Of a DNA stretch of 64,000 nucleotides, positions 1 to 64,000 are shown piece by piece. Every line of letters starts with the position of its first letter. Position 1 is the stretch's first letter. This DNA comes from Brevibacillus panacihumi W25 (GTDB lineage Bacteria > Bacillota > Bacilli > Brevibacillales > Brevibacillaceae): the NCBI RefSeq assembly GCF_000503775.1, contig NZ_KI629782.1, positions 2,233,579 to 2,297,578 on the forward strand. The letters are read 5' to 3'. The notes below the pieces were generated by a model that made no database searches, was not told the DNA's origin, and was given only the letters and a program-made list of their open reading frames with translations. Both the position numbers and the translations under genes were made by a program.

Positions 1-622
1 AAATCTCCGACGGAATCGCCTGCAGACCAGCGAGGAAAATAAGCACCGCAAAGCCCAGCCCATACCAGCCATTTACGAGGATAATGGTATACAGCGCCGT
101 ATTGGGGTCACCCAGCCAGGGGCGCGCCAACTCCTCCAGTCCGATAAAACGCAAAAATGTATTCAATGCTCCGTAAGTCGGGTTCAAGATCAAGCTGAAC
201 AGGAAACCGACTACAATGACGGAGAGCAGCTTCGGTAAAAAGAGAACCGTTTTGAAAAACTCTTTGCCGCGAATTTTGCTGTTGATCAATAAAGCGAGCA
301 GAAAGGCGACAATCAATTTTGCCAACACCGTCCCTATGAAGAAGATGACGTTGTGGCCAAGGGCGCGATAAAACGTCTCCTCAAACGGCGCTTCCGTAAA
401 AAGCCGGACAAAATTCCCGAGCCCGATGAACTCGCCTCGGCGCAACCCGTTCCACTCAAAAAAACTGTTTAAAAACGCTGAAAATATCGGATAGACCTGA
501 AACCACACATAAAAGAGAAGCGCGGGAAGCAAAAACAAGTGCACCAGATGCTTTTTCCAATTGGTTCTTTTTCGCTTGGACGTCTTTGGCTGAATCTCCG
601 TCGTTTTCTCCAGTACAGGCAT
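1..622 (-). CDS. Sugar ABC transporter permease, MalF/UgpA type (3' part outside window)
   Basis: This is the N-terminal ~207 residues of a binding-protein-dependent permease; the C-terminal part lies before base 1. The translation begins MPVLEKTTEIQPKTSKRKR, a basic cytoplasmic head. A first membrane segment follows (LFLLPALLFYVWFQVYPIFS), then the periplasmic FFEWNG/FIGLGNFVRLF pattern typical of MalF/UgpA-type sugar permeases, then four more hydrophobic segments. The EAA loop would fall outside the window. The ATG at 620-622 is preceded by AAGGAGGGAT at 631-640. The gene follows the solute-binding lipoprotein with a gap of about 90 bp, so the two belong to one carbohydrate-uptake operon. 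The substrate cannot be read from the sequence. Confidence 0.93.
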   Translation of the reverse strand, partial: MPVLEKTTEIQPKTSKRKRTNWKKHLVHLFLLPALLFYVWFQVYPIFSAFLNSFFEWNGLRRGEFIGLGNFVRLFTEAPFEETFYRALGHNVIFFIGTVLAKLIVAFLLALLINSKIRGKEFFKTVLFLPKLLSVIVVGFLFSLILNPTYGALNTFLRFIGLEELARPWLGDPNTALYTIILVNGWYGLGFAVLIFLAGLQAIPSEI

Positions 623-711
623 TCGGCTCAATCCCTCCTTATACGAGCAGATACAGTCAAGCGATGAAGCCTGACTGTATCGCTCCACTTGCTGTCACTT
701 GCTCTTCCTTG

Positions 712-2025
712 CTACTTCTTGGGCTTAAACCACTTGTCCGCGGAGGCCTGGGCCGCTTCGGCCACTTGATCAACCGTCAGCTTATTGATATACAAGCCCT
801 GCAGCGAGTCCTCAAAGGTCGTTTTAGTGGTTGGAGTACCTTCTCCGAAGTGAACCAGCATCATATAACTGGTCATGCTCTTCTCGCTGAGCTGGGTCAT
901 TTTTTGCACCAGCGGATGCTTAGGCGTTACGCCGGGAATCGCACTCAGTCGGTTTAAATCATCACTAAACATCTGCCCAAACTCCTTGGATGCCAAAAAC
1001 TCGATGAACAGCTTCGCCTCTTCCGGATGCTTGGTCGCCTTGGCAATGCCGTAGGAGCCGTCCACCCAGTTGATCATCGGGGTTTCTCCGCCCTTCTCTT
1101 TTGCCAGAGCAGGGAGGATGTCGATCGGCATGCCCGGGTTCTGCTTCTCAAACGTCTCCAAACGGTAGCTGCCATTGATGTACATCGCGGCTTTGCCGGT
1201 ATAGAACAGGGCCTGGGCATCCTTGTCATCAATCGCAATGAAGTCAGGCGGGAAATACGGTTCGAGGTCCTTCATCCGCTTGATGGACTCCTTGAAGGCT
1301 GCATCCGTCAGATTGATCTCGCCGGTAAGAAGCTTTTGCACGTATTCTTCGCCGCCATAAGCGCTTGGCCCGAGAACACTGTGAGCAATGGAGAGCAGGT
1401 ACGCAGCCTTGCCTGCTTGAGCGATCGGAACGATTCCCTTTTGCTGCAAAGCCTGGGAAACCTGCAACAGCTCATCCCATGTCGTCGGCGGCTGCAAGTT
1501 GTTCTCTTCAAAAAGCTGCTTGTTGTAGAAAATGACTGCAGAATTAATGGATAGTGGTACACCGTATACCTTGTTGTCCGAGCCACGCGCTGCATCCAGA
1601 TAGGATTGCGGAATGTCTTTGACCCCTTTGGCATCGTCGATCGGCAGCAGATAGCCGGCGTCGGCGACGGAAGTGGCTCCTGAATACGGCCGAAGCTGGA
1701 CGATGTCCACACCAGTCCCGGAGGTAAGCGAGTTGGTCAGGATCGTATTGTACTCCGTGGATTTAAAGGAACGAAACTTTACTTTGATGTGTTCGTGCTG
1801 CTTTTCAAATTCGCTGATGAATTTCCCATAAGCCTCCTTGTCCTCTGGACGCCAGCTATACATCACCAGCTCCACTGGATCCTTCTTGGCCTCTTCTGCT
1901 GCGGGCTGCTGCTGTGGCTGTGCAGCATTCTGTTCCCCTGGAGCAGATGTCGAAGTGCCGCTGCTGCATGCTGATAAAACCAGCATCAGTACAGCGCTAA
2001 ACAACCAAACCCCCATACGTCTCAC
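712..2025 (-). CDS. Sugar ABC transporter solute-binding lipoprotein
   Basis: Extracellular family-1 solute-binding protein of about 437 residues that delivers a sugar or related compound to the permease encoded next to it. The signal peptide ends in the lipobox LSAC, followed by a Ser/Gly/Gln-rich tether. The mature part shows the family pattern VELVMYSWRPEDKEAYGKF, then NGSYRLETFEKQNPG and WVDGSYGIAKATKHPEEAK. I place the start at GTG 2023-2025 because GGAGG lies 11 nt upstream. An upstream in-frame ATG at 2065-2067 has no ribosome-binding site and would put 14 extra residues before the signal peptide. The substrate is unknown. Transcription continues into the permease. Confidence 0.9.
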   Translation of the reverse strand: MRRMGVWLFSAVLMLVLSACSSGTSTSAPGEQNAAQPQQQPAAEEAKKDPVELVMYSWRPEDKEAYGKFISEFEKQHEHIKVKFRSFKSTEYNTILTNSLTSGTGVDIVQLRPYSGATSVADAGYLLPIDDAKGVKDIPQSYLDAARGSDNKVYGVPLSINSAVIFYNKQLFEENNLQPPTTWDELLQVSQALQQKGIVPIAQAGKAAYLLSIAHSVLGPSAYGGEEYVQKLLTGEINLTDAAFKESIKRMKDLEPYFPPDFIAIDDKDAQALFYTGKAAMYINGSYRLETFEKQNPGMPIDILPALAKEKGGETPMINWVDGSYGIAKATKHPEEAKLFIEFLASKEFGQMFSDDLNRLSAIPGVTPKHPLVQKMTQLSEKSMTSYMMLVHFGEGTPTTKTTFEDSLQGLYINKLTVDQVAEAAQASADKWFKPKK

Positions 2026-2163
2026 CGTTACAATCGCCTCCACCTTCGCTATTTGTTGCTTGCTCATCTGTGTAACGCTTCATGTAGCAATATTTTATAA
2101 TATTATAATAATTCAGGAAATATTTTTTCAACTAATTTGTTCAAAATTTTCAGATCATTAATA

Positions 2164-2219
2164 GAAAAAAAGAGACAGACTCTTCGTCTGCCTCTTCGTG
2201 AAACGGTTTTGGCACCGTT
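2164..2219 (-). terminator. Tandem hairpins and terminator after groEL
   Basis: On the minus strand groEL is followed by a hairpin with arms GAAACGGT/ACCGTTTC (2200-2221) and then by a second with a 9-bp stem (GAGGCAGAC pairing with GTCTGTCTC, one G-U) at 2172-2194, ending in a run of seven T. The second is a standard intrinsic terminator. Confidence 0.85.
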
Positions 2220-2221
2220 TC

Positions 2222-3895
<1,674 letters not shown>

Positions 3896-3912
3896 CTATG
3901 TGAAGGAACGAA

Positions 3913-4197
3913 TTAGCCGACGATCGCGAGGATATCGGATTCGCGAAGCACCAGATATTCTTTGTTATCCACTTTCACTTCAGTGCCGGCATACTTGGAG
4001 AAAATCACCTTATCGCCTTCTTTTACTTCCAACGCGATACGCTCGCCGTTGTCAGCAACACGACCGGAGCCTACAGCGATAACGCGGCCTTCTTGCGGTT
4101 TTTCCTTTGCCGTGTCAGGCAGAACGATCCCGCTAGCGGTCGTTTCGTCTTTGGAGATAGCTTCGATTACCACACGGTCACCCAATGGCTTCAGCAC
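3913..4197 (-). CDS. groES: Co-chaperonin GroES (10 kDa)
   Basis: Heptameric lid of the GroEL folding chamber, 94 residues. The sequence [27 protein letters not shown] covers the family signature, and the mobile loop (residues 17-32) is intact. The best start is GTG at 4195-4197: GAGGAGG lies nine bases upstream and the resulting N-terminus (M)LKPLGDRV matches the family. The longer reading from an ATG at 4246-4248 would add 17 residues that no GroES has and would begin inside the CIRCE operator. First gene of the heat-shock operon, followed by groEL. Confidence 0.98.
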
Positions 4198-4241
4198 TAA
4201 AAACACCCTCCTCAAAAAATGTAGGTTAAGAAAGTTTGTTG

Positions 4242-4268
4242 TTAGCACTCAACTTGATCGAGTGCTAA
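4242..4268 (-). promoter_or_regulatory. CIRCE operator (HrcA binding site)
   Basis: A perfect inverted repeat TTAGCACTC - 9 bp - GAGTGCTAA lies between the groES promoter and its ribosome-binding site. This is the exact CIRCE consensus bound by the HrcA repressor, so groESL is predicted to be a class I heat-shock operon. hrcA itself is not in the window. Confidence 0.98.
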
Positions 4269-4280
4269 CACCCAATTCCT

Positions 4281-4309
4281 ATAATAATGAATCACCTTTT
4301 ACTTTGCAA
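4281..4309 (-). promoter_or_regulatory. Sigma-A promoter of groESL
   Basis: On the minus strand TTGCAA (complement of 4304-4309) and TATTAT (complement of 4281-4286) are separated by 17 bp, directly upstream of CIRCE. The expected start of transcription falls at or just before the operator, as in other CIRCE-controlled operons. Confidence 0.75.
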
Positions 4310-4354
4310 GTGGTTTCCCTCACATTTTTCCATCTATCTGATCTCTCAACTCTC

Positions 4355-4393
4355 TCTAGCAGGAAGCGATTTTCTAGCAAAGAGGTTCTAGCA
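4355..4393. repeat. Three direct copies of TCTAGCA
   Basis: TCTAGCA occurs at 4355-4361, 4373-4379 and 4387-4393, starts 18 and 14 bp apart, in the short divergent region between groES and the CAP-domain gene. A TATAAT-like sequence follows at 4408-4413. The copies could be a binding site for a regulator of the downstream gene. The spacing is not regular, so chance is possible. Confidence 0.4.
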
Positions 4394-4457
4394 AACATTC
4401 CGGCTCATATAATCAAGCATAGAGTGTAGTCAAGACGTCCAAGGAGGGACCCAAAAC

Positions 4458-5819
4458 ATGCGAAATTGGTTTTTACTTGGTGTGATAGCGCTTGTGTTCT
4501 TCGGAATCAGCCGTCTCTTTTCAGCAGACACTCCTTCCCCGATCCAGGTAAATGTCAATTCAGCCAAAGCCGTCTACTGGGATGGTCAGCCGCTTGCGAT
4601 TCCAGAAGCCAAACATCCGTCAAAAGGCGATAATGCCCCGCCCGCTACCATTGAATATCAAGGAAATCTTTACGTTCCGCTCTCCATGGTAGGGGAATGG
4701 CTGGACAAGCCCGTCGGCTGGGACCCGCATACATCGATGGCCTGGGTCGGACAAGCACCGGCAGCTCCTGCCGCGCCAGCTGCGGAGGCAGGCGCCGTGG
4801 CGATCAAGCCTGCGGTCCCGCCTCAAACGGCTCCATCAGAGCCTGTTGCCGTTGCCGCAAGTGCAAGCACAAGCAATCTCCCTGCCGCACCCAAAGCCGC
4901 AGCTCCTGCTGAAGCAGACACAGATTATCACCTCTTCGGAATCAAACTTGGCATGTCAGCCCAACAGGTAAAAAGCATACTCGGTGAACCCAATCGTACA
5001 GAACCTAGCAGCTTGGGCTATCAATGGTGGGTCTACAACAAGGATTTGTCGAAATATCTGCAGATCGGCATCGCCGGGGATCAGGTCGTCGATCTCTACT
5101 CGAATGCACCGACGGCAAAACTTGGCGGCACCGGCATCGGAGCCAGTCTAAAATCGCTTACGAGCAAGCATTCCCTGCAAAATGTCGTCACCTTTTCCTA
5201 CATGGGGGCAAACATCCAGATCACCAATCAGAAGCAGCAGCGTCCGCTGATTCTTAAAGACGGAACACCCTTGATCTTCTACCTCGACAAGCAAAACAGC
5301 GACAAAGTGACGGCTTTGCGGATGATCAACACCCAAATGCTGCTGCGCGGCGGCTTTTATGAAACCAAATGGACCTACACAGGCAAAGCTCCCAACTTCG
5401 ATCCTCCTCCCCTGACAATCAAGCAACGGGAACTGGTCAACGCCGCCAATGAACGCCAATTGCTCGACCTGGTCAACGTCGTCCGTTATCGATACAAGCT
5501 TCCTGCGCTTTCCTGGCATGAAGGCGCCGCAGAAGTCGCACGCCAACATAGTCAGGATATGATGGCAAATGACTTTTTCGACCATATTTCTGCTACGACC
5601 GGCCTGGACCCCTTTGCCCGTTTGAAGCAGGCAAACATCCGCTACACCATGGCCGGGGAAAACATAGCGGCTGGCTACCCGGATGCCATCGAAGCGCATG
5701 AGAGCTGGATGAACAGTCCCGGCCACCGCAAGAACGTGCTGGAAAAAGGCTTTATGCAGCTCGGTGTAGGCGTCGTCACGGATTATTTCACGCAAGCCTT
5801 TCTCACGTTGCCGAAATAA
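4458..5819 (+). CDS. Exported CAP (SCP/PR-1) domain protein with stalk-like N-domain
   Basis: A 453-residue exported protein of unknown substrate. Residues 1-22 form a signal peptide or signal anchor. Residues ~30-95 (ending LYVPLSMVGEWLDKPVGWD) resemble the copper-amine-oxidase N-terminal fold used as a stalk module in Bacillales envelope proteins. An Ala/Pro linker follows (~98-150), then a CAP-associated domain (~158-300, beginning LFGIKLGMSAQQVKSILGEP). The C-terminal CAP domain (~330-450) carries the family pattern: ARQHSQDMMANDFFDHISA, GENIAAGY and HESWMNSPGHRKNVL. The tandem of CAP-associated and CAP domains is also found in B. subtilis YlbC. An AAGGAGG sits just upstream of the ATG. 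Transcribed alone, divergent from groES. Confidence 0.9.
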   Translation: MRNWFLLGVIALVFFGISRLFSADTPSPIQVNVNSAKAVYWDGQPLAIPEAKHPSKGDNAPPATIEYQGNLYVPLSMVGEWLDKPVGWDPHTSMAWVGQAPAAPAAPAAEAGAVAIKPAVPPQTAPSEPVAVAASASTSNLPAAPKAAAPAEADTDYHLFGIKLGMSAQQVKSILGEPNRTEPSSLGYQWWVYNKDLSKYLQIGIAGDQVVDLYSNAPTAKLGGTGIGASLKSLTSKHSLQNVVTFSYMGANIQITNQKQQRPLILKDGTPLIFYLDKQNSDKVTALRMINTQMLLRGGFYETKWTYTGKAPNFDPPPLTIKQRELVNAANERQLLDLVNVVRYRYKLPALSWHEGAAEVARQHSQDMMANDFFDHISATTGLDPFARLKQANIRYTMAGENIAAGYPDAIEAHESWMNSPGHRKNVLEKGFMQLGVGVVTDYFTQAFLTLPK

Positions 5820-5836
5820 GCCGCCACAACCACGAA

Positions 5837-5873
5837 CCCGGCTTCCCTCTCAAGGACGCCGGGGTCCTTTTTC
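5837..5873 (+). terminator. Terminator of the CAP-domain gene
   Basis: AAGGAC-gccggg-GTCCTT followed by T residues at 5852-5873. The CCCGGC at 5837-5842 could form an alternative stem with GCCGGG. The hairpin overlaps the last codons of the convergent gene on the other strand. Confidence 0.75.
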
Positions 5874-6323
5874 TACCTTTGGCAAATGAAGCTGTTCACG
5901 TATTGCATCCACCTTTGCGGAAAACTCGACCACGACCGTCTCCTCTTGTTTGGTATGCAAAATCAGCCACGGCTGGCGTCCACCCGACTTCGGCATGATG
6001 ACGAACATGGCGGTAATCTGAGTATCCAGATTGGATGCCTGATGCACCAAGCGCTTGGGGGGAGCCAAGGGAATTTTCACGATCATGGCATTCTCCAGCG
6101 AAGGGTTCAGGTCCAATACACGACCGCTCACACTATCGAGGATGCGCTGCGCCTGCTGCTGAAAAGCCGAAGAATTGGGGAAGGTCCTGACGACTTGCTG
6201 TTTGTCTGTATCAAACAATTCTACTCGCTCAGCCTGAACACTCTGTTCTGTCGGTTGTGCCGCTGCTGCCTCAGCCGGAAAAGGAAAGAGGAGCAGGGCC
6301 GCACAAAGAATCCACCGAATCAT
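5850..6323 (-). CDS. Small secreted protein of unknown function
   Basis: A 157-residue protein that I cannot assign to a named family. Residues 1-20 are a clear cleavable signal peptide (MIRWILCAALLLFPFPAEAA). The mature part is about 135 residues of mixed alpha/beta composition, with the segments ERVELFDTDKQQVVRTFPNS and ITAMFVIMPKSGGRQPWLIL and no cysteines. It sits alone between the convergent CAP-domain gene and tatC, with about 90 bp and the tatC terminator on its upstream side. Its 3' end overlaps the terminator of the opposite gene. The signal peptide and the good ribosome-binding region argue that it is real. Confidence 0.75.
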   Translation of the reverse strand: MIRWILCAALLLFPFPAEAAAAQPTEQSVQAERVELFDTDKQQVVRTFPNSSAFQQQAQRILDSVSGRVLDLNPSLENAMIVKIPLAPPKRLVHQASNLDTQITAMFVIMPKSGGRQPWLILHTKQEETVVVEFSAKVDAIREQLHLPKVEKGPRRP

Positions 6324-6386
6324 TGCGCACCTCCCTTTTCATACCGTATTAGTATATCCGGGTGCGAAAAGGTAAAACGTGGCCAA

Positions 6387-6415
6387 TAAAAAAAGTCCCC
6401 ACTCTCGGAGGACTT
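6387..6415 (-). terminator. Terminator of tatA-tatC
   Basis: On the minus strand AAGTCC and GGACTT (6393-6398 and 6410-6415), extended inward by further pairs, form a hairpin followed by a run of seven T. It starts within the tatC stop codon. Confidence 0.85.
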
Positions 6416-7199
6416 AAGCTTCACCTTGACTGCTGACTTCATCTGTTTGGGCGCGGTATTCCTTTTCCCACTCTTCATCCTTCTTCAGCTGCTTGCGGTA
6501 GACGATTCGTGACAGCCAGGTGCTGATCTCATACAGCACAATCAAAGGAACCGTCACCAATACATCGCTCATAATATCAGGCGGAGACAGCGTAACACCG
6601 ATGACTGTCAGGAGAAAATAAGCGTACCGCCGCAGCTTGGACAACCTCGCTGGGTTGAGAATTCGCAGCCGCGTGAGGAACATCACGATGATCGGCAGCT
6701 GGAACAAAACCCCGAACGGCAAGACCATATTGAACATAAAGCTGAAAAATTCCCCGATGCCGTAGTTGGGATTTACCCCCATGCTGCCTGTCAAATTGGA
6801 CATGAACTGCATCAGCATCGGAAACACAACATAGTAGCCAAACAAGATTCCTGCGACAAAGAGGAAAAAAGCAGCAGGGATAAAATACAGCGTTCCACGC
6901 CGCTCGGTCTCCCGCAGACCCGGAGAGACAAAACGCCAGATATGATACAGGGCAACCGGCAAAACCACGACAATCCCCACCAGCACCGCCACCTGCATGT
7001 ATACACGCAGCGCGTCCGAGGGATGCAGGGAAATAATCGGAACACCGTCGGCTATTGGCTGCTGCTTCAGGTATTCGATAAGCGGTCCTGCCAAAAAGAA
7101 GCCCACGATCAACGCCACTACAAATACGGCCAACACCCAGATGATTCGCTTGCGCAACTCTGTCAGATGTTCAACCACTGTCATTTCCTGATCGGTCAT
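6414..7199 (-). CDS. tatC: Twin-arginine translocase subunit TatC
   Basis: Six-span receptor subunit of the Tat pathway, which exports folded proteins with RR signal peptides. The protein has 261 residues from the ATG at 7197-7199. Family features are the N-terminal MTVVEHLTELRKRIIW motif, the periplasmic FVSPGLRETER loop and NYGIGEFFSFMFNMVLPFGVLFQLPI. AAGGTGG lies five bases upstream of this ATG. A TTG at 7215-7217 would give only a six-residue extension. It follows tatA with an 18-bp gap. The pair sits downstream of two molybdopterin-type genes, and molybdoenzymes are frequent Tat substrates. Confidence 0.98.
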   Translation of the reverse strand: MTDQEMTVVEHLTELRKRIIWVLAVFVVALIVGFFLAGPLIEYLKQQPIADGVPIISLHPSDALRVYMQVAVLVGIVVVLPVALYHIWRFVSPGLRETERRGTLYFIPAAFFLFVAGILFGYYVVFPMLMQFMSNLTGSMGVNPNYGIGEFFSFMFNMVLPFGVLFQLPIIVMFLTRLRILNPARLSKLRRYAYFLLTVIGVTLSPPDIMSDVLVTVPLIVLYEISTWLSRIVYRKQLKKDEEWEKEYRAQTDEVSSQGEA

Positions 7200-7217
7200 G
7201 GCAACCACCTTACCCAA

Positions 7218-7610
7218 TTACGCTTTGTGCTGTTCTTTTTCAAGTTGCAGTCGTTCCTGCTCCAGCTTTTCGCGAATCTCCTTCTCGATGCGTTCACGCT
7301 CGATACGCTCGCGCACTTCACGCTCAATTCGTTCGCGGTCTATGGCTTCCTGATCTGCAGCAGCAGCCGTTGTCTTATCCGCAGACGGAGCGGAGGCAGC
7401 CGTTGTCGTCTTGGCAGACAGCTCCTTTGTTTTTCCCTTTTCCTTGTCTTCCTCTTCCTCATCGTCGCTGGTCAGGCTGCGAGTCGCGTTCTTGAACTCT
7501 TTCAAGGTATGACCTACTGCCCGGCCCAACTCAGGAAGCTTTTTGGGGCCAAATAATACGAGTGCTAATACCAAAATAAGAATTAAACCAGGAATTCCAA
7601 TCGTACTCAT
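7218..7610 (-). CDS. tatA: Tat translocase pore subunit TatA
   Basis: Single-span protein that oligomerises to form the Tat conduit. Residues 4-22 are the membrane helix ([20 protein letters not shown]), followed at once by the family hinge [14 protein letters not shown] and an amphipathic helix. At 130 residues it is longer than most TatA. From ~residue 55 a highly charged tail of Glu/Arg/Lys repeats ([19 protein letters not shown]) is predicted to be a long coiled coil. The ATG is preceded by AAAGGAG. Immediately upstream of tatC in the same transcript. Confidence 0.95.
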
Positions 7611-7651
7611 CGCGTTTCACTCCTTTTCCTCTTATATGCCAGTCTAACCAG

Positions 7652-8653
7652 CTAACACTTGCGTAAACCGCCGTATCCCAAGCGGGTCATATCTGGTTGC
7701 TCAATTTTTTCGCCTGCCAGGATGCGCGGCAAGAATACATCAAAGGATGTAAAAGGCTCATGCATGACCGCTCCGGGAAGTCCCAGGATCGGAATCTCGC
7801 CATGATATGCCACTAAGAGCATCGAGCCAGGCAGCATCGGAGTGCCATAGCGAACGATTTGTGCGCCGACACCTGCTATCGCGCCAGGAGTCCGGTCGTC
7901 CGGATCGACGGACATGCCGCCTGTCGCCAGTACGAGATCGACTCCCTGCTCCAAAAACCACTTGATCTCCCGCTCAATGGCTTCTTTGTCGTCTGGTGCA
8001 AAACGTTGCTCGACCACTTCCGAACCTAGAGCTTCTACCTTGGAGCGGATGACCGGACCGAACTTGTCGGCAATCCTGCCGGAAAATACCTCGCCGCCTG
8101 TCGTAACCAGTCCAATGCGTTTTTTCTGGAACGGCTTCACTTCTACGATCGGATGCTCAAACGAGCTGGCGAGCTTCTCCAATTCCGCGATTCTCGCTTC
8201 TTCGATGATCAACGGAATGATTCGGGTCGCTGCCAAAGTATCTCCCTGCTTCACTACCTGATCGCCGTAGATGGTGGAAAAGGCGATGCCCTCGAGCGCA
8301 TTCAACGCATGAACCGCTTGTTCGTTGATTTTCGCCAGTCCCTGCCAGACCGCTTTCATGGACACCTTGCCTTCGTACGGCTCCGTCAGTGTCAAGCCTT
8401 GCCCCGATACAGCCTGGGCGATGCGCACCCCTGCTTCTTCCTCGTGAATGAATCCTTCCGGCATGTCCAGCACGTAGATGTGTTCTTTTCCGATGGACAG
8501 CAATGGTTCGATGTCTTCTGCTGTGACGATATGCCCTTTTTTGAACAAGCGCCCTTTAAACTCTCCAGGGAGAATTTGCGTCATATCGTGAGGAAGCATC
8601 ATGCCGATGGCCTCACGTACAGGCACTTCCCTCATCTTAGGTTTTTCTACCAA
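7652..8653 (-). CDS. Molybdopterin-binding MoeA/CinA-like protein
   Basis: A ~333-residue protein with the MoCF (molybdopterin-binding) fold in its C-terminal half: KKRIGLVTTGGEVFSGRI, LATGGMSVDPDDRTPGAI and ILGLPGAVMHEP. It lacks the full domain set of MoeA, so it may be a MoeA relative or a sensor or insertion factor for the cofactor. The start is uncertain. TTG at 8651-8653 follows GGGGAGG by about seven bases and is preferred. It overlaps the 3' end of the MogA-type gene, so the two are translationally coupled. An upstream TTG (8666-8668) and an ATG (8633-8635) are alternatives. tatA-tatC follows downstream. Confidence 0.85.
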   Translation of the reverse strand: MVEKPKMREVPVREAIGMMLPHDMTQILPGEFKGRLFKKGHIVTAEDIEPLLSIGKEHIYVLDMPEGFIHEEEAGVRIAQAVSGQGLTLTEPYEGKVSMKAVWQGLAKINEQAVHALNALEGIAFSTIYGDQVVKQGDTLAATRIIPLIIEEARIAELEKLASSFEHPIVEVKPFQKKRIGLVTTGGEVFSGRIADKFGPVIRSKVEALGSEVVEQRFAPDDKEAIEREIKWFLEQGVDLVLATGGMSVDPDDRTPGAIAGVGAQIVRYGTPMLPGSMLLVAYHGEIPILGLPGAVMHEPFTSFDVFLPRILAGEKIEQPDMTRLGYGGLRKC

Positions 8654-9171
8654 CCCAATCCTCCCCAATCCTCATTGGCTTCACCCGTCCCTTGCAGAAT
8701 ATGCAAAGCATCGGAAAGCATGTCTCCAATGGCATTAAAGCAAATCCCTACACCCTTGGGATTTCCTGGAAGATTTACAATCAGCGAGTTGCCGCGCGTG
8801 CCTGCAACGGCACGTGTCAGCATAGCACGGCGGGATTGTTGCAGTCCAGCCCGGCGCATCTCCTCCGCCAGACCCGGTACAGGTCTGTCAATCACCCATG
8901 CCGTCACTTCCGGGGTCACATCACGGGGACTCAGACCTGTTCCTCCCGTGACAATCAGCAAGTCGCATTTTTCCCTGTCGACCAGCTCAATCATATTTTC
9001 CTTCAAGTCTTCCATATCGTCAGAAACTGCGCGGTATACCGCTACGTCCACCTGTAACCATTCACGTGTCAATTGGCGAATGATCGGGATGCGATCATCC
9101 TCCCGTTCACCAGTCGCAATAGAGTCACTAGCCGAAATTACGCCTACCTTCCATTTCCCCACAGCTACCAA
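8647..9171 (-). CDS. MogA/MoaB-type molybdenum cofactor protein
   Basis: A 174-residue protein of the MoCF family, which adenylylates molybdopterin during molybdenum cofactor synthesis. The order of motifs is VGVISASDSIATGEREDD at the N-terminus, LLIVTGGTGLSPRDVTPEV in the middle (the conserved GGTG loop), then VNLPGNPKGV near the end. Whether it is MogA or MoaB cannot be settled by eye. It leads a unit with the MoeA-like gene (overlap of a few bases) and possibly tatA-tatC. No other molybdenum cofactor genes are in the window. Confidence 0.92.
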   Translation of the reverse strand: MVAVGKWKVGVISASDSIATGEREDDRIPIIRQLTREWLQVDVAVYRAVSDDMEDLKENMIELVDREKCDLLIVTGGTGLSPRDVTPEVTAWVIDRPVPGLAEEMRRAGLQQSRRAMLTRAVAGTRGNSLIVNLPGNPKGVGICFNAIGDMLSDALHILQGTGEANEDWGGLGW

Positions 9172-9261
9172 CCTTTCGTTTCTTCAATGTTAGTATTGTA
9201 CACTTTTTTGTTCCCGCTGTAGATAGCAAGGCCCGAAAAGAGCAAGCCTGACACAAAACCT

Positions 9262-9828
9262 TCACGAATGATAAAAACCCTTTTCCGTGACAAGCGCATC
9301 CAGCCGGATGTCATGGGGCTCCATCGGCACCTGATCGACGACCTGTATCGAGAAGCATATACCAACCAAAAAAGGACGGTGCTGCAAGGCTGCCAGAAAG
9401 CGATCGTAATAGCCGCCTCCATACCCCATTCTTCCCCCACGTCTGTCAAAGGCAACCCCCGGTACCAGAATCGCGTCCAGTCTGCTGCAATCTCCCTCTT
9501 CTGCCAGATCGGGATTGGGCTCCCATATCCCGTATACCCCTTGCTTCAACATCTGAGGTCCATCGTAGCGATAGGGAACCAAGCGCCTTTGGGACGGAAC
9601 CGTCAACGGCAGCCAGATTTCCACGCCTCGCTCCCTGGCCTCCTCCAGAAAAGGCAAAATATCCAGTTCCTCTCCAAAGGGATGAAATGCCATCACGACC
9701 TTCGCTTGCGACAGCCGGTCACATTGGAGCAGCTCATGGCAGGCTTGCCTGGAAAAACGTTCACGCTGTTCTTGGGATAGCGCGTTTCTTTTCTGCAATA
9801 CGTGGTGACGAAGCTCTTTTTTCTCCAT
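9262..9828 (-). CDS. 5-formyltetrahydrofolate cyclo-ligase
   Basis: Converts 5-formyl-THF to 5,10-methenyl-THF with ATP in one-carbon metabolism (188 aa; B. subtilis YqgN/YgfA family). The N-terminus is MEKKELRHHVLQKRNALSQ. Diagnostic C-terminal motifs are DAILVPGVAFDRRGGRMGYG followed by GGYYDRFLA, which form the nucleotide and folate site. The GAGGAAGAGAC upstream of the ATG is an acceptable ribosome-binding site. The gene is divergent from the ABC-F gene and separated from the MogA-type gene by about 90 bp. Confidence 0.95.
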   Translation of the reverse strand: MEKKELRHHVLQKRNALSQEQRERFSRQACHELLQCDRLSQAKVVMAFHPFGEELDILPFLEEARERGVEIWLPLTVPSQRRLVPYRYDGPQMLKQGVYGIWEPNPDLAEEGDCSRLDAILVPGVAFDRRGGRMGYGGGYYDRFLAALQHRPFLVGICFSIQVVDQVPMEPHDIRLDALVTEKGFYHS

Positions 9829-9855
9829 GTCTCTTCCTCCCCATGCCCCACAGGG

Positions 9856-9885
9856 TTGTCCAGTTAGCGCTCTCTGGGCTACACT
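9856..9885 (+). promoter_or_regulatory. Candidate promoter of the ABC-F gene
   Basis: TTGTCC (9856-9861) and TACACT (9880-9885) with an 18-bp spacer, about 30 bp before the start codon. Four of six and five of six matches to sigma-A consensus. Confidence 0.5.
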
Positions 9886-9914
9886 TGAACATAGTTGACA
9901 AAGAGGTGAATGAA

Positions 9915-11846
9915 ATGATCTTGCTGCAAGCAGAACATATAGAAAAAACCTATGGGGTCGAAACCATTTTACAAGACATATCCCTGCAAGTTCAAACAGG
10001 AGAACGCGTCGGATTGGTCGGTGTCAACGGCGCGGGCAAATCGACCTTGATGAAAATTCTGGCGGGTGAGTTGAGCTACGACAGCGGAACCGTCCGCATC
10101 CCCAAGGACGTCTCCATCGGCTACCTAGCGCAAAATGGCGGCCTGGAATCGGAGCGTTCGATCTGGGATGAGATGCTCAGCGTATTTACCCATCTGCAAA
10201 AAGAAGAGCGGGAATTGCGCGAGCTGGAGGCTAAAATGGGCGATCCAAACGTGATCGCTGACGCCAAAAGATACCAGCAAATCATGGAAGATTACGCCCA
10301 TCGTGCAGAGGCTTTCAAGGAAAGAGGCGGGTACAGCTACGAGGGTTCCATCCGTGGTGTGCTGCACGGCTTGCGCTTTGCCGACATGGATTACCAGACG
10401 CCGATCCGAACGCTTAGCGGCGGTCAAAAGACGCGTTTGGCCCTGGCGAAGCTGCTTCTGCAATCCCCTACGATCCTTCTGCTAGACGAGCCTACCAACT
10501 ACCTGGACATTGAGACCCTGACCTGGCTGGAGAGCTACTTGCAAAACTACCAGGGCGCGATTCTCGTCGTCTCCCATGACCGCTACTTCCTGGATAAGCT
10601 GGTGACTGTCGTCTATGAAATCGAACGGACGCGGGCTACCCGGTACGTCGGCAACTACAGCCAGTTTCTCGACCAGAAGGCAGCGCGACTGGAGCAGGAT
10701 CTGAAGCGCTTCGACAAACAGCAGGAGGAGATCGCCAAGCTGGAGGACTTCATCGCGCGCAACATCGCCCGGGCTACGACAACCAAGCGGGCGCAGAGCC
10801 GCCGCAAGACTTTGGAGAAGATGGAGAGATTGGACAAGCCCATCACCAAAAACAAGGCGGTCAATTTCTCCTTCGAAGTTGCCAAAATGAGCGGAAATGT
10901 CGTCATGAAGGCAAGCAATGTCGCGATCGGCTATCCTGACGCGATCCTTTCGCAAGGCCTTACCTTTGAGCTCGAGCGGGAAGAGCGGGTCGCACTGGTG
11001 GGTCCCAATGGAATCGGCAAATCCACGCTGCTCAAAACCATCGTCTCCCAGCTGCCTGCCTTGAGGGGCGAAATCTCCTTCGGAAGCAATGTCACCATCG
11101 GGTACTACGACCAGGAGCATCGCAACCTCAATGAGCGCAGTACCGTACTCGGGGAAATCTGGGATGAATATCCGCAAATGCTGGAGAAAGACGTCCGCAC
11201 TCTTTTGGGCAATTTCCTGTTCAGTGGCGACGATGTGCAGAAGAAGATCTCTGACTTGTCCGGCGGCGAGCGGGCACGCGTCTCATTGGCCAAGCTGATG
11301 CTCAAGCAAGCCAATTTCCTGATCTTTGACGAGCCGACCAACCACCTGGACATCTACAGCAAGGAGGTCCTGGAAAATGCCCTGGACGAATATCCGGGCA
11401 CGATCCTGTTCGTCTCCCATGACCGCTACTTTCTGAACAAGATAGCCAGCCGCGTGCTGGAGCTGGCGCCAACTGGCGTGACGAGCTATCTCGGCAATTA
11501 CGACTACTTCGTGGAAAAGAAACAGGAACTAGCCGAGCTGGCGGCAGAGCAGATGGCACAGCCAAACAAAAAGACGGGAGCGGCTCCCGTCCAGGCGGAA
11601 AAATCATCCTATGAGCTTGATAAAGAGGCCAAGCGGCGCGAGCGTCAGCGTCAGCGCCGCCTGGAAGAACTCGAAGAGACGATCCAGAAGCGGGAAAATG
11701 ACATCAGCAAATGGGAAGAAGAGCTGTGTCTACCGGAAGTCTACAGCGACCATCTTCTCGCCAAGGAACGCAATGATCAGATCCAAGCGGCGAAGGAAGA
11801 GCTGGAGCTGCTATATAACGAGTGGAGCCAGCTTTCCGGTGATTAG
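9915..11846 (+). CDS. ABC-F family ATPase (YdiF-like)
   Basis: Soluble ABC-F protein of 643 residues with two ATPase domains and no membrane segment. Such proteins bind the ribosome and act in translation or antibiotic protection. Domain 1 has GVNGAGKSTLMKILAGE, signature LSGGQ and Walker B LLLDEPTNYLDIETL. Domain 2 has GPNGIGKSTLLKTI, LSGGERARVSLAKLML and LIFDEPTNHLD. A linker arm lies at ~250-315 and a charged coiled-coil tail at ~560-643, as in B. subtilis YdiF. The start is ATG 9915 with GAGGTG upstream. The same reading frame is open back to 9687, but that part overlaps the divergent cyclo-ligase gene and has no ribosome-binding site. Confidence 0.95.
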   Translation: MILLQAEHIEKTYGVETILQDISLQVQTGERVGLVGVNGAGKSTLMKILAGELSYDSGTVRIPKDVSIGYLAQNGGLESERSIWDEMLSVFTHLQKEERELRELEAKMGDPNVIADAKRYQQIMEDYAHRAEAFKERGGYSYEGSIRGVLHGLRFADMDYQTPIRTLSGGQKTRLALAKLLLQSPTILLLDEPTNYLDIETLTWLESYLQNYQGAILVVSHDRYFLDKLVTVVYEIERTRATRYVGNYSQFLDQKAARLEQDLKRFDKQQEEIAKLEDFIARNIARATTTKRAQSRRKTLEKMERLDKPITKNKAVNFSFEVAKMSGNVVMKASNVAIGYPDAILSQGLTFELEREERVALVGPNGIGKSTLLKTIVSQLPALRGEISFGSNVTIGYYDQEHRNLNERSTVLGEIWDEYPQMLEKDVRTLLGNFLFSGDDVQKKISDLSGGERARVSLAKLMLKQANFLIFDEPTNHLDIYSKEVLENALDEYPGTILFVSHDRYFLNKIASRVLELAPTGVTSYLGNYDYFVEKKQELAELAAEQMAQPNKKTGAAPVQAEKSSYELDKEAKRRERQRQRRLEELEETIQKRENDISKWEEELCLPEVYSDHLLAKERNDQIQAAKEELELLYNEWSQLSGD

Positions 11847-11849
11847 CGT

Positions 11850-14114
11850 TCAGTCGCCGACCTCCCGGCTATTCGCCCCCTCCGTCTGCATGGCTGACTC
11901 GTCTGGAGCTCCCAGCGCAGCGTAGAGCGCCGGGACGACCATAAACATGATGCAGGTCGCAGCCGTCACGATGCCGGAATCATTCAAGACCAAGCCTGCG
12001 AGCGAGCCGGCGATCACCCCAGCAAAGCCTTTGACCAGATGCGGGTAGTCTTGTGCCAAATGCCCCAAAAAGCGATCATTTCGCAAGGACAGCACGCCGA
12101 GCACGAGGAGCGAGACGACGAACACCTTGCTCCAGATCGAGACGCGAATCAAGCGGATATTCATCTCCAGCTTTCGTTCCAGCATCTGGGCCACCTGTGC
12201 CCAATCGCCAGAGACGATCTGCTGCGATACTCGCCCCACATGCGTCAGGGGCTGATCCGTCAACAGACTGCCCACTATCAATACCAGCACACCACTCACG
12301 AGGCCGCCTGCCAGAAGCAGGAGGCCTTTTTTTCCCAGCTTCCATCCCGAGAGCCGTGACCCGGCAACAAAAAATCCGATCAGTCCGGCTAAAAAGCCGC
12401 CCGCGTCCGTCCCCAAATGAGGAGCCACCATATAATACAGCACAATCGCGAACAGCAGCGCCGAAAACATCGGGATCACCTGACGGCTCCAACCCTGCCG
12501 CTTTTCCCGTCGACGGTCGATTTGGTACAAAGCCGCGACCAGAAGTATCGTGCTGCCGATCAATACTCCTTCGTACTCATTCCCTAATCCGTAGAAGCGG
12601 GCACCAATGACCGGGTCATATCCAAGGTAGGACTGACGCATCAACGTTGCCCCCGCCCATCCGTCCAACAGCAGACTGCCCACCGTTAAACCGCAAACGA
12701 TGGCTACTGTTCGAGACAACGGAAGAGCCTCCATCAGAAAAGCGAGCAGCAAGGAGGTCATAATCAAAGCTCCCAATGCGACGACTCCCGCTGCCTGCCA
12801 GGTCAAAGCCGCCTCGACCAGCAGCAAAAAGGGGAACCAGAGCATAGCCAAGAGAGCGAGACGCATCCCACGTCGAAGCTTCTCTCCCCCCTCTCCCACG
12901 CCACGTTTCCTTCCCCACAGCCAGAGTACGACCGCGCCAGCGAGCGTGATCATCTGCAGCATCACGTAGGTGTACAGCACAGAGGAACGCGTCGCATAGG
13001 TATGGTGAATTCCGTCCACCTTCTGAATGAACGAAGCAATATCTGTTCCACTATCCTGGATGCGCAGCGTGTGTCCAGCCAGCCCCTTTGGCTGCGGCAC
13101 TTGCAGCCAAGTCATCAGCGTTGGCAGAATATCGAGTCCGCTCACCAGCCCCGGCTGTCTGGTGGTCGCCGAGGTGAGCAGGCCGCTTTCTGTATTTCGC
13201 CACACCAGAATGGGCGGCAACAGCTTTTTTTCCTGAGAGGCCTGGGCATGTACCGCTGGCGTGACCACCATGACAGTCTGATTTTCCGTTCGCGCTGACA
13301 AGAGTTGATCCAAGAAGGCCGACCAATCCCGCATGATGCGATCGTAGGAGCGTTCAAACTGATCCGGTTCCATATCATCAGCCAGCTGATACAGGCGGGC
13401 CAGATCTGCCAGTTGTACTGTGATCAACCCGGCGCTATGATTTGCATTCGCCGTGATACTCTTTAACAGTTTCTCGTAATGGGTTCGGATTCCATCGGGG
13501 TAGCCCTCGGTGGATGAGGTTGTCCGTACTTGCAGGTCGCCATGGGGCACGCGTCCAAGCTCATCCATGGCAAAAAGAATGGCATGCCGCTGCCGGACGT
13601 CCTCGTAATCTCCGGACCCGTATGCTGTCACCGGGATCTGATGGGCTGCAAGCGTACTGCCCAAAAGACCGATTTGCGACGTGTACGGCTTGTCCCGATT
13701 CTCCGCATGAAGCCGGAAAATACCCGGAAAGACAATTTGGGCGCCTGCCGGATCAAGCCCAAGCTTTGCCGCCCATGCACCCGCCGTCTGATTGCCTTGC
13801 ATGATTTCCTCCCGCTCATAGGCGGTACCGCTGCGCTCCGTGTACAGCGCTTGCGAGCCGCTCCCCATCAAAAGATACGTATTGGCCGCCGTACGCGCAC
13901 CTGGTGGTCGGACCGACAATGCCCCGATCCCTGCCTGTTCCAGCCACCTGTCCACATGTGGATAGGTGCGCCATCTTTCCAGATCGGCAAAAGACATCCC
14001 TTCGAAAAACAGGAGTATCACCTGCGGACCTTGTGCTGTTTGACGCGCTTCTGATTTTGGGACCATGGTCAACAGCAACAATACTGACAGAAAAATGAGG
14101 CATTTTCTTTTCAC
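11850..14114 (-). CDS. Large membrane protein with degenerate alkaline-phosphatase-like domain
   Basis: A 754-residue protein I cannot name. It starts at GTG 14112-14114, with AGGAGGG six bases upstream. Residues 1-20 are a signal peptide. Residues ~25-350 follow the alkaline phosphatase/sulfatase fold pattern: ILLFFEGMSFADL near the start, AANTYLLMGSGSQALY, then TVMVVTPAVH and SGLDILPTLMTWLQVPQPKG. The metal-binding positions look altered: Glu-Gly where Asp-Gly is usual, and TPAVH where SDHG is expected. Residues ~370-740 contain about ten hydrophobic helices (KVFVVSLLVLGVLSLRNDRF and others). Convergent with the ABC-F gene (3-bp gap). A DnaA-box cluster lies just upstream. It may be a pseudo-enzyme or a transferase acting on an envelope polymer. 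Confidence 0.85.
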   Translation of the reverse strand: MKRKCLIFLSVLLLLTMVPKSEARQTAQGPQVILLFFEGMSFADLERWRTYPHVDRWLEQAGIGALSVRPPGARTAANTYLLMGSGSQALYTERSGTAYEREEIMQGNQTAGAWAAKLGLDPAGAQIVFPGIFRLHAENRDKPYTSQIGLLGSTLAAHQIPVTAYGSGDYEDVRQRHAILFAMDELGRVPHGDLQVRTTSSTEGYPDGIRTHYEKLLKSITANANHSAGLITVQLADLARLYQLADDMEPDQFERSYDRIMRDWSAFLDQLLSARTENQTVMVVTPAVHAQASQEKKLLPPILVWRNTESGLLTSATTRQPGLVSGLDILPTLMTWLQVPQPKGLAGHTLRIQDSGTDIASFIQKVDGIHHTYATRSSVLYTYVMLQMITLAGAVVLWLWGRKRGVGEGGEKLRRGMRLALLAMLWFPFLLLVEAALTWQAAGVVALGALIMTSLLLAFLMEALPLSRTVAIVCGLTVGSLLLDGWAGATLMRQSYLGYDPVIGARFYGLGNEYEGVLIGSTILLVAALYQIDRRREKRQGWSRQVIPMFSALLFAIVLYYMVAPHLGTDAGGFLAGLIGFFVAGSRLSGWKLGKKGLLLLAGGLVSGVLVLIVGSLLTDQPLTHVGRVSQQIVSGDWAQVAQMLERKLEMNIRLIRVSIWSKVFVVSLLVLGVLSLRNDRFLGHLAQDYPHLVKGFAGVIAGSLAGLVLNDSGIVTAATCIMFMVVPALYAALGAPDESAMQTEGANSREVGD

Positions 14115-14146
14115 TTTGCTCCCTCCTGTTGATAACACTGCCTGTC

Positions 14147-14275
14147 TTATCCACATATTCCACAGAATAATCCACAGGGACCGGGCTATTTTCCCGGTCA
14201 TTTTTTATAGTTATCACCAGTATTCACAGGGGGAGCTCGAGACAGACGCATAAGTTATTCAACTTCTGTGGATAA
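14147..14275. promoter_or_regulatory. DnaA-box cluster next to tsaD
   Basis: Two perfect DnaA boxes: TTATCCACA at 14147-14155 on the plus strand and its complement TGTGGATAA at 14267-14275. Between them are TAATCCACA (14168-14176) and GTATTCACA (14220-14228), each one mismatch from TTATNCACA, plus weaker matches at 14211 and 14255. From memory, B. subtilis carries a DnaA-box cluster in the gcp (tsaD)-ydiF intergenic region that titrates DnaA. The flanking genes here are the same apart from the inserted 754-residue gene. Confidence 0.7.
14179..14206 (+). terminator. Hairpin with T-run inside the DnaA-box cluster
   Basis: GACCGGG-7 nt-CCCGGTC followed by ATTTTTT. It looks like a plus-strand intrinsic terminator, but there is no plus-strand gene upstream. 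It may block transcription reading into the cluster or may be a structural element. Confidence 0.45.
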
Positions 14276-14320
14276 AAGAAAAGGTCCTTCTCCATGAGAA
14301 CCCATCATGGAAAAAGACCT
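14270..14320 (-). terminator. Terminator after tsaD
   Basis: On the minus strand a 16-base arm (complement of 14305-14320) pairs with the complement of 14282-14297 with few mismatches, followed by TTTTCTTTT. It ends the thiL-tsaE-tsaB-rimI-tsaD operon. Confidence 0.8.
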
Positions 14321-14352
14321 GCTTGCTGATTGGAACTTGTTGACTCGTTTGC

Positions 14353-15435
14353 TTACTGCTCCGAAAGCGATAAACCCGGAACTCCGTTCAGATCAAGCCC
14401 GGCAAATTCACCTTTTTCATAACGGATATATCCTGCCGCCGCGATCATGGCGGCATTGTCCGTACAAAGCGAGAGCGGCGGAATGACAAGCGGAATGCCT
14501 TCCTGCTGACAGCGGCCTTGCAGTCTTTCCCGCAAACCCCTATTTGCCGCCACGCCACCTGCCAGCAACACCTGCTTCGCCCCGAACTCCCGAACTGCGC
14601 GCAGTGTTTTTTCGACCAGAACCTCTGTCACCGAGTCCTGGAAGCTTGCAGCCAGATTGGCAGGTTGGATCGTCTCCCCGCGCTGCGCCGCATTATGCAG
14701 GGTATTGAGAACAGCGGACTTCAAGCCGCTGAAGCTGAAATCATAGGAATCCGGTTCCAGCCAGGAGCGAGGGAGCGGGACATTCGCTTCTCCCTCGTGG
14801 GCGAGCCGATCGATGTGCGGGCCGCCGGGATACGGCATGTTGAGCGCACGAGCCACCTTGTCGTAAGCCTCGCCAGCGGCATCGTCTCTCGTCTCGCCCA
14901 GAATTTCAAACTGACCGTGTCCCTTCATCCACACCAATTCCGTATGGCCGCCGGAAACGACGAGGGCGATCAGCGGGAAATCCATCTCTTCGACCAAACG
15001 ATTCGCGTAAATATGTCCAGCGATATGATGAACCCCGATCAACGGAATGCCGCGCGCCAGAGAGATTGCTTTGGCAGCCGCCACACCTACAAGCAGGGCT
15101 CCTACCAGGCCCGGTCCATAGGTAACGGCGATAGCGTGGATCTCATCGAGCGTCTTGTTGGCATCGCGCAGAGCTTCCTCGATCGTCAGCGTAATATTCT
15201 CCACGTGGCGTCTGGAAGCCACTTCTGGCACGACGCCGCCGAAGCGCTTGTGAATATCCGCCTGGGAGGCAATCACATTGGACAAAACTTCGCGACCGTC
15301 CCGGACGACCGAAGCCGACGTTTCATCGCAGCTCGTCTCAATTCCCAGAATATAAGTCGGGCCTCCCGACTGTTTGTGTGCCTGATAGGCCTGCATGACG
15401 CGCTGTTCGTAGCGCGATTGGTTTGTCCTGTTCAT
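14353..15435 (-). CDS. tsaD: tRNA N6-threonylcarbamoyladenosine transferase TsaD
   Basis: Catalytic subunit that, with TsaB and TsaE, transfers the threonylcarbamoyl group to A37 of ANN-decoding tRNAs. Family motifs are [16 protein letters not shown], the metal-binding [21 protein letters not shown], and the C-terminal [16 protein letters not shown]. The start ATG at 15433-15435 overlaps the rimI stop as ATGA, so translation is coupled. About 27 residues precede the usual N-terminus ([20 protein letters not shown]), longer than most TsaD. A shorter start at an internal ATG has no ribosome-binding site. In B. subtilis the gene is gcp/ydiE, with the same neighbours. Confidence 0.97.
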
Positions 15436-15890
15436 TGCAATGTCACCCACATAATGATTGCGTCCTCATTGTTATCCGAATAATATCGTTTTCTAATCCC
15501 TTGTTCCGTAAAACCCAGCTTGACGTACATATTGCGAGCGACCGTATTCGAAGGCCGCACCTCCAGCGTCATGCTTTTCGCTCCAAACATCATCGCGACG
15601 CCCATCATTTTTTGCATCAGCCGAAGCCCGATCTTCTTGCCCCGATACGAGGGGTGGACGGCTACATTCGTGATATGAGCCTCATCGATGATAATCCACA
15701 TCCCGCAGTAGGCAATGACCTTGTTCTGATGCAGCGCTACGACATATCGCGCATTCGGATTTTTCGTCAATTCATTGACAAAGGCATCATGCGGCCAGGG
15801 AGTGGTAAACGCCAAGCGTTCCAGCTCGGTGACGGCTCCGACGTCCGCCAGTGTCATAAAACGGAATCCCAACTCTATCGGTTGATCCAT
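15432..15890 (-). CDS. rimI: Ribosomal protein S18-alanine N-acetyltransferase RimI
   Basis: GNAT acetyltransferase of 152 residues that acetylates the N-terminal alanine of ribosomal protein S18. The acetyl-CoA loop is [20 protein letters not shown], and the typical RimI C-terminus follows ([20 protein letters not shown], then [12 protein letters not shown]). The start [12 protein letters not shown] lies four bases after the tsaB stop. The 3' end overlaps tsaD by four bases. Placement between tsaB and tsaD is the standard Bacillales arrangement. Confidence 0.95.
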
Positions 15891-15894
15891 GCGA

Positions 15895-16617
15895 TCACTC
15901 CTTTACCGAACCCTCCTGCTTTTGTGCCAGCCATTTCGCTTCTGCCTCTGCCAACTGGAGATATTCCGGTACCAGTGCATGGGCATCTGTGCCCTCCTGC
16001 AGCCTTTGCATCGCCAGGTAGCCAATATGCGCTGCACGAGGATGGTTGAACGCCGGGGAGGCAAACAGGGCCTGCTCCCCCAAGACCTGCTCGATAGTCT
16101 GCCGGTGCATCCGCACATCTTCGCCCAGAAAGAGAATCGACCTGCCGCCAGCACGATCACGCAGGAGCGGCAACCACTCTTGCAAAAGGATAATCCGCTC
16201 TTTTTCCAGCATGTCGAGGCTATCCAGCCCTCGCGAGGCATAGCAGCCCGTGTAGACCTGCCCGCGTCTGGCATCAAACAAGGGAACGATCAAATCCGCG
16301 AAGCCAAGCGCATTCATGGCGACTGCCTGGAGACTGCTGACGCCTACGACCGGCAAGTTCAAGGACCAGGCGATGCTCTTCGCAGAAGCTACCCCGATCC
16401 GCACGCCCGTATACGATCCGGGACCAATTGCGACGCCGATGCCGCTCAGTTCCTCCGGAGAGGTGTTGGTAGCGTCCAACAGCTCGCTGATCGCATCCAT
16501 CATCCGAACGGAATGGTTTTTCTGCTGATTGGTCGTCGTCTCTGCCAGGACGCGTTCTTCCTCCACGACGGCCACACTTAATACCAGATTGGATGTATCA
16601 ATCGCCAGTACGCGCAT
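15895..16617 (-). CDS. tsaB: tRNA threonylcarbamoyladenosine biosynthesis protein TsaB
   Basis: Non-catalytic partner of TsaD with the ASKHA fold (240 aa). The N-terminus [20 protein letters not shown] and the motif GIGVAIGPGSYTGVRIGVA are diagnostic. ATG 16615-16617 is preceded by GAGGAG nine bases upstream, inside the 3' end of tsaE (20-bp overlap). A start six codons earlier would add MRRLIL and is less likely. In operon with rimI and tsaD. Confidence 0.96.
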   Translation of the reverse strand: MRVLAIDTSNLVLSVAVVEEERVLAETTTNQQKNHSVRMMDAISELLDATNTSPEELSGIGVAIGPGSYTGVRIGVASAKSIAWSLNLPVVGVSSLQAVAMNALGFADLIVPLFDARRGQVYTGCYASRGLDSLDMLEKERIILLQEWLPLLRDRAGGRSILFLGEDVRMHRQTIEQVLGEQALFASPAFNHPRAAHIGYLAMQRLQEGTDAHALVPEYLQLAEAEAKWLAQKQEGSVKE

Positions 16618-17077
16618 CAAAATCAATCTCCTCACACAATCTCACGTAGCGATCTCCTTGCGGCACCAGCTCGATCAATCGCTGCTCGTCGCCAGCCGTG
16701 CGCAGGAATATCGTCAAACGCTCCTGCGGCAAGACATCCTCGATCAAGGATGCCCACTCCACCACGCAAACGCCTTCTCCAAAAAAATAATCGTCCAAGC
16801 CGAGTGAATCGACATCGTCGCCCACCCGGTACACATCCATATGATACAACGGCAAGCGCCCCTGATACTCTTTTATGATCGTAAAGGTCGGACTGTTCAC
16901 CACATTCCGCACTCCCAAACCTCGTGCCAGCCCTTGCGTAAACGTTGTTTTGCCCGCTCCCAGATCACCTTCCAGCGCCAACAGGTCACCAGGCTGCAAA
17001 AAAGCAGCAAGCCGTTCGGCAAAATTCTGGGTCTGCTCTACTCCTGCGAGCGTCCACTTGTACGCCATCGCCGTCAT
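16598..17077 (-). CDS. tsaE: tRNA threonylcarbamoyladenosine biosynthesis ATPase TsaE
   Basis: P-loop ATPase required for the t6A cycle with TsaD and TsaB (159 aa). The Walker A is [20 protein letters not shown], and the conserved [11 protein letters not shown] and YHMDVYRVG follow. ATG 17075-17077 overlaps the thiL stop. A second ATG three codons on (17066-17068) has AAAGGATG at better spacing and may be the true start, giving MAYKWTLAG. The B. subtilis counterpart is YdiB. Confidence 0.96.
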
Positions 17078-18087
17078 CCTTTCTTCTCTTCCACATGGAC
17101 AAAGTGATTGAAGCCCGCCTTGTTCAGCGTCATCTGCTGGCCATCACGTGTGATCAGAACACTTTTACCAATTCCTTCCACACAGCCAATCACCGTAAAC
17201 GGAATGCTTAGTTCGGCAAACTGCTGTGAAAGGGCAGCAAGACCGTCTCGAGACACGGTGCCGACCAACTGATAGTCTTCCCCGCCGTACAATGCCCAGT
17301 CCAGCGGCTCCTTGCTAGCAATTCGGGCATAGGCGAGAACTTCCTCCCGGATCGGGATGCATTCAGCATCGATGTGGATCGTCACGTCACTTGCCTCGGC
17401 GATTTCCCACAACTCGGATGCCAACCCGTCGCTGACATCGTTCAATGCTCCGCACGCGCCTGAAGCCTGGAGCAATCGCCCTGCCTGAATTTGGGCTGAG
17501 GGGCGTTGATGCGCCTCCGCCAAAGGCAGCCACTTCTCTTCCGGCTCCTTTTTCGCCAGCAGCAAGTGCAGACCGGCAGCAGAACTGCCGACATGCCCGG
17601 TCACAAACACAAGCTGCCCCGGCAAGGCTTGGGAACGACAAATCGCGCGCCCTTTTTCCACCTCGCCCAGTACCGTTACAGCTAAATGCAGCGACTTGGG
17701 AGAAGAGACCGTATCTCCGCCGATTACGCGAACGCCATACTGCTCGCATGCCTCGTAGATGCCATCGTATAGTTGGCTGTACTCTTCATCCGTATAACTA
17801 GGCGAAACCGCAATGCTGACCAGGGCGTAACGAGCGATCCCGCCCATGGCAGCAATGTCGCTGATGTTGCTAATCACCGCCTTGTAACCGATGTCAGCTG
17901 GTTTCATCGTCTCTCTTAAGAAATGGACCGTCTCTACCATCGCATCACAGCATGCCACGACTTCCGTCTCTGGTGTGGGGCTAAAAACGGCAGCATCATC
18001 TCCAATCCCGACAGTCAGGCCGTCACCTTCTTGTCCGTTCGAACGGCTCGTCCATTGCCGGATCAAGGAAAATTCATCATGAGCCAC
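17074..18087 (-). CDS. thiL: Thiamine-monophosphate kinase ThiL
   Basis: Phosphorylates thiamine monophosphate to the active cofactor TPP (337 aa, standard length). Motifs: [12 protein letters not shown] at the N-terminus, [44 protein letters not shown] and [14 protein letters not shown]. The opening gene of the thiL-tsaE-tsaB-rimI-tsaD operon, as in B. subtilis. No TPP riboswitch is seen in the 70 bp upstream. Confidence 0.97.
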
Positions 18088-18155
18088 CTTTCAGCTCTCC
18101 TTTGCTGCATAGTCAGTTCATTATAACGTTGCCTTCCAAAGAGACGCAAGAAACC

Positions 18156-18629
18156 CTAATCCAGCTTGGCCGGCTGCAGCTCGCGAAGGGTCAGCTTCCC
18201 GCTGCAGCGCCCGCAGCGATAGCGGTTGGGATTCATCTTTCTTTTGCGCTTGTAGCTCATGCCGCAGGATTGGCAAAGAAGCTCGTAGCGATACGGGAGC
18301 TGCGTTCTGCCATTCCCCACCTGCTGACAATACCTGCTTCCTCCCACTTGCTGCAGCAATAGCTGAAAATCCCGATCTGCATGGCGATAGCCTCTCTTGG
18401 CAAGATGCAGGTGGTAATGACAAAGCTCGTGCTTGATGATTCCCACCAATTCTTCTTCCCCATGCTCCTGCAGATGCCGCGGATTGATTTCGATGTCATG
18501 GGTGCGAAGCAGGTAACGTCCCCCCGTCGTGCGCAAGCGTCCATTGAAGCGAGCCTGATGGCGAAAAGCCACACCGAAAAAACGGCTTGAGATCTCCTCC
18601 ACCAATTTTTGCAATTCCTGATCGGTCAT
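18156..18629 (-). CDS. SprT-like zinc protein
   Basis: Metalloprotease-like protein of about 157 residues, SprT/YdcK family. The HExxH motif is IIKHELCHYHLHLAKRGYRH. A C-terminal zinc ribbon has CQSC and CGRC pairs around MNPNRYRCGRC. The start at ATG 18627-18629 gives MTDQELQKLVEEIS, in agreement with the family length (~150). The function in Firmicutes is not established. The gene is near cmpA and tex, as in B. subtilis. Confidence 0.92.
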   Translation of the reverse strand: MTDQELQKLVEEISSRFFGVAFRHQARFNGRLRTTGGRYLLRTHDIEINPRHLQEHGEEELVGIIKHELCHYHLHLAKRGYRHADRDFQLLLQQVGGSRYCQQVGNGRTQLPYRYELLCQSCGMSYKRKRKMNPNRYRCGRCSGKLTLRELQPAKLD

Positions 18630-18717
18630 CTCCCGTCCCAGCCTTCCTGCCCTGGGCTGCAAGATCGTTGCTGCCCGAATCGTTTTTGAACGAAGATTAC
18701 GCTTTTACGAAATAATA

Positions 18718-18777
18718 GGTACCTCCTGTTCGTCCGGCGCATACATTGCCAATAGACGAATAACTCCAGGAGGTACC
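18718..18777. repeat. Inverted repeat covering the cmpA ribosome-binding site
   Basis: Perfect 11-bp arms GGTACCTCCTG (18718-18728) and CAGGAGGTACC (18767-18777). The right arm contains the AGGAGG ribosome-binding site of cmpA. A sigma-E-like -10 sequence CATACATT lies between the arms at 18740-18747 without a good -35. Confidence 0.7.
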
Positions 18778-18780
18778 TTC

Positions 18781-18903
18781 ATGCCACAATGGATGCGCAG
18801 GCAGCTGCAGCGTGCCTTCATCGGGAAGGACATTCGCCAGATTCGCCTGCTGAACAGCTGTTGGTTCTTATACTGGGAAAAACATGGTGGTCGTCCGCAA
18901 TAA
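18781..18903 (+). CDS. cmpA: Cortex morphogenetic protein CmpA
   Basis: A 40-residue protein that reads MPQWMRRQLQRAFIGKDIRQ and continues with IRLLNSCWFLYWEKHGG. This matches the B. subtilis sporulation protein CmpA (37 residues, MPNWLKKQMQKAFLEKDNYQ). There it marks the defective coat protein SpoIVA for ClpXP during quality control of spore assembly. The neighbours fit: in B. subtilis the gene also lies between tex (ydcI) and the SprT gene (ydcK). AGGAGG is seven bases before the ATG. The gene is short and easily missed by automatic gene calling. Confidence 0.92.
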   Translation: MPQWMRRQLQRAFIGKDIRQIRLLNSCWFLYWEKHGGRPQ

Positions 18904-18921
18904 CAGGACGCCGCCTTTTTT
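18886..18921 (+). terminator. Terminator of cmpA
   Basis: GGTGGTCGTCC pairs with GGACGCCGCC (one bulge) around the stop codon and is followed by six T (18916-18921). It overlaps the last bases of the convergent tex gene. Confidence 0.75.
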
Positions 18922-21088
18922 ATTTGCCTGCCTCATCCGGTGCAATCATGGTCAGGCCCACACGCTGCCGCTTCTCGTCGATCTCCACGACCCAGACATC
19001 CACAATATCCCCGACTGTGACGACGTCCAGCGGATGCTTGACGAACCCTTTTTTCAACCGCGAGATGTGCACCAGCCCGTCATTTTTCAACCCGATGTCG
19101 ACAAAGGCTCCGAAGTCCACGACATTGCGTACCGTCCCTTGCAGCTTCAGCCCGGCACTCAAGTCAGACAACTGCAAGACATCGCTGCGCAACAGCGGTT
19201 TAGGCAGTTCGTCGCGTGGATCTCGTCCGGGACGCAGCAAGCTCTCCACCATGTCTTGCAAGGTCGGCTCCCCGATGCCCAGATTTTCGGCGGTCTTAGC
19301 TATATCAAGGGATTGCAGCCGCTCCCGGCACGCTTCGCTACCGATATCCTGCGGAGAGATCCCCAGCATGTCGAGCAGCTTGTACGTAGCATCGTAGGAC
19401 TCTGGGTGAATCGGTGTCTTGTCCAAAGGATTGCTGCCATCCGCGATCCGCAAAAATCCGATACATTGCTCATACGTTTTGGCACCCAGACGCGGTACTT
19501 CCTTCAGTTGTGCGCGCGAAGTGAATTTGCCGATTTCCTCCCGCTTCTTGACGATGTTTCCGGCTACCTGGCGGCTGATGCCGGAGACATACTGGAGAAG
19601 CGATGCGGAAGCCGTATTGACATCCACCCCGACGTGGTTAACCGCCGATTCTACGACGAATTGGAGGCTATCCTCCAGTCGGGATTGGGAGACATCGTGT
19701 TGGTATTGACCGACGCCTACGGATTTAGGGTCGATTTTTACCAACTCTGCCAAAGGATCCTGCAATCTGCGCGCAATCGAGGCGGCACTGCGCTCTGCCA
19801 CGTCCAGATCAGGGAATTCCTCCTTCGCCAGTTGGGAGGCCGAATAGACAGAAGCCCCCGCTTCGTTGACGATCAAGTAATGGATTGGCTGCTTCAATTC
19901 CTTGAGCACGGAAGCGATAAACTGCTCGGTCTCGCGCGACGCGGTTCCATTGCCAATCGCGATCAATGTCACACCATATGCTGCGATGAGCTGCTTCACT
20001 TTGGCAGAGGCTTCCGCCACCTTGTTCGCTGGCGGTGTCGGGTAGATGACCGCCACCTCCAACAGCTTGCCTGTCTCATCCACGACGGCCAGCTTGCAGC
20101 CCGTACGATAGGCCGGGTCGACTCCCAGGACCACTTTTCCCTTAACAGGCGGCTGCAGCAGCAGATTGCGCAGATTTTCGGAAAATATGTGAATCGCCTG
20201 CTCTTCTGCCGCCTCGGTCAGTTCTGTGCGCACTTCCCGCTCCACGGAAGGGGCGATCAGCCGTTTGTATGCATCCTCGATCGTACGCTGCAGCAGAGCG
20301 CGGGCGATGGTCTCCTGCCGAATGACCCTTCGCTCCACCCAAGCCAGAATATCCGCCACCGGCGCTTCCACCGTCACCTTTAAAATGCCTTCGCTCTCCC
20401 CGCGGTTGATCGCCAGCACACGATGCGGCACCACTTTTTTCACAGGCTCGCTATAGGCATAGTACATTTGATAGACGTTTTTCTCGTCGGCCTCCTCGGC
20501 CTTTTGCTCAGACAGCAGCTGGCCTTTTTGCAGGGTCTGTTTGCGAATCCACTGCCTGATCTCAGGGTCGTCAGCAATGTGCTCAGCCACAATGTCCATC
20601 GCGCCTTGGAGCGCCTCCTCTGCCGACTGGACGCCTTTTTCGGGATCGATATATGCAGACGCTTCCTGCTCAAGCTCCCCCGACTTTGGCAATGCCAACA
20701 AATACTGGGCGAGCGGCTCCAGCCCTTTTTCCTTGGCCATCGTCGCACGGGTGCGGCGCTTTTGCTTGTAGGGGCGGTACAGATCCTCTACCTCCTGCAG
20801 CTTCACCGCTCGTTCGATCGCTGTCTTCAGCTCATCCGTCAGTTTTCCCTGCTCCTCGATCAGCCGCAGGACCTCTTCCTTGCGTACAGACAAATTGCGC
20901 AAATAGCGAAGCCGCTCTTCAATCGCCCGAATCTGCGTTTCATCCAATTGGCCCGTCATCTCTTTGCGGTAACGAGCGATAAACGGCACCGTATTGCCCT
21001 CGTCCAGCAAAGCGATGGTGCGCTCTGCCTGATGAGGTTTGACACCCGTATCCTGGGCAATTGTCTGAATCAGCAACGTTAGCTCCAT
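18920..21088 (-). CDS. RNA-binding transcriptional accessory protein Tex
   Basis: Nucleic-acid-binding protein of 722 residues. Order of domains: helical Tex N-domain; YqgF/RNase H-like domain beginning VVLGVDPAYRTGCKLAVVDE (~325); helix-hairpin-helix region (YVSGISRQVAGNIVKKREEI, ~490-560); S1 domain at the C-terminus (GTVRNVVDFGAFVDIGLKND). The start ATG 21086-21088 has GCAGGAGG seven bases upstream. An upstream ATG lacks such a site. In B. subtilis the homologue YdcI follows the sigB operon, as here. Convergent with cmpA. Confidence 0.95.
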   Translation of the reverse strand: MELTLLIQTIAQDTGVKPHQAERTIALLDEGNTVPFIARYRKEMTGQLDETQIRAIEERLRYLRNLSVRKEEVLRLIEEQGKLTDELKTAIERAVKLQEVEDLYRPYKQKRRTRATMAKEKGLEPLAQYLLALPKSGELEQEASAYIDPEKGVQSAEEALQGAMDIVAEHIADDPEIRQWIRKQTLQKGQLLSEQKAEEADEKNVYQMYYAYSEPVKKVVPHRVLAINRGESEGILKVTVEAPVADILAWVERRVIRQETIARALLQRTIEDAYKRLIAPSVEREVRTELTEAAEEQAIHIFSENLRNLLLQPPVKGKVVLGVDPAYRTGCKLAVVDETGKLLEVAVIYPTPPANKVAEASAKVKQLIAAYGVTLIAIGNGTASRETEQFIASVLKELKQPIHYLIVNEAGASVYSASQLAKEEFPDLDVAERSAASIARRLQDPLAELVKIDPKSVGVGQYQHDVSQSRLEDSLQFVVESAVNHVGVDVNTASASLLQYVSGISRQVAGNIVKKREEIGKFTSRAQLKEVPRLGAKTYEQCIGFLRIADGSNPLDKTPIHPESYDATYKLLDMLGISPQDIGSEACRERLQSLDIAKTAENLGIGEPTLQDMVESLLRPGRDPRDELPKPLLRSDVLQLSDLSAGLKLQGTVRNVVDFGAFVDIGLKNDGLVHISRLKKGFVKHPLDVVTVGDIVDVWVVEIDEKRQRVGLTMIAPDEAGK

Positions 21089-21175
21089 ACATTCCTCCTG
21101 CAAACATGACCGTTTTGTCACTCTTTTTACGTTATTGTACCATACTTGCCCATCTCTCCAGAAAATGGGTCAAAA

Positions 21176-21199
21176 ACAAAAAAGGTGCCTGCTGACACC
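21176..21199 (-). terminator. Terminator of the sigB operon
   Basis: GGTGTC-AGCA-GGCACC followed by TTTTTT directly after the sigB stop codon. It leaves no room for an rsbX gene. Confidence 0.9.
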
Positions 21200-22000
21200 C
21201 TACCTGGTTCTCGCTGATATTGGCTGTGTCTGATCCCATTTCAATGCTTCCCGCAGCTTGCTTAATGCTCTGCGCTGCAGCCGTGAGACGTGCATCTGTG
21301 ACATGCCTAGCAGATCTCCCGCTTGTTTCTGGCTGAGATTTTGATAAAAAGTTAACTGAATGATTTCTCTTTCTCGGGGATCCAATACATACAGAGCATG
21401 ATCAATCGTCAAGTGCCGCTCAACGCGCCCATACCCCTCTTCCTGCTCCCCGACCAGGTCAAACAGAGAAATGGTATTCCCTTCGCTGTCCGCCTCAAGC
21501 TCGCTGTCCATAGAAAGCGCGTGGTAACTGCGGCCCATCTCCAAGGTTTCCAGCACATCTTCCTCGGTCACACCCAGATACCGGGCAATATCCGCGATCT
21601 GTGGGGAGCATTGCATCTGGACCGTCAGCTCGTCTACCACTCGTTTGATCTTGGGGCTTAACTCCTTTACTCTTCGAGGCACATGCACACTCCAGGTCTT
21701 GTCCCGGATGAATCGTTTGATCTCTCCTACAATGGTGGGGATTGCGAAACTCTCAAAGCTTCTCTCAAAGGAGGAATCATAACGGCGAAAAGAGGAGAGC
21801 AAACCAATCATGCCTACCTGCACCAGATCCTCGTACATGATTTGACTGCGCAGAAACTTTTTTGCGAGTGTCTCGACCATCGGCGTATAGATCTCGACAA
21901 GCTGTTCCTGCAAATCAGGCTCTCCCGTCTCTTGATACCGCAGCAGGAGTTCCTTCCCTTCCTCGCGGCTATATTTGATTTTTCGAGATTGTCCGGTCAT
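21200..22000 (-). CDS. sigB: General stress sigma factor SigB
   Basis: Sigma-70 family factor of 266 residues, type B. Region 2 is YTPMVETLAKKFLRSQIMYE and DLVQVGMIGLLSSFRRYDSS; region 4 is LDPREREIIQLTFYQNLSQK followed by QAGDLLGMSQMHVSRLQRRA. It directs the general stress regulon and is held inactive by RsbW. The start at ATG 21998-22000 lies inside the end of rsbW (overlap about 32 bp). The terminator follows at once, so no rsbX is present. In B. subtilis rsbX is the last gene of this operon. Confidence 0.96.
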   Translation of the reverse strand: MTGQSRKIKYSREEGKELLLRYQETGEPDLQEQLVEIYTPMVETLAKKFLRSQIMYEDLVQVGMIGLLSSFRRYDSSFERSFESFAIPTIVGEIKRFIRDKTWSVHVPRRVKELSPKIKRVVDELTVQMQCSPQIADIARYLGVTEEDVLETLEMGRSYHALSMDSELEADSEGNTISLFDLVGEQEEGYGRVERHLTIDHALYVLDPREREIIQLTFYQNLSQKQAGDLLGMSQMHVSRLQRRALSKLREALKWDQTQPISARTR

Positions 22001-22466
22001 CACCAGCCACCCCATCTCGCCGTAGATACTTCGTCATGGAGACCGAGACGCCTGCGCCCGTATGGAAAACAACCTCGTCCATCAAAGCCTGTATCAAGAA
22101 CAAGCCCAGTCCCCCCTCTTCGAGCTCATCCTCTTCCATAACTTCCATAAGGGGCGTCGTCCGCTGCTGCTGTGCATCTTCGATGGAAAAGCCCTTCCCC
22201 TGGTCCGATACTTCAATCAAGAGCCGATCCTCATAGACATGACAGACCAGGTGCAGCGAGTAGGTCCCGTCCTCGGACTCGTACGCGTGCTCTACTGCAT
22301 TCGTGCACGCCTCTCCTACTGCCAATTTAATATCCTCGATCTCCTCGTAGGAGAAGCCCATCCGATTCGCCACACCCGACACGAGCAAGCGGGCTACCCC
22401 CAAATACTCAACCCGATTGGGCAAGGTTAATGAAATCACGTCAACAGCAGGTTGATTGGATGCCAT
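21969..22466 (-). CDS. rsbW: Anti-sigma-B factor, serine kinase RsbW
   Basis: GHKL-fold protein of 165 residues that binds SigB and phosphorylates the antagonist RsbV. Family features: VGEACTNAVEHAYESEDGTY (N box) and VSDQGKGFSIEDAQQQ (G1 box), then EEGGLGLFLIQALMDEV. The ATG overlaps the rsbV stop (TAATG). Central switch of the partner-switching module. Confidence 0.97.
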   Translation of the reverse strand: MASNQPAVDVISLTLPNRVEYLGVARLLVSGVANRMGFSYEEIEDIKLAVGEACTNAVEHAYESEDGTYSLHLVCHVYEDRLLIEVSDQGKGFSIEDAQQQRTTPLMEVMEEDELEEGGLGLFLIQALMDEVVFHTGAGVSVSMTKYLRRDGVAGDDRTISKNQI

Positions 22467-22789
22467 TACGCTTCCTCTCCTTTGCGAATGGCAATGAGGT
22501 CATAGAAACCTGTAATCCGGAACAGTCGTTCCACCCGTTCGGACAGGTTTTCCACAAAAAAGGAGCAACCCGAACGCTTGCATGCCTTCATTAAGGCGAC
22601 AAACATGCCAATCCCTGTGCTGTCCATATATTCGACTGCTTTCAAATCGACCGTAAGCCTCGTCGCTCCCGCCTCAAGCAGAGATAGCAATCTCTCTTTT
22701 ACCTTGGGGCAGGTGTAGGCGTCGATCTCTCCCCCCAGAATTACCTGATGCTCCGTCTCTTCGCTGATTGTCTGGATAGTCAGATCCAT
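22466..22789 (-). CDS. rsbV: Anti-anti-sigma factor RsbV
   Basis: STAS-domain protein (107 aa) that frees SigB by binding RsbW when unphosphorylated. The phosphorylatable serine lies in VEYMDSTGIGMFVALMKACK. The ribosome-binding site AGGGAGG is before ATG. Follows rsbU by 23 bp. Confidence 0.97.
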   Translation of the reverse strand: MDLTIQTISEETEHQVILGGEIDAYTCPKVKERLLSLLEAGATRLTVDLKAVEYMDSTGIGMFVALMKACKRSGCSFFVENLSERVERLFRITGFYDLIAIRKGEEA

Positions 22790-22812
22790 CTGAAATTCCT
22801 CCCTGTCTGTAC

Positions 22813-23811
22813 TCAGGTTCTGCGCAGCACGATCATGGTGTAGTCGTCACGCTGCTCAAACTGAGCAAGCATCATGAGCCTGCGGTAGATCTCATCCGCC
22901 ATGAGTTGAGCCGGCTTGTCCACTTCGTTTTGCAAAAAGCCGACCAAATCTTCACGCACCAGGTAGGAGCGTCCTTTTTTGCTCTCCGTCACGCCATCTG
23001 TCAAAAGAATCAAGACGTCCCCGGTCTGCAGGGCAACTTCATGCTCTACATAGGTGCTGTCAGCAGAAATCCCCAGCGCGATGCCTCTTCCCTCCAGATC
23101 GTAAAATTTCCCCTCCCGCGCTCGGTAAAGAAAGCCTGGTTCGTGTCCAGCTACGGCATAGCGGAAGCAGTGATGGTTCGTATCGTAGCAGCCAAACAGC
23201 ATCGTTACAAACATGCTGGGATCGATGTTTCGCTCTACGACCCGATTGAGGTGGCGAAGCATTTGGTTCGGTCCAAGCTGGATTTCCCCCAAACTGTCGA
23301 CTGCGTATTTCAGCATGGACATGCACATGGCAGCTGGAATCCCTTTTCCCGTAATATCCCCGATGGTCAGGCTGAAGCGATGTCCGCTGAAGTGCATGAA
23401 ATCATAGTAGTCACCCGACATCCCATTCGCTGCGATGCTGACGACGCCAATCTCCACGCCGGGGTACGTCGGTATGGTCTGGGGCAACAGGCTTTGCTGC
23501 ATGGCGGATGCGATTTCCACTTCCGACTGCAGCTGTGCATGCTTGTTTCTCCAGCTTTGCAGGGAACGATGCGCATTCCCGTATTCGATCATCACTTCTG
23601 TCAACATGCGAAAAGATGCACGAACAAATTCCGGCACTTCTTCGACGCTCTCCAAAGCCCTGCTATGCAAATCTACCAGTTCCTCAGGGGATATATCCTT
23701 GAGCAACAGCCACTTCCCCAGTTTCTGCGCTCCGTACAGCTCGTCTTCTTCTTGGCTGTTCAAGTAATCCCGGAGGATTTGAACATATTCTTCTTCCAGC
23801 CTCCGGGTCAT
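22813..23811 (-). CDS. rsbU: RsbV-P phosphatase RsbU
   Basis: PP2C-type serine phosphatase (332 aa) that dephosphorylates RsbV under stress. The N-terminal ~85 residues match the RsbU N-domain, which in B. subtilis is the binding site for RsbT. The catalytic domain has MQQSLLPQTIPTYPG, ANGMSGDYYDFM, TIGDITGKGIPAAMCMSML and LLTDGVTESK, with the metal-binding Asp residues present. Since RsbT is encoded next to it, activation by RsbT is likely. 21 bp after rsbT. Confidence 0.95.
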   Translation of the reverse strand: MTRRLEEEYVQILRDYLNSQEEDELYGAQKLGKWLLLKDISPEELVDLHSRALESVEEVPEFVRASFRMLTEVMIEYGNAHRSLQSWRNKHAQLQSEVEIASAMQQSLLPQTIPTYPGVEIGVVSIAANGMSGDYYDFMHFSGHRFSLTIGDITGKGIPAAMCMSMLKYAVDSLGEIQLGPNQMLRHLNRVVERNIDPSMFVTMLFGCYDTNHHCFRYAVAGHEPGFLYRAREGKFYDLEGRGIALGISADSTYVEHEVALQTGDVLILLTDGVTESKKGRSYLVREDLVGFLQNEVDKPAQLMADEIYRRLMMLAQFEQRDDYTMIVLRRT

Positions 23812-23832
23812 ACCTGCGTTCCACCTCTCTTG

Positions 23833-24243
23833 CTACTGCTCAAACCACTTGATCACGTCTACGCGAGTCCCTTTTCCGGGAGCGCTCTCTATATCAAAGC
23901 AGTCCATCATGCGCTGCACACCTGGCAAGCCGGCTCCAAGCGCGCCCGATGTGGTATAGCCGTCTTCCAAAGCTTTTCGTATGTCAGGAATGCCCGGCCC
24001 TTCATCGATTGCTGTGATTTGCAAGCCCTTTTTTCCTTCTCGCTCGACTATCGCAATCGTGATGGTGCCTGATCCTGCATACAAGAAGATGTTGCGCGCC
24101 AGTTCCGAAATGGATGTAGCGATACGGGATTGCATAATCGCGCCAAATCCCAGCTCTTTTGACATATTTCGTCCGATGTGTCTGGCTGTTACAATATCGT
24201 TCTCTCTCTCAATACGGATTGTTTCAGGATTAGACGCTGCCAC
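23833..24243 (-). CDS. rsbT: RsbT switch kinase
   Basis: GHKL-fold protein, 136 residues from GTG 24241-24243, with GGAAGGGG nine bases upstream. The body ARHIGRNMSKELGFGAIMQS, SELARNIFLYAGSG and DEGPGIPDIRKALEDGYTTS then GALGAGLPGVQRMMD is close to B. subtilis RsbT (133 aa). In B. subtilis RsbT is held by RsbR/RsbS in the stressosome and released to activate RsbU. Neither rsbR nor rsbS is present upstream. The frame is open further up to 24303, but the extra residues have no family match. Confidence 0.9.
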   Translation of the reverse strand: MAASNPETIRIERENDIVTARHIGRNMSKELGFGAIMQSRIATSISELARNIFLYAGSGTITIAIVEREGKKGLQITAIDEGPGIPDIRKALEDGYTTSGALGAGLPGVQRMMDCFDIESAPGKGTRVDVIKWFEQ

Positions 24244-24421
24244 AACCACGAACCCCTTCCGCTTCTTCCCGATTTCTTTTCTGATTCGCGGAATGATTAG
24301 CAAATCATGTCACTTTTTGTCTAATATTCACTATCAGACAGATTCGCTACAGAAGGGGAATTTTCCTCCCCAATGAGGAAATCATCTCTTCCTGAAATAC
24401 CATGCATTCGACAGGCACGCC

Positions 24422-24460
24422 AAAAAACCACTCGATCCGCACGCATCCAAGTGGTTTTTC
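24422..24460 (-). terminator. Terminator after the toxin gene ndoA
   Basis: AAAAACCACT and AGTGGTTTTT arms separated by 18 bases. T residues follow on both strands, so it may work in both directions. It separates alr-ndoAI-ndoA from rsbT, unlike the read-through arrangement in B. subtilis. Confidence 0.8.
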
Positions 24461-24482
24461 TACACGCGCGACTGATTTATCC

Positions 24483-24833
24483 TTAAAAATCAATGAGTCC
24501 CAGACTGATTTGCAGGGATTCATTGACTCGATCCATCATCTCATCATCAAGATGGGTAATCTTGTCGGTCAGTCGTTGTTTGTCAATGGTTCGAATTTGT
24601 TCCAACAGAATGACGGAGTCACGATCAAATCCATATAATTTTGCGTCAATCTCTACATGCGTCGGCAATTTTGCCTTTTGAATCTGCGCCGTGATGGCGG
24701 CGACGATGACCGTCGGACTGAATCGATTTCCAATGTCGTTCTGAATGACTAAAACAGGCCGCACGCCTCCTTGCTCAGAGCCAACGACCGGTGACAGGTC
24801 CGCGAAAAACACATCGCCACGTTTGACAATCAC
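24483..24833 (-). CDS. ndoA: MazF-type endoribonuclease toxin NdoA
   Basis: Ribosome-independent mRNA interferase of 116 residues, the same length as B. subtilis NdoA (EndoA). Motifs: [60 protein letters not shown] and [13 protein letters not shown]. Lies three bases after the antitoxin gene in the usual antitoxin-toxin order. Located between alr and the sigB module, as in B. subtilis. Confidence 0.96.
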
Positions 24834-24836
24834 TGG

Positions 24837-25115
24837 TCACACCCCGCTAACTAAGCGGACAAGAGTATGGTCAGCCTCTTCTTCAGCGCCAAATGCCTCC
24901 GATGCCATTTTTAGATTGATCTTCGCCATCTCCATATACCCTTTTTGCATCGTTTCACGGATTGTGCGTTTTTTGCGCTCCTTCAGATAAAGGTGCATCG
25001 CCTGGCGAATAAACTCGCTGCGATTGGAATTTTCCTTTTCAATAACGCCATCCACTTCCTGGAGCAAGTGACGTGGCAAACTGATCATGATGCGTTTCGT
25101 GTTAGACTTCGACAA
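24837..25115 (-). CDS. Ribbon-helix-helix antitoxin NdoAI
   Basis: MazE-type antitoxin of NdoA, 92 residues from TTG 25113-25115. GGAGG is ten bases upstream, and this start gives the family length (93 aa in B. subtilis). The N-terminal ribbon-helix-helix is TKRIMISLPRHLLQEVDGVI followed by NRSEFIRQAMHLYL. The C-terminal YMEMAKINLKMASEAFGAEE binds the toxin. A longer start at 25151 has no ribosome-binding site. Confidence 0.93.
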   Translation of the reverse strand: MSKSNTKRIMISLPRHLLQEVDGVIEKENSNRSEFIRQAMHLYLKERKKRTIRETMQKGYMEMAKINLKMASEAFGAEEEADHTLVRLVSGV

Positions 25116-25354
25116 GACAAATCCACCTCCAACCATGACCGTAACTTCCATCCGTTATGCTTGTTAGATACTGACTTGTGCCAGTATGAACAATACCATT
25201 ATGTCGAAACCATTGCAAAAATATACCTGTTGCCCATCTGGGTGGCGCAAATATTGCGTTCGCGCATTCTTTGCGCTTAGCTATAATTCGCGTTATGCCG
25301 ATAAAATCCTGCCGCATGTAGACAGTCAGTTTTTCCCAGACAACGATCATGCTG

Positions 25355-26527
25355 TTATTTGAAAAGGGGATGAAAAACTCCGCATTCCTTTCCTTGGCGC
25401 ATGTATACCTTGGGAATTCGGTAATTCAACATGCAGGGCACCTCGTAATTGATCGTGCCGATCAAAGCAGCCACTTCATCCAGAGAGATCTCTTCTTCTC
25501 CCTGTCTGCCGTACAGGACCACCTCGTCCCCGACCTCAGCCTCGCCGCTCTCGATCCGCACCATCGTCTGATCCATGCAGACTCGGCCGATGATCGAAGC
25601 ACGGGAACCCTCGAACAGCACCGTGCCGCGATTGGACAGGAGCCTGGAATATCCGTCAGCGTAGCCGATTGGCAGCGTCGCCACCTGTTCATTGGGTTCT
25701 GTCGTGTACGTGGCGCCATAGCTTACGGTGATGGGTTGCTCCGCCACTTTGACATGGGCAATTCGCGTTTTCAGCGAAAGAGCGGGAATCAGTGAGACAT
25801 CCGCACGCTCTTTCATGTACGGTGAAGGATATAGTCCGTATAAACCTATGCCTAAACGAATCGTATCATACCCCCATTCCGGATGGGCAATGGCGGCAGC
25901 CGTATTGCAGCAATGAACCTTGGGCAGTTTTCTGCCCGAGGCCAGCAGGGCTTGCAAAAAGGCTTGAAACATCTCGTGTTGTCGTCGCACATGGGTATCG
26001 TCCGGCTCATCCGCGCAGGCATAATGGGTAAACAGGCCAGACCAACGGAGCTTATCGCTCTCTTCCAACGCCCCGACGACCCCCAACAGTTCATCTGTTG
26101 TGCGCACGCCAAGACGGCCCATCCCCGTATCCGCTTTGACATGAATGCCGACGGGCTCAAGCTGATCTTGCCGCAGAAGTCTGTCTGCTTCCCGTATCCA
26201 TGCTTCGCTGTAGGCGGTCAGCTCGACTTGCCGTTTGCTGGCGATTCCCACCGATTCAGGCGGGGTATACCCGAGTACCAGAATCGGCGCTGTGATCCCC
26301 GCATCACGCAGGACGACTGCCTCGTCAAGCATTGCTACCGCCAACGAATCCGCACCTGCGTCCAGGGCTTCCCTGCCTACTTGTACAGCTCCGTGACCGT
26401 AACCATCCGCTTTGACCACTGCCATGATCTCCGTCTTCTCGGGAATATGCCGCCGGAATGTCTCGACATTGGCGCGTATGGCATCCAAATCTACTTCAAC
26501 CCAGGTGTCACGACAAAACGGTTTCAT
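25355..26527 (-). CDS. alr: Alanine racemase
   Basis: PLP enzyme that supplies D-alanine for peptidoglycan (390 aa). The cofactor lysine is in MAVVKADGYGHGAVQVG, and the second catalytic tyrosine region is SYGATYTTEPNEQVATLPIG. Also GIHVKADTGMGRLGVRTTDE and GRVCMDQTMVRI. GAGGAGATAAGG before ATG. The gene is two bases downstream of the membrane-protein gene and about 240 bp upstream of ndoAI, the order known in B. subtilis (alrA-ndoAI-ndoA). Confidence 0.97.
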   Translation of the reverse strand: MKPFCRDTWVEVDLDAIRANVETFRRHIPEKTEIMAVVKADGYGHGAVQVGREALDAGADSLAVAMLDEAVVLRDAGITAPILVLGYTPPESVGIASKRQVELTAYSEAWIREADRLLRQDQLEPVGIHVKADTGMGRLGVRTTDELLGVVGALEESDKLRWSGLFTHYACADEPDDTHVRRQHEMFQAFLQALLASGRKLPKVHCCNTAAAIAHPEWGYDTIRLGIGLYGLYPSPYMKERADVSLIPALSLKTRIAHVKVAEQPITVSYGATYTTEPNEQVATLPIGYADGYSRLLSNRGTVLFEGSRASIIGRVCMDQTMVRIESGEAEVGDEVVLYGRQGEEEISLDEVAALIGTINYEVPCMLNYRIPKVYMRQGKECGVFHPLFK

Positions 26528-26529
26528 CC

Positions 26530-26973
26530 TTATCTCCTCTTCTTATTTCCTTTTTGGTAGTAAAACAGTCGCTCGTTCAAGTGGGACAAAAACTGCCGGG
26601 AAACCATCAGCGATTCCCTTTTGCCACTCAAGCGATAGACATGGCGTCCTTCGTAAATCGGCTCCACCTCGTTCAGTGGATAGCTCTTTTCCTCGCCAGA
26701 CAACGAGATGATCAGATGTGTTTTTGTCAGTTTGTACATCGGACGCAGGATGGCTTTGTACAAAAACGGGGATAAGCCTACTACGGCAATCGCGATCGCA
26801 AAAGCGAGCACCTTGAACGCCGTCGCATCACTGGGAAAAAACTGTGCCAGGATCATCATTCCAAAGACAAATGCCACTGTTTCCATGATTCGCATTTTCA
26901 TGCTTTTTCGCAGAAGCATGTCCTTGTAGGATGATTCCTCTTGGTACAATACATCTGACATCGGTTTTTTCAT
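26530..26973 (-). CDS. Small membrane protein of unknown function
   Basis: About 147 residues with two central membrane segments (MRIMETVAFVFGMMILAQFF and VLAFAIAIAVVGLSPFLYKA) and a cytoplasmic tail that looks like a small beta-rich domain (HLIISLSGEEKSYPLNEVEP, then VYRLSGKRESLMVSRQFL). The tail resembles PH-like or YcxB-like domains, but I cannot assign a family. Start: the ATG at 26971-26973 has GAGGTGG ten bases upstream. An ATG three codons earlier is too close to it. Ends two bases before alr, so probably co-transcribed. Confidence 0.75.
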   Translation of the reverse strand: MKKPMSDVLYQEESSYKDMLLRKSMKMRIMETVAFVFGMMILAQFFPSDATAFKVLAFAIAIAVVGLSPFLYKAILRPMYKLTKTHLIISLSGEEKSYPLNEVEPIYEGRHVYRLSGKRESLMVSRQFLSHLNERLFYYQKGNKKRR

Positions 26974-27055
26974 GAAACGCATGCCACCTCATCAAATAAG
27001 TTATCTTGAATGTATCGCTTTTCCCTGTCTGGTGTCAATGAAGGGAATGTTGAAC

Positions 27056-27092
27056 AAAAAGATCCCTATCGGCCCAAAACCGATCAGGGATC
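27056..27092 (-). terminator. Terminator of the repeat-protein gene
   Basis: GATCCCTGATCGG and CCGATAGGGATC arms (complement of 27080-27092 and 27061-27072) followed by TTTTT. Confidence 0.9.
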
Positions 27093-27112
27093 TCCTTTTG
27101 ATACATGTATGG

Positions 27113-28192
27113 TTATTCCTTTGCCGCCTCAGACGAACGGACCTTCTTGAAAGTCCCTTCTACCATTTTGGTAACCTGTTCTTTTGCCTTGTCCAATTGC
27201 TGGTCTGCTTGCTCCTGTGTCAGTTTGCCTTCCTCCACAGCCTTGGCCAGCATATCCTCATGCGCTTTTTGCAGCAGCGCAATGACCTCTTCTTGGTCTA
27301 CACCTTGCTCTTTCGCCACTTCAGCCAGCGACTTGCCTGCCTTCAGCGCCTCCTGCAGTTGGGCAGCGTCCAGTTTGAGCAAAGCCAGCAATTCCTCGTT
27401 TTGCCCAAAACCGAAGAATCCTTTGCCCATTCCTCTTGCTTTGCCTGGATGCGGATTTGTTACCTGTCCTTCAACCCGTTCGCGGGCATTTTCGCTCATC
27501 TTGTCGGCCTGCTCCTGCGTCAGTTTCCCGGCAGTTACGGCTTCCGCCAGCTTCTCTGCCTGCTCTTTGACCAACAGGTCGATCACAGCTTGCTTGTCGA
27601 CACCTTGCACTTCTGCGATCTCAGCCAGGGACTTGCCTGCTTTTTGCGCTTCTTTCAGCTCTTCTGCTTCCAGTCCGAGGAGCTTTAGCAATGCCTCGCT
27701 TTGTCCGAAAACGCCGAAGCCTCTACCCATTCCCATCTTACCTGGATGACCGTTTTCCACCAGCTGGGCAATGCGCTCACCGGCATTTTCACTCATTTTG
27801 TCTGCCTGCTCCTGCGTCAGTTTCCCGGCAGTCACGGCTTCCGCCAGCCTATCTGCCTGCTCTTGGACCAACAGGTCGATCACAGCTTGCTTGTCGACGC
27901 CTTGCGCTTCTGCGATCTCAGCCAGGGACTTGCCTGCTTTTTGCGCTTCTTTCAGCTCTTCTGCTTCCAGTCCGAGAAGTTCCAGCAGTGCTTTGTTTTC
28001 TTTGAACGCAACGCCGCCGAAAACACCCGCATGTCCTCCCATTTTCACCTTGCCAAAGTTTTGTTTTCCTTCCACTGTATAGTTGGTTTTTGCTTGGTCC
28101 GCGTCAGCCGCATACGCACTTCCCAGCATCCCCAAACTCAGCACCGCAGCCATCGATCCAAACAGCATTCCCATTTTTGCTTTGCTCAACAT
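27113..28192 (-). CDS. Exported repeat protein with DUF2680-like helical modules
   Basis: A 359-residue exported protein from ATG 28190-28192 (AAAGGATG upstream). Signal peptide ~1-28 ends AYA. The mature part is three modules of about 85-90 residues, each with a helix-turn-helix-like half (LLELLGLEAEELKEAQKAGK then SLAEIAEAQGVDKQAVIDLL) and a half ending AGKLTQEQADKMSENAGERI. The second half is typical of DUF2680/YckD-type exported Bacillales proteins. The first two modules are almost identical in DNA too, so the duplication is recent. Function unknown. A lone gene between alr's neighbour and the LolA-like gene, with its own terminator. Confidence 0.85.
   Translation of the reverse strand: MLSKAKMGMLFGSMAAVLSLGMLGSAYAADADQAKTNYTVEGKQNFGKVKMGGHAGVFGGVAFKENKALLELLGLEAEELKEAQKAGKSLAEIAEAQGVDKQAVIDLLVQEQADRLAEAVTAGKLTQEQADKMSENAGERIAQLVENGHPGKMGMGRGFGVFGQSEALLKLLGLEAEELKEAQKAGKSLAEIAEVQGVDKQAVIDLLVKEQAEKLAEAVTAGKLTQEQADKMSENARERVEGQVTNPHPGKARGMGKGFFGFGQNEELLALLKLDAAQLQEALKAGKSLAEVAKEQGVDQEEVIALLQKAHEDMLAKAVEEGKLTQEQADQQLDKAKEQVTKMVEGTFKKVRSSEAAKE
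27481..28003. repeat. Near-identical tandem intragenic repeat (two units of ~225 bp)
   Basis: The stretch 27485-27710 recurs at 27780-28003 with only scattered single-base differences, about 290 bp apart start to start. A third, more diverged unit is at ~27190-27410. The units code for the repeated modules of the exported protein. They can recombine in frame. Confidence 0.85.
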
Positions 28193-28325
28193 GTTGCCAT
28201 CATCCTTTCCATTCCAGTCTCGCACCTCTTCGGTACAAGTCTTAGTGTAGTGGACGATTCTTAGATTCACGTTTGAGAAAGATGGAAATCTGGAGGGAAT
28301 CATGCGGAACCGTTGTGGGAAAAAG

Positions 28326-28349
28326 AAAAAGGACGGCGCTGGACCGTCC
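28326..28349 (-). terminator. Terminator of the LolA-like gene
   Basis: GGACGG-7 nt-CCGTCC followed by TTTTTC on the minus strand, 12 bp after the stop codon. Confidence 0.85.
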
Positions 28350-28360
28350 TCTCTCGCTTC

Positions 28361-29401
28361 TTATTTACCGCCTACTCCATAGGTGGACTGTGCGACATTC
28401 ACCATTTCTTCCTCCGGCAGGTCTCCTGTCAGCGTAAACTCCACGCCATCCAGTTCCCAAGTCAGATGTCTTTGATTATCACCTGTCTGAGCCAGGACAC
28501 CGATCGTAAAGCCGAGGTTCACCGGCATGCCCTGTTCATAGGAAACACTGGCAGCAGTCGGACGGGATTCGAGCAAATTGTAGTTGTAGGCACCCTTGTA
28601 TTTCAGGACTACCACGCGTTCCCCATCGCGCGTCACCGGCTCGATGTCGCCTTGCTGTACGCCTTCTGGCATATAAGTCGGAACAATCACGCCGAATTGG
28701 CTGGATGGCTGTTCCTGCACGCCTTCGCCCGTTGCTTTGCCCATTGTAGGAACGGACGGCAAGGAGGACGTGCTCATATTGTGGTCTTTGTCGAATGCGT
28801 TCTTTTCAAACGTCGGATTGAAGACGAACTCTGTAAAATTAATCTTCACCAGCGGATTCATGCTGGAATCCATGATTTCCGCGTGCGTCGGTTTAAAATC
28901 TTCTGTCAACCAAATTTTTTGCTTGGTCAAAGACCGATTGCCGCTGTAATTCGCCTTTACCTCAAACAAATACTGCTTGTCATCCATCTTCATTTGACGC
29001 TCCGAATCATCAATGATGCTGCGAGCCAATGTCTCATACAGGTAAAGTGGGCCATTGTTTTCCGGCCAACCGCTCTGGAATCGGAAGCTTTTTTTCAAAT
29101 GTGGTGTAAGGACGAAAACTCCTTCGTCATTTCGCAGGATGATCTGGGTAATGCCGCGCTGCTTGGAAGTGAGGGCCACTCGATAATTGGTCGGTTTTTC
29201 GTACCAAACCTGTACATCATACTCCATCGGGGTGGTCCCGGTTTCCATGGTCAATACCGCTTGTGACTTGTAGCCTTCCATCTTGTCCAGCGTACCACTC
29301 AAGTCACCCACCACATCTTCTGGTGTCTTTTGACCAAAGCAGCCGCCGAGCAGCAGAGTGAAGATCATCAATAACACCAGTGGTAAAGCTGCTCGTTTCA
29401 T
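28361..29401 (-). CDS. LolA-like sporulation-type lipoprotein (YdcC family)
   Basis: A 346-residue lipoprotein. Signal peptide MKRAALPLVLLMIFTLLLGG with lipobox LGGC. The body is a LolA/LppX-type half barrel, seen in YKSQAVLTMETGTTPMEYDV, YRVALTSKQRGITQIILRND and HLTWELDGVEFTLTG. B. subtilis YdcC lies in the same place between acpS and alrA and belongs to the mother-cell sporulation regulon. That role is inferred here from position and family only. The ribosome-binding site AAGGAGG is followed by the ATG at 29401. Confidence 0.88.
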   Translation of the reverse strand: MKRAALPLVLLMIFTLLLGGCFGQKTPEDVVGDLSGTLDKMEGYKSQAVLTMETGTTPMEYDVQVWYEKPTNYRVALTSKQRGITQIILRNDEGVFVLTPHLKKSFRFQSGWPENNGPLYLYETLARSIIDDSERQMKMDDKQYLFEVKANYSGNRSLTKQKIWLTEDFKPTHAEIMDSSMNPLVKINFTEFVFNPTFEKNAFDKDHNMSTSSLPSVPTMGKATGEGVQEQPSSQFGVIVPTYMPEGVQQGDIEPVTRDGERVVVLKYKGAYNYNLLESRPTAASVSYEQGMPVNLGFTIGVLAQTGDNQRHLTWELDGVEFTLTGDLPEEEMVNVAQSTYGVGGK

Positions 29402-29639
29402 TGAATGAATTCCTCCTTGTCAAATTTTTCGACAAAGAAGGGCACCCCTGTCTATTTCCTGGGAAATCTGTCAGTCCTTTCTCGACGAAGACGAACATCG
29501 TGTCTGTTTTTATCCGGCCTTGGAGGACGCGATATCGCATCAATCGGCAAAAGACTTTCTCTGTCACCAGAGCAGGTAGTCCCTCCTGATCTACGCGATA
29601 TAAATCTATGTCCATCCTCGTCCCGTTATGCAGACAAGT
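29402..29639. other. Gap between acpS and the LolA-like gene
   Basis: No gene of known family. A minus-strand reading frame from 29615 runs through most of it (MDIDLYRVDQEGLPALVTEK) with GACGAGG before the ATG. It overlaps the LolA-like gene by 98 bp and has no family resemblance. I see no convincing promoter. Confidence 0.4.
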
Positions 29640-30026
29640 TTACAGACTTTCTACAATTACCTGTGCCATCGCATGTGTCCGGCTATGAGAAATGCTGCTA
29701 TGTATACGAATACGGCTATGATCCAGCCCCAGTTTTTCAAACACCCCTGCTGAGATGTACATCTCTGGCTTTCCCAGTGTGTCTGGCAGAACCTCCATAT
29801 CCAGAAAGCCTATCGTCGCACCGATCCCTGTCCCCAGGGCTTTTGCTCCTGCCTCTTTGGCGGCAAAACGACCTGCTGCGAATTCCGCTTGCCGCTGTGC
29901 GGATTTGGACGCATACAGGTTTTTCTCTTTTTCGGTCAAAAAACGGTCAACGGCATGCGGCTGCCGCTCAAGCCATTTGGCGATCCGCTCGATTTCGACT
30001 AAATCCAGTCCGATTCCCACGATCAT
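29640..30026 (-). CDS. acpS: Holo-[acyl-carrier-protein] synthase AcpS
   Basis: Transfers the phosphopantetheine arm of CoA to acyl-carrier protein (128 aa). Metal-binding motif [15 protein letters not shown] and the conserved [18 protein letters not shown] region (here [18 protein letters not shown]) are intact. In the B. subtilis order acpS-ydcC-alrA. Confidence 0.96.
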
Positions 30027-30101
30027 GATTGCAACGCTCCTGTCTCGTCCAGCTATGGTGTCAACGTATCATCCTCATGCAGGATTGACAAGCTATAAAC
30101 G

Positions 30102-30125
30102 AAAAAACCCCCGCAAAATCGGGGG
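30102..30125 (-). terminator. Terminator of the gamma-SASP gene
   Basis: CCCCCG-ATTTTG-CGGGGG followed by TTTTTT on the minus strand. Confidence 0.9.
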
Positions 30126-30139
30126 CTTGTCTTCCATCA

Positions 30140-30301
30140 CTATTCAGTAGGCTGTCCGGATTGTTGTGCAGACTTCGCAGCAGATTGCTGGTTTTGACGA
30201 CGAACTTCCGACACATTGGTTTCACTTGCAAATTCAGTAGCAGCAGCGTTCTGAGCTTGTTGCTGTGCCTGTTTCATCGCTTGTTTGTTTTGCTTAGCCA
30301 T
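30140..30301 (-). CDS. sspE: Gamma-type small acid-soluble spore protein
   Basis: A 53-residue spore core protein that serves as amino-acid store during germination. It reads MAKQNKQAMKQAQQQAQNAA, then TEFASETNVSEVRRQNQQSA, with the Gln/Ala/Asn-rich composition and the EFASETNV germination-protease site of gamma-SASPs. It carries only one such repeat, so it is shorter than B. subtilis SspE (84 aa). AGGAGGTGA is nine bases before the ATG. Own terminator. Too short for many gene callers. Confidence 0.93.
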   Translation of the reverse strand: MAKQNKQAMKQAQQQAQNAAATEFASETNVSEVRRQNQQSAAKSAQQSGQPTE

Positions 30302-30494
30302 TGTCTCGATTCACCTCCTCGACGTCACTGCATATAATTTGCACTCGAGCCGAGTTTCGTATGCCGCCATTTATTGGAACCCCTTTTCATAAGAGAGAGC
30401 TTGTACGGAGGGCATCCTAATGTGGGAAAGCCAAAGGATTTTGACGGGAGGAAACCGAATACCTCTGTAGATGGCATCTGAAAGGAGAATGAAC

Positions 30495-30743
30495 ATGTCC
30501 ACGAAAGTGATTGTCTATACCCAAACCACCTGTGGTCCTTGCCAAGAGGAAAAAATGTGGTTGACCCAGCAAAACATCCCGTTTGAAGACAGGGACATCC
30601 GCAAGAACGAAACCTACTTCCAAGAGGCGATCAACATCGGGGCAAGCATGACGCCGGTAACCCTGATCGAAAAAGAAGATGGGGAACAAATCGTCATCCA
30701 CGGTTTTGACAAAGAACAAATAAAAAAAGCGCTGGATCTATAA
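30495..30743 (+). CDS. Glutaredoxin-family thiol protein
   Basis: An 82-residue thioredoxin-fold protein with the redox motif CGPC (YTQTTCGPCQEEKMWL), the cis-proline TPVTLI and a C-terminal KALDL. NrdH/YruB-like glutaredoxin. Partner unknown. ATG 30495 has AAGGAG eight bases upstream. An in-frame ATG at 30471 is less likely. Convergent with the ArsR-type gene, with terminators crossing each other's coding ends. Confidence 0.9.
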   Translation: MSTKVIVYTQTTCGPCQEEKMWLTQQNIPFEDRDIRKNETYFQEAINIGASMTPVTLIEKEDGEQIVIHGFDKEQIKKALDL

Positions 30744-30751
30744 TCCAGCGC
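30722..30751 (-). terminator. Terminator of the ArsR-type gene, inside the glutaredoxin 3' end
   Basis: GCGCTGGAT-TATAG-ATCCAGCGC followed by TTTTTTT on the minus strand. The left half codes for the last residues of the glutaredoxin on the other strand. Confidence 0.85.
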
Positions 30752-30756
30752 CCTGA

Positions 30757-30796
30757 CTCAGCCGAAAGACGGTGTTCTTTCGGCTGAGTTTGGTTT
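30757..30796 (+). terminator. Terminator of the glutaredoxin gene, inside the ArsR 3' end
   Basis: A 13-bp perfect inverted repeat CTCAGCCGAAAGA / TCTTTCGGCTGAG (30757-30769, 30776-30788) followed by TTTGGTTTG. It includes the stop codon of the ArsR-type gene. Confidence 0.75.
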
Positions 30797-31093
30797 GACG
30801 ACCGTCGACATATCGGGCAAGTTTGATAAAATTTGTTTTACTTGTGGAGAGCACTCGGAATTGACGGAGTAATACACCCAGGGTCCTTTCCGCCGCTCTT
30901 TCACCAATCCATGTGTCTTTAATTTAGCCAGGTGCTGGGAGACAGATGGCTGGGACGTCTGCAGAATCTCCACAAGATCACGGACACAGAGTGACTGTCC
31001 TTGCAAGAGAGCCATGATCGTCAAGCGAGTCTTGTCGCCAAGCAGCTTGTATATCTCCGCCAAAAGCAATACCTGCATGAAATCCGTTTCCAT
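30758..31093 (-). CDS. ArsR-family winged-helix transcriptional regulator
   Basis: A 111-residue DNA-binding protein. The HTH is DLVEILQTSQPSVSQHLAKL followed by HGLVKERRKGPWVYYSV. Only one cysteine (SLCVRDL) is at the place where arsenic-sensing members have a Cys pair, so the signal is not obvious. The upstream region has a palindromic GTATACTATAC at about 31135-31145, next to a -10-like sequence. It could be an autoregulatory operator. Divergence from a partner gene is lacking: the GMC operon lies on the same strand upstream. Confidence 0.9.
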   Translation of the reverse strand: METDFMQVLLLAEIYKLLGDKTRLTIMALLQGQSLCVRDLVEILQTSQPSVSQHLAKLKTHGLVKERRKGPWVYYSVNSECSPQVKQILSNLPDMSTVVKPNSAERTPSFG

Positions 31094-31195
31094 ATGAACC
31101 CACCTTTGCCTCGCATAACATAATCCTGAACATCAGTATACTATACGCCCTATAAGTTGGGGAAGATGGGTTCACGAAAACTTCCTTTTTGCGAG

Positions 31196-32833
31196 TCATA
31201 CACTTCTTTGCTTCATCGCCTCAATCAGCTTGTCTGCAGTGCGCGCAGCCAGCGCCATTACTGTATTTGTCGGATTTGCACCGCCGGAAGTGACGAACGT
31301 GGAAGCCCCTGCTATGAAAAGATTTGGTATATCGTGCGACTGCCCGTACTCGTTCACGACAGAGGTCTGTGGATCGGATCCCATGCGGCAGCCCCCCATC
31401 AAGTGGGCCGTGTCCGACACGACATGCTCTGGAATTCCTCCCATCGCTTCAATCAGCCGATTCATTTGTCCGATGGCATGCTTGTACAATTTTTTGTCAT
31501 TCTCCTGGTAGCTGAAGGTTACTTTGGGGACAGGCATGCCGTATTCATCCGTCAATCCGCTCAGTGTCACCGCGTTGTCCGGATGGGGCAATACCTCCCC
31601 GACCAAGGTGATTCGTGCATACAGATTGTAATCCAGCATCGTCTCGCGGAGCTTTTGCCCCCATAAAAAGGAGCCATCCTCCCGTTCCGCTGCAATCGCC
31701 CCTGCCATCGCCACTGGCCTTGATCCATGGGCGATGAGCGTATAGCCCCTGGCAAAACCACGGTCCAGATCTGTCTCATAAAAATGCTGAGACAACGAAA
31801 GGACTGGAGTGCCTTTGTACAAACGCACCTCTTCCGGCAATCTACCATAGACATCATGGCTGGAATGAGGCATGATCGCCTTCCCTACCCAACCGCTGGA
31901 GTTGGCAAGCCCATCGGGAAAATGCGGAGTTGCGGAATGGAGGAGCAAGCGCGGCGTCTCCACGACGAATCCAGCCAGGATCACGACGCGGGCCCGCTGC
32001 CGGTATGACTGCCCATCGTGTGAAAAAACGACCCCTGTCACCCTGTTGCCCTCTGATAAAATCTCGGTCACCATGCAATCCGACAGCACTTCTGCCCCTT
32101 CCTGGATCGCTTTCGGAATGTGGTGGATCAGCCCGCTGTATTTGGCGTTCGGCATGCATCCCTGGTTGCAGAAGCCCCGGTTGATGCAGGGCGGACGACC
32201 ATCAAAAGGTCCTGAAAGGATGGCCAAGGGAGCGACGACGCTCTCCATCCCCAATTTGGCGCACGCCTCGCGGAAAAGCTGGGCATTGGCGCTGATCGGT
32301 TCCCGTACCGGGTACGGGTACGGGCCGTGAAAAGCCCCCCAGGGAAAGTGGTCCGGGCCGGAGACGGCAATTTCCCGCTCAATCCGGTCATAATAGGGAG
32401 CCAAATCCTGATAGCGGATCGGCCAATCCTCCCCGACGCCATCCAGCGTCCGGGTCATAAAGTCACTCTCGTGAAAACGCAGGAAAACGCCGGTGAAGTG
32501 AACGGTGCCTCCTCCCACGCCTCGCCCCGAGTTATTGTGACCCAATCGCAGGGGATCCTGACCATCTACCAGACGGGTCTCTTGCCAGCCCAGCCTGCGC
32601 ATGGACAACTCATCGCTGGCAAAGTCATGCTGCGGATCCCAGAATGGCCCCGCTTCAATCACGACGACCTTCAGACCTGCTTTCGCCAGGTCGTACGCGA
32701 GCACCCCCCCGGCCGCACCGGCGCCGACAATGCAAACATCCGCCTCGTCCGCGTACTTGCGCTGATTCATGTCATTGGAGCGATGTCCTGCATAATGAAC
32801 ACTGTGATGAGTTACTCCGCCTTCATGTTTCAC
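31196..32833 (-). CDS. GMC-type FAD-dependent oxidoreductase
   Basis: A 545-residue flavoenzyme of the glucose-methanol-choline/gluconate 2-dehydrogenase family. FAD-binding VCIVGAGAAGGVLAYDLAKA, VVIEAGPFWDP, and GVGGGTVHFTGVFLRFHESD. The C-terminal active site is VSDTAHLMGGCRMGSDPQTS, and the second FAD contact is FIAGASTFVTSGGANPTNTV. The GTG start at 32833 has GGAGG nine bases upstream and overlaps the end of the subunit-3 gene by 11 bp. No Tat signal is seen. It probably works with the two upstream genes as a membrane dehydrogenase. Substrate unknown. Confidence 0.93.
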   Translation of the reverse strand: MKHEGGVTHHSVHYAGHRSNDMNQRKYADEADVCIVGAGAAGGVLAYDLAKAGLKVVVIEAGPFWDPQHDFASDELSMRRLGWQETRLVDGQDPLRLGHNNSGRGVGGGTVHFTGVFLRFHESDFMTRTLDGVGEDWPIRYQDLAPYYDRIEREIAVSGPDHFPWGAFHGPYPYPVREPISANAQLFREACAKLGMESVVAPLAILSGPFDGRPPCINRGFCNQGCMPNAKYSGLIHHIPKAIQEGAEVLSDCMVTEILSEGNRVTGVVFSHDGQSYRQRARVVILAGFVVETPRLLLHSATPHFPDGLANSSGWVGKAIMPHSSHDVYGRLPEEVRLYKGTPVLSLSQHFYETDLDRGFARGYTLIAHGSRPVAMAGAIAAEREDGSFLWGQKLRETMLDYNLYARITLVGEVLPHPDNAVTLSGLTDEYGMPVPKVTFSYQENDKKLYKHAIGQMNRLIEAMGGIPEHVVSDTAHLMGGCRMGSDPQTSVVNEYGQSHDIPNLFIAGASTFVTSGGANPTNTVMALAARTADKLIEAMKQRSV

Positions 32834-33422
32834 TCGCTTTCGCCTCCCAGGGATCCGTCAGTCCTTTTTCCACGCGCACGTACCCGCGCGGATAGGCAGG
32901 GCCGCCGTAGCCAATATCCGACCAAACCAAAGGATGGGAGTAACAAGCATCGACAGCGTCGCGCAAGATACGCTTGAAAAAGGTAACGGAATCCACCTCT
33001 GACCAGGCATCTGCCGCTTTCGTCTCCCCCTCTGAGATTGCCCGCAACACTGCCTGCTGCTCCTCTTTTTTCAACACGACGTAATCGACTCCATACCGGG
33101 CATGGCTCTCCGCATCCACCCCGGCCAAGCCCTTTCTGTACAATTGCTTTTTCGGAAGCACTCCTACTTTGCGCTGCGCCTCTCCGATCGGGCTAGCCAA
33201 TGAGTCATCCAGATGCTGAATTACATAGGTGAGCACCTCCAGACGATGGTCATTCACCAGAACTCTGACAATGGTCTGCATCAGCAATGCTTCACCTTGG
33301 GAGAAAAAAGCGTACGATACCTGCGGAGTTCGCCGTGAACCCACGATCTTTTTCGTATGATCATCCCAATGCTGATGCTCCTCCCATACATCGTAACCGG
33401 GATAGCGGCTGTGTCTGCTCAT
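32823..33422 (-). CDS. Gluconate 2-dehydrogenase subunit-3-like protein
   Basis: A 199-residue protein of the small-subunit family that accompanies GMC dehydrogenases. It begins MSRHSRYPGYDVWEEHQHWD and holds the family-type segment YVVLKKEEQQAVLRAISEGE followed by FFKRILRDAVDACYSHP. It ends in YGGPAYPRGYVRVE. The usual twin-arginine leader of the family is absent. Located between the membrane protein and the GMC enzyme, overlapping the latter. Confidence 0.85.
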   Translation of the reverse strand: MSRHSRYPGYDVWEEHQHWDDHTKKIVGSRRTPQVSYAFFSQGEALLMQTIVRVLVNDHRLEVLTYVIQHLDDSLASPIGEAQRKVGVLPKKQLYRKGLAGVDAESHARYGVDYVVLKKEEQQAVLRAISEGETKAADAWSEVDSVTFFKRILRDAVDACYSHPLVWSDIGYGGPAYPRGYVRVEKGLTDPWEAKASET

Positions 33423-33428
33423 CTCACG

Positions 33429-33821
33429 TCACCCCCAAAACAGGGCGATAAGCCCCAGCCCCGAGAGTGCCGTCATGAACAAGGGAAGGATAATCGGGGG
33501 ACCAACGAGAAAATTCTGGCTCTCCCCATATCCACCTACTCGCTGTCCGATGCCAGCCGTATGAAGATAAGCGCCAAAGACGCCGCCAAACAGCCCCAAC
33601 ACCATCCAGACGGTAAATACCCAGCGCAGCCATGCTGCGTTATAAAAAGACAAGACGATTGCCGTAACGGCAAACAAAGGCAGCTCTATGACGGGAACCC
33701 ACATCGCCCAGTGCCGAAAATTTTGTCTGGAATGAAATAGGGTGACCTGAACAGCAAGCAAAACAAAAGCAAGCCCGACAAACAGGATCAGCACGCGTTC
33801 AATCGGCCAGCCATGCCACAT
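33429..33821 (-). CDS. Four-span membrane protein, first gene of GMC operon
   Basis: 130 residues with four hydrophobic segments (VLILFVGLAFVLLAVQVTLF, WVPVIELPLFAVTAIVLSF, WVFTVWMVLGLFGGVFGAYL, ILPLFMTALSGLGLIALFWG). No family recognised. It is six bases upstream of the subunit-3 gene, in the place where other such operons have a cytochrome c subunit. It may anchor the dehydrogenase. No haem-binding CxxCH is seen. AAAGGAGG precedes the ATG. Confidence 0.8.
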   Translation of the reverse strand: MWHGWPIERVLILFVGLAFVLLAVQVTLFHSRQNFRHWAMWVPVIELPLFAVTAIVLSFYNAAWLRWVFTVWMVLGLFGGVFGAYLHTAGIGQRVGGYGESQNFLVGPPIILPLFMTALSGLGLIALFWG

Positions 33822-33892
33822 GGAAACATCCTCCTTTTATGGTGCGATGCGCCTATTTTCTCCGCGTGTCAGGAGTCCTATACTTACATAAG

Positions 33893-33927
33893 AAAAACGC
33901 GGGAAGATCACCCGCGTCCTTTTGTTT
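33893..33927. terminator. Hairpin terminator between repeat element copy 1 and the GMC operon
   Basis: CGCGGG-7 nt-CCCGCG. On the minus strand it is followed by TTTTTCTT and on the plus strand by TCCTTTTGTTTTT. It could end a minus-strand RNA from the repeat element, or block transcription from either side. Confidence 0.65.
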
Positions 33928-33954
33928 TTATGGTCCTCCAGCTGTAGTGAGGCG

Positions 33955-34158
33955 GAGGAAAAAGGAGAGAACGCTTAGGCGGGTTGGGATCTTCGCTGGG
34001 GGCCGACTTGTCCGTCTCCACTCCAAAGGCGGAACCGCGGCCAAAAGCAGCCAGTTCGAAGAAGTTGTACAGGGTTGGCCGCTGAATGCTTGTTCCGCCT
34101 TTTCCGTTACGCCTGGGTCAAGATCCCAAATGCCTTCGCTCTTCTCTCCTTTTTCCTC
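33955..34158. repeat. Structured ~205-bp element, copy 1
   Basis: Nested inverted repeats: 15-bp outer stem (33955-33969 with 34144-34158), 10-bp stem TTGGGATCTT/AAGATCCCAA (33984-33993 with 34120-34129), 11-bp stem AAAGGCGGAAC/GTTCCGCCTTT (34025-34035 with 34092-34102) and GCGGCC/GGCCGC (34037-34042 with 34077-34082). A second copy is at 57301-57509 in the same orientation. No consistent protein frame is kept between copies. Identity unknown; the transcribed strand is not determined. Confidence 0.85.
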
Positions 34159-34249
34159 GACCAGCTTTTCCTGCTCCCTCACCTTTTGCGGGCTTCTCAT
34201 GGAGCATCTTGATCTTCGGAGGAATTCAAAACCGATTTTCTATATATAA

Positions 34250-34277
34250 ACTCGGAGCGAAGCTCCGAGCCTTTTTA
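34250..34277 (+). terminator. Hairpin terminator after repeat element copy 1
   Basis: CTCGGAG-cgaag-CTCCGAG followed by CCTTTTTA on the plus strand. There is no plus-strand gene upstream except the repeat element itself. Confidence 0.65.
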
Positions 34278-34304
34278 CGTTAGAGAACATCCAAAAGTTT
34301 ATAT

Positions 34305-34403
34305 TCATTCCCTCGCAAAGCCCTTATAATACTCTGGATACGCAAAAACATCCCAATTCTGATTATCATCAAAGAAAATCCACCTAAGTATGTTTGTATC
34401 CAT
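34305..34403 (-). pseudogene. Possible N-terminal scrap of a transposase
   Basis: A 32-residue reading frame MDTNILRWIFFDDNQNWDVF... ends at TGA after 33 codons. The pattern ILRxIFFDDNxxWDxF resembles the start of IS91/IS801-type transposases. What follows does not. It may be a decayed fragment between the repeat element and pstB. The resemblance is by memory and short. Confidence 0.3.
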
Positions 34404-34423
34404 CTTCTAATCCTATCCTAAAA

Positions 34424-34517
34424 CAAAGAAAACAGGACAGCCTTTCGGCTATCCCAAAACTTATAAATTCCTGTCTGTCAAAAAAGAACCTGCGAGGAAT
34501 TCCCTCGCAGGTTCTTT
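34424..34517 (-). terminator. Tandem terminators after the second pstB
   Basis: Hairpin 1 has 15-bp arms AAAGAACCTGCGAGG/CCTCGCAGGTTCTTT (34483-34517) followed by TTTTTTG. Hairpin 2 has GGATAGCC-GAAA-GGCTGTCC (34435-34454) followed by TGTTTTCTTTG. Confidence 0.88.
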
Positions 34518-34521
34518 GGCT

Positions 34522-35274
34522 TTACCCAAAACGGCCCGTAATATAATCTTCTGTTCGCTTGTCAGCAGGATTTTGAAAAATGGTCGACGTCTCATCTACC
34601 TCAACCAGCACGCCATTGAGGAAAAACGCCGTCTTATCCGAGATGCGGGCTGCTTGCTGCATATTGTGCGTGACGATTACGATCGTATACGTAGCTTTCA
34701 AGTTCTCGAGCAATTCCTCGATTTTTGCCGTAGAGATCGGGTCGAGTGCGGAAGTCGGCTCGTCCATCAGCAGGATCTGCGGCTGGACGGCGAGGGCGCG
34801 AGCGATGCAGAGCCGCTGCTGCTGTCCACCAGAAAGCCCTGTCGCCGGCTTTTTCAGAACATCCTTCACTTCCTCCCAAAGCGCTGCTGCCTTCAGGCTG
34901 TTCTCCACGATCTCGTCCAGCTGGTCGCGATCGGTCAAGCCATGCAGCTTGGGGCCGTAGGTGATATTGTCATAAATGCTCTTGGGAAACGGATTTGGAT
35001 GCTGAAACACCATCCCGATCCTTTTGCGCAGACCTTCCACATCCACTTGCGGACTGTAGATGTCCTCGTCAAATACTTTCACCGAGCCAGTAATTTTTGT
35101 ATGGGCAATCGAGTCGTTCATTCGATTCAACGTCCGTAAAAATGTTGATTTCCCACATCCAGACGGACCGATCAAGGCAGTAATGGCATGGGAGTCGACA
35201 TCCAGGTTGATGTCATGGAGAGCCTGTTGCTTACCGTAAAAGAGATTCAGCTCTCGCACCGAAATGACACGCAT
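34522..35274 (-). CDS. pstB: Phosphate ABC transporter ATPase PstB (second copy)
   Basis: ATP-binding subunit of the high-affinity phosphate importer (250 aa). Walker [20 protein letters not shown], signature [17 protein letters not shown], Walker [16 protein letters not shown]-loop [20 protein letters not shown]. It is transcribed apart from pstSCAB1, on the far side of a chemoreceptor gene. A Pho box (35366-35404) lies upstream. B. subtilis also has two pstB genes (pstBA, pstBB) but in one operon. Confidence 0.96.
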
Positions 35275-35365
35275 ACGGTTCTCGCTCCTTCATTGTTGCA
35301 CAGTTTTATTCTCGCTCTCTCACTATACCGGTCAATTATGGTGTTTCCGTATAGATAAGATGAAG

Positions 35366-35404
35366 TTTTCATTAATTTTTGAAGGAAGGTAAAGATCAGG
35401 TAAA
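35366..35404 (-). promoter_or_regulatory. PhoP box upstream of the second pstB
   Basis: Four 6-bp repeats at 11-bp period on the minus strand: TTTACC (35399-35404), TTTACC (35388-35393), TCAAAA (35377-35382) and TGAAAA (35366-35371). The TT(A/C/T)ACA direct-repeat pattern with 5-bp gaps is the PhoP binding site of Bacillus. It lies between the divergent pstB and chemoreceptor genes and could act on both. Confidence 0.7.
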
Positions 35405-35486
35405 GATTTTTCCCGATCTATCGACGATCCACCAAGCGGCTCCTACAATTAGGGCTGAGAACATTGCCACGCAAAAGGGAGAGCTG

Positions 35487-37523
35487 ATGATGTCCCCATC
35501 ATTCTTACATTTTCGCATTTCATCCATTCATTCTCGGACAATTTTCACCAGGCTGTTCTTCGGAATTTTGGCAATGGTCGTCGCCATGATGGTTACGGCA
35601 GGGTTTTTTATCAGCTACCAGACAGAATCGATGCTTGAGGAGAAGACCCGGCAACAATTGACGCAGGTCTCGCTCACCACCTTGACGGAGGCGAGCCATT
35701 GCGTGAAGGCGATCGTAGCCACTCTGCAATCTTTTGCATCCGCTTACGAAACGGGTAAAGTGACCAACAGCCAGGTGTTCGACATCTTTTCCGATCTGGC
35801 AGCGCAACACCCGACGATATCAGAGATACAGCTGGCAACCTCGGACGGGAAGTATCTTACGTTTCCCGGTTCACCGGTCGATGCGTACGATCCGAGGACG
35901 ACAGACTGGTACAGCCAGGCACTCCGCTTGCAAGATCAACCGGCATACATATCGGATGTCTTTCAATTTTCCCAAACCGAGTTTCCCAAGATCGCTGTCT
36001 CGCTTCCTCTCCAAAAGGATGACGGACAGACCGCCGGGGTTGTCGTTGCCTTTGTTTCCGTCCCCAAGCTGAGCGAGTTTATCGGCGGCATTCAGATCGG
36101 CCGCTCCGGTTATGCCATGATTGTAGATCAACATGGCAAGCTGGTCGCCCATCCCGATGCGAATTACGCATTGACTCGCCCATCCTTGGAGCAGCTTCCC
36201 GTCGTGAATGAGGTTATGGCGGGCAACGCAGGTGTCCAGACCGTCCATCTCGACCAGGCAGACTATCTGGCTGCCTTTCAATACGATCCCTGGCTTCGCT
36301 GGGGAATCATCGTTTTGCAGGGAGTAGCCGAGCTGGAACAGGAGGTTCAACGCCTGCAATGGACCATCCTCGCCATCTCGCTGATCGGTTTGGGGGCTTT
36401 GTCCGTGCTGCTGTACGGATACGTCCGCAAAATTGTCGCGCCCATCAAGGAAGCGCAGCAAAAAATGACCGCCTTCAGCGAGGGCAATCTCAGCCTGGTG
36501 ATGCACGTGAAAACCCAAGACGAGCTTCGGCAGCTGGCGGATGGTTTCAATCGCATGAGCGGACAACTCAACGGGATCATACGCAAGATCCAGCATGCCA
36601 TATCCGATGTGAAGCAGATTGCCCTTCATGTCGAAGACGGCTCCAGACGCTCCCATGCCGTTCAAAGCGGAGTCACAAACGTCACGGAAAGGCTGTCGCA
36701 CGAAATGGATGCCCAGCACCAGCAGATAGCGGACATTCACGACCATGTGGACAGCATCGCGCAGGAAATGAACCGGATCACTACCTTGCTGCAAAATGCC
36801 CTCGAACAGAATCAGATATCAAGCCAGCAAACTGCGAGCACTTCCTATTCCATCGAGCAGCTGCAAACGGAAATGAAGAGGATCTCCGAAGATATGCGCA
36901 CTTCGCTGCAAGCGGTATCCGCCATGAGGAAAAGCATGATTGACATCCACGACATCTCCGGCATGATCATGGATATTTCCAAGCGCACCAAACTCTTGTC
37001 CTTGAACGCTCGTATCGAAGCGTCCCGCGCCGGAGAGGCCGGCCTTGGTTTTGGCGTCGTGGCTGACGAGATCGGGCAGCTCAGCGCGCAGACCGAGACA
37101 GCTACCTCTCGGATCCAGCAAGTGATTGCTGCAGGGGAACAACGCATGGAACACGTCTCCCGCTGCATGCAAACAACAGATTCTGCCACTCTGGAAGCGA
37201 TTCATACCCTCAGCCAGGCAACCGACACGTTTGCCCAAACGGTCCAGCTCAGCGATACGTTTACCGCTCAGTTCGCAGCGATCCAGCAGCTCTCCGCTTC
37301 AATACGACAGCATAGTCAACTCATTCTCGAGCGCGTAAATACGCTTTCTGCTTCCGCAGTCGAGGTATTGGACGGCATGCAGCAGGCTGTAGCTTCCAAT
37401 CAGGAAAGCCTGAGCTACTCCCAGCAATTCCTGAACGACTCTGCCAAACTGACCGATGTCGTCGAAGATTTGGAACAGGAAATCCGCTTTTTCCAGACAA
37501 CAACAGAGAAGCCCTCCGCGTAG
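35487..37523 (+). CDS. Methyl-accepting chemotaxis protein with dCACHE sensor
   Basis: Membrane chemoreceptor of about 678 residues. TM1 ([20 protein letters not shown]) is followed by a ~240-residue extracellular double-CACHE domain ([40 protein letters not shown]), TM2, HAMP, then the signalling domain. Its tip keeps the usual hairpin [20 protein letters not shown], with a slightly different [16 protein letters not shown]. Start at ATG 35487 or 35490 after AAAGGGAG. Position between two pst units suggests a phosphate-related ligand (inference). The CACHE domain has not been shown to bind phosphate here. Confidence 0.93.
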
Positions 37524-37535
37524 AGGGCTTCTTCT
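37508..37535 (+). terminator. Terminator of the chemoreceptor gene
   Basis: GAAGCCCTC-cgcgta-GAGGGCTTC with TTCTTG following. It overlaps the stop codon. May also act on the converging pst operon. Confidence 0.75.
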
Positions 37536-37551
37536 TGTTTGTGTTCCGTCA

Positions 37552-38325
37552 TCAGCCGAATCGGCCGCTGATGTAGGCTTCCGTTTTTTCGTTTTCAGGT
37601 GTAGTGAAGAGTGTGGAGGTATCGTTGTATTCAATCAGCTCACCCATCAAAAAGAAGGCGGTTTTGTCCGAGATGCGGGCTGCCTGATGCAAATTGTGGG
37701 TCACGATCACAATCGTGTACTCCTCCTTCAAGCTCATCACCAATTCTTCGATTTTCATTGTCGAGATGGGATCGAGAGCCGAAGCCGGTTCATCCAAAAG
37801 CAGAATGGTCGGCTGCATGGCGATCGCCCTCGCGATGCAAAGGCGCTGTTGCTGGCCGCCAGAGAGCGAGAGCGCCGACTCCCGCAAGCGGTCCTTCACT
37901 TCATCCCAGAGCGCGGCCTTGCGCAGACTTTCTTCTACAACCTCGTCCAGCTTTCGCTTATCGGTCAGGCCGTGAAAACGCGGGGCGAAAGCTATGTTTT
38001 CATAGATCGATTTAAAAAACGGGTTGGCCCGCTGAAAGACCATTCCGATAACCTGGCGCAATCCTTCAATATTTACATCCGCACTGTTGATATCCGTCCC
38101 GTCCACCTCGATCGAACCCGTCACCCGGCAAGAGGGCACCAGATCATTCATCCGGTTCATGCTGCGCAAGAGCGTGGACTTGCCGCAGCCGGAAGGACCG
38201 ATAAAGGCAGTGACAGAATTGCGATCAATATCCATGCGAATATTGGATACTGCCCGTTTTTCCCCATAGTAAACCGACACATCGCGCGTCCGAATGATCG
38301 TCTTTTCCAAGGTCTTCACACTCAT
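37552..38325 (-). CDS. pstB: Phosphate ABC transporter ATPase PstB (first copy)
   Basis: 257-residue ATPase with Walker [21 protein letters not shown], signature [17 protein letters not shown], Walker [21 protein letters not shown]. Start ATG 38323-38325 with GGTGGAAG upstream. A GTG at 38334 is possible. Fourth gene of pstS-pstC-pstA-pstB. It differs from the second copy throughout (about half the residues), so this is an old paralogy rather than a recent duplication. Confidence 0.96.
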
Positions 38326-38340
38326 CGCTTCCACCCTTTC

Positions 38341-39231
38341 CTAATTGGCCCCTGATGTCATCTTTTTGTAGATCCATGCGCCAAACCAGCGCGCCGAGAG
38401 ATTAAACAGCAGGACGGCAATAATCAGGACCGCTGCGGCGCCATCTGCCACATCTCGCGCATCCGGAGCCAAGCCTTCGCTGTTTACCTTCCAGATGTGT
38501 ACCGCCAGCGTCTCCGCCGGTCGGAACGGGTTGAGCGGAGAGGTCGGACCACTCAGAGAAAATTGGCTAAAATCGAGGTCAGGCGACGACATTCCCGCAG
38601 TAAACAAAAGCGCGGCGGCTTCCCCGAAGACACGGCCCGAGGCCAGAATCGTTCCAGTCAGAATCCCTGGCAAGGCAGCAGGCAAAATCACAGAGACAAT
38701 CGTCCGCCATTTGGTGATGCCCAAAGCAAGACTCGCCTCTTTTTGACTGCGCGGTACGTTGCGAATCGCATCTTCCGTGACACGCACCAGGAGAGGCAGA
38801 TTGAAGACGGTCAGGGCCAATGCCCCGGAAAACAGGGTGTATCCCCATCCCGTCATGTTAACGAAGACCAGGAGTCCGAACAGACCAACGACGATAGACG
38901 GCAGCGAGGACAACACCTCGATGCTCATGCGGATAAACTGCGTAAATTTGTTGTCCGGCGCGTATTCCGCCATGTAGATGCCTGCGCCAAGTCCAAGCGG
39001 CAAGGCGATCAGCATCGTCAATACGAGCAGGTACAGGGAGTTGAACAATTGCGGTCCAATCCCGCCGCCTGCCTTCACAATATCAGGAGGTGAGGTGAGA
39101 AAATCCAGATTCAGCTTATGCCAGCCCTGCGTCAGGATGAAACCGAGCAATCCGAGCAAGGTGCCAATGATCAGCACTGCAATCAGGGTCAAAATGATAG
39201 TCGCGGCGCGGTCCATGATTTTTGCTCTCAT
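38341..39231 (-). CDS. pstA: Phosphate ABC transporter permease PstA
   Basis: Six-span permease (296 aa): TIILTLIAVLIIGTLLGLLG, YMAEYAPDNKFTQFIRMSIE, FGLLVFVNMTGWGYTLFSGA, and the EAA-type loop RNVPRSQKEASLALGITKWR. Overlaps pstC by four bases. Part of pstSCAB. Confidence 0.96.
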   Translation of the reverse strand: MRAKIMDRAATIILTLIAVLIIGTLLGLLGFILTQGWHKLNLDFLTSPPDIVKAGGGIGPQLFNSLYLLVLTMLIALPLGLGAGIYMAEYAPDNKFTQFIRMSIEVLSSLPSIVVGLFGLLVFVNMTGWGYTLFSGALALTVFNLPLLVRVTEDAIRNVPRSQKEASLALGITKWRTIVSVILPAALPGILTGTILASGRVFGEAAALLFTAGMSSPDLDFSQFSLSGPTSPLNPFRPAETLAVHIWKVNSEGLAPDARDVADGAAAVLIIAVLLFNLSARWFGAWIYKKMTSGAN

Positions 39232-40169
39232 TTGTTCACCCGTCCTTTTCTACCGATGATGCGCAAGATCATGATAAAGACGAAGGACATCAACAAAAGC
39301 AGCAAGGCCATCGACCACAGCGCATTATTGTAAGGAGTTCCCTGAATCGTGTTCCCCATGTTCAGGGTGATTCCGCTGGTCAACGTGCTGATTGGATCGA
39401 GCAAGCTGCCCGGGAGCTTGGTGGTGTTACCAATTACCATCTGGACCGCCAGCGCCTCCCCGAATGCACGCGCCATCCCTAGGACAATGGCAGTGAGGCA
39501 TCCCGGCAAGGAAGAATGCAGCACGACATTCCAAATAGTTTGCCAACGCGTCGCCCCCAAAGCCAAGGACGCATTGCGCAAATCCTGCGGCACTGCCGAG
39601 ATCGCATCAGCGGCCACGCTGGTAATTGTCGGCAGAATCATCAAGGCGAGAACCAGTCCGCCCGCCAACAGACTGAAGCCCAGAACATCAAACTGTTCAC
39701 GTATAAACGGCACAAGCAAGGTAAGCCCGACATACCCGTAGACAACTGACGGGATTCCCACCAGCAGTTCAATGACAGGTTTCAAGACCTTCTTGCCGAA
39801 GTTCGGGTACAGCTCAATCATGAAAATGGCAGCGCCAATGCCGAGAGGAGCTGCGATCAAAGCCGCCAATGTCGTAACCAGAAAGGAGCCGAGAATGAAG
39901 GGAAAGACGCCGTATACGGCAGGTTCGCCTTCAGGGTCCCATTTGACCTGGCTCAAAAATTCCGTGATGCTGATTCCGTTCACGAAAAAAGTAGACAACC
40001 CTTTGGAAGCGATAAAGTACGTAATCGACAAGACTACGATGATCAACAATGCCGCACAAACGGTAGCGATCACCCTGCCGGTCACATTCTCCGTCCATTG
40101 GCGTTTGTTGCTGGTCAACATTTTCCGTGCAATCCCTGATTGTGATGGAGTGTCAGTACGATGGGTCAT
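39228..40169 (-). CDS. pstC: Phosphate ABC transporter permease PstC
   Basis: 313 residues from ATG 40167-40169, with AAGGAGGGG six bases upstream. Segments VIATVCAALLIIVVLSITYF, PFILGSFLVTTLAALIAAPL, the EAA loop AVPQDLRNASLALGATRWQT, and GMARAFGEALAVQMVIGNTT. An in-frame start further up (40226) has no ribosome-binding site. Between pstS and pstA. Confidence 0.96.
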   Translation of the reverse strand: MTHRTDTPSQSGIARKMLTSNKRQWTENVTGRVIATVCAALLIIVVLSITYFIASKGLSTFFVNGISITEFLSQVKWDPEGEPAVYGVFPFILGSFLVTTLAALIAAPLGIGAAIFMIELYPNFGKKVLKPVIELLVGIPSVVYGYVGLTLLVPFIREQFDVLGFSLLAGGLVLALMILPTITSVAADAISAVPQDLRNASLALGATRWQTIWNVVLHSSLPGCLTAIVLGMARAFGEALAVQMVIGNTTKLPGSLLDPISTLTSGITLNMGNTIQGTPYNNALWSMALLLLLMSFVFIMILRIIGRKGRVNK

Positions 40170-40259
40170 GATTCCCCTCCTTGGAAAAGGGACAGCAAGC
40201 AAAATAAGGGGGAAGCGCCCCCTCACCCCTCATTTTGCCAAAACTGTCTATATGCTTGA

Positions 40260-41207
40260 TTATTTTTGTTTGATGGTTCCGTCTGCTGCACGATCTACTT
40301 TCATCTCTGTAATCGGCAGGAAGCCCAAATCCTTCACGGCTGCTTTCTGCACTTCGTCAGTCACGATATATTCGAGGAACGCTTTGGCGCTGCCAGTCGG
40401 CTCGCCTTTTGTATACATGTGCTGATACGCCCACACTGGATATTGATTGGTCGCGATGTTCTCGCCGTTCGCTTCCACGCCGTCCAGTTTCAATGCTTTG
40501 ACAGAATCATTGATGTAGGACAGAGCCAGATAACCGATTGCTCCAGGTGTTTCTGCGATGATTTTGCGAACAGTACCCGAGGAATCCTCTGTGATGCCTT
40601 CTGCTTCCTCAGTGCCATCCAGAGCGAATTTGCTGAAGGTTGCGCGAGTACCGGAAGATTTCGGACGGTTAACCAAGGTTACTTTTGTGTCAGGACCGCC
40701 AACCTCTTTCCAGTTGGTGATTTTGCCACTGAAAATATCAATCAGTTGTTGCTTGCTCAGATTGTCGATGCCGATTTGCGGATTCACGACAGCTGCCATG
40801 CCAACTACTGCGACTTTGTGGTCTACCAATTCACTTGCGGGGATGTCTTTTTTCTCTTCTGCGAAAATATCAGAGTTCCCGATCGTAGCTGCTCCGCTGG
40901 ATACCTGGCTCAAGCCTGTTCCGCTACCTCCGCCTTGCACTTGAATTTGCAAGCCTGGGTTTTTCGCCATGAAATCCTTGGCTACTTGTTCGACCAGAGG
41001 CTGCATCGCTGTAGAGCCTACTGCTGTGATCGGTTCGTTGCTTGTTGTCTCAGCGCCTGCATTGCCAGAATTGGATTCCGGTGCTGGTGTCTGTGTCCCG
41101 CCGGATTGTTGTTGCGGTTGAGATGGAGTTGCCGCATTGCTTCCACAACCTGCGAGCAAAGCCCCCACAACTGTCAAAGCCATAAACATTTTGCTGAGTT
41201 TTTTCAT
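40260..41207 (-). CDS. pstS: Phosphate-binding lipoprotein PstS
   Basis: 315-residue lipoprotein. Signal MKKLSKMFMALTVVGALLAG with lipobox LAGC, then a Gln/Thr/Asn tether. Phosphate-binding core: ITAVGSTAMQPLVEQVAKDF, GGSGTGLSQVSSGAATIGNS, VNRPKSSGTRATFSKF. ATG 41205-41207 has GGGGAGG eleven bases upstream. First gene of the pst operon and directly below the Pho box. Confidence 0.97.
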   Translation of the reverse strand: MKKLSKMFMALTVVGALLAGCGSNAATPSQPQQQSGGTQTPAPESNSGNAGAETTSNEPITAVGSTAMQPLVEQVAKDFMAKNPGLQIQVQGGGSGTGLSQVSSGAATIGNSDIFAEEKKDIPASELVDHKVAVVGMAAVVNPQIGIDNLSKQQLIDIFSGKITNWKEVGGPDTKVTLVNRPKSSGTRATFSKFALDGTEEAEGITEDSSGTVRKIIAETPGAIGYLALSYINDSVKALKLDGVEANGENIATNQYPVWAYQHMYTKGEPTGSAKAFLEYIVTDEVQKAAVKDLGFLPITEMKVDRAADGTIKQK

Positions 41208-41279
41208 TGGATGAAAATCCTCCCCGTTTTGTAAGGTCATTATTTTTGGTCTTTTCACTTACAAAGTTTACAGGGGGAA

Positions 41280-41318
41280 TGTTGTTCTATTGTGTTGGGA
41301 TTGTAAAGCTTTCTTAAA
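41280..41318 (-). promoter_or_regulatory. PhoP box upstream of pstS
   Basis: Four 6-bp repeats at an exact 11-bp period on the minus strand: TTTAAG (41313-41318), TTTACA (41302-41307), AACACA (41291-41296), ACAACA (41280-41285). Matches the direct-repeat architecture of Bacillus PhoP operators. Phosphate starvation control of pstSCAB is predicted. Confidence 0.75.
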
Positions 41319-41398
41319 GATCGCCGCGAATCGGGATGCCTCATGGGAGAGTGGGGAATACTGATGATCATTCTTTTGTCAGGGAGGGTTGACCAAAC

Positions 41399-41611
41399 GT
41401 GGATCAATTGGCCTTGTTTCTTATTATTGTCGGAGCCTTAAACTGGGGATTGATCGGCTTCTTTCAGTTTGACCTGATCTCGACTCTTTTCGGTGAGGAA
41501 GAATCCATTGTTGCTCGGATTGTCTATACAGCCGTTGGCTTGGCCGGCGTCTACTCCATCAAATTTCTCTTCGGCCTCCGCGAGCAGCCAAACCCGGAGA
41601 ACGGTTCGTAG
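41399..41611 (+). CDS. DUF378-family small membrane protein
   Basis: A 70-residue protein with two membrane helices. MDQLALFLIIVGALNWGLIG and YTAVGLAGVYSIKFLFGLRE are the family pattern (YuzA in B. subtilis). The GTG start has GGGAGGG ten bases upstream. Function unknown. Divergent from pstS. Confidence 0.9.
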   Translation: MDQLALFLIIVGALNWGLIGFFQFDLISTLFGEEESIVARIVYTAVGLAGVYSIKFLFGLREQPNPENGS

Positions 41612-41621
41612 TGCCTCAATG

Positions 41622-41659
41622 AAAAAGCACGTCCCAGACGAAACCGGGACGTGCTTTTT
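41622..41659. terminator. Bidirectional terminator
   Basis: 14-bp perfect arms AAAAAGCACGTCCC/GGGACGTGCTTTTT with a 10-nt loop. It serves both the DUF378 gene and the converging GerMN gene. Confidence 0.9.
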
Positions 41660-41669
41660 GTGGTATCGG

Positions 41670-42233
41670 TTATTGCGCAACCTCATCACGCGTCAGTGGC
41701 TCTACAATATCAACGTGCCCCATTAGCGATTCTGCAGGTTTCCCATCCTCCAAAATCACGATGCTTTTTACCTCTGGAAATTGGAACAGGGTCTTCTTCA
41801 ACGCATCCAGGGCCATGATTTCACCACTGGAGCCAAGGTTGTAAACGTTATGGCTGTCTGCGTCAATGGTCAACTTGCCTTCCTCAAAGGTTAGCGAGTG
41901 GTACTTGAAATCGACCCACAAGGGAAAATGCTTCTCCTTTTCCTGCGGAGCCTCCAGAAGTGCGACCGCCTTCTTATACTTCTCCAGATCATCCGCAAAG
42001 GCAATCTCCTGTTTCTCCTCCTGCAAAGCAAGCAAGTCGTTGTCGGAATAGAATACGGAAATGGTTTGTTTGGTCAAGCTGGAACCGGACGGCTCTTCTG
42101 TTGGCGCCCCCGTCTGTGGCGCAGGCTCCGGCGCTGGAACGGGAGCAGGGGCAGCATTTTGTTGACCGCAGCCAGCAGCCAAAAGCAGCAGCGCAAATAG
42201 ACCGAGTCCAACCAGGCGTCGTCTGTAGTTCAT
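41670..42233 (-). CDS. GerMN-domain lipoprotein
   Basis: 187-residue lipoprotein with lipobox LAAGC, a Pro/Ala-rich tether (APAPVPAPEPAPQTGAP) and a GerMN domain (~57-187): ISVFYSDNDLLALQEEKQEI, SHNVYNLGSSGEIMALDALK, then LFQFPEVKSIVILEDGK. This domain is found in the spore germination protein GerM and in envelope lipoproteins. Transcribed after the amidase gene (25-bp gap), suggesting a cell-wall role. Confidence 0.88.
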   Translation of the reverse strand: MNYRRRLVGLGLFALLLLAAGCGQQNAAPAPVPAPEPAPQTGAPTEEPSGSSLTKQTISVFYSDNDLLALQEEKQEIAFADDLEKYKKAVALLEAPQEKEKHFPLWVDFKYHSLTFEEGKLTIDADSHNVYNLGSSGEIMALDALKKTLFQFPEVKSIVILEDGKPAESLMGHVDIVEPLTRDEVAQ

Positions 42234-42258
42234 CTTATCCTCCTTACTGCGAGCTGCC

Positions 42259-43932
42259 TTATTGATAGGATTGGTAGTACTCCCGTATGGCAGCTACAAG
42301 TGCTTTCGCAATTTTCTCCTGGAAATCAGGAGAAGTCAGCTTGCTGTTTTCCTTGGGGTTGCTGAGGAACCCTGTCTCTGTCAGAACAGCCGGCATTTTC
42401 GTATGCTTGATGACGTAAAAGCCCGATGCCTTCACACCGCGATTCTGGAATTGCGTAGCCCCCTGGAGATGCTTGTGGACAAGCTGCGCAAACTCCTTGC
42501 TGTTGGCATTGTAATAGAAGCTTTCCGTTCCGCCACTGTTCGGGTTGGAGAAGGAATTGGCATGGATGGACAGAAACAGGTCTGCATCCCAGTCGTTGGC
42601 GATGGCAACTCGCTCGGACAGCTCTAAAAATACGTCTGTACTGCGAGTCGGCACGACCTGGAACTCTGGATACTGCTTCAAGAGCTCTACTACTTTATTG
42701 GCTACCGCGAGGGTGTAATCCTTCTCGTGATTGCCAGTTACACCTAATGCACCCGGATCCTTGCCGCCATGTCCGGCGTCGACTACGATCAGATAGCCGG
42801 TTTTGCGAGGTTGCGGGATCAGCTTTACCTCAATTCCGTCCTCTGAATAGGACAGGGTGTACTTACTCTTTTGATTCAATTCAATGACGACGCGGACGGT
42901 GTTCGGCGAGCTTTGGAACTGGCTGAAGCGCAAATCGGCTATCAACGCATCCTCTGCTTTGGCCGCCTCTGCCATTTCGTCTGCTTCATCATCTGAGACG
43001 TCATCGTCAGCAGGCTCGTCCGACTTGTCGCTTTCATCGTCTTCTGCTTTCGAATCCGCGTCGGAATTCGCCTTTTCTTTTTGTTCAGTCGGGCCTTTAT
43101 AGCCGTAGCTTTGCGGTATCAAATCCTCATCCAGAACCGTATGCGGCAGGTCGAGCACGATGCGATGCGGTCCGTTTAACACGATTGCCTCCGCACCGAC
43201 TGGCAGTGTTGTCTTAATATGTACGTACTCCCCGTCCGCTTCTACTTCCTCCATATAGCTGAGACGTTCGATCTCTACCTGATTCTTCTTTTGATTCCAG
43301 GCAAATGTACCGCCGAGCTCCGTTTCCAACTGCGTGAGCGGCAAAGTCAGCTGGCCATCAATGGTGCGTCCTCGCTCCGGCCGTTTCCAAGCATGATTCT
43401 TGAGCCCGAACTGATCCGCTACTGCCTGCGCGGATACGTAATACGTATCGTCCGCCTGATAAAACTTCCAGCCATCCGGCGCTTTTTGACCATTCAACTC
43501 GGCTTGCGGCGTCTCGTTGGCGATCACGGTACGGGTGCTTTCTTCCCAGCCCACCGTCACTCCGAGTGATTCACCGACAAAGCGAAGCGGCAAAAGCATT
43601 CTCTGGTTTTTCATGGTTGGCGGCGCATCCAGTTGCACCTTTTTTCCGTTGAGCAGAGCCTGTTTGGATCCGACCGTCAGTTGCAATGTTTGTTGGCCTC
43701 GCGCAATCACAGCTGTTCGTGTCGGCTGATCCCAATCTACTGAAGCCCCGAGACCTTCTGCGATGACCCGGACCGGAACCAGCGTACGCCCTTTCTCAAT
43801 AATAGGCGGTACTTCCGGCTGCACGGCTTGTCCCCCGATCATGAGATGGACGGATTGGTCGGCAGCTGCTGCCCAACCTGGGAGGCTGAGCAATAACAAT
43901 AGTACAAACAACGGTAACAAACGTCTTTTCAT
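42259..43932 (-). CDS. N-acetylmuramoyl-L-alanine amidase with stalk and AMIN-like domains
   Basis: 557-residue exported hydrolase from ATG 43930-43932 (AAGGAGG upstream). Signal 1-24. Copper-amine-oxidase-like stalk modules at ~30-140 (RTLVPVRVIAEGLGASVDWD, RMLLPLRFVGESLGVTVGWE). AMIN-like beta domain ~220-370 with an acidic insert around 285-325 (KAEDDESDKSDEPADDD). Amidase_3 catalytic domain ~380-555: VVDAGHGGKDPGALG, SIHANSFSNPNSGGTESFYY, and TETGFLSNPKENSKL, holding the zinc ligands and the catalytic Glu. Cleaves between muramic acid and stem peptide. Confidence 0.95.
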   Translation of the reverse strand: MKRRLLPLFVLLLLLSLPGWAAAADQSVHLMIGGQAVQPEVPPIIEKGRTLVPVRVIAEGLGASVDWDQPTRTAVIARGQQTLQLTVGSKQALLNGKKVQLDAPPTMKNQRMLLPLRFVGESLGVTVGWEESTRTVIANETPQAELNGQKAPDGWKFYQADDTYYVSAQAVADQFGLKNHAWKRPERGRTIDGQLTLPLTQLETELGGTFAWNQKKNQVEIERLSYMEEVEADGEYVHIKTTLPVGAEAIVLNGPHRIVLDLPHTVLDEDLIPQSYGYKGPTEQKEKANSDADSKAEDDESDKSDEPADDDVSDDEADEMAEAAKAEDALIADLRFSQFQSSPNTVRVVIELNQKSKYTLSYSEDGIEVKLIPQPRKTGYLIVVDAGHGGKDPGALGVTGNHEKDYTLAVANKVVELLKQYPEFQVVPTRSTDVFLELSERVAIANDWDADLFLSIHANSFSNPNSGGTESFYYNANSKEFAQLVHKHLQGATQFQNRGVKASGFYVIKHTKMPAVLTETGFLSNPKENSKLTSPDFQEKIAKALVAAIREYYQSYQ

Positions 43933-44053
43933 CCTGACCTCCTTCATGTTGTTTTTTCGTCTGGCGAAGAAGCCGAGCGAATGAATTGTCCCGTAAAGTT
44001 AGACGCATAACCATCTGCAAAGTTTGTAGTATAATGGAACCAAATTCACTGGA

Positions 44054-44087
44054 AAAATAAAGAAAGTGCCGAAAATCGGCACTTTCT
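44054..44087 (-). terminator. Terminator of the M28 peptidase gene
   Basis: AGAAAGTGCCGA-TTT-TCGGCACTTTCT on the minus strand followed by TTATTTTTCC. Confidence 0.85.
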
Positions 44088-44113
44088 CCAATGAGAGAAC
44101 TATGAAGCTCCTC

Positions 44114-45490
44114 TTACTCCAGCTCTCTTTCCTCGTATTCATACTCTACCTTCTTCGGAGCCACCTTGGCATTCTCGAGGGCTGGCGTGTCCGGGCGGGC
44201 AATCTGGTAAACCGCTGCCCCTACAATTTCCGCCACTTCCTGGAGCTTGTCCTTGCTGATTTTGTCGATCGTGTCTTCCGGCGAATGGTACCATGGCTCA
44301 ACAGGCGCATGGATAAAGAGAGCTGCCGGAATGCCTGCTTCCGCAAAAGGCACATGGTCGCTGCGTCCTTCACGGCCGTAATTGACGGTCTCTGACAGAC
44401 GCGATCCCGCTGCCGCTCCCAAATCAGTCACGATATTTTTCTCCCCATCGACGGTATACATGATCAGCTTGCCAGCATCGCGGCTGCCGACCATATCCAT
44501 CTGGAACATGCCCACGGTGTTTTCAATCTCTTCTTCAGACAAGGAATCTACGTAGGCGTAAGAACCGAGCAGCCCGTTCTCTTCTGCCCCAAATGTGACA
44601 AAGCGAAGTTCCGTGTCGATCGGCATATTCGACATGACACGTGCCAGCTCCAATACGGTTGCTGTACCGGAGGCATCATCATTTGCCCCAGGCGCCCCCG
44701 CCACGGAGTCGTGATGCGCTCCAACGATGACGATTTGACCCGTGCTTTTCTTCTTATCCGGCTTCTTCGTAGCAATTACATTATAGGAGGTGCTCTCCTT
44801 CATTTCTGAACCTTCAATCTCTACGTCGGCGATCAGGGTTTCCCCTGCCTCCAGCAAGGCCAAGAGTTCCTCACCCTGATCTCTTGTCAGCGCCAATGCA
44901 GGAACGTAGTCATCATTCGGCTCTCCCAGCGTACCGTTAATCACGCCGGAGGCATTGTTAAACAGGAGCACAGCCTCTGCCCCAGCTCTCGCCGCATTTA
45001 GCACCTTTTCTCCAAAACTGATCTCGCCGCGCTTGACGAGGGCGATTTTACCTGTCAAATCGACGTCTTCCAAATCGCTCTCACGGCCCAAACCGACATA
45101 TACCAATTCCCCGGAGGCTTGTCCACTGACACCGTACGAAAAATTGCCCAGATCCCAATCTACATCTTCCATGCCGCTGACAGACAATGACATGTAATCT
45201 GGCGCCTTGTAGCTGGTAAACTCAAAAGATTGCAGTTCTGTGTCATAACCGTAAGATTTGAATTGCTTCTCCAGGTATTTGGCGGCATCATGCTCCGCTT
45301 TGGTTCCGGCTACCCGTGGCTCCTGCGAGAGGTAATCAATCGTGTCATAAATATTGTCCACCTTGATTCGCTTTACAATCTTGTTGTCAAACGCACTGTC
45401 AGACGGATGCGGTTTTGCGTAAACGGGAAGACTGAATGCCAAACTCGCGATTAAAGCAATGGGAATCAGTTTCATCTTACGTTTCAACAT
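44114..45490 (-). CDS. Secreted M28 aminopeptidase with PA domain
   Basis: 458-residue exported zinc aminopeptidase. Signal peptide 1-25. PA (protease-associated) domain ~115-220 (YVGLGRESDLEDVDLTGKIA). M28 catalytic domain ~235-440 with zinc ligands and catalytic Glu in VGAHHDSVAGAPGANDDASG, FGAEENGLLGSYAYVDSL, MFQMDMVGSRDA and FIHAPVEPWYHSPEDTIDKI. The C-terminus is acidic. AGGAGG is seven bases before the ATG. Transcribed alone. Confidence 0.94.
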   Translation of the reverse strand: MLKRKMKLIPIALIASLAFSLPVYAKPHPSDSAFDNKIVKRIKVDNIYDTIDYLSQEPRVAGTKAEHDAAKYLEKQFKSYGYDTELQSFEFTSYKAPDYMSLSVSGMEDVDWDLGNFSYGVSGQASGELVYVGLGRESDLEDVDLTGKIALVKRGEISFGEKVLNAARAGAEAVLLFNNASGVINGTLGEPNDDYVPALALTRDQGEELLALLEAGETLIADVEIEGSEMKESTSYNVIATKKPDKKKSTGQIVIVGAHHDSVAGAPGANDDASGTATVLELARVMSNMPIDTELRFVTFGAEENGLLGSYAYVDSLSEEEIENTVGMFQMDMVGSRDAGKLIMYTVDGEKNIVTDLGAAAGSRLSETVNYGREGRSDHVPFAEAGIPAALFIHAPVEPWYHSPEDTIDKISKDKLQEVAEIVGAAVYQIARPDTPALENAKVAPKKVEYEYEERELE

Positions 45491-45615
45491 AATTCTCCTC
45501 CTGTCATGTGAAAAAAAGGAATCATATTCATTATCAAGGCATATATCGGAAATGAATAGTCAGAATCGTCATACAATTTCAGGCAACGTCCGACAGATGA
45601 ACAAGCCTGTTTCCC

Positions 45616-45655
45616 GAAAAAAAGAAGGCGTTCTTAGGCCGAACGCCTCTTTTCT
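45616..45655 (-). terminator. Terminator of the 46149-45655 gene
   Basis: AGGCGTTC-7 nt-GAACGCCT extended by A/T pairs, with TTTTTTT on the minus strand. Overlaps the stop region. Confidence 0.85.
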
Positions 45656-46149
45656 TATCTCCAATCTCTCCTTTCCCGACGAGTTTCGGATGCTGACGCT
45701 CCTCCTTTTAACCCACCGCTTGTCAAAAACTGTTGAATCATTCCGATGACTGCCGGATTGGACAGAACCTTGATTGAATCTGCCACCTTGGGATTGTTCA
45801 ACTGGGGAATCACGCTGCCCAATTGAGGCAACAGCGGAAGCAGCTCCTCCAGCGGCAGTGCGAGCTTTGGTTTGGGGGGTTCTACTTCAACAGGGTCAGG
45901 ACGCCGTCTCCCAAACAGAAGCCCTCCCCTTCGCCTTTGAGGAGGTTGACTCGTTTTCATACGGTTCAACTTTTCCTTCATCATCTGAATTTCCTGACGC
46001 ATTTGATGCATTTCGCGCATCACTTGCTCATTCCCCGATGAATGCACCTCTGCGATTCGCTCGATCGCTTCGGCCATTTTCGCCTGAGAAGAGCTGCTCT
46101 TCGTTTTTTGCTTTGGCTTGGCTTTTGTCCTTGCAGCGATAATGCCCAC
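45655..46149 (-). CDS. Charged coiled-coil protein of unknown function
   Basis: About 164 residues. Basic N-terminus (RTKAKPKQKTKSSSSQAK), a coiled coil (~30-70, QVMREMHQMRQEIQMMKEKL), an Arg/Gly stretch (RRRGGLLFGRRRPD) and a Pro/Leu-rich half ending KVADSIKVLSNPAVIGMIQQ. No family recognised. The start is unclear: GGGGGGAGG at 46148-46156 precedes a GTG (46147-46149) too closely and an ATT codon (46141-46143) at ideal distance, while the TTG at 46170 has no ribosome-binding site. Forms a unit with the 85-residue gene upstream. Confidence 0.7.
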   Translation of the reverse strand: MGIIAARTKAKPKQKTKSSSSQAKMAEAIERIAEVHSSGNEQVMREMHQMRQEIQMMKEKLNRMKTSQPPQRRRGGLLFGRRRPDPVEVEPPKPKLALPLEELLPLLPQLGSVIPQLNNPKVADSIKVLSNPAVIGMIQQFLTSGGLKGGASASETRRERRDWR

Positions 46150-46175
46150 CTCCCCCCTTCTCTTTTCCAAACCAA

Positions 46176-46433
46176 CTATTTAAATTTCTTTTTAAAGGCC
46201 TGCACGTCGTTGGGAGTGATTCCTTTTTTCGCGAGCTTGTTCAACAGACTTCCTACATCTTCATTCTTGTACATGGTCCGGAACTGGGCAACATAGCGGT
46301 TTAATTCCTGATCTGTAAAATTCTTTCCCGACTTTTTCCCGAGATCACGGATGACTTCCTTCAACCCGGCATCTGTCTTCAATTTCTCTTTCGGTATCGA
46401 CTTTATGATACTGAGCAACTTGCCCAAATCCAC
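46176..46433 (-). CDS. Small helical protein, SpoVIF-like pattern
   Basis: 85 residues from GTG 46431-46433 (GGGGGG six bases upstream). All-helical: MDLGKLLSIIKSIPKEKLKT, DAGLKEVIRDLGKKSGKNFT, DQELNRYVAQFRTMYKNEDV. The centre (LKEVIRDLGKKSGKNFTDQEL) recalls the stage VI sporulation protein F family, but the match is weak. It precedes the coiled-coil gene by a few bases. Confidence 0.7.
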   Translation of the reverse strand: MDLGKLLSIIKSIPKEKLKTDAGLKEVIRDLGKKSGKNFTDQELNRYVAQFRTMYKNEDVGSLLNKLAKKGITPNDVQAFKKKFK

Positions 46434-46516
46434 AGCGATCCCCCCTGGTCCAGTATGTTCCTTTCACTTTATGTCAGGAGCAGCGGAATGGATTGGTCAT
46501 CTGTCCATAAACACGC

Positions 46517-46549
46517 AAAAAAACGAGGGCTGCTTCTCGCAGCCCTCGT
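46517..46549 (-). terminator. Terminator of the first oligopeptide-binding gene
   Basis: ACGAGGGCTGC-5 nt-GCAGCCCTCGT followed by TTTTTT on the minus strand. Confidence 0.92.
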
Positions 46550-46563
46550 CTGTTCCGTAAATC

Positions 46564-48204
46564 TTATTGCGCTTTATCAGCCAGTTTGTAGTCAACGTTA
46601 CCCAAACCGTCTACGATTACACCGGTAACCTTGTCATTTTGAACCCAAGATTGCGTGTAGAAGTAGATTGGCATGATTGGCATATCTTCCATCAGGATTT
46701 TTTCAGCGTCAGCCAGAATCGCTGCGCGTTTTGCCGGATCCATTTCCAGAGAAGATTGGTTCAGCAGTTCTTTGTACTGTGGATTTTCCCAGTTGGTGTC
46801 GTTGTTGCCACCTTTTTTATCCTTGTACAACTCCAGGAAGTTGATTGGATCGTTGAAGTCACCCAACCAGCCCATACGACCGATTTGGTAGTTTCCTTGA
46901 TGCAGGTCTTCGATGTACACTTTCCACTCTTTGTTTTCCAGTTTTACATCGACGCCCAGGTTTTTCTTCCATTGGTCTTGGATTGCCTCGGCAATCTTTT
47001 TGTGACCTTCGGATGTATTGTAGGAGAGTGTGACAGTCGGCAGAGAAGTGAGTCCCTCTTCCTTCAAACCCTCTTCCAGCAGTTTTTTCGCTGTTTCAAT
47101 ATCATTGTCCTTGAAGTAGCCATCTTTGTTCAGCGCCATGGATGGTGGCACCGCACCTGTCGCTGGCAATTGACCTGCTTGCAGTACGTTGTCAATCAGG
47201 GATTGACGATCGATCGAGTAAGCAAATGCTTTACGGATTTTCACGTTGTTAAACGGTGGTTTTTCCGTATTGAATTTGTACCAGTACGTACCTGCAGTAG
47301 GCTGGGTTTTCATTTTTCCGGAATCTTTCAAAGCCGGAATCGCATCTGTTGGAAGTGCGCTGGTTGGAGCACCTGCCCAGTCGAGTTCACCGTTGTCAAA
47401 CATGGACAGCTCTGTATTCTCGTCCTCTACCATGGAGAATTCGATCTTGTCCAGTTTTACGGAGTCTTTATCCCAGTAGTTGTCGTTTTTCTCTACAACC
47501 AGTTTGTTTTTATGTTCCCAAGTGGTCAATTTGAACGGACCGTTCCCTACGTGAGTAGCAGCATCCGCAGCCCATTTTTCATTGGCTTCTACTACTTTTT
47601 TGTTTACTGGGTAGTAGGTATAGAACGCTGTCAGCTCTGTAAAGAATGGCGTTGGGTTTTGCAGAGTAACTTCCAGGGTCTTGTCGTCGAGTGCTTTTAC
47701 GCCGACATCGTCCATTTTGGCTTCGCCTTTGTTGAACGCTTCACCGTTTTTGATGTAGTAGAGCTGGTATGCATAGTTGGAAGCCGTTTTTGGATCCAAC
47801 GCGCGTTTCCAAGCGAATTCAAAATCGTGCGCGGTTACAGGATCGCCGTTGCTCCATTTTGCGTCGCGCAGTTTAAATGTATATTTTGTGCCGTCTTCGG
47901 ATACTTCATAGCTTTCCGCAGCAGCTTCATGTACTTTTCCATCTTCACCTGTACGAGTCAGACCTTCAAAGGTAGCGCGAATGATCGTACCGGACGTAGA
48001 ATCCTCTGCGATGCCTGGGTCAGCTGTAGGTGGTTCCGAATGCAAATTCACTTTCAATACTTTAGGGTCAGTAGATGCTGGCGCTTCAGCGTTGCTGCCT
48101 TGATTATCTGCTGGTGCCGCTGCTTGATTGCCGCCACCACAGCCTGCAAGTGCTGCGCCCAATACGAGGATCGAACTCATTGCCAAGAAGACATTCTTTT
48201 TCAT
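46564..48204 (-). CDS. Oligopeptide ABC transporter binding lipoprotein (OppA type), copy A
   Basis: 546-residue family-5 solute-binding lipoprotein. Signal MKKNVFLAMSSILVLGAALA with lipobox LAGC. Core features: LHSEPPTADPGIAEDSTSGT, RDAKWSNGDPVTAHDFEFAW, FNTEKPPFNNVKIRKAFAYS and MGWLGDFNDPINFLELYKDK. Binds peptides outside the cell. No permease or ATPase genes are next to it, so it is an orphan or uses a distant Opp/Dpp system. AGGGGG is 9 bases before the ATG. Confidence 0.93.
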   Translation of the reverse strand: MKKNVFLAMSSILVLGAALAGCGGGNQAAAPADNQGSNAEAPASTDPKVLKVNLHSEPPTADPGIAEDSTSGTIIRATFEGLTRTGEDGKVHEAAAESYEVSEDGTKYTFKLRDAKWSNGDPVTAHDFEFAWKRALDPKTASNYAYQLYYIKNGEAFNKGEAKMDDVGVKALDDKTLEVTLQNPTPFFTELTAFYTYYPVNKKVVEANEKWAADAATHVGNGPFKLTTWEHKNKLVVEKNDNYWDKDSVKLDKIEFSMVEDENTELSMFDNGELDWAGAPTSALPTDAIPALKDSGKMKTQPTAGTYWYKFNTEKPPFNNVKIRKAFAYSIDRQSLIDNVLQAGQLPATGAVPPSMALNKDGYFKDNDIETAKKLLEEGLKEEGLTSLPTVTLSYNTSEGHKKIAEAIQDQWKKNLGVDVKLENKEWKVYIEDLHQGNYQIGRMGWLGDFNDPINFLELYKDKKGGNNDTNWENPQYKELLNQSSLEMDPAKRAAILADAEKILMEDMPIMPIYFYTQSWVQNDKVTGVIVDGLGNVDYKLADKAQ

Positions 48205-48354
48205 TCAACTAAATCCCCCTTTTCTAAATCTTTTATCAATATACATCCATTTATATTATTTTTAAACATGTTTTAGAGTGATTTAATAAATTTTTATTTA
48301 TTCATTAAGATTTATTGCGCAATTGTAAAAAATTATTACTCCACTAACAACCAA

Positions 48355-48390
48355 TAAAAAAAGAAGCTGCAGGATATCTCCTACAGCTTC
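48355..48390 (-). terminator. Terminator of the second oligopeptide-binding gene
   Basis: GAAGCTGTAGGA-GATA-TCCTGCAGCTTC followed by TTTTTTT on the minus strand. Confidence 0.9.
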
Positions 48391-48428
48391 TGCTATTTAT
48401 TTGCGTTTCATGTATTTTTCGGATGTTT

Positions 48429-50078
48429 TTATTGTGTGATTTCTGCCCACTTCAGGTCGATGAAGCCGAGACCGTCTACTTGAACGCCTTTTACCTTGTC
48501 GTTTTGGACCCAGATGTCTACGTCGGTGAAGAGAGGAATGAGCGGCATATCTTCCATGAAAATGGCTTCTGCTTCCGCCAGGATCTGATTGCGTTTTTCC
48601 GGATCGTTCTCCAAAGCGGATTGCTTCAGCAATTCTTTGTAGCGCTCGTTTTCCCAGCCTGTGTCGTTGTTGCCTGTATTCTGGTCGCGGAACATCTCCA
48701 GATAGTTGATCGGATCATTAAAGTCAGCGTTCCAGCCGATCCGGGCAATTTCATAGTTCAGCTGGTGCATGTCGTCCAGATGTACCTTGAACTCTTTGTT
48801 CATCAATTTGACGTCGATCCCCAGCGATTTTTTCCACTGGTCTTGAATCGCTTCTGCAATCTTCTTGTGGCGATCTGTCGTATTGTAGGACAGTGTGATG
48901 GTTGGCAGCTGCTTCAAATTCAGCTCTTGCAGGCCCTCGGCAAGCAATTGCTTCGCTGTTTCCACGTCATTGTCCTTGAAATAGCCTTCTTTTTTGATAA
49001 TCATGGCTTGCGGCAGCATCCCCATGGTTGGAACCTGCCCAACCTGCGTGATGTTGTCTACAATCTCTTGGCGATTTACAGCGAGAGAGAGTGCTTTCCG
49101 GATTTTCACATTCGCCAAAGGACCTTTGGTAGTGTTCATTTTGTACCAGTACATCGTTGCTTTCGGATGGATGACCAGCTTGCCGGACTCTTTCAGTGCA
49201 GGCACCGCATCGACTGGCAGTCCACCAAGCGGTTGACCGGCCCAATCCAGCTCGCCGTTTTCAAACATCGACAAAGCGGTATTGTCGTCTTCGATCATGG
49301 CGAATTCAATTTTATCCAGCTTTACAACGTCTTTATCCCAATAATGCTCGTTCTTTTCCAGGATAATTTTGCTTTTGTGCTCCCAAGTCGTCATCTTGAA
49401 TGGACCATTGCTGACATGGGTAGCTGCTTCCATCGCCCATTTTGGATCGGCTTCCACTACCTTTTTGTTCACAGGGAAGTACGTATAGAAAGCTGTCAAC
49501 TGAAGGAAAAAGGGTGTCGGGTTCTCCAACGTGACTTCCAGAGTATGGTCGTCGAGCGCTTTTACGCCCAGCTCGTCAGCAGAAACCTCGCCTTTATGGA
49601 CCTTCTCGGCGTTTTTGATGTAGTACAGCTGATACGCATACTCGGCGCCAAGCTGAGCATCCAGCACGCGCTTCCAGGCGTATTCAAAGTCGTGAGCGGT
49701 CACTGGGTCTCCATTGCTCCATTTGGATTCACGAAGCGTGAAGGTGTATACGAGATTGTCATCGGACAGCTTCACATCCGAGGCTACGGAGTTCATCGGC
49801 TTGGAGTTGGCATCCAGACGGGTCAAGCCGTCAAATGTAGCGCGTACAACCGCACCGGATGTCGCATCCTTCGCCAAGCCAGGATCAGCCGTGGATGGTT
49901 CACTCGTCAGATTGGCACGGAAAAGCTGTTCTGCACCGCTCGAAGCCCCCGGCGTTTCTTGTTTGCTCTCTCCCGGCTGGACAGGTGCAGTCGTTTGGCC
50001 CCCGCCTCCCGAGCAGCCCGCCAGGATGGTTCCCACCAGCAGTACAAGGCCCGCCAGAATGGATATCTTTTTCTTCAT
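48429..50078 (-). CDS. Oligopeptide ABC transporter binding lipoprotein (OppA type), copy B
   Basis: 549-residue paralogue of the neighbouring gene with the same layout: signal MKKKISILAGLVLLVGTILA with lipobox LAGC, then LTSEPSTADPGLAKDATSGA, RESKWSNGDPVTAHDFEYAW, MNTTKGPLANVKIRKALSLA, IGWNADFNDPINYLEMFRDQ. Start at ATG 50076-50078 after GGGGGATC. Own terminator and an AT-rich upstream region, so expressed separately from copy A. Confidence 0.93.
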   Translation of the reverse strand: MKKKISILAGLVLLVGTILAGCSGGGGQTTAPVQPGESKQETPGASSGAEQLFRANLTSEPSTADPGLAKDATSGAVVRATFDGLTRLDANSKPMNSVASDVKLSDDNLVYTFTLRESKWSNGDPVTAHDFEYAWKRVLDAQLGAEYAYQLYYIKNAEKVHKGEVSADELGVKALDDHTLEVTLENPTPFFLQLTAFYTYFPVNKKVVEADPKWAMEAATHVSNGPFKMTTWEHKSKIILEKNEHYWDKDVVKLDKIEFAMIEDDNTALSMFENGELDWAGQPLGGLPVDAVPALKESGKLVIHPKATMYWYKMNTTKGPLANVKIRKALSLAVNRQEIVDNITQVGQVPTMGMLPQAMIIKKEGYFKDNDVETAKQLLAEGLQELNLKQLPTITLSYNTTDRHKKIAEAIQDQWKKSLGIDVKLMNKEFKVHLDDMHQLNYEIARIGWNADFNDPINYLEMFRDQNTGNNDTGWENERYKELLKQSALENDPEKRNQILAEAEAIFMEDMPLIPLFTDVDIWVQNDKVKGVQVDGLGFIDLKWAEITQ

Positions 50079-50306
50079 TCCCAAGATCCCCCTTTATCTG
50101 AAAAACTTTTTCCACCAAAATATACTTGAGCAGGATTCCTTTGGGAATGGGTTTAGGATAGATTTCATTAAATTTTATGAATATTAATATAACTGTGAAT
50201 AAATATAAAGATTGGCTTGATCAGATGAATGTTTTGGCGGGGATGTTGTCCACAATAGAGGAATTTTTCGGGATTATATTATTTATGCGCAAAGGATTTA
50301 CAGGAG

Positions 50307-50337
50307 GAAAAGAAAAGACCCAGGAAACACCCGGGCC
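50307..50337 (-). terminator. Terminator of the Lys/Glu-rich protein gene
   Basis: GGCCCGGG-TGTTT-CCTGGGTC (two G-U pairs) followed by TTTTCTTTTCC on the minus strand. Confidence 0.75.
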
Positions 50338-50358
50338 TCTCGTACTGTATCTTACCTA

Positions 50359-51588
50359 TTATTCCCCAACCGCTGTTGCTGGCTCAGTGGTGGTCTCTTC
50401 TTCTTCAGTAACAGCATCTGCATCTGCATCTACTTCTGCATCTGCTTCCGCATCCACATCTGCTTCCACTTCTTCTTCTACAACTGGATCAACGGCTTCT
50501 TCATCTTCAATGATGATGATTTCACCTTTTTCCTGATAGTCGACTTTGGTGTTCAGCGCTTCCCCAATAAAACGAAGCGGCAGGAATACACGTCCGTTTT
50601 TCAGAACTGGCTTTGTCTCCAACGCCACTTTTTGACCGTTGACTTCCGCTTCACCAGAATCGAGGTAAAGCACGATCTTTTTGTCACCACGCACCACTTC
50701 AACGACACGGGTCTCTGGTTTCCATTCCACTTCAGCTTTCAAGGAAGCACTTACTGCACGAACAGGAACCAAAGCACGGCCTTTGTCACGGAATGGAGTT
50801 ACGTCCATAACCACTTCTTTTCCATTCACGTAGGCTTTCAGTCCGGTTGCCCCTGTTTTTTCGTACAATTCACCCAGTTTTTCAAAGCTTTGCTTGTCAC
50901 CTGGCTTGTAAAAACGGTCCAGCAGTTCCTTTTGAACCTCCAGCGCTTGCTGCAGCTCAGACAATTGCTCCAAACGGCTGGTCAGATCTTCGTACTTTGC
51001 TTTCAGTTCGTCCGTTACCACTGGGTTTTTCTTCAACTGAATACGAAGGTCAATCAGCTCTTTTTTCGCTTTCACTGCTTCTTGAATGGCTGCTTTTTTG
51101 GCTTCGTAGTCAAAGTTTGAATTGGCTTTGGCTTCTTCCTGAAGCTTTTCCATTTCTTTCTGAGCCTTTTCTTCAGCTTTCTTTTTATCTTCTTCCGCCT
51201 TTTTAGCCGCTTTTTCTATGTCTTCTTTTGCTTTTTTGGCCTCTTTTTCGGCGTTCTCTTTCGCTTTCTCTGCTTCCTTCTCGGCTTTTTCCTTCGCCTT
51301 TTCTATATCCTTTTCAGCCTTCTCTTTAGCTTTTTCGGCTTCTTTCTCAGCCTTTTCTTTCTCTTTCTCAGCCTTTTCTTCTGCCTCTTTCTTTTCCTTC
51401 TCGGCTTTTTCCTTTTCCTTCTCTTCCTTCTCTTTCGCCTTTTCCTTTTCTTTTTCCGCTTTTTCGTTCGCCTTGCTTTCCTGCTTTGCTTGTCCCGATT
51501 CTTTTCCTTTATCGGCCGCGTGTACACCTGCGATCGGTGAAACAGCCAACAAAGCAAGAATCAAGCTGGTTGAAATGAGTTTTTTCAT
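50359..51588 (-). CDS. Exported Lys/Glu coiled-coil protein with stalk domain and acidic tail
   Basis: 409-residue exported protein. ATG 51586-51588 has GGAGGGG six bases upstream. Signal 1-25. Residues ~28-150 are almost only Lys, Glu and Ala in heptad-like EKAKEKAEKEAEKAKEKAEK repeats, predicted as one long helix. A second helical part is ~150-245. A copper-amine-oxidase-like stalk domain lies at ~255-365 (RALVPVRAVSASLKAEVEWK, VFLPLRFIGEALNTKVDY). A tail of alternating Asp/Ala/Glu (DVDAEADAEVDADADAVTEE) ends the protein. Function unknown. Probably a wall spacer or surface-layer-associated protein. Confidence 0.85.
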   Translation of the reverse strand: MKKLISTSLILALLAVSPIAGVHAADKGKESGQAKQESKANEKAEKEKEKAKEKEEKEKEKAEKEKKEAEEKAEKEKEKAEKEAEKAKEKAEKDIEKAKEKAEKEAEKAKENAEKEAKKAKEDIEKAAKKAEEDKKKAEEKAQKEMEKLQEEAKANSNFDYEAKKAAIQEAVKAKKELIDLRIQLKKNPVVTDELKAKYEDLTSRLEQLSELQQALEVQKELLDRFYKPGDKQSFEKLGELYEKTGATGLKAYVNGKEVVMDVTPFRDKGRALVPVRAVSASLKAEVEWKPETRVVEVVRGDKKIVLYLDSGEAEVNGQKVALETKPVLKNGRVFLPLRFIGEALNTKVDYQEKGEIIIIEDEEAVDPVVEEEVEADVDAEADAEVDADADAVTEEEETTTEPATAVGE

Positions 51589-51672
51589 TGATGTCCCCTC
51601 CACTATATGCAATATACAACCTACTTTTATATCGTCAAACAAATAATAAATAATTATATTTTATTGCAAAAA

Positions 51673-51705
51673 GAAAAAGGCTGCCGAGATCGTTCCCCGA
51701 CAGCC
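51673..51705 (-). terminator. Terminator of the LCP gene
   Basis: GGCTGTCG-11 nt-CGGCAGCC followed by TTTTTCTTTTT on the minus strand. Confidence 0.88.
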
Positions 51706-51717
51706 AGAGCTTCTACA

Positions 51718-52701
51718 CTATGTTGTGCTTGTAGTTCCTTTTTCCTGCGATTCTGGTGACTCCAGTATTTCCTTTATATAGTTCTGCACCTTGGCAACAT
51801 CGGGAACCAGCACGGAACCTGCACGATGCGACTCACGGAACATCCCCATGGGAGGAAGCTGATGATTGCCCGGATGGTCTGTATCAAGCTGCAGACCGAG
51901 AGCGGAAAGCTTGAGCATATCCATCGAGCTGATATTGGTCTGAATATAGGGTGTCACTTCCTTCAGAATCGTCGGCAATTGAATCAATGTCGTACCCTGC
52001 CTCATCTGTTTCGCAACAGCAGCAAAAAGTTTTCGCTGCCGTTCGGTCCTCGTATAGTCCGAGGTTGCATCGTGACGGAAACGGACGTATTGCAAGGCTT
52101 TGTCGCCGTCCAGCTTCTGCAGTCCTTTTTTCAGATTGATATCGTAACGGCCTTTATCGGTTGGATCGTGATAGTACATGTTCTTCTCCACATCCAGTTC
52201 AACGCCGCCAATCGTATCAATCAACGCCTTGAAGCCTTCAAAGTCGGTTATGACGTAGCGATCGACCGGCAACCCGGTAAACTTGCTGACCGTTTTCATA
52301 GCCAGCTCCGGTCCGCCATTCACCACGGCAGCATTGATTCGCGATTCGCCGTAACCGGGAATCTCCACGTAGGTATCCCGTAGAATAGAAAAGAGATCAA
52401 ATCGCTTGTGTTCCGGGTCCAGACTGACGAGCATCATCGAATCTGAACGCGGCAATCCGCTGTTTCGATTTCCCCTGCGGTCTACCCCCATAAGGAGAAT
52501 ATTGACGCGATCTTTGCCGTCCCAATGAGGAAGCTCTGCGGCTTTCGTCCACTCACTGCTCCCTGCAGAAGGATTCGGCTCGACCAGATTCGGTTGCTGA
52601 ATTCCCTGCGAAAATTGATAAAAGGCATATCCATAATAGCCGGTCGCTGCTACTAAACAAAACAACAACAGGACAAGTATTCGTTTCCCCATTCGTTTCA
52701 A
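51718..52701 (-). CDS. LytR-CpsA-Psr family glycopolymer transferase
   Basis: 327-residue membrane-anchored enzyme that attaches wall teichoic acid or other polymers to peptidoglycan. TM 8-28 (LVLLLFCLVAATGYYGYAFY). LCP core: VNILLMGVDRRGNRNSGLPR then SDSMMLVSLDPEHKRFDLFS, ILRDTYVEIPGYG, SRINAAVVNGGPELAMKTVS, and ALQYVRFRHDATSDYTRTER, with the conserved Arg and Asp residues. The TTG start at 52701 has GGTGG seven bases upstream. ATG three codons on is the alternative. Confidence 0.94.
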   Translation of the reverse strand: MKRMGKRILVLLLFCLVAATGYYGYAFYQFSQGIQQPNLVEPNPSAGSSEWTKAAELPHWDGKDRVNILLMGVDRRGNRNSGLPRSDSMMLVSLDPEHKRFDLFSILRDTYVEIPGYGESRINAAVVNGGPELAMKTVSKFTGLPVDRYVITDFEGFKALIDTIGGVELDVEKNMYYHDPTDKGRYDINLKKGLQKLDGDKALQYVRFRHDATSDYTRTERQRKLFAAVAKQMRQGTTLIQLPTILKEVTPYIQTNISSMDMLKLSALGLQLDTDHPGNHQLPPMGMFRESHRAGSVLVPDVAKVQNYIKEILESPESQEKGTTSTT

Positions 52702-52874
52702 AAAGATTCCACCTTTGCTCGATTGCTCACTTTCGTACTTTGTTTAGTATACTCGAATCAGAAAGATGTGGAGCAGCCTATATTTGGGTACGGAGAAGCA
52801 TTTAATAAACTTTTTGATTTACAAAGTTTGTAAAATATTCTATACTGATGTTATCTTACCAATGAAGGTGAATT

Positions 52875-54104
52875 GTGATGATTCCGCCATTTTCTCTTTT
52901 GCAACGCTATCCTCGAGAAGCCATGCTGTTTCTCACCGCCAGCTTTATCAATGCGGCCGGCAGTGCATTTATGTGGCCTTTAACTACCTTGTACGTACAT
53001 ACGATACTCGGACGCACGATGACAGAGGCAGGCTTTGTACTCATGCTCCAATCTATTGCCGGAATTTTCGGCCAGTTCGTTGGCGGTTCGCTTTTTCACC
53101 GTCTGGGGGCCAAGCGTCTGATCGTCGGCGCCTTGTTCCTGCAAGGTCTTTTTCAGCTTTCCATCCCACTGACACAGAGCTGGCCTGTGTATCTGGGAAT
53201 CATGATGTGCCTGGGCTTTACGTATAATTTGTCTGCGCCCGCGATCCAGGCATTTATCGGTTTCCGCTGGAAAGAACAGCGACGAGAGATCTTTAATATC
53301 GTCTATGTAGGAAACAATATGGGCATGGCGATCGGAACGGCGTTGGCAGGCTTGATTGCGACATTTTCGTTTCAGCTGACCTTTTTTATCAATGGCGTGA
53401 GCACCTTGCTGTTCGGCCTGTTCTTCTTCCTGATCATGAAGCATATATCCCATGAGGATCTCGTTGGCAAGGATCATGAACGAGCAGCCAAACGTACCGG
53501 CGCTGAAACCCTGCAGCTTCTGCTCAATTTCCGCGTATATTTGTTTATGGCGCTTGGCGGAGGATTTATTTTCTTTTCCACAACGGTGTGGAATACAGGG
53601 GTCGCGCCTTATCTGACCAGCCAGGGCATGCCATTGTCTGCTTACAGCTGGCTGTGGACCGTAAACGGGATTATCATTTTTGCCGGTCAACCTCTGATTT
53701 CTTGGGTCAAACGTCTAATGCGGCAAAATTTGTCTACACAGCTCGTCGCAAGCGCGGTCGCGTACGGTTGCGGCTTTGCCTTCATGCTCTGCTTGCACGA
53801 TAGCTATGCTGCCTTTATTACGGGCATGGTGATTACGACCTTCGGCGAAATGCTGATCGCCCCCACCATCCCCACTTTTATTTCCGAACGGACGGGAGAG
53901 ATGGCTCCCTTTTACCTCGGGGTGGTCGGCTCGATTACGGCAGTGGGGCGCTTGCTGGGGCCGCTTGCCTTGGGTTATGTATACGATCAAGGCGGGGTCG
54001 AGTCAAGCTTGTTGATCTCTACCATCGTATCGTTTACAGCCGTTCTTCTCTGCGTGCTTCACGCGTCTTTGCAGCGGGATCGGCAGAAAATAATGGAGGG
54101 ATGA
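52875..54104 (+). CDS. Major facilitator superfamily transporter
   Basis: 409-residue, 12-span MFS pump of the drug/H+ antiporter type (DHA1, MdtH-like). Segments FLTASFINAAGSAFMWPLTT, the A-motif GGSLFHRLGAKRLIVGALFL and GLMFNLSAPAIQAF-like third helix (here GFTYNLSAPAIQAFIGFRWK). GAAGGTG is before ATG. Overlaps the arylamine N-acetyltransferase gene region by a few bases, so they are one operon. Confidence 0.92.
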   Translation: MMIPPFSLLQRYPREAMLFLTASFINAAGSAFMWPLTTLYVHTILGRTMTEAGFVLMLQSIAGIFGQFVGGSLFHRLGAKRLIVGALFLQGLFQLSIPLTQSWPVYLGIMMCLGFTYNLSAPAIQAFIGFRWKEQRREIFNIVYVGNNMGMAIGTALAGLIATFSFQLTFFINGVSTLLFGLFFFLIMKHISHEDLVGKDHERAAKRTGAETLQLLLNFRVYLFMALGGGFIFFSTTVWNTGVAPYLTSQGMPLSAYSWLWTVNGIIIFAGQPLISWVKRLMRQNLSTQLVASAVAYGCGFAFMLCLHDSYAAFITGMVITTFGEMLIAPTIPTFISERTGEMAPFYLGVVGSITAVGRLLGPLALGYVYDQGGVESSLLISTIVSFTAVLLCVLHASLQRDRQKIMEG

Positions 54105-54106
54105 AA

Positions 54107-54892
54107 ATGAGCGAACTGAATGCCTTGTTTCGCAAGCGAATTGGCCTGCCGGAGAACAGCCCAGTCACTTTTGAAAATTTGGATGAAGTCCTGGAACGAA
54201 CAGCTATGGCCATCCCTTTTGAAAACCTGAGCGTCATCCAACAAAACGGCGCTGGCATCTCCGAAGATCGACTCGTCTCCAAGATCCTGCAGCAAAATCA
54301 AGGCGGGCTGTGCTATGAGTTAAATCCGTTGCTGTATCTGTTCTTGAAGGAAAACGGGCTCGATGTTGTCCTGACAAACGGAGTTGTGTACCAGAATGAA
54401 ACACAGGAATATCAAAGGCTGGGAAGAACCCATGTCGCCATTCTGCTTCGTCACGCGGGAAACACGTATTTGCTTGATACGGGCTTCGGAGGAAATCTGC
54501 CATTAAAGCCTGTCCCTTTAACCGGTGATATCATCCGCTCCGGCAATGGGGAATTCCGCGTCAGAAAAGAGAAAAGCGAGCATGGCGAGCATGTCCTTGA
54601 GTTGAAGCTGAAGCACAAGGATACAGATTGGAGAATCGGCTACGCATTTGATTCCCGGATTGAACTGCCCGATTTGTCAGCCTGTGATCAGGTTCAGCAG
54701 ATCATTGCCGAGCATCCTGAATCCCCTTTTAACAAAACACCGCTCATCACTAAATTGACTGAGACAGGCAGCCTCACCTTGACCAACCATTCGTTTACAC
54801 GATGGGAAAATGGGAATATGACAAAAGAAGACGTCGAGAGCGAAAGATTCCCCGAGCTGGCAAAGAAGCTGTTCTCGATCTCGTTGCCGTAA
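54107..54892 (+). CDS. Arylamine N-acetyltransferase
   Basis: 261-residue acetyl-CoA-dependent enzyme that acetylates arylamines and hydrazines. The catalytic triad is visible: Cys in QGGLCYELNPLLYLFL, His in LGRTHVAILLRH, and Asp in LLDTGFGGNLPLKP. ATG 54107 is preceded by GGAGGG six bases upstream, located at the MFS stop. Coupled with the efflux pump, the pair suggests modification and export of aromatic amines (inference). Confidence 0.94.
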   Translation: MSELNALFRKRIGLPENSPVTFENLDEVLERTAMAIPFENLSVIQQNGAGISEDRLVSKILQQNQGGLCYELNPLLYLFLKENGLDVVLTNGVVYQNETQEYQRLGRTHVAILLRHAGNTYLLDTGFGGNLPLKPVPLTGDIIRSGNGEFRVRKEKSEHGEHVLELKLKHKDTDWRIGYAFDSRIELPDLSACDQVQQIIAEHPESPFNKTPLITKLTETGSLTLTNHSFTRWENGNMTKEDVESERFPELAKKLFSISLP

Positions 54893-54909
54893 AGGCCTTA
54901 TCCAACGTG

Positions 54910-54942
54910 AAAGGCGCCCTTCCTAGGAAGAGCGCCTTTTTC
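54910..54942. terminator. Terminator, bidirectional
   Basis: AAAGGCGC...GCGCCTTTTT with inner CTTCC/GGAAG pairs. It serves nat on the plus strand and bacilliredoxin on the minus strand. Confidence 0.85.
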
Positions 54943-54956
54943 TTATTTACCTGATC

Positions 54957-55388
54957 TTATTCGCTGTACTTGTCGTATGCGCTGGTCAGCAAATTGGCGA
55001 TCGATTGCAGATCATTGTTTTCGATCTGATGACGTTCGATCATCGTCATGATTTTGCCGTCTTTCATGATGGCAAAGGAAGGGGAAGACGGCGCATAGCC
55101 TTCAAAATACTCGCGGGCTTTCGCTGTCGCTTCCTTGTCTTGTCCTGCAAAAACGGTATAGAGGTGATCTGGTTTTTTCGGGTGGTTCAGCGAATGGACC
55201 ACGGCTGGTCGAGCCAAACCTGCGGCACAGCCACAGACGGAGTTTACGACGACCAGGGTCAGACCTTTTTGGTTTGGCAAGGTTTGTTCTACTTCTTCAG
55301 CGGTGCGAAGCTCTTGAAAACCGTTGTGAGTCAGTTCATCACGCATCGGCTGGATTACTTGGCTCATGTATGCTTCATAAGACATCAT
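54957..55388 (-). CDS. BrxA/BrxB-family bacilliredoxin
   Basis: 143-residue thioredoxin-fold protein that removes bacillithiol from oxidised proteins (YphP/YqiW family). The CGC redox motif is VVNSVCGCAAGLARPAVVHS, and the family C-terminus is FAGQDKEATAKAREYFEGYA followed by MIERHQIEN. GGAGAG is before the ATG pair. Single gene. Whether BrxA or BrxB cannot be said. Confidence 0.95.
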   Translation of the reverse strand: MMSYEAYMSQVIQPMRDELTHNGFQELRTAEEVEQTLPNQKGLTLVVVNSVCGCAAGLARPAVVHSLNHPKKPDHLYTVFAGQDKEATAKAREYFEGYAPSSPSFAIMKDGKIMTMIERHQIENNDLQSIANLLTSAYDKYSE

Positions 55389-55472
55389 CGGGCAGTCTCT
55401 CCTTTATTCTCATTTCCGTTATCTTTATTATAACCCCTTCATTCCCATAGGAGAATGAGGAAGTGTGTTGCG

Positions 55473-57125
55473 CTACACTTCCATCAAAATGGTAAGGATC
55501 ATCGGGTTGCGACCCGTTTTTTCATAGATGAACGGCTTGATCACTTCGTTGATTTGCGACTTCAGCTCGGACCATTCCTTGATCTTCTTCTCCAATGCTT
55601 CCTGCAAGCGTTGGCGAACCAAAGCAGTCGCTTCCTGGATCAGCGATTCGGAGCCGCGCACGTAAACGAAGCCGCGGCTGACGATATCGGGACCCGTCAG
55701 GATCTTGAAGTTCTTCATGTCGAGGCTGACGACGACCACCATCAGGCCATCCTCGGCCAAATGCTTGCGGTCGCGCAGGACAATGTTCCCGACGTCCCCA
55801 ATGCCGCTGCCGTCAATCAGGACGATGCCAGCCGACACCTTGCTGAGCCATGCCTTCTCCCGGCTGCAGTTCAGGACATCTCCATTGTCCATGATGAAGA
55901 TATTGCTCTCCTCGATACCCACCTGCTGCGCCAGCTTGGAGTGGGTCTTGAGCATTCTGTACTCCCCGTGAATCGGGATGAAGTAGCGCGGACGGATGAA
56001 GTTGAGCATCAGCTTCAGCTCTTCGCTGCTGCCGTGGCCCGAAGCGTGAATGTCAAAAGCATGGCTCAAGACAACATTGGCTCCTGCACGGTACAGCTTG
56101 TCAATCGTTCGGCTCACATTGACCGTATTCCCCGGAATCGGAGACGCGGAGATGATGACTGTATCCTCTGGATAGATGGAGACCGTCCGGTGCGAGCCCG
56201 AAGCGATCCGCGTGAGGGCTGCCATCGGCTCTCCCTGACTGCCGGTGCAGATAATCAGAACCTGGTTGTCTGCGTAATTGTCGATATGCTTGATATCGAT
56301 CAGCATGCCCTCCGGCATCTGGATATAGCCCAGCTCTTGTCCAATCAAAAAAACCTTTTCCATGCTGCGGCCGATCACCGCTACCTTGCGATTGCATTCC
56401 TGAGCAGCATCGACGACTTGTTGCAGACGATGTACGTTGGAAGCAAAGGTAGCCAAAATGATCCGTCCGCGCGCTTTTTGCACGACATCCAGGATGCCTT
56501 CGCCTACGGTGCGTTCAGATGCGGTAAAACCAGGCCGCTCGCTGTTGGTACTATCCGAAAGCAGCGCCAATACGTCCCCGCTTGCACCGATACGGGCAAT
56601 TTTCCCGTACTCGGTCGTATGTCCCACAGGCGTCATGTCGAACTTGAAGTCTCCCGTATGGATGACCATGCCCTCCGGCGTATGCACGACAATACCGAAC
56701 GAATCCGGGATGCTGTGATTGGTGCGGAAGAAAGACGCCTTCAGCTTACCAAAAGGAATCTCGGTGTCTTCCGAAATCGGAATCAGCGTCACGTCGTTTT
56801 GCATGCGGTGCTCTTCCAGCTTCGCCTTGACCAAGCCCAGGGTAAGACGACCGCCGTAGATCGGCACCTTGATTTGCTTCATGACATAAGGAATCGCCCC
56901 AATGTGATCCTCATGTCCGTGCGTCAGCAACAAGGCTTTGATTTTATGCTGATTGGAGACCAGATAGGAGACGTCAGGAATGACCAGATCGATCCCGAAC
57001 ATCTCGTTCTCCGGAAATTTTACTCCACAATCAATGATGATGATTTCATCCTCGTACTCGACGCAATACATGTTTTTTCCGATCTCGCCGAGTCCGCCCA
57101 TCGCAAAAATCTTAACGTCACTCAA
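55473..57125 (-). CDS. rnjA: Ribonuclease J (RnjA type)
   Basis: Metallo-beta-lactamase/beta-CASP ribonuclease with 5' exonuclease and endonuclease activity (550 aa). Active-site LLTHGHEDHIGAIPYVMKQI keeps the zinc ligands, as in J1. Others are FFRTNHSIPDSFGIVVHTPE, HTGDFKFDMTPVG, ALLSDSTNSERPGFTASERT, GSQGEPMAALTRIASGSHRT and SGHGSSEELKLMLNF. The true start is TTG 57123-57125: AGGAGG lies seven bases upstream and MSDVKIFAMGGLGEIGKN matches the family. The ATG codons at 57141-57146 are inside or before this site. The repeat element copy 2 lies in its upstream region. Confidence 0.95.
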   Translation of the reverse strand: MSDVKIFAMGGLGEIGKNMYCVEYEDEIIIIDCGVKFPENEMFGIDLVIPDVSYLVSNQHKIKALLLTHGHEDHIGAIPYVMKQIKVPIYGGRLTLGLVKAKLEEHRMQNDVTLIPISEDTEIPFGKLKASFFRTNHSIPDSFGIVVHTPEGMVIHTGDFKFDMTPVGHTTEYGKIARIGASGDVLALLSDSTNSERPGFTASERTVGEGILDVVQKARGRIILATFASNVHRLQQVVDAAQECNRKVAVIGRSMEKVFLIGQELGYIQMPEGMLIDIKHIDNYADNQVLIICTGSQGEPMAALTRIASGSHRTVSIYPEDTVIISASPIPGNTVNVSRTIDKLYRAGANVVLSHAFDIHASGHGSSEELKLMLNFIRPRYFIPIHGEYRMLKTHSKLAQQVGIEESNIFIMDNGDVLNCSREKAWLSKVSAGIVLIDGSGIGDVGNIVLRDRKHLAEDGLMVVVVSLDMKNFKILTGPDIVSRGFVYVRGSESLIQEATALVRQRLQEALEKKIKEWSELKSQINEVIKPFIYEKTGRNPMILTILMEV

Positions 57126-57300
57126 ACTCTTTCCTCCTAGCATCATCGTGCATGATTTTGGGAACCCGAACCAAGCATGCCATTTCTATTGTATCACAAC
57201 GGACGTCATTCGTTTCATCTAGCTTTGCCAATCGTTGGCGATTCCCTACCTTTGGTTTGGGCTTTTTTTGTGTGGTTGTTGATCGAACTGTGGTGGAGAG

Positions 57301-57509
57301 GAGGAAAAAGAAGAAAACACTCCAGGCCGGTTGGGATCTTTGCTGGGGGTCATTCCTGGCCGCCTCCCACTCCAAAGGCGGAACCGCGGCCAAAAGCAGC
57401 CGATTCGAAGAAGCGGTTTCAAGGTTGTCCGCTAAAAGCGTGTTCCGCCTTTTCCGTTCCGGCTGAGTCAAGATCCCAAAAGCCTTGCGCTTTTTTCTTC
57501 TTTTTCCTC
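57301..57509. repeat. Structured ~205-bp element, copy 2
   Basis: Same architecture as copy 1: outer stem 17 bp (57301-57317 with 57493-57509), TTGGGATCTT/AAGATCCCAA (57331-57340 with 57470-57479), and AAAGGCGGAAC/GTTCCGCCTTT (57374-57384 with 57442-57452). A 35-bp block (57367-57401) is identical to 34018-34052. Outer-stem bases differ from copy 1 on both arms in a pairing-preserving way. Upstream of rnjA on the minus strand. No promoter assigned. Confidence 0.85.
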
Positions 57510-57550
57510 AGCCAGCTCCACGTCTCCCCAACCTTACCTTTAAAATGATT

Positions 57551-57600
57551 AAAAAAACGCCCTCATGCTCTCGCTTCACCAAGCAATCGCAAGTGGGCGC
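57551..57600 (-). terminator. Terminator of the Sco gene
   Basis: CGCCC/GGGCG closing pairs with inner TTGC/GCAA-type pairing and TTTTTTT on the minus strand. Confidence 0.7.
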
Positions 57601-57604
57601 TTTG

Positions 57605-58243
57605 TTATTTTGCCAAGATGGCCATCTCTTTCATCATCAAATCCATATCCATATCCGCTGCCATGCCGTATGCCTGGCGCATGTTGCCGTCTGCATCGAC
57701 GAGGAACATGCGGGCTGTATGGGTAATCGAATAGCCAGTCGGTGAATTCTCGTCCGGGAGCTTCATGACACCCATGCCGAAATCTTTGGTGACCGCCTCG
57801 ATCGCCTTGTCGTCGCCGCGCAGGAACTTCCAGCCGCTCTGGTCTGCATGGAATTTCTCGGCGTACGCCTGCAGCACTTCCGCAGTATCGAACTCCGGAT
57901 CGAACGTGATGGTGACGAACTCTACCTTGTCGCCGAACAGATTCTTTTCCTTGAGCTGCTCTTGCAGTTGGGACATATTGTAGGTCGTGGCCGGACAAAT
58001 ATCCGGGCAATTGGTAAAGATGAACTCGACCAGACGCACTTTTCCCGTACTTTCCGAGAAGGTATATTTCGTGCCGTCGATATTTTCCAGGGTAAAATCA
58101 TTCAAAGCCTTGATGACCGGGATCTGGGATTTTTGCATGTACGGATACCCGATCACCACGACGATCGCCAGAATCAAAATGCCTGCCAATACGGGAAACC
58201 AGTGCTTTTTCACCGATGCTTCCTGTTGCTTTCCTTCACTCAC
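57605..58243 (-). CDS. SCO1/SenC-family copper chaperone
   Basis: 212-residue membrane-anchored thioredoxin-fold protein involved in CuA assembly of cytochrome oxidase. TM ~15-33 (WFPVLAGILILAIVVVIGYP). Copper ligands are Cys in VEFIFTNCPDICPATTYNMS and His in GYSITHTARMFLVDADG. GTG start at 58243 with GGAGG eight bases upstream. Located between rhodanese and the rnjA leader. Confidence 0.94.
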   Translation of the reverse strand: MSEGKQQEASVKKHWFPVLAGILILAIVVVIGYPYMQKSQIPVIKALNDFTLENIDGTKYTFSESTGKVRLVEFIFTNCPDICPATTYNMSQLQEQLKEKNLFGDKVEFVTITFDPEFDTAEVLQAYAEKFHADQSGWKFLRGDDKAIEAVTKDFGMGVMKLPDENSPTGYSITHTARMFLVDADGNMRQAYGMAADMDMDLMMKEMAILAK

Positions 58244-58313
58244 ACGAACTTCCTCCCCATGCTATTCCCCGGGCTTCTCTCTACCCGAACATGAAATCGT
58301 CGGGCTGCCCGTT

Positions 58314-58628
58314 CTAGGATTCCTCTTTTTCTCCTGGCCAAGCGAGCATCCCGCCGACCATATTGGCCACATCAAAACCCAAATTCTGCAGGTATTCCGT
58401 CGCATGATGGCTGCGCGCGCCACTGCGGCATACCATCACGACTGGTGTGCTTTTGTCCAGCTCATCGACACGTTGCGGCAAGAAGCCGAGCGGGATCAGT
58501 TTTGCCTGTTTGATATGGCCTGCGTTCCACTCATCCACTTCACGCACATCAATCACTTGCACAGGTTCTTCTGCTTCCAGCTTTTGCAGCAATTCCTCAG
58601 GTGTAATCTCTTTTACTTGGTCGCTCAT
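58314..58628 (-). CDS. Rhodanese-like sulfurtransferase domain protein
   Basis: 104-residue single rhodanese domain. The active-site loop CRSGAR is in VMVCRSGARSHHATEYLQNL, and the entry is ELLQKLEAEEPVQVIDVREV. Sulfur carrier or thiosulfate sulfurtransferase. AGGAGGGTC is before the ATG. About 70 bp before the Sco gene, which is on the same strand. Confidence 0.93.
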   Translation of the reverse strand: MSDQVKEITPEELLQKLEAEEPVQVIDVREVDEWNAGHIKQAKLIPLGFLPQRVDELDKSTPVVMVCRSGARSHHATEYLQNLGFDVANMVGGMLAWPGEKEES

Positions 58629-58885
58629 CGGGACCCTCCTATATATGATGATTCATCGTCTTTTTTTCCCCATCATCATATCATAAGCTCCCTTCATTTT
58701 CTAACGGGACGACCCATCTAGTATCTACCTATTATGAAGCGTACCACAAAGCATACTGAGAAACCCTTCACATCATCAAAGCGTTTGTGAACGAGTGTAG
58801 GCTAAAGAGTTACAAATTGAAGGCAGAGCTCTCTCTGCTTTTGTTAAACCCACAAAAGCCACTCTGATAACTTACATTTCCGCCA

Positions 58886-58914
58886 TTGACAGAAGAATAG
58901 CAATTCCATACAAT
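58886..58914 (+). promoter_or_regulatory. Sigma-A promoter of the SAM riboswitch transcript
   Basis: TTGACA (58886-58891) and TACAAT (58909-58914), spacer 17 bp, about 28 bp before the aptamer. Near-perfect consensus. Confidence 0.88.
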
Positions 58915-58941
58915 TGTGATAACAATCAGAAAAAAGTTGTT

Positions 58942-60443
<1,502 letters not shown>

Positions 60444-60460
60444 CATATCGCTGCATAGCA

Positions 60461-60487
60461 AAAACCACTCTGAGCGAGTGGTTTTTT
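60461..60487 (+). terminator. Terminator of metY
   Basis: AAAACCACTC-tgagc-GAGTGGTTTT followed by TT. Confidence 0.92.
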
Positions 60488-60500
60488 GCGTTCCTGATCC

Positions 60501-61112
60501 TTATCGGCCTTGGCCTGCTGTTTGCTTCCCTTCCAGGTTGAATTTGAGGCTGACGCTGTCGCCTTGGAAGCGATTTTGATCTTTTCCGTCATCCTCGAAT
60601 TTAATACCGATGTAGATTTCTTCGTTTACACCTGGTTTCAGATGCTGCCATCTAGTACCCCAGCTTGAGATATCCAATTGTCCGCCGTCTTTCAATTGCT
60701 TGAGTGTTTTACCGTTCAGCGGGCTGAGGATGACGCGATCATCGAAAGGAATCGATTTATTGTCGCTAGAGAGGAAGTATACCTTCAGATTTTTTGCAAA
60801 ATCATCATCGTCGAGCTGATCTTCGCCCACATCCACAATGGTGTACTCCAGACCCATCAAGAGCTTGTCAACATCCAATGTTCCTTCATTTTTGATCTTG
60901 AACGTTCTCTCCATCCAGTCACCAGGTTTCAGGTTGTTCACATCAAACACTGCGGAAGCCGGTGTCGCCCCAATCTTCAAAGTACCTGCGGCAAACGTGT
61001 TGTTATCGATGGATGTCGTAGCGTTGAAGTATGCGAATGTTCCCCCGCCGATCAGAGCTGCACCCAGCCCTACAGATGCCAGCGTCATCGCAAATTGTTT
61101 TTTCAAGTTCAT
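60501..61112 (-). CDS. Camelysin/TasA-family secreted biofilm-matrix protein
   Basis: 203-residue exported protein with the SipW-dependent signal peptide (LKKQFAMTLASVGLGAALIG then GGTFAYFNATTSI, typical cleavage site). The mature part has the CalY/TasA fold pattern: NNTFAAGTLKIGATP, NNLKPGDWMERTFKIKNEGT, WQHLKPGVNEEIYIGIKFED. TasA forms fibres in biofilms and CalY is a surface metalloprotease in B. cereus. Which role holds here cannot be told. ATG 61110-61112 is preceded by GGGAGG. Last gene of the operon with sipW. Confidence 0.92.
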   Translation of the reverse strand: MNLKKQFAMTLASVGLGAALIGGGTFAYFNATTSIDNNTFAAGTLKIGATPASAVFDVNNLKPGDWMERTFKIKNEGTLDVDKLLMGLEYTIVDVGEDQLDDDDFAKNLKVYFLSSDNKSIPFDDRVILSPLNGKTLKQLKDGGQLDISSWGTRWQHLKPGVNEEIYIGIKFEDDGKDQNRFQGDSVSLKFNLEGKQTAGQGR

Positions 61113-61307
61113 GTTCAATTCCTCCCAGGTATATGTGATCTTTTCTTTCTTGGTCTAATCGTACTGTTTTTGCGAAAAACGGACTTCCTGCATGGGAATG
61201 AAAAAGAACGCCTGCCTGGTTGATTGACTCTCCCCCTGCGTGGTCCTCCCCCCTCATACCAGAGGATGAAGGGGATTCAACCCGGTGATGTGATGATTCG
61301 CAAACAA

Positions 61308-61359
61308 AACGGTCATGACCGTTGTCCCCCGATGACAGGCGAAAACGGTCATGACCATT
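61308..61359. promoter_or_regulatory. Two copies of a 16-bp palindrome between sipW and the camelysin gene
   Basis: AACGGTCATGACCGTT (61308-61323) is a perfect palindrome. AACGGTCATGACCATT (61344-61359) is the same with one change. Centres are 36 bp apart. Likely operator sites for an unknown dimeric regulator, though a hairpin role in the sipW-camelysin RNA cannot be excluded. Confidence 0.6.
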
Positions 61360-61375
61360 TTTGAGGATCTTTGAA

Positions 61376-61909
61376 TTAGCGGCTTTCGTTAACAGGCGCA
61401 TCTGCTTCTTTTAACATACGGAATAGCTTCCACACCTGGCTGACGATCAGATAGACACCCGGTACTACCAAGAAAACAAGCATTCCTACCTGTGAGCGGA
61501 TAAACTCCACAAGATATCCAAGCAAAGGAACCCAATATTGTACCTCCCCGATGACCCGATCCTTGCTTACCGGATTGTAGTCATTGCCGTCGTTGGCGTC
61601 TCCTTTTGTTACCAATTGGCTATCTTTTATCTCCACGACACGATGTGTGACCGTTCTTCCATCCAGATCCTTGAATGTGATGATATCTCCTTGTTTGATC
61701 TGTTCGAAGGAAACGGGTTTGACTGCTACGATGCTTCCCGTCTGGAATGTCGGGGCCATCGAACCGCTCAGGACGACCATCAGCTCGTTGTCAAACAACA
61801 TCGTTTTCCCGCCGTTCATCTTGCCAACAAACAAAAATACGCACAATGCGATAATCAAGGTAAACAGAATGGTGGCAGCAACGGACAAGACTTTTTTGAC
61901 GATTGCCAT
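61376..61909 (-). CDS. sipW: Signal peptidase I, SipW type
   Basis: 177-residue ER/archaeal-type signal peptidase. The catalytic Ser is in VLSGSMAPTFQTGSIVAV, and His replaces the usual Lys in VTHRVVEIKDSQLVTKGDAN, the mark of SipW. Two membrane segments flank the catalytic part (N-terminal LSVAATILFTLIIALCVFLF and the C-terminal VGMLVFLVVPGVYLIVSQVW). In B. subtilis it processes TasA and TapA, both with this type of signal. Upstream of the camelysin gene. Confidence 0.95.
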   Translation of the reverse strand: MAIVKKVLSVAATILFTLIIALCVFLFVGKMNGGKTMLFDNELMVVLSGSMAPTFQTGSIVAVKPVSFEQIKQGDIITFKDLDGRTVTHRVVEIKDSQLVTKGDANDGNDYNPVSKDRVIGEVQYWVPLLGYLVEFIRSQVGMLVFLVVPGVYLIVSQVWKLFRMLKEADAPVNESR

Positions 61910-61941
61910 CGGGCATCCTCCTTTTTCAATGTGGCTGAACG

Positions 61942-62613
61942 TTATCCCTCTGTCTGCGGCGTTGGTGTTTCTGGCGCTGGAGCTGGCGTCCCTGTCGGCT
62001 CTGCTGGTTGGGAAGGATACGGGGACGATGAATCCGGTGCCCCCGGCTGTTGGGATGGGGTCTCTGCGGGCAGTTCCGTAATGTCGGTTGGCTTCCGATA
62101 GGTTGTCACCAGTGTCACTGGAATCGTACAGGTGTAAAATCCCCCGAGAGCAGTAATCTGGATCTCGCCTTTTTCCACCCTGTTATCGAACTCAATCTCC
62201 TGCCGATCGTGGGCAATCCGGAAAACAATTCCATCCTCCGCATCCGTTCGCTCCACCTTGAGCACATCCGCGATCTCTCCCGTCACAGAAATGTTCTCCA
62301 CGTCCAGGTCAAAATCGGGGCGTTGCGGGATAAACGTCAGTTCCGCTGTCCCTTCCACAATCGTCAGCGTTTCCCTTGTATCCTCAGAAACGCTGCCGTC
62401 TGCTTGTGTCTTGCGCACGACACGTACCTTCTTGACCACACGCGATGTCATCTGGATTTGGGAGGTGTCCGTCATGAAAACATCTTCATTGGATCCTGTG
62501 GAAAGGGAATACATCTGTTTTTTCTCACTGGTTAAAAAAGAAAGTGTTTGGTCTAACGGGACTGCGTTGCCTAAAAGACTGACTGCGATCAATGCCATGG
62601 CCAGCTTTTTCAC
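61942..62613 (-). CDS. Secreted protein of the SipW operon, unknown function
   Basis: 223 residues from GTG 62611-62613 (AGGGGTGAG upstream). Signal peptide VKKLAMALIAVSLLGNAVPL. The middle is beta-rich (LTFIPQRPDFDLDVENISVT, GEIQITALGGFYTCTIPVTL). The C-terminus is a Pro/Ser/Thr/Ala-rich tail (SSPYPSQPAEPTGTPAPAPE). No family recognised. It takes a position like tapA relative to sipW, but there is no sequence match with TapA. Confidence 0.82.
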   Translation of the reverse strand: MKKLAMALIAVSLLGNAVPLDQTLSFLTSEKKQMYSLSTGSNEDVFMTDTSQIQMTSRVVKKVRVVRKTQADGSVSEDTRETLTIVEGTAELTFIPQRPDFDLDVENISVTGEIADVLKVERTDAEDGIVFRIAHDRQEIEFDNRVEKGEIQITALGGFYTCTIPVTLVTTYRKPTDITELPAETPSQQPGAPDSSSPYPSQPAEPTGTPAPAPETPTPQTEG

Positions 62614-62623
62614 TTTCTCACCC

Positions 62624-63211
62624 CTATTCGGCGTAGATCGCGTCGGATGTTGCTTGCTTTGCAAGAAAACGGATTTCCACTTCCCCGCGAAGGGATTGAT
62701 ACTGATGATCCACACCCTCACGCGGCAGATACACTGTTATCAAAAAGCTTTTATCCCCCTCATCCGCCAAAAACAAGCCTTCTGTCTCATGCCTGAGATT
62801 GGGACCGAACTCGGCCGGCTTGAGATCACGCACCAGTCCGTCGTACAGCTCTTCTTTCCCCTGCAAAATCCTCATACGCAGCACTTCCTCCAGCTTTTGC
62901 GCTGCCTCAGGCTGTTCGCGATTGGTGACACTCGCTACGATTTTATAGAAGAAGTCCAGATCGCTATCTCCACGCGACAAAGTTGCCTGCAACTGTCTGG
63001 CGTCCCCCGGGAGCATCCGTGCCAAATCCACAGTGTGATTGCCCCCCTCAAGCACCTTCCATTCATCTCCGAAGCGGCTTTTCGTAATATCCAGCAACCC
63101 CACAACAAACTGCTGACTCGAATCCCTCACTTGATGCCACATCCAGCTATACGTAGCCGATGGATGGACATACAGGGAAAAGGTAAGGCCCATCAGAAAC
63201 AACCCGACCAT
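62624..63211 (-). CDS. Membrane-anchored protein of the SipW operon, unknown function
   Basis: About 195 residues if started at ATG 63209-63211. A hydrophobic N-terminal segment (MVGLFLMGLTFSLYVHPSAT) is followed by an extracytoplasmic part (WHQVRDSSQQFVVGLLDITK, KSFLITVYLPREGVDHQYQS). No ribosome-binding site fits this ATG well. The frame is open upstream, and a preceding basic stretch (RRKREITLWDQA) would suit a membrane-anchor N-terminus. No family recognised. In operon order between the beta-helix gene and the secreted gene. Confidence 0.7.
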   Translation of the reverse strand: MVGLFLMGLTFSLYVHPSATYSWMWHQVRDSSQQFVVGLLDITKSRFGDEWKVLEGGNHTVDLARMLPGDARQLQATLSRGDSDLDFFYKIVASVTNREQPEAAQKLEEVLRMRILQGKEELYDGLVRDLKPAEFGPNLRHETEGLFLADEGDKSFLITVYLPREGVDHQYQSLRGEVEIRFLAKQATSDAIYAE

Positions 63212-63269
63212 CGCCTGATCCCATAGCGTGATTTCTCTTTTCCTGCGGGCCCTGCATCGCCCGGCTTCC

Positions 63270-64000
63270 CTACTCGTACGAATTGTTTTCCAGGAAGATG
63301 TCCGCCTTGTGCAAATGAAGAGCCAATTTTCTCTTGCCGTCCTTCTCTGTCTCGATCTCCTTGAAGCCGTCAATGCCATCACCTACCCGGACTCCATCGC
63401 TCATCACGGCGAACTTGTTCACTTTGACGAAATCGTTGTCGACGATTTGCACTTGTGTTTCTTGATCATTGTCAATGACAACGGCGTGATTTGCACCGAC
63501 AAACCGGTTATTCACGATCATCGCAGCCTTGATTGTCTGATCCAGCACGATCGCCTGTTCAGCTCCTTCAAAACGGCTGTCCTTGACGGTTAAGCCTGTA
63601 TATGTGCTTGTATCTCCATCCTCGTGCCCGTCCTTCGCAGTCTTGATTGCTTCGTTAAATCCAATGAACGTACACCTCGAAAAACTGACATTGGACCCCA
63701 CCAGCAAGCCTGTCCCAGCTCCTTCAAACCTGATCCCTTCAAAGGCGGAGTCGCTCACTTCCAGATCTCCGGCTTCGATGATGACCTTACCTTCCTGACC
63801 GGGTGCAGCCTGCCACGTAATCTGTTCGGGCAAGTCCATACCGCTCAGATCATAGGTTCCAGCCCCCAGAATAAACGTCATTCTTTTTGCCGAGGCGCCG
63901 TCCTCTCCCGCAATCTTGTTCGCCATCTTCATGGTCTCGATCAGTTGGCTCCCGCTTAAATCCTCCGGTGTGAAGGTCATCACAGGCCCTCTTTGGGCAA
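63270..64000 (-). CDS. Right-handed beta-helix protein (5' end outside window)
   Basis: At least 243 residues, with the frame open to the window edge, so the N-terminus is probably missing. Repeated short strands of the pectate-lyase-like beta-helix type: AFEGIRFEGAGTGLLVGSNV, VSFSRCTFIGFNEAI, TVKDSRFEGAEQAIVLDQTI, MIVNNRFVGANHAVVIDNDQ, QIVDNDFVKVNKFAVM. GTG/ATG at 63978-63983 could be starts but have no clear ribosome-binding site in the few bases left. Probably a surface protein in the SipW operon. Substrate unknown. Confidence 0.82.
   Translation of the reverse strand, partial: AQRGPVMTFTPEDLSGSQLIETMKMANKIAGEDGASAKRMTFILGAGTYDLSGMDLPEQITWQAAPGQEGKVIIEAGDLEVSDSAFEGIRFEGAGTGLLVGSNVSFSRCTFIGFNEAIKTAKDGHEDGDTSTYTGLTVKDSRFEGAEQAIVLDQTIKAAMIVNNRFVGANHAVVIDNDQETQVQIVDNDFVKVNKFAVMSDGVRVGDGIDGFKEIETEKDGKRKLALHLHKADIFLENNSYE

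What the first reader, a model, noticed from the sequence alone, without database searches (positions are those of the whole stretch)
33955..34158. Two-copy structured element with co-varying stems: candidate undescribed RNA or mobile palindrome
The sequence at 33955-34158 and a second copy at 57301-57509 share a 35-bp identical block (34018-34052 and 57367-57401), two further invariant stems and a TTCGAAGAAG stretch. They have diverged elsewhere. In the outermost stem copy 1 has G at positions 11 and 15 where copy 2 has A, and the opposite arms have C and T at the paired sites: two compensatory changes. A still more distal stem also changes in step (GTGAGG/CCTCAC in copy 1, GTGGAG/CTCCAC in copy 2). 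Three nested long-range stems occupy the whole unit. No protein frame is conserved between the copies. Selection on base pairing, rather than chance or coding, explains this best. I know of no named RNA family with this layout.
Basis: partly seen in the sequence, partly recalled or inferred. Interest (0 to 1): 0.88.

Follow-up and report, generated by a model that had tools for sequence, protein, structure and literature searches.

The report
Brevibacillus-wide dispersed long-palindrome repeat
The two similar sequences belong to a large family of 200-base folding repeats scattered through Brevibacillus genomes, which other mobile elements use as landing sites; whether the folded form that matters is DNA or RNA is still open.

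Summary
The window's genome holds 49 near-full copies, at least 10 split by a group II intron, and several deletion derivatives. A covariance model finds the family in 23 of 26 Brevibacillus genomes; a DNA search found none in 16 genomes of other families. No Rfam family matches. Covariation is strong: outer-stem arms fit their own partner far better than another copy's. They do not exclude RNA on the reverse strand. Copies have a fixed polarity to replication (45 of 49) and often lie just past an intrinsic terminator (28 of 49). Stems are conserved at fixed places. A group II intron enters one apical point, and an IS110-family element abuts one point at the stem base in five copies. Best reading: a new ERIC/bcr1-like family of non-autonomous palindromic repeats, probably acting as a DNA hairpin. 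The mover is unknown, and no clean empty site was found.

The parts
33957..34156 (+). copy 1 core (model R1 hit G000:C1:2267535-2267734)
   Evidence: cmsearch 226.7 bits
57303..57507 (+). copy 2 core (model R1 hit G000:C1:2290881-2291085)
   Evidence: cmsearch 215 bits
33955..33971 (+). copy 1 outer stem, 5' arm
   Evidence: fold; covariation over the family
34142..34158 (+). copy 1 outer stem, 3' arm
   Evidence: fold; covariation over the family
57301..57317 (+). copy 2 outer stem, 5' arm
   Evidence: fold
57493..57509 (+). copy 2 outer stem, 3' arm
   Evidence: fold
33984..33993 (+). copy 1 second stem (H2), 5' arm TTGGGATCTT
34120..34129 (+). copy 1 second stem (H2), 3' arm AAGATCCCAA
34025..34035 (+). 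copy 1 inner stem (H3), 5' arm AAAGGCGGAAC
34092..34102 (+). copy 1 inner stem (H3), 3' arm GTTCCGCCTTT
34037..34044 (+). copy 1 apical stem (H4), 5' arm GCGGCCAA
   Evidence: GCGGCC/GGCCGC is GCGTCC/GGACGC in other species
34075..34082 (+). copy 1 apical stem (H4), 3' arm TTGGCCGC
34041..34077 (+). apical module CCAAAAGCAGCC...CAGGGTTG, also seen inside a repeat with different stems (L151)
34075..34076 (.). point that corresponds to the group II intron insertion in at least 10 other copies (this copy is uninterrupted); ambiguous by about one base
   Evidence: junctions in L141-L150
34018..34052 (+). 35-bp block identical to 57367-57401

Best explanation
It is a dispersed, apparently non-coding long-palindrome repeat (a rod of about 200 bp with weaker conserved ends), a genus-specific, non-autonomous mobile-type element of the ERIC/bcr1 kind. 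Shown: high copy number at different chromosomal places, presence/absence between close species, compensated stem changes, polarity to replication, position after terminators, constraint on stems of resident copies, and fixed points where a group II intron and an IS110-family element sit. Inferred: the reverse strand, which lies on the lagging-strand template, folds into the rod when that template is single-stranded; an enzyme not identified here acts on that DNA hairpin to copy or insert it; pairing is selected because the hairpin is what is recognised. The identity as a dispersed palindromic repeat is held at 0.6; the DNA-hairpin step alone at about 0.35.
For: Copies: 49 near-full hits of 158 bits or more in the window's genome, plus split and deleted ones; 23 of 26 genus genomes. 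Copies at C1:2267535 and C1:1621990 are 95% identical. The place of C1:1621990 has 26 bp instead of 314 bp in B. panacihumi JCM 15085. Covariation: matched against mismatched outer arms 13.8 vs 9.15 bp over 43 copies. Polarity: 45 of 49 copies have the + strand on the negative-GC-skew strand, against 247 of 360 ORFs of 450 nt or more on the leading strand (binomial p 1e-4). Copies with an opposing neighbour gene still follow replication, 8 of 8 on one side and 9 of 10 on the other (tallied). Terminator facing the element on the right: 28 of 49, against 12, 6 and 7 for the other side-and-sense combinations. Against RNA on the + strand: G-U 26, A-C 50 in the element, 11 and 3 in SRP RNA, same method, Fisher p 0.003.
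Against: No clean empty site with a target-site duplication: copy 1's place in JCM 15085 is a wholly different intergenic region, the 26-bp site may be a deletion, and C1:1643429 is an internal deletion there. No autonomous partner was seen (positions only), and Y1 transposases do not follow copy number. The matched wobble count leans 50 to 26 towards the reverse strand and does not differ from SRP RNA on that strand (p 0.54), so RNA from the gene-sense strand is not excluded; a replication mutation bias could give the same lean. A different count over the whole rod leans the other way (G-U 67, A-C 44 on the + strand). Slow stem evolution in place would also fit a host function or an RNA. In six other genomes polarity is 24 of 30 clusters, not above a gene-like 75% (p 0.35).
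Confidence: 0.6

Rival explanations
1. A structured non-coding RNA or UTR element, made from the reverse strand (the strand co-oriented with most neighbouring genes), present in many paralogous copies downstream of terminators or in leaders.
For: Stable folds on both strands; covariation in several nested helices; matched wobble count leans to the reverse strand, 50 to 26, not different from SRP RNA (p 0.54; by distinct events 36 to 22, p 0.09); stem sites change in 25 of 1720 cases against 120 of 2381 in the rest of the core; reverse strand co-oriented with the nearest ORF in 41 of 49 (one side) and 39 of 49 (other side) copies.
Against: No Rfam match; tens of copies, deletion derivatives and loss between close species are unusual for an RNA gene; the whole-rod count leans to the other strand; strand-biased mutation could give the lean. 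No RNA data were available.
Confidence: 0.3
2. A host-serving DNA site, like BIMEs in enterobacteria: the hairpin or cruciform binds a nucleoid, topoisomerase or replication protein past transcription units and with fixed polarity to the fork.
For: Polarity, place past terminators, constraint on resident copies.
Against: 3 of 26 genus genomes have no match and 2 have three weak or few ones; copies are lost or internally deleted between close species; no binding protein is known.
Confidence: 0.22
3. A dead repeat whose arms are kept alike only by template switching between the arms at stalled forks, without selection.
For: Compensated changes are many compared with one-sided ones between copies (outer stem 129 compensated, 7 G-U, 15 A-C, 18 other).
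Against: Within 20 orthologous copies at 4.4% flank divergence there is no compensated double change among 860 stem pairs, and 23 one-sided ones.
Confidence: 0.08

Closest known systems
ERIC (enterobacterial repetitive intergenic consensus)
   Same: One long stem-loop of roughly 100-140 bp, tens of copies or more; [quoted passage not shown]
   Different: No sequence link was tested. Here about 200 bp with nested helices, in Brevibacillus, with measured polarity and landing points. Details of ERIC mobility are recalled, not from a call.
bcr1 of the Bacillus cereus group
   Same: Firmicute repeat of 147-167 bp with 12-31 copies and a conserved structure (table rows in PMC2267715).
   Different: Other genus; no sequence comparison made. 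Its target-site duplication is recalled, and none was found here.
REP/BIME repeats with REP-specific IS elements
   Same: Intergenic palindromes used as targets by particular insertion sequences (PMC1525189, abstract seen); here an IS110-family element abuts 5 copies at one point.
   Different: REPs are 20-40 bp (PMC4666352, passage); this rod is 200 bp. No Y1 transposase correlation.
IS200/IS605-type single-strand DNA elements
   Same: Lagging-strand polarity and DNA hairpins (property of that family recalled).
   Different: 10 of 26 genomes have no Y1 transposase match, among them copy-rich G042, G012, G013 and G014; one rod, not two small end hairpins.

Membership tests
Known Rfam RNA family | cmscan match at gathering score | tested here: not met
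   Only a SAM riboswitch elsewhere in the window; best matches to copy 1 at E 2.2-4.2, far below gathering scores
Structured ncRNA | one-sided helix changes prefer G-U over A-C on the strand that is the RNA | tested here: inconclusive
   + strand: not met (G-U 26, A-C 50; SRP 11, 3; p 0.003). Reverse strand: 50 to 26, like SRP (p 0.54). Whole-rod count leans the other way
Structured ncRNA | strand-specific transcript | not testable with these tools
   no RNA data
ERIC/bcr1-like dispersed palindromic repeat | many copies outside genes, taxon-restricted | tested here: met
   0 of 16 genomes of other families by DNA search. 'Outside genes' rests on a simple ORF scan, in which a longer ORF overlaps 13 of 49 copies
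ERIC/bcr1-like dispersed palindromic repeat | long imperfect stem-loop shared by copies | tested here: met
MITE | clean empty site with target-site duplication | tested here: inconclusive
MITE | autonomous element with the same ends | tested here: inconclusive
   56 pattern hits in the own genome (41 forward, 15 reverse); judged by position only
IS200/IS605-derived (REP/PATE) | Y1 transposase present where copies are many | tested here: not met
   16 of 26 genomes have a match; several copy-rich ones have none
IS200/IS605-derived (REP/PATE) | lagging-strand polarity | tested here: met
   45 of 49 by local GC skew; weaker in six other genomes (24 of 30)

The most novel reading that the evidence does not exclude
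A superfamily of replication-polarised DNA hairpin elements: rods of differing stem sequence built around one conserved apical module (CAAAAGCAGCC...CAGGGTTG), propagated as single-stranded DNA on the lagging-strand template by an unrecognised enzyme that reads the folded DNA.
Probability: 0.17. Interest if true: 0.78.

Novelty: new variant of a known kind. Interest (0 to 1): 0.48.

Why it matters
Covariation is usually taken as proof of RNA, yet here it sits in a high-copy palindrome with a fixed polarity to replication, so DNA-level and RNA-level selection on pairing can be told apart by experiment. The repeat is also a genus-wide landing site for a group II intron and an IS110-family element, and its mover is unknown.

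Tried and rejected
Known Rfam RNA: rejected. Larger transposon flanked by the repeat: the second-tier model hits about 2-3 kb apart turned out to be single copies split by a group II intron. Y1/RAYT transposase as the mover: no correlation. Phage or plasmid origin: no match in either collection (records near the window's genome may be left out). Template-switch correction: disfavoured. Intrastrand triplex (the outer arms are purine/pyrimidine-rich; PMC4666352, abstract and passages): considered, not tested. 'DNA, not RNA' as a firm claim: I first inferred it (SRP 17 compensated, 35 G-U, 3 A-C; outer stem 129, 7, 15), but that control was folded with G-U allowed, which favours G-U columns. With the same G-U-free folding for both the contrast remains only for the + strand. 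I therefore lowered the DNA step, raised the RNA rival from 0.2 to 0.3, lowered the host-site rival from 0.25 to 0.22, the novel case from 0.22 to 0.17, and interest from 0.5 to 0.48. Counts not relied on: searches (R1's inner stem is shifted by one register, giving false G-U pairs; few cells, and its 'own' set held rows of other species), and the H4 row (some rows picked a neighbouring stem). Literature searches listed no paper whose title or abstract start describes this repeat; only open-licence papers are held, lists were capped, and most hits were seen only as listings.

Full report
Observation. Copy 1 (33955-34158) and copy 2 (57301-57509) are as described: an exact 35-bp shared block, nested stems, and two compensated differences in the outer stem. 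Both strands of both copies fold better than all 200 shuffles. Rfam gives nothing at the gathering score except a SAM riboswitch at 58940-59051, and only weak matches to copy 1 otherwise.

How many copies. A DNA search of the window's own genome (5.55 Mb, 11 contigs) gave 41 matches with 40 of 114 candidates scored. A covariance model (R1, 202 positions, from 30 of those copies) gave 104 matches with 150 of 2328 candidates scored; many are the two strands of one place. Forty-nine places score 158 bits or more. Of the weaker hits, 10 are copies split by a group II intron of about 1.95 kb (Rfam RF02003 and RF00029 in the seven loci scanned; reverse transcriptase plus maturase domains). An eleventh at C4:1161928 has the same reading frame beside it. 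Others are internally deleted copies of 53-99 nt or a truncated one. In the genus, 23 of 26 genomes have matches (95 candidates scored in each, so counts are floors). A DNA search matched 19 of 41 genomes, all 19 in the same genus, and none of the 16 in other families. An exact 27-base core pattern in the named genome collection hit 37 stretches, all Brevibacillus panacihumi JCM 15085; records very near the window's genome may be hidden there.

Covariation. Across 124 distinct rows the outer stem changes by compensated substitutions, transversions included (GGAAACAGGAG/CTCCTGTTTCC, AAGCAG/CTGCTT, AATGGG/CCCATT). Arms match their own partner (mean 13.8 bp) far better than another copy's (9.15; 0 of 200 shuffles as high) over 43 of 49 copies; five copies next to an insertion sequence and one poorly aligned copy were left out.

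RNA or DNA. If RNA pairing on one strand were selected, G-U should be tolerated on that strand and A-C not. A first comparison looked decisive: SRP RNA, a rod found once in each of 26 genus genomes, gave 17 compensated, 35 G-U, 3 A-C, 7 other departures (22 distinct rows), and the repeat's outer stem 129, 7, 15, 18 (61 distinct arm pairs). But SRP had been folded with G-U allowed. With a G-U-free fold for both, SRP gives G-U 11, A-C 3. The element read on the + strand gives G-U 11, A-C 21 in the own genome (48 rows) and 15, 29 in other genomes (72 rows). So the + strand is unlike an RNA (26:50 against 11:3, p 0.003), while the reverse strand (50:26) is not distinguishable from SRP (p 0.54). 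Counted once per pair column and type, the lean is 36 to 22 (p 0.09). Rows share ancestry. A strand-biased mutation pressure, expected since nearly all copies have one polarity to replication, could cause the same lean. A per-sequence whole-rod count leans the other way (67 to 44), and helices taken singly are near even (G-U/A-C 2/6, 13/12, 7/7; arms there were chosen by Watson-Crick score). I conclude that RNA on the strand as written is unlikely, and that reverse-strand RNA and DNA hairpin both remain.

Evolution in place. Twenty copies have a collinear orthologue among the JCM 15085 loci held. Flanks differ at 1958 of 44830 sites (4.4%), the non-stem core at 120 of 2381 (5.0%), stem sites at 25 of 1720 (1.5%: 23 one-sided changes and one uncompensated double change). 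No compensated double change was seen in 860 pairs. So stems are constrained at fixed places, and rapid arm-to-arm correction is not evident.

Place and polarity. In 45 of 49 copies the + strand is the strand with negative local GC skew, the lagging sense. By a simple ORF scan, 247 of 360 ORFs of 450 nt or more in 44 regions are on the leading strand, so the bias exceeds gene bias (p 1e-4). In copies whose neighbouring ORF runs the other way the element still follows replication (8 of 8 and 9 of 10, tallied). In six other genomes, with origins placed near the contig start or from the SRP gene, 24 of 30 clusters taken from the capped lists agree (p 7e-4 against one half, 0.35 against 75%); single clusters in G012, G014 and G018 and one 37-bp match in G001 were left out. 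An intrinsic terminator pointing at the element was found on the right side in 28 of 49 copies, against 12, 6 and 7 for the other three side-and-sense combinations. The element thus tends to lie past the terminator of the preceding transcription unit.

Landing site. The 10 printed left junctions and 8 printed right junctions of intron-bearing copies fall at one point of the apical loop. Aligned intron parts are 99.3-100% identical. JCM 15085 has uninterrupted copies collinear on both sides at L143 (two in tandem), L144 and L145; at L141 it has no intron, but only the left half and apical part of the repeat. The intron insertions are therefore recent. Five copies have the same IS110-family element (PF01548, PF02371 for the one scanned) abutting the outer stem at one point. 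Insertion sequences that target REPs are known (PMC1525189, abstract).

Mobility. Two copies at different places are 95% identical. In JCM 15085 the place of C1:1621990 holds 26 bp instead of 314, copy 1's place is a different intergenic region, C1:1643429 is an internal deletion, and C5:597946 and C4:455633 are shared. No target-site duplication is proven. No autonomous relative was seen by position, and Y1 transposases are absent from several copy-rich genomes.

Second family. L151 carries nested palindromes with other arms but the same apical module. Arms of a similar type, with the marker TTTCCAGNCGNAGCGACT, occur in 18 of 291 held loci; L151 itself lacks that marker, and whether these are one family was not tested. 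The apical module may be the part that is recognised (inference).

Verdict. A new, genus-wide family of long-palindrome repeats of the ERIC/bcr1 kind (PMC2267715, passages), unusual in its covariation, its polarity to replication and its double use as a landing site. The mover is unknown; a DNA hairpin is my choice, a reverse-strand RNA or a host site the main rivals.

Noticed in passing
L151:1344-1539 and 1774-1971: Repeats with different palindromic arms but the same apical module as the finding.
   Followed up: partly
L037, L039, L040 and others: Further palindromic repeat with arms around TTTCCAG..CG.AGCGACT beside copies of the finding; marker in 18 of 291 held loci.
   Followed up: no
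L141-L150, L164:5440-6783: Group II intron inserted at one point of the repeat, aligned parts 99.3-100% identical, absent from JCM 15085 at the four places compared.
   Followed up: partly
G000 C1:1139000, C1:2093212, C4:1161678, C5:640103, C6:46723: IS110-family element abutting the outer stem at the same point in five copies.
   Followed up: partly
L232:573-2178: Five tandem copies at 351-352-bp spacing in G001.
   Followed up: no
L032, L120, L121, L122, L132, L241, L245: Inverted pairs of the repeat, 110-335 bp apart.
   Followed up: no
window 58940-59051: SAM riboswitch.
   Followed up: no
L143:2077-2211: c-di-AMP riboswitch near an intron-split copy.
   Followed up: no
L152-L155, L157: Internally deleted mini-hairpins of 53-99 nt that keep the ends of both arms.
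   Followed up: no
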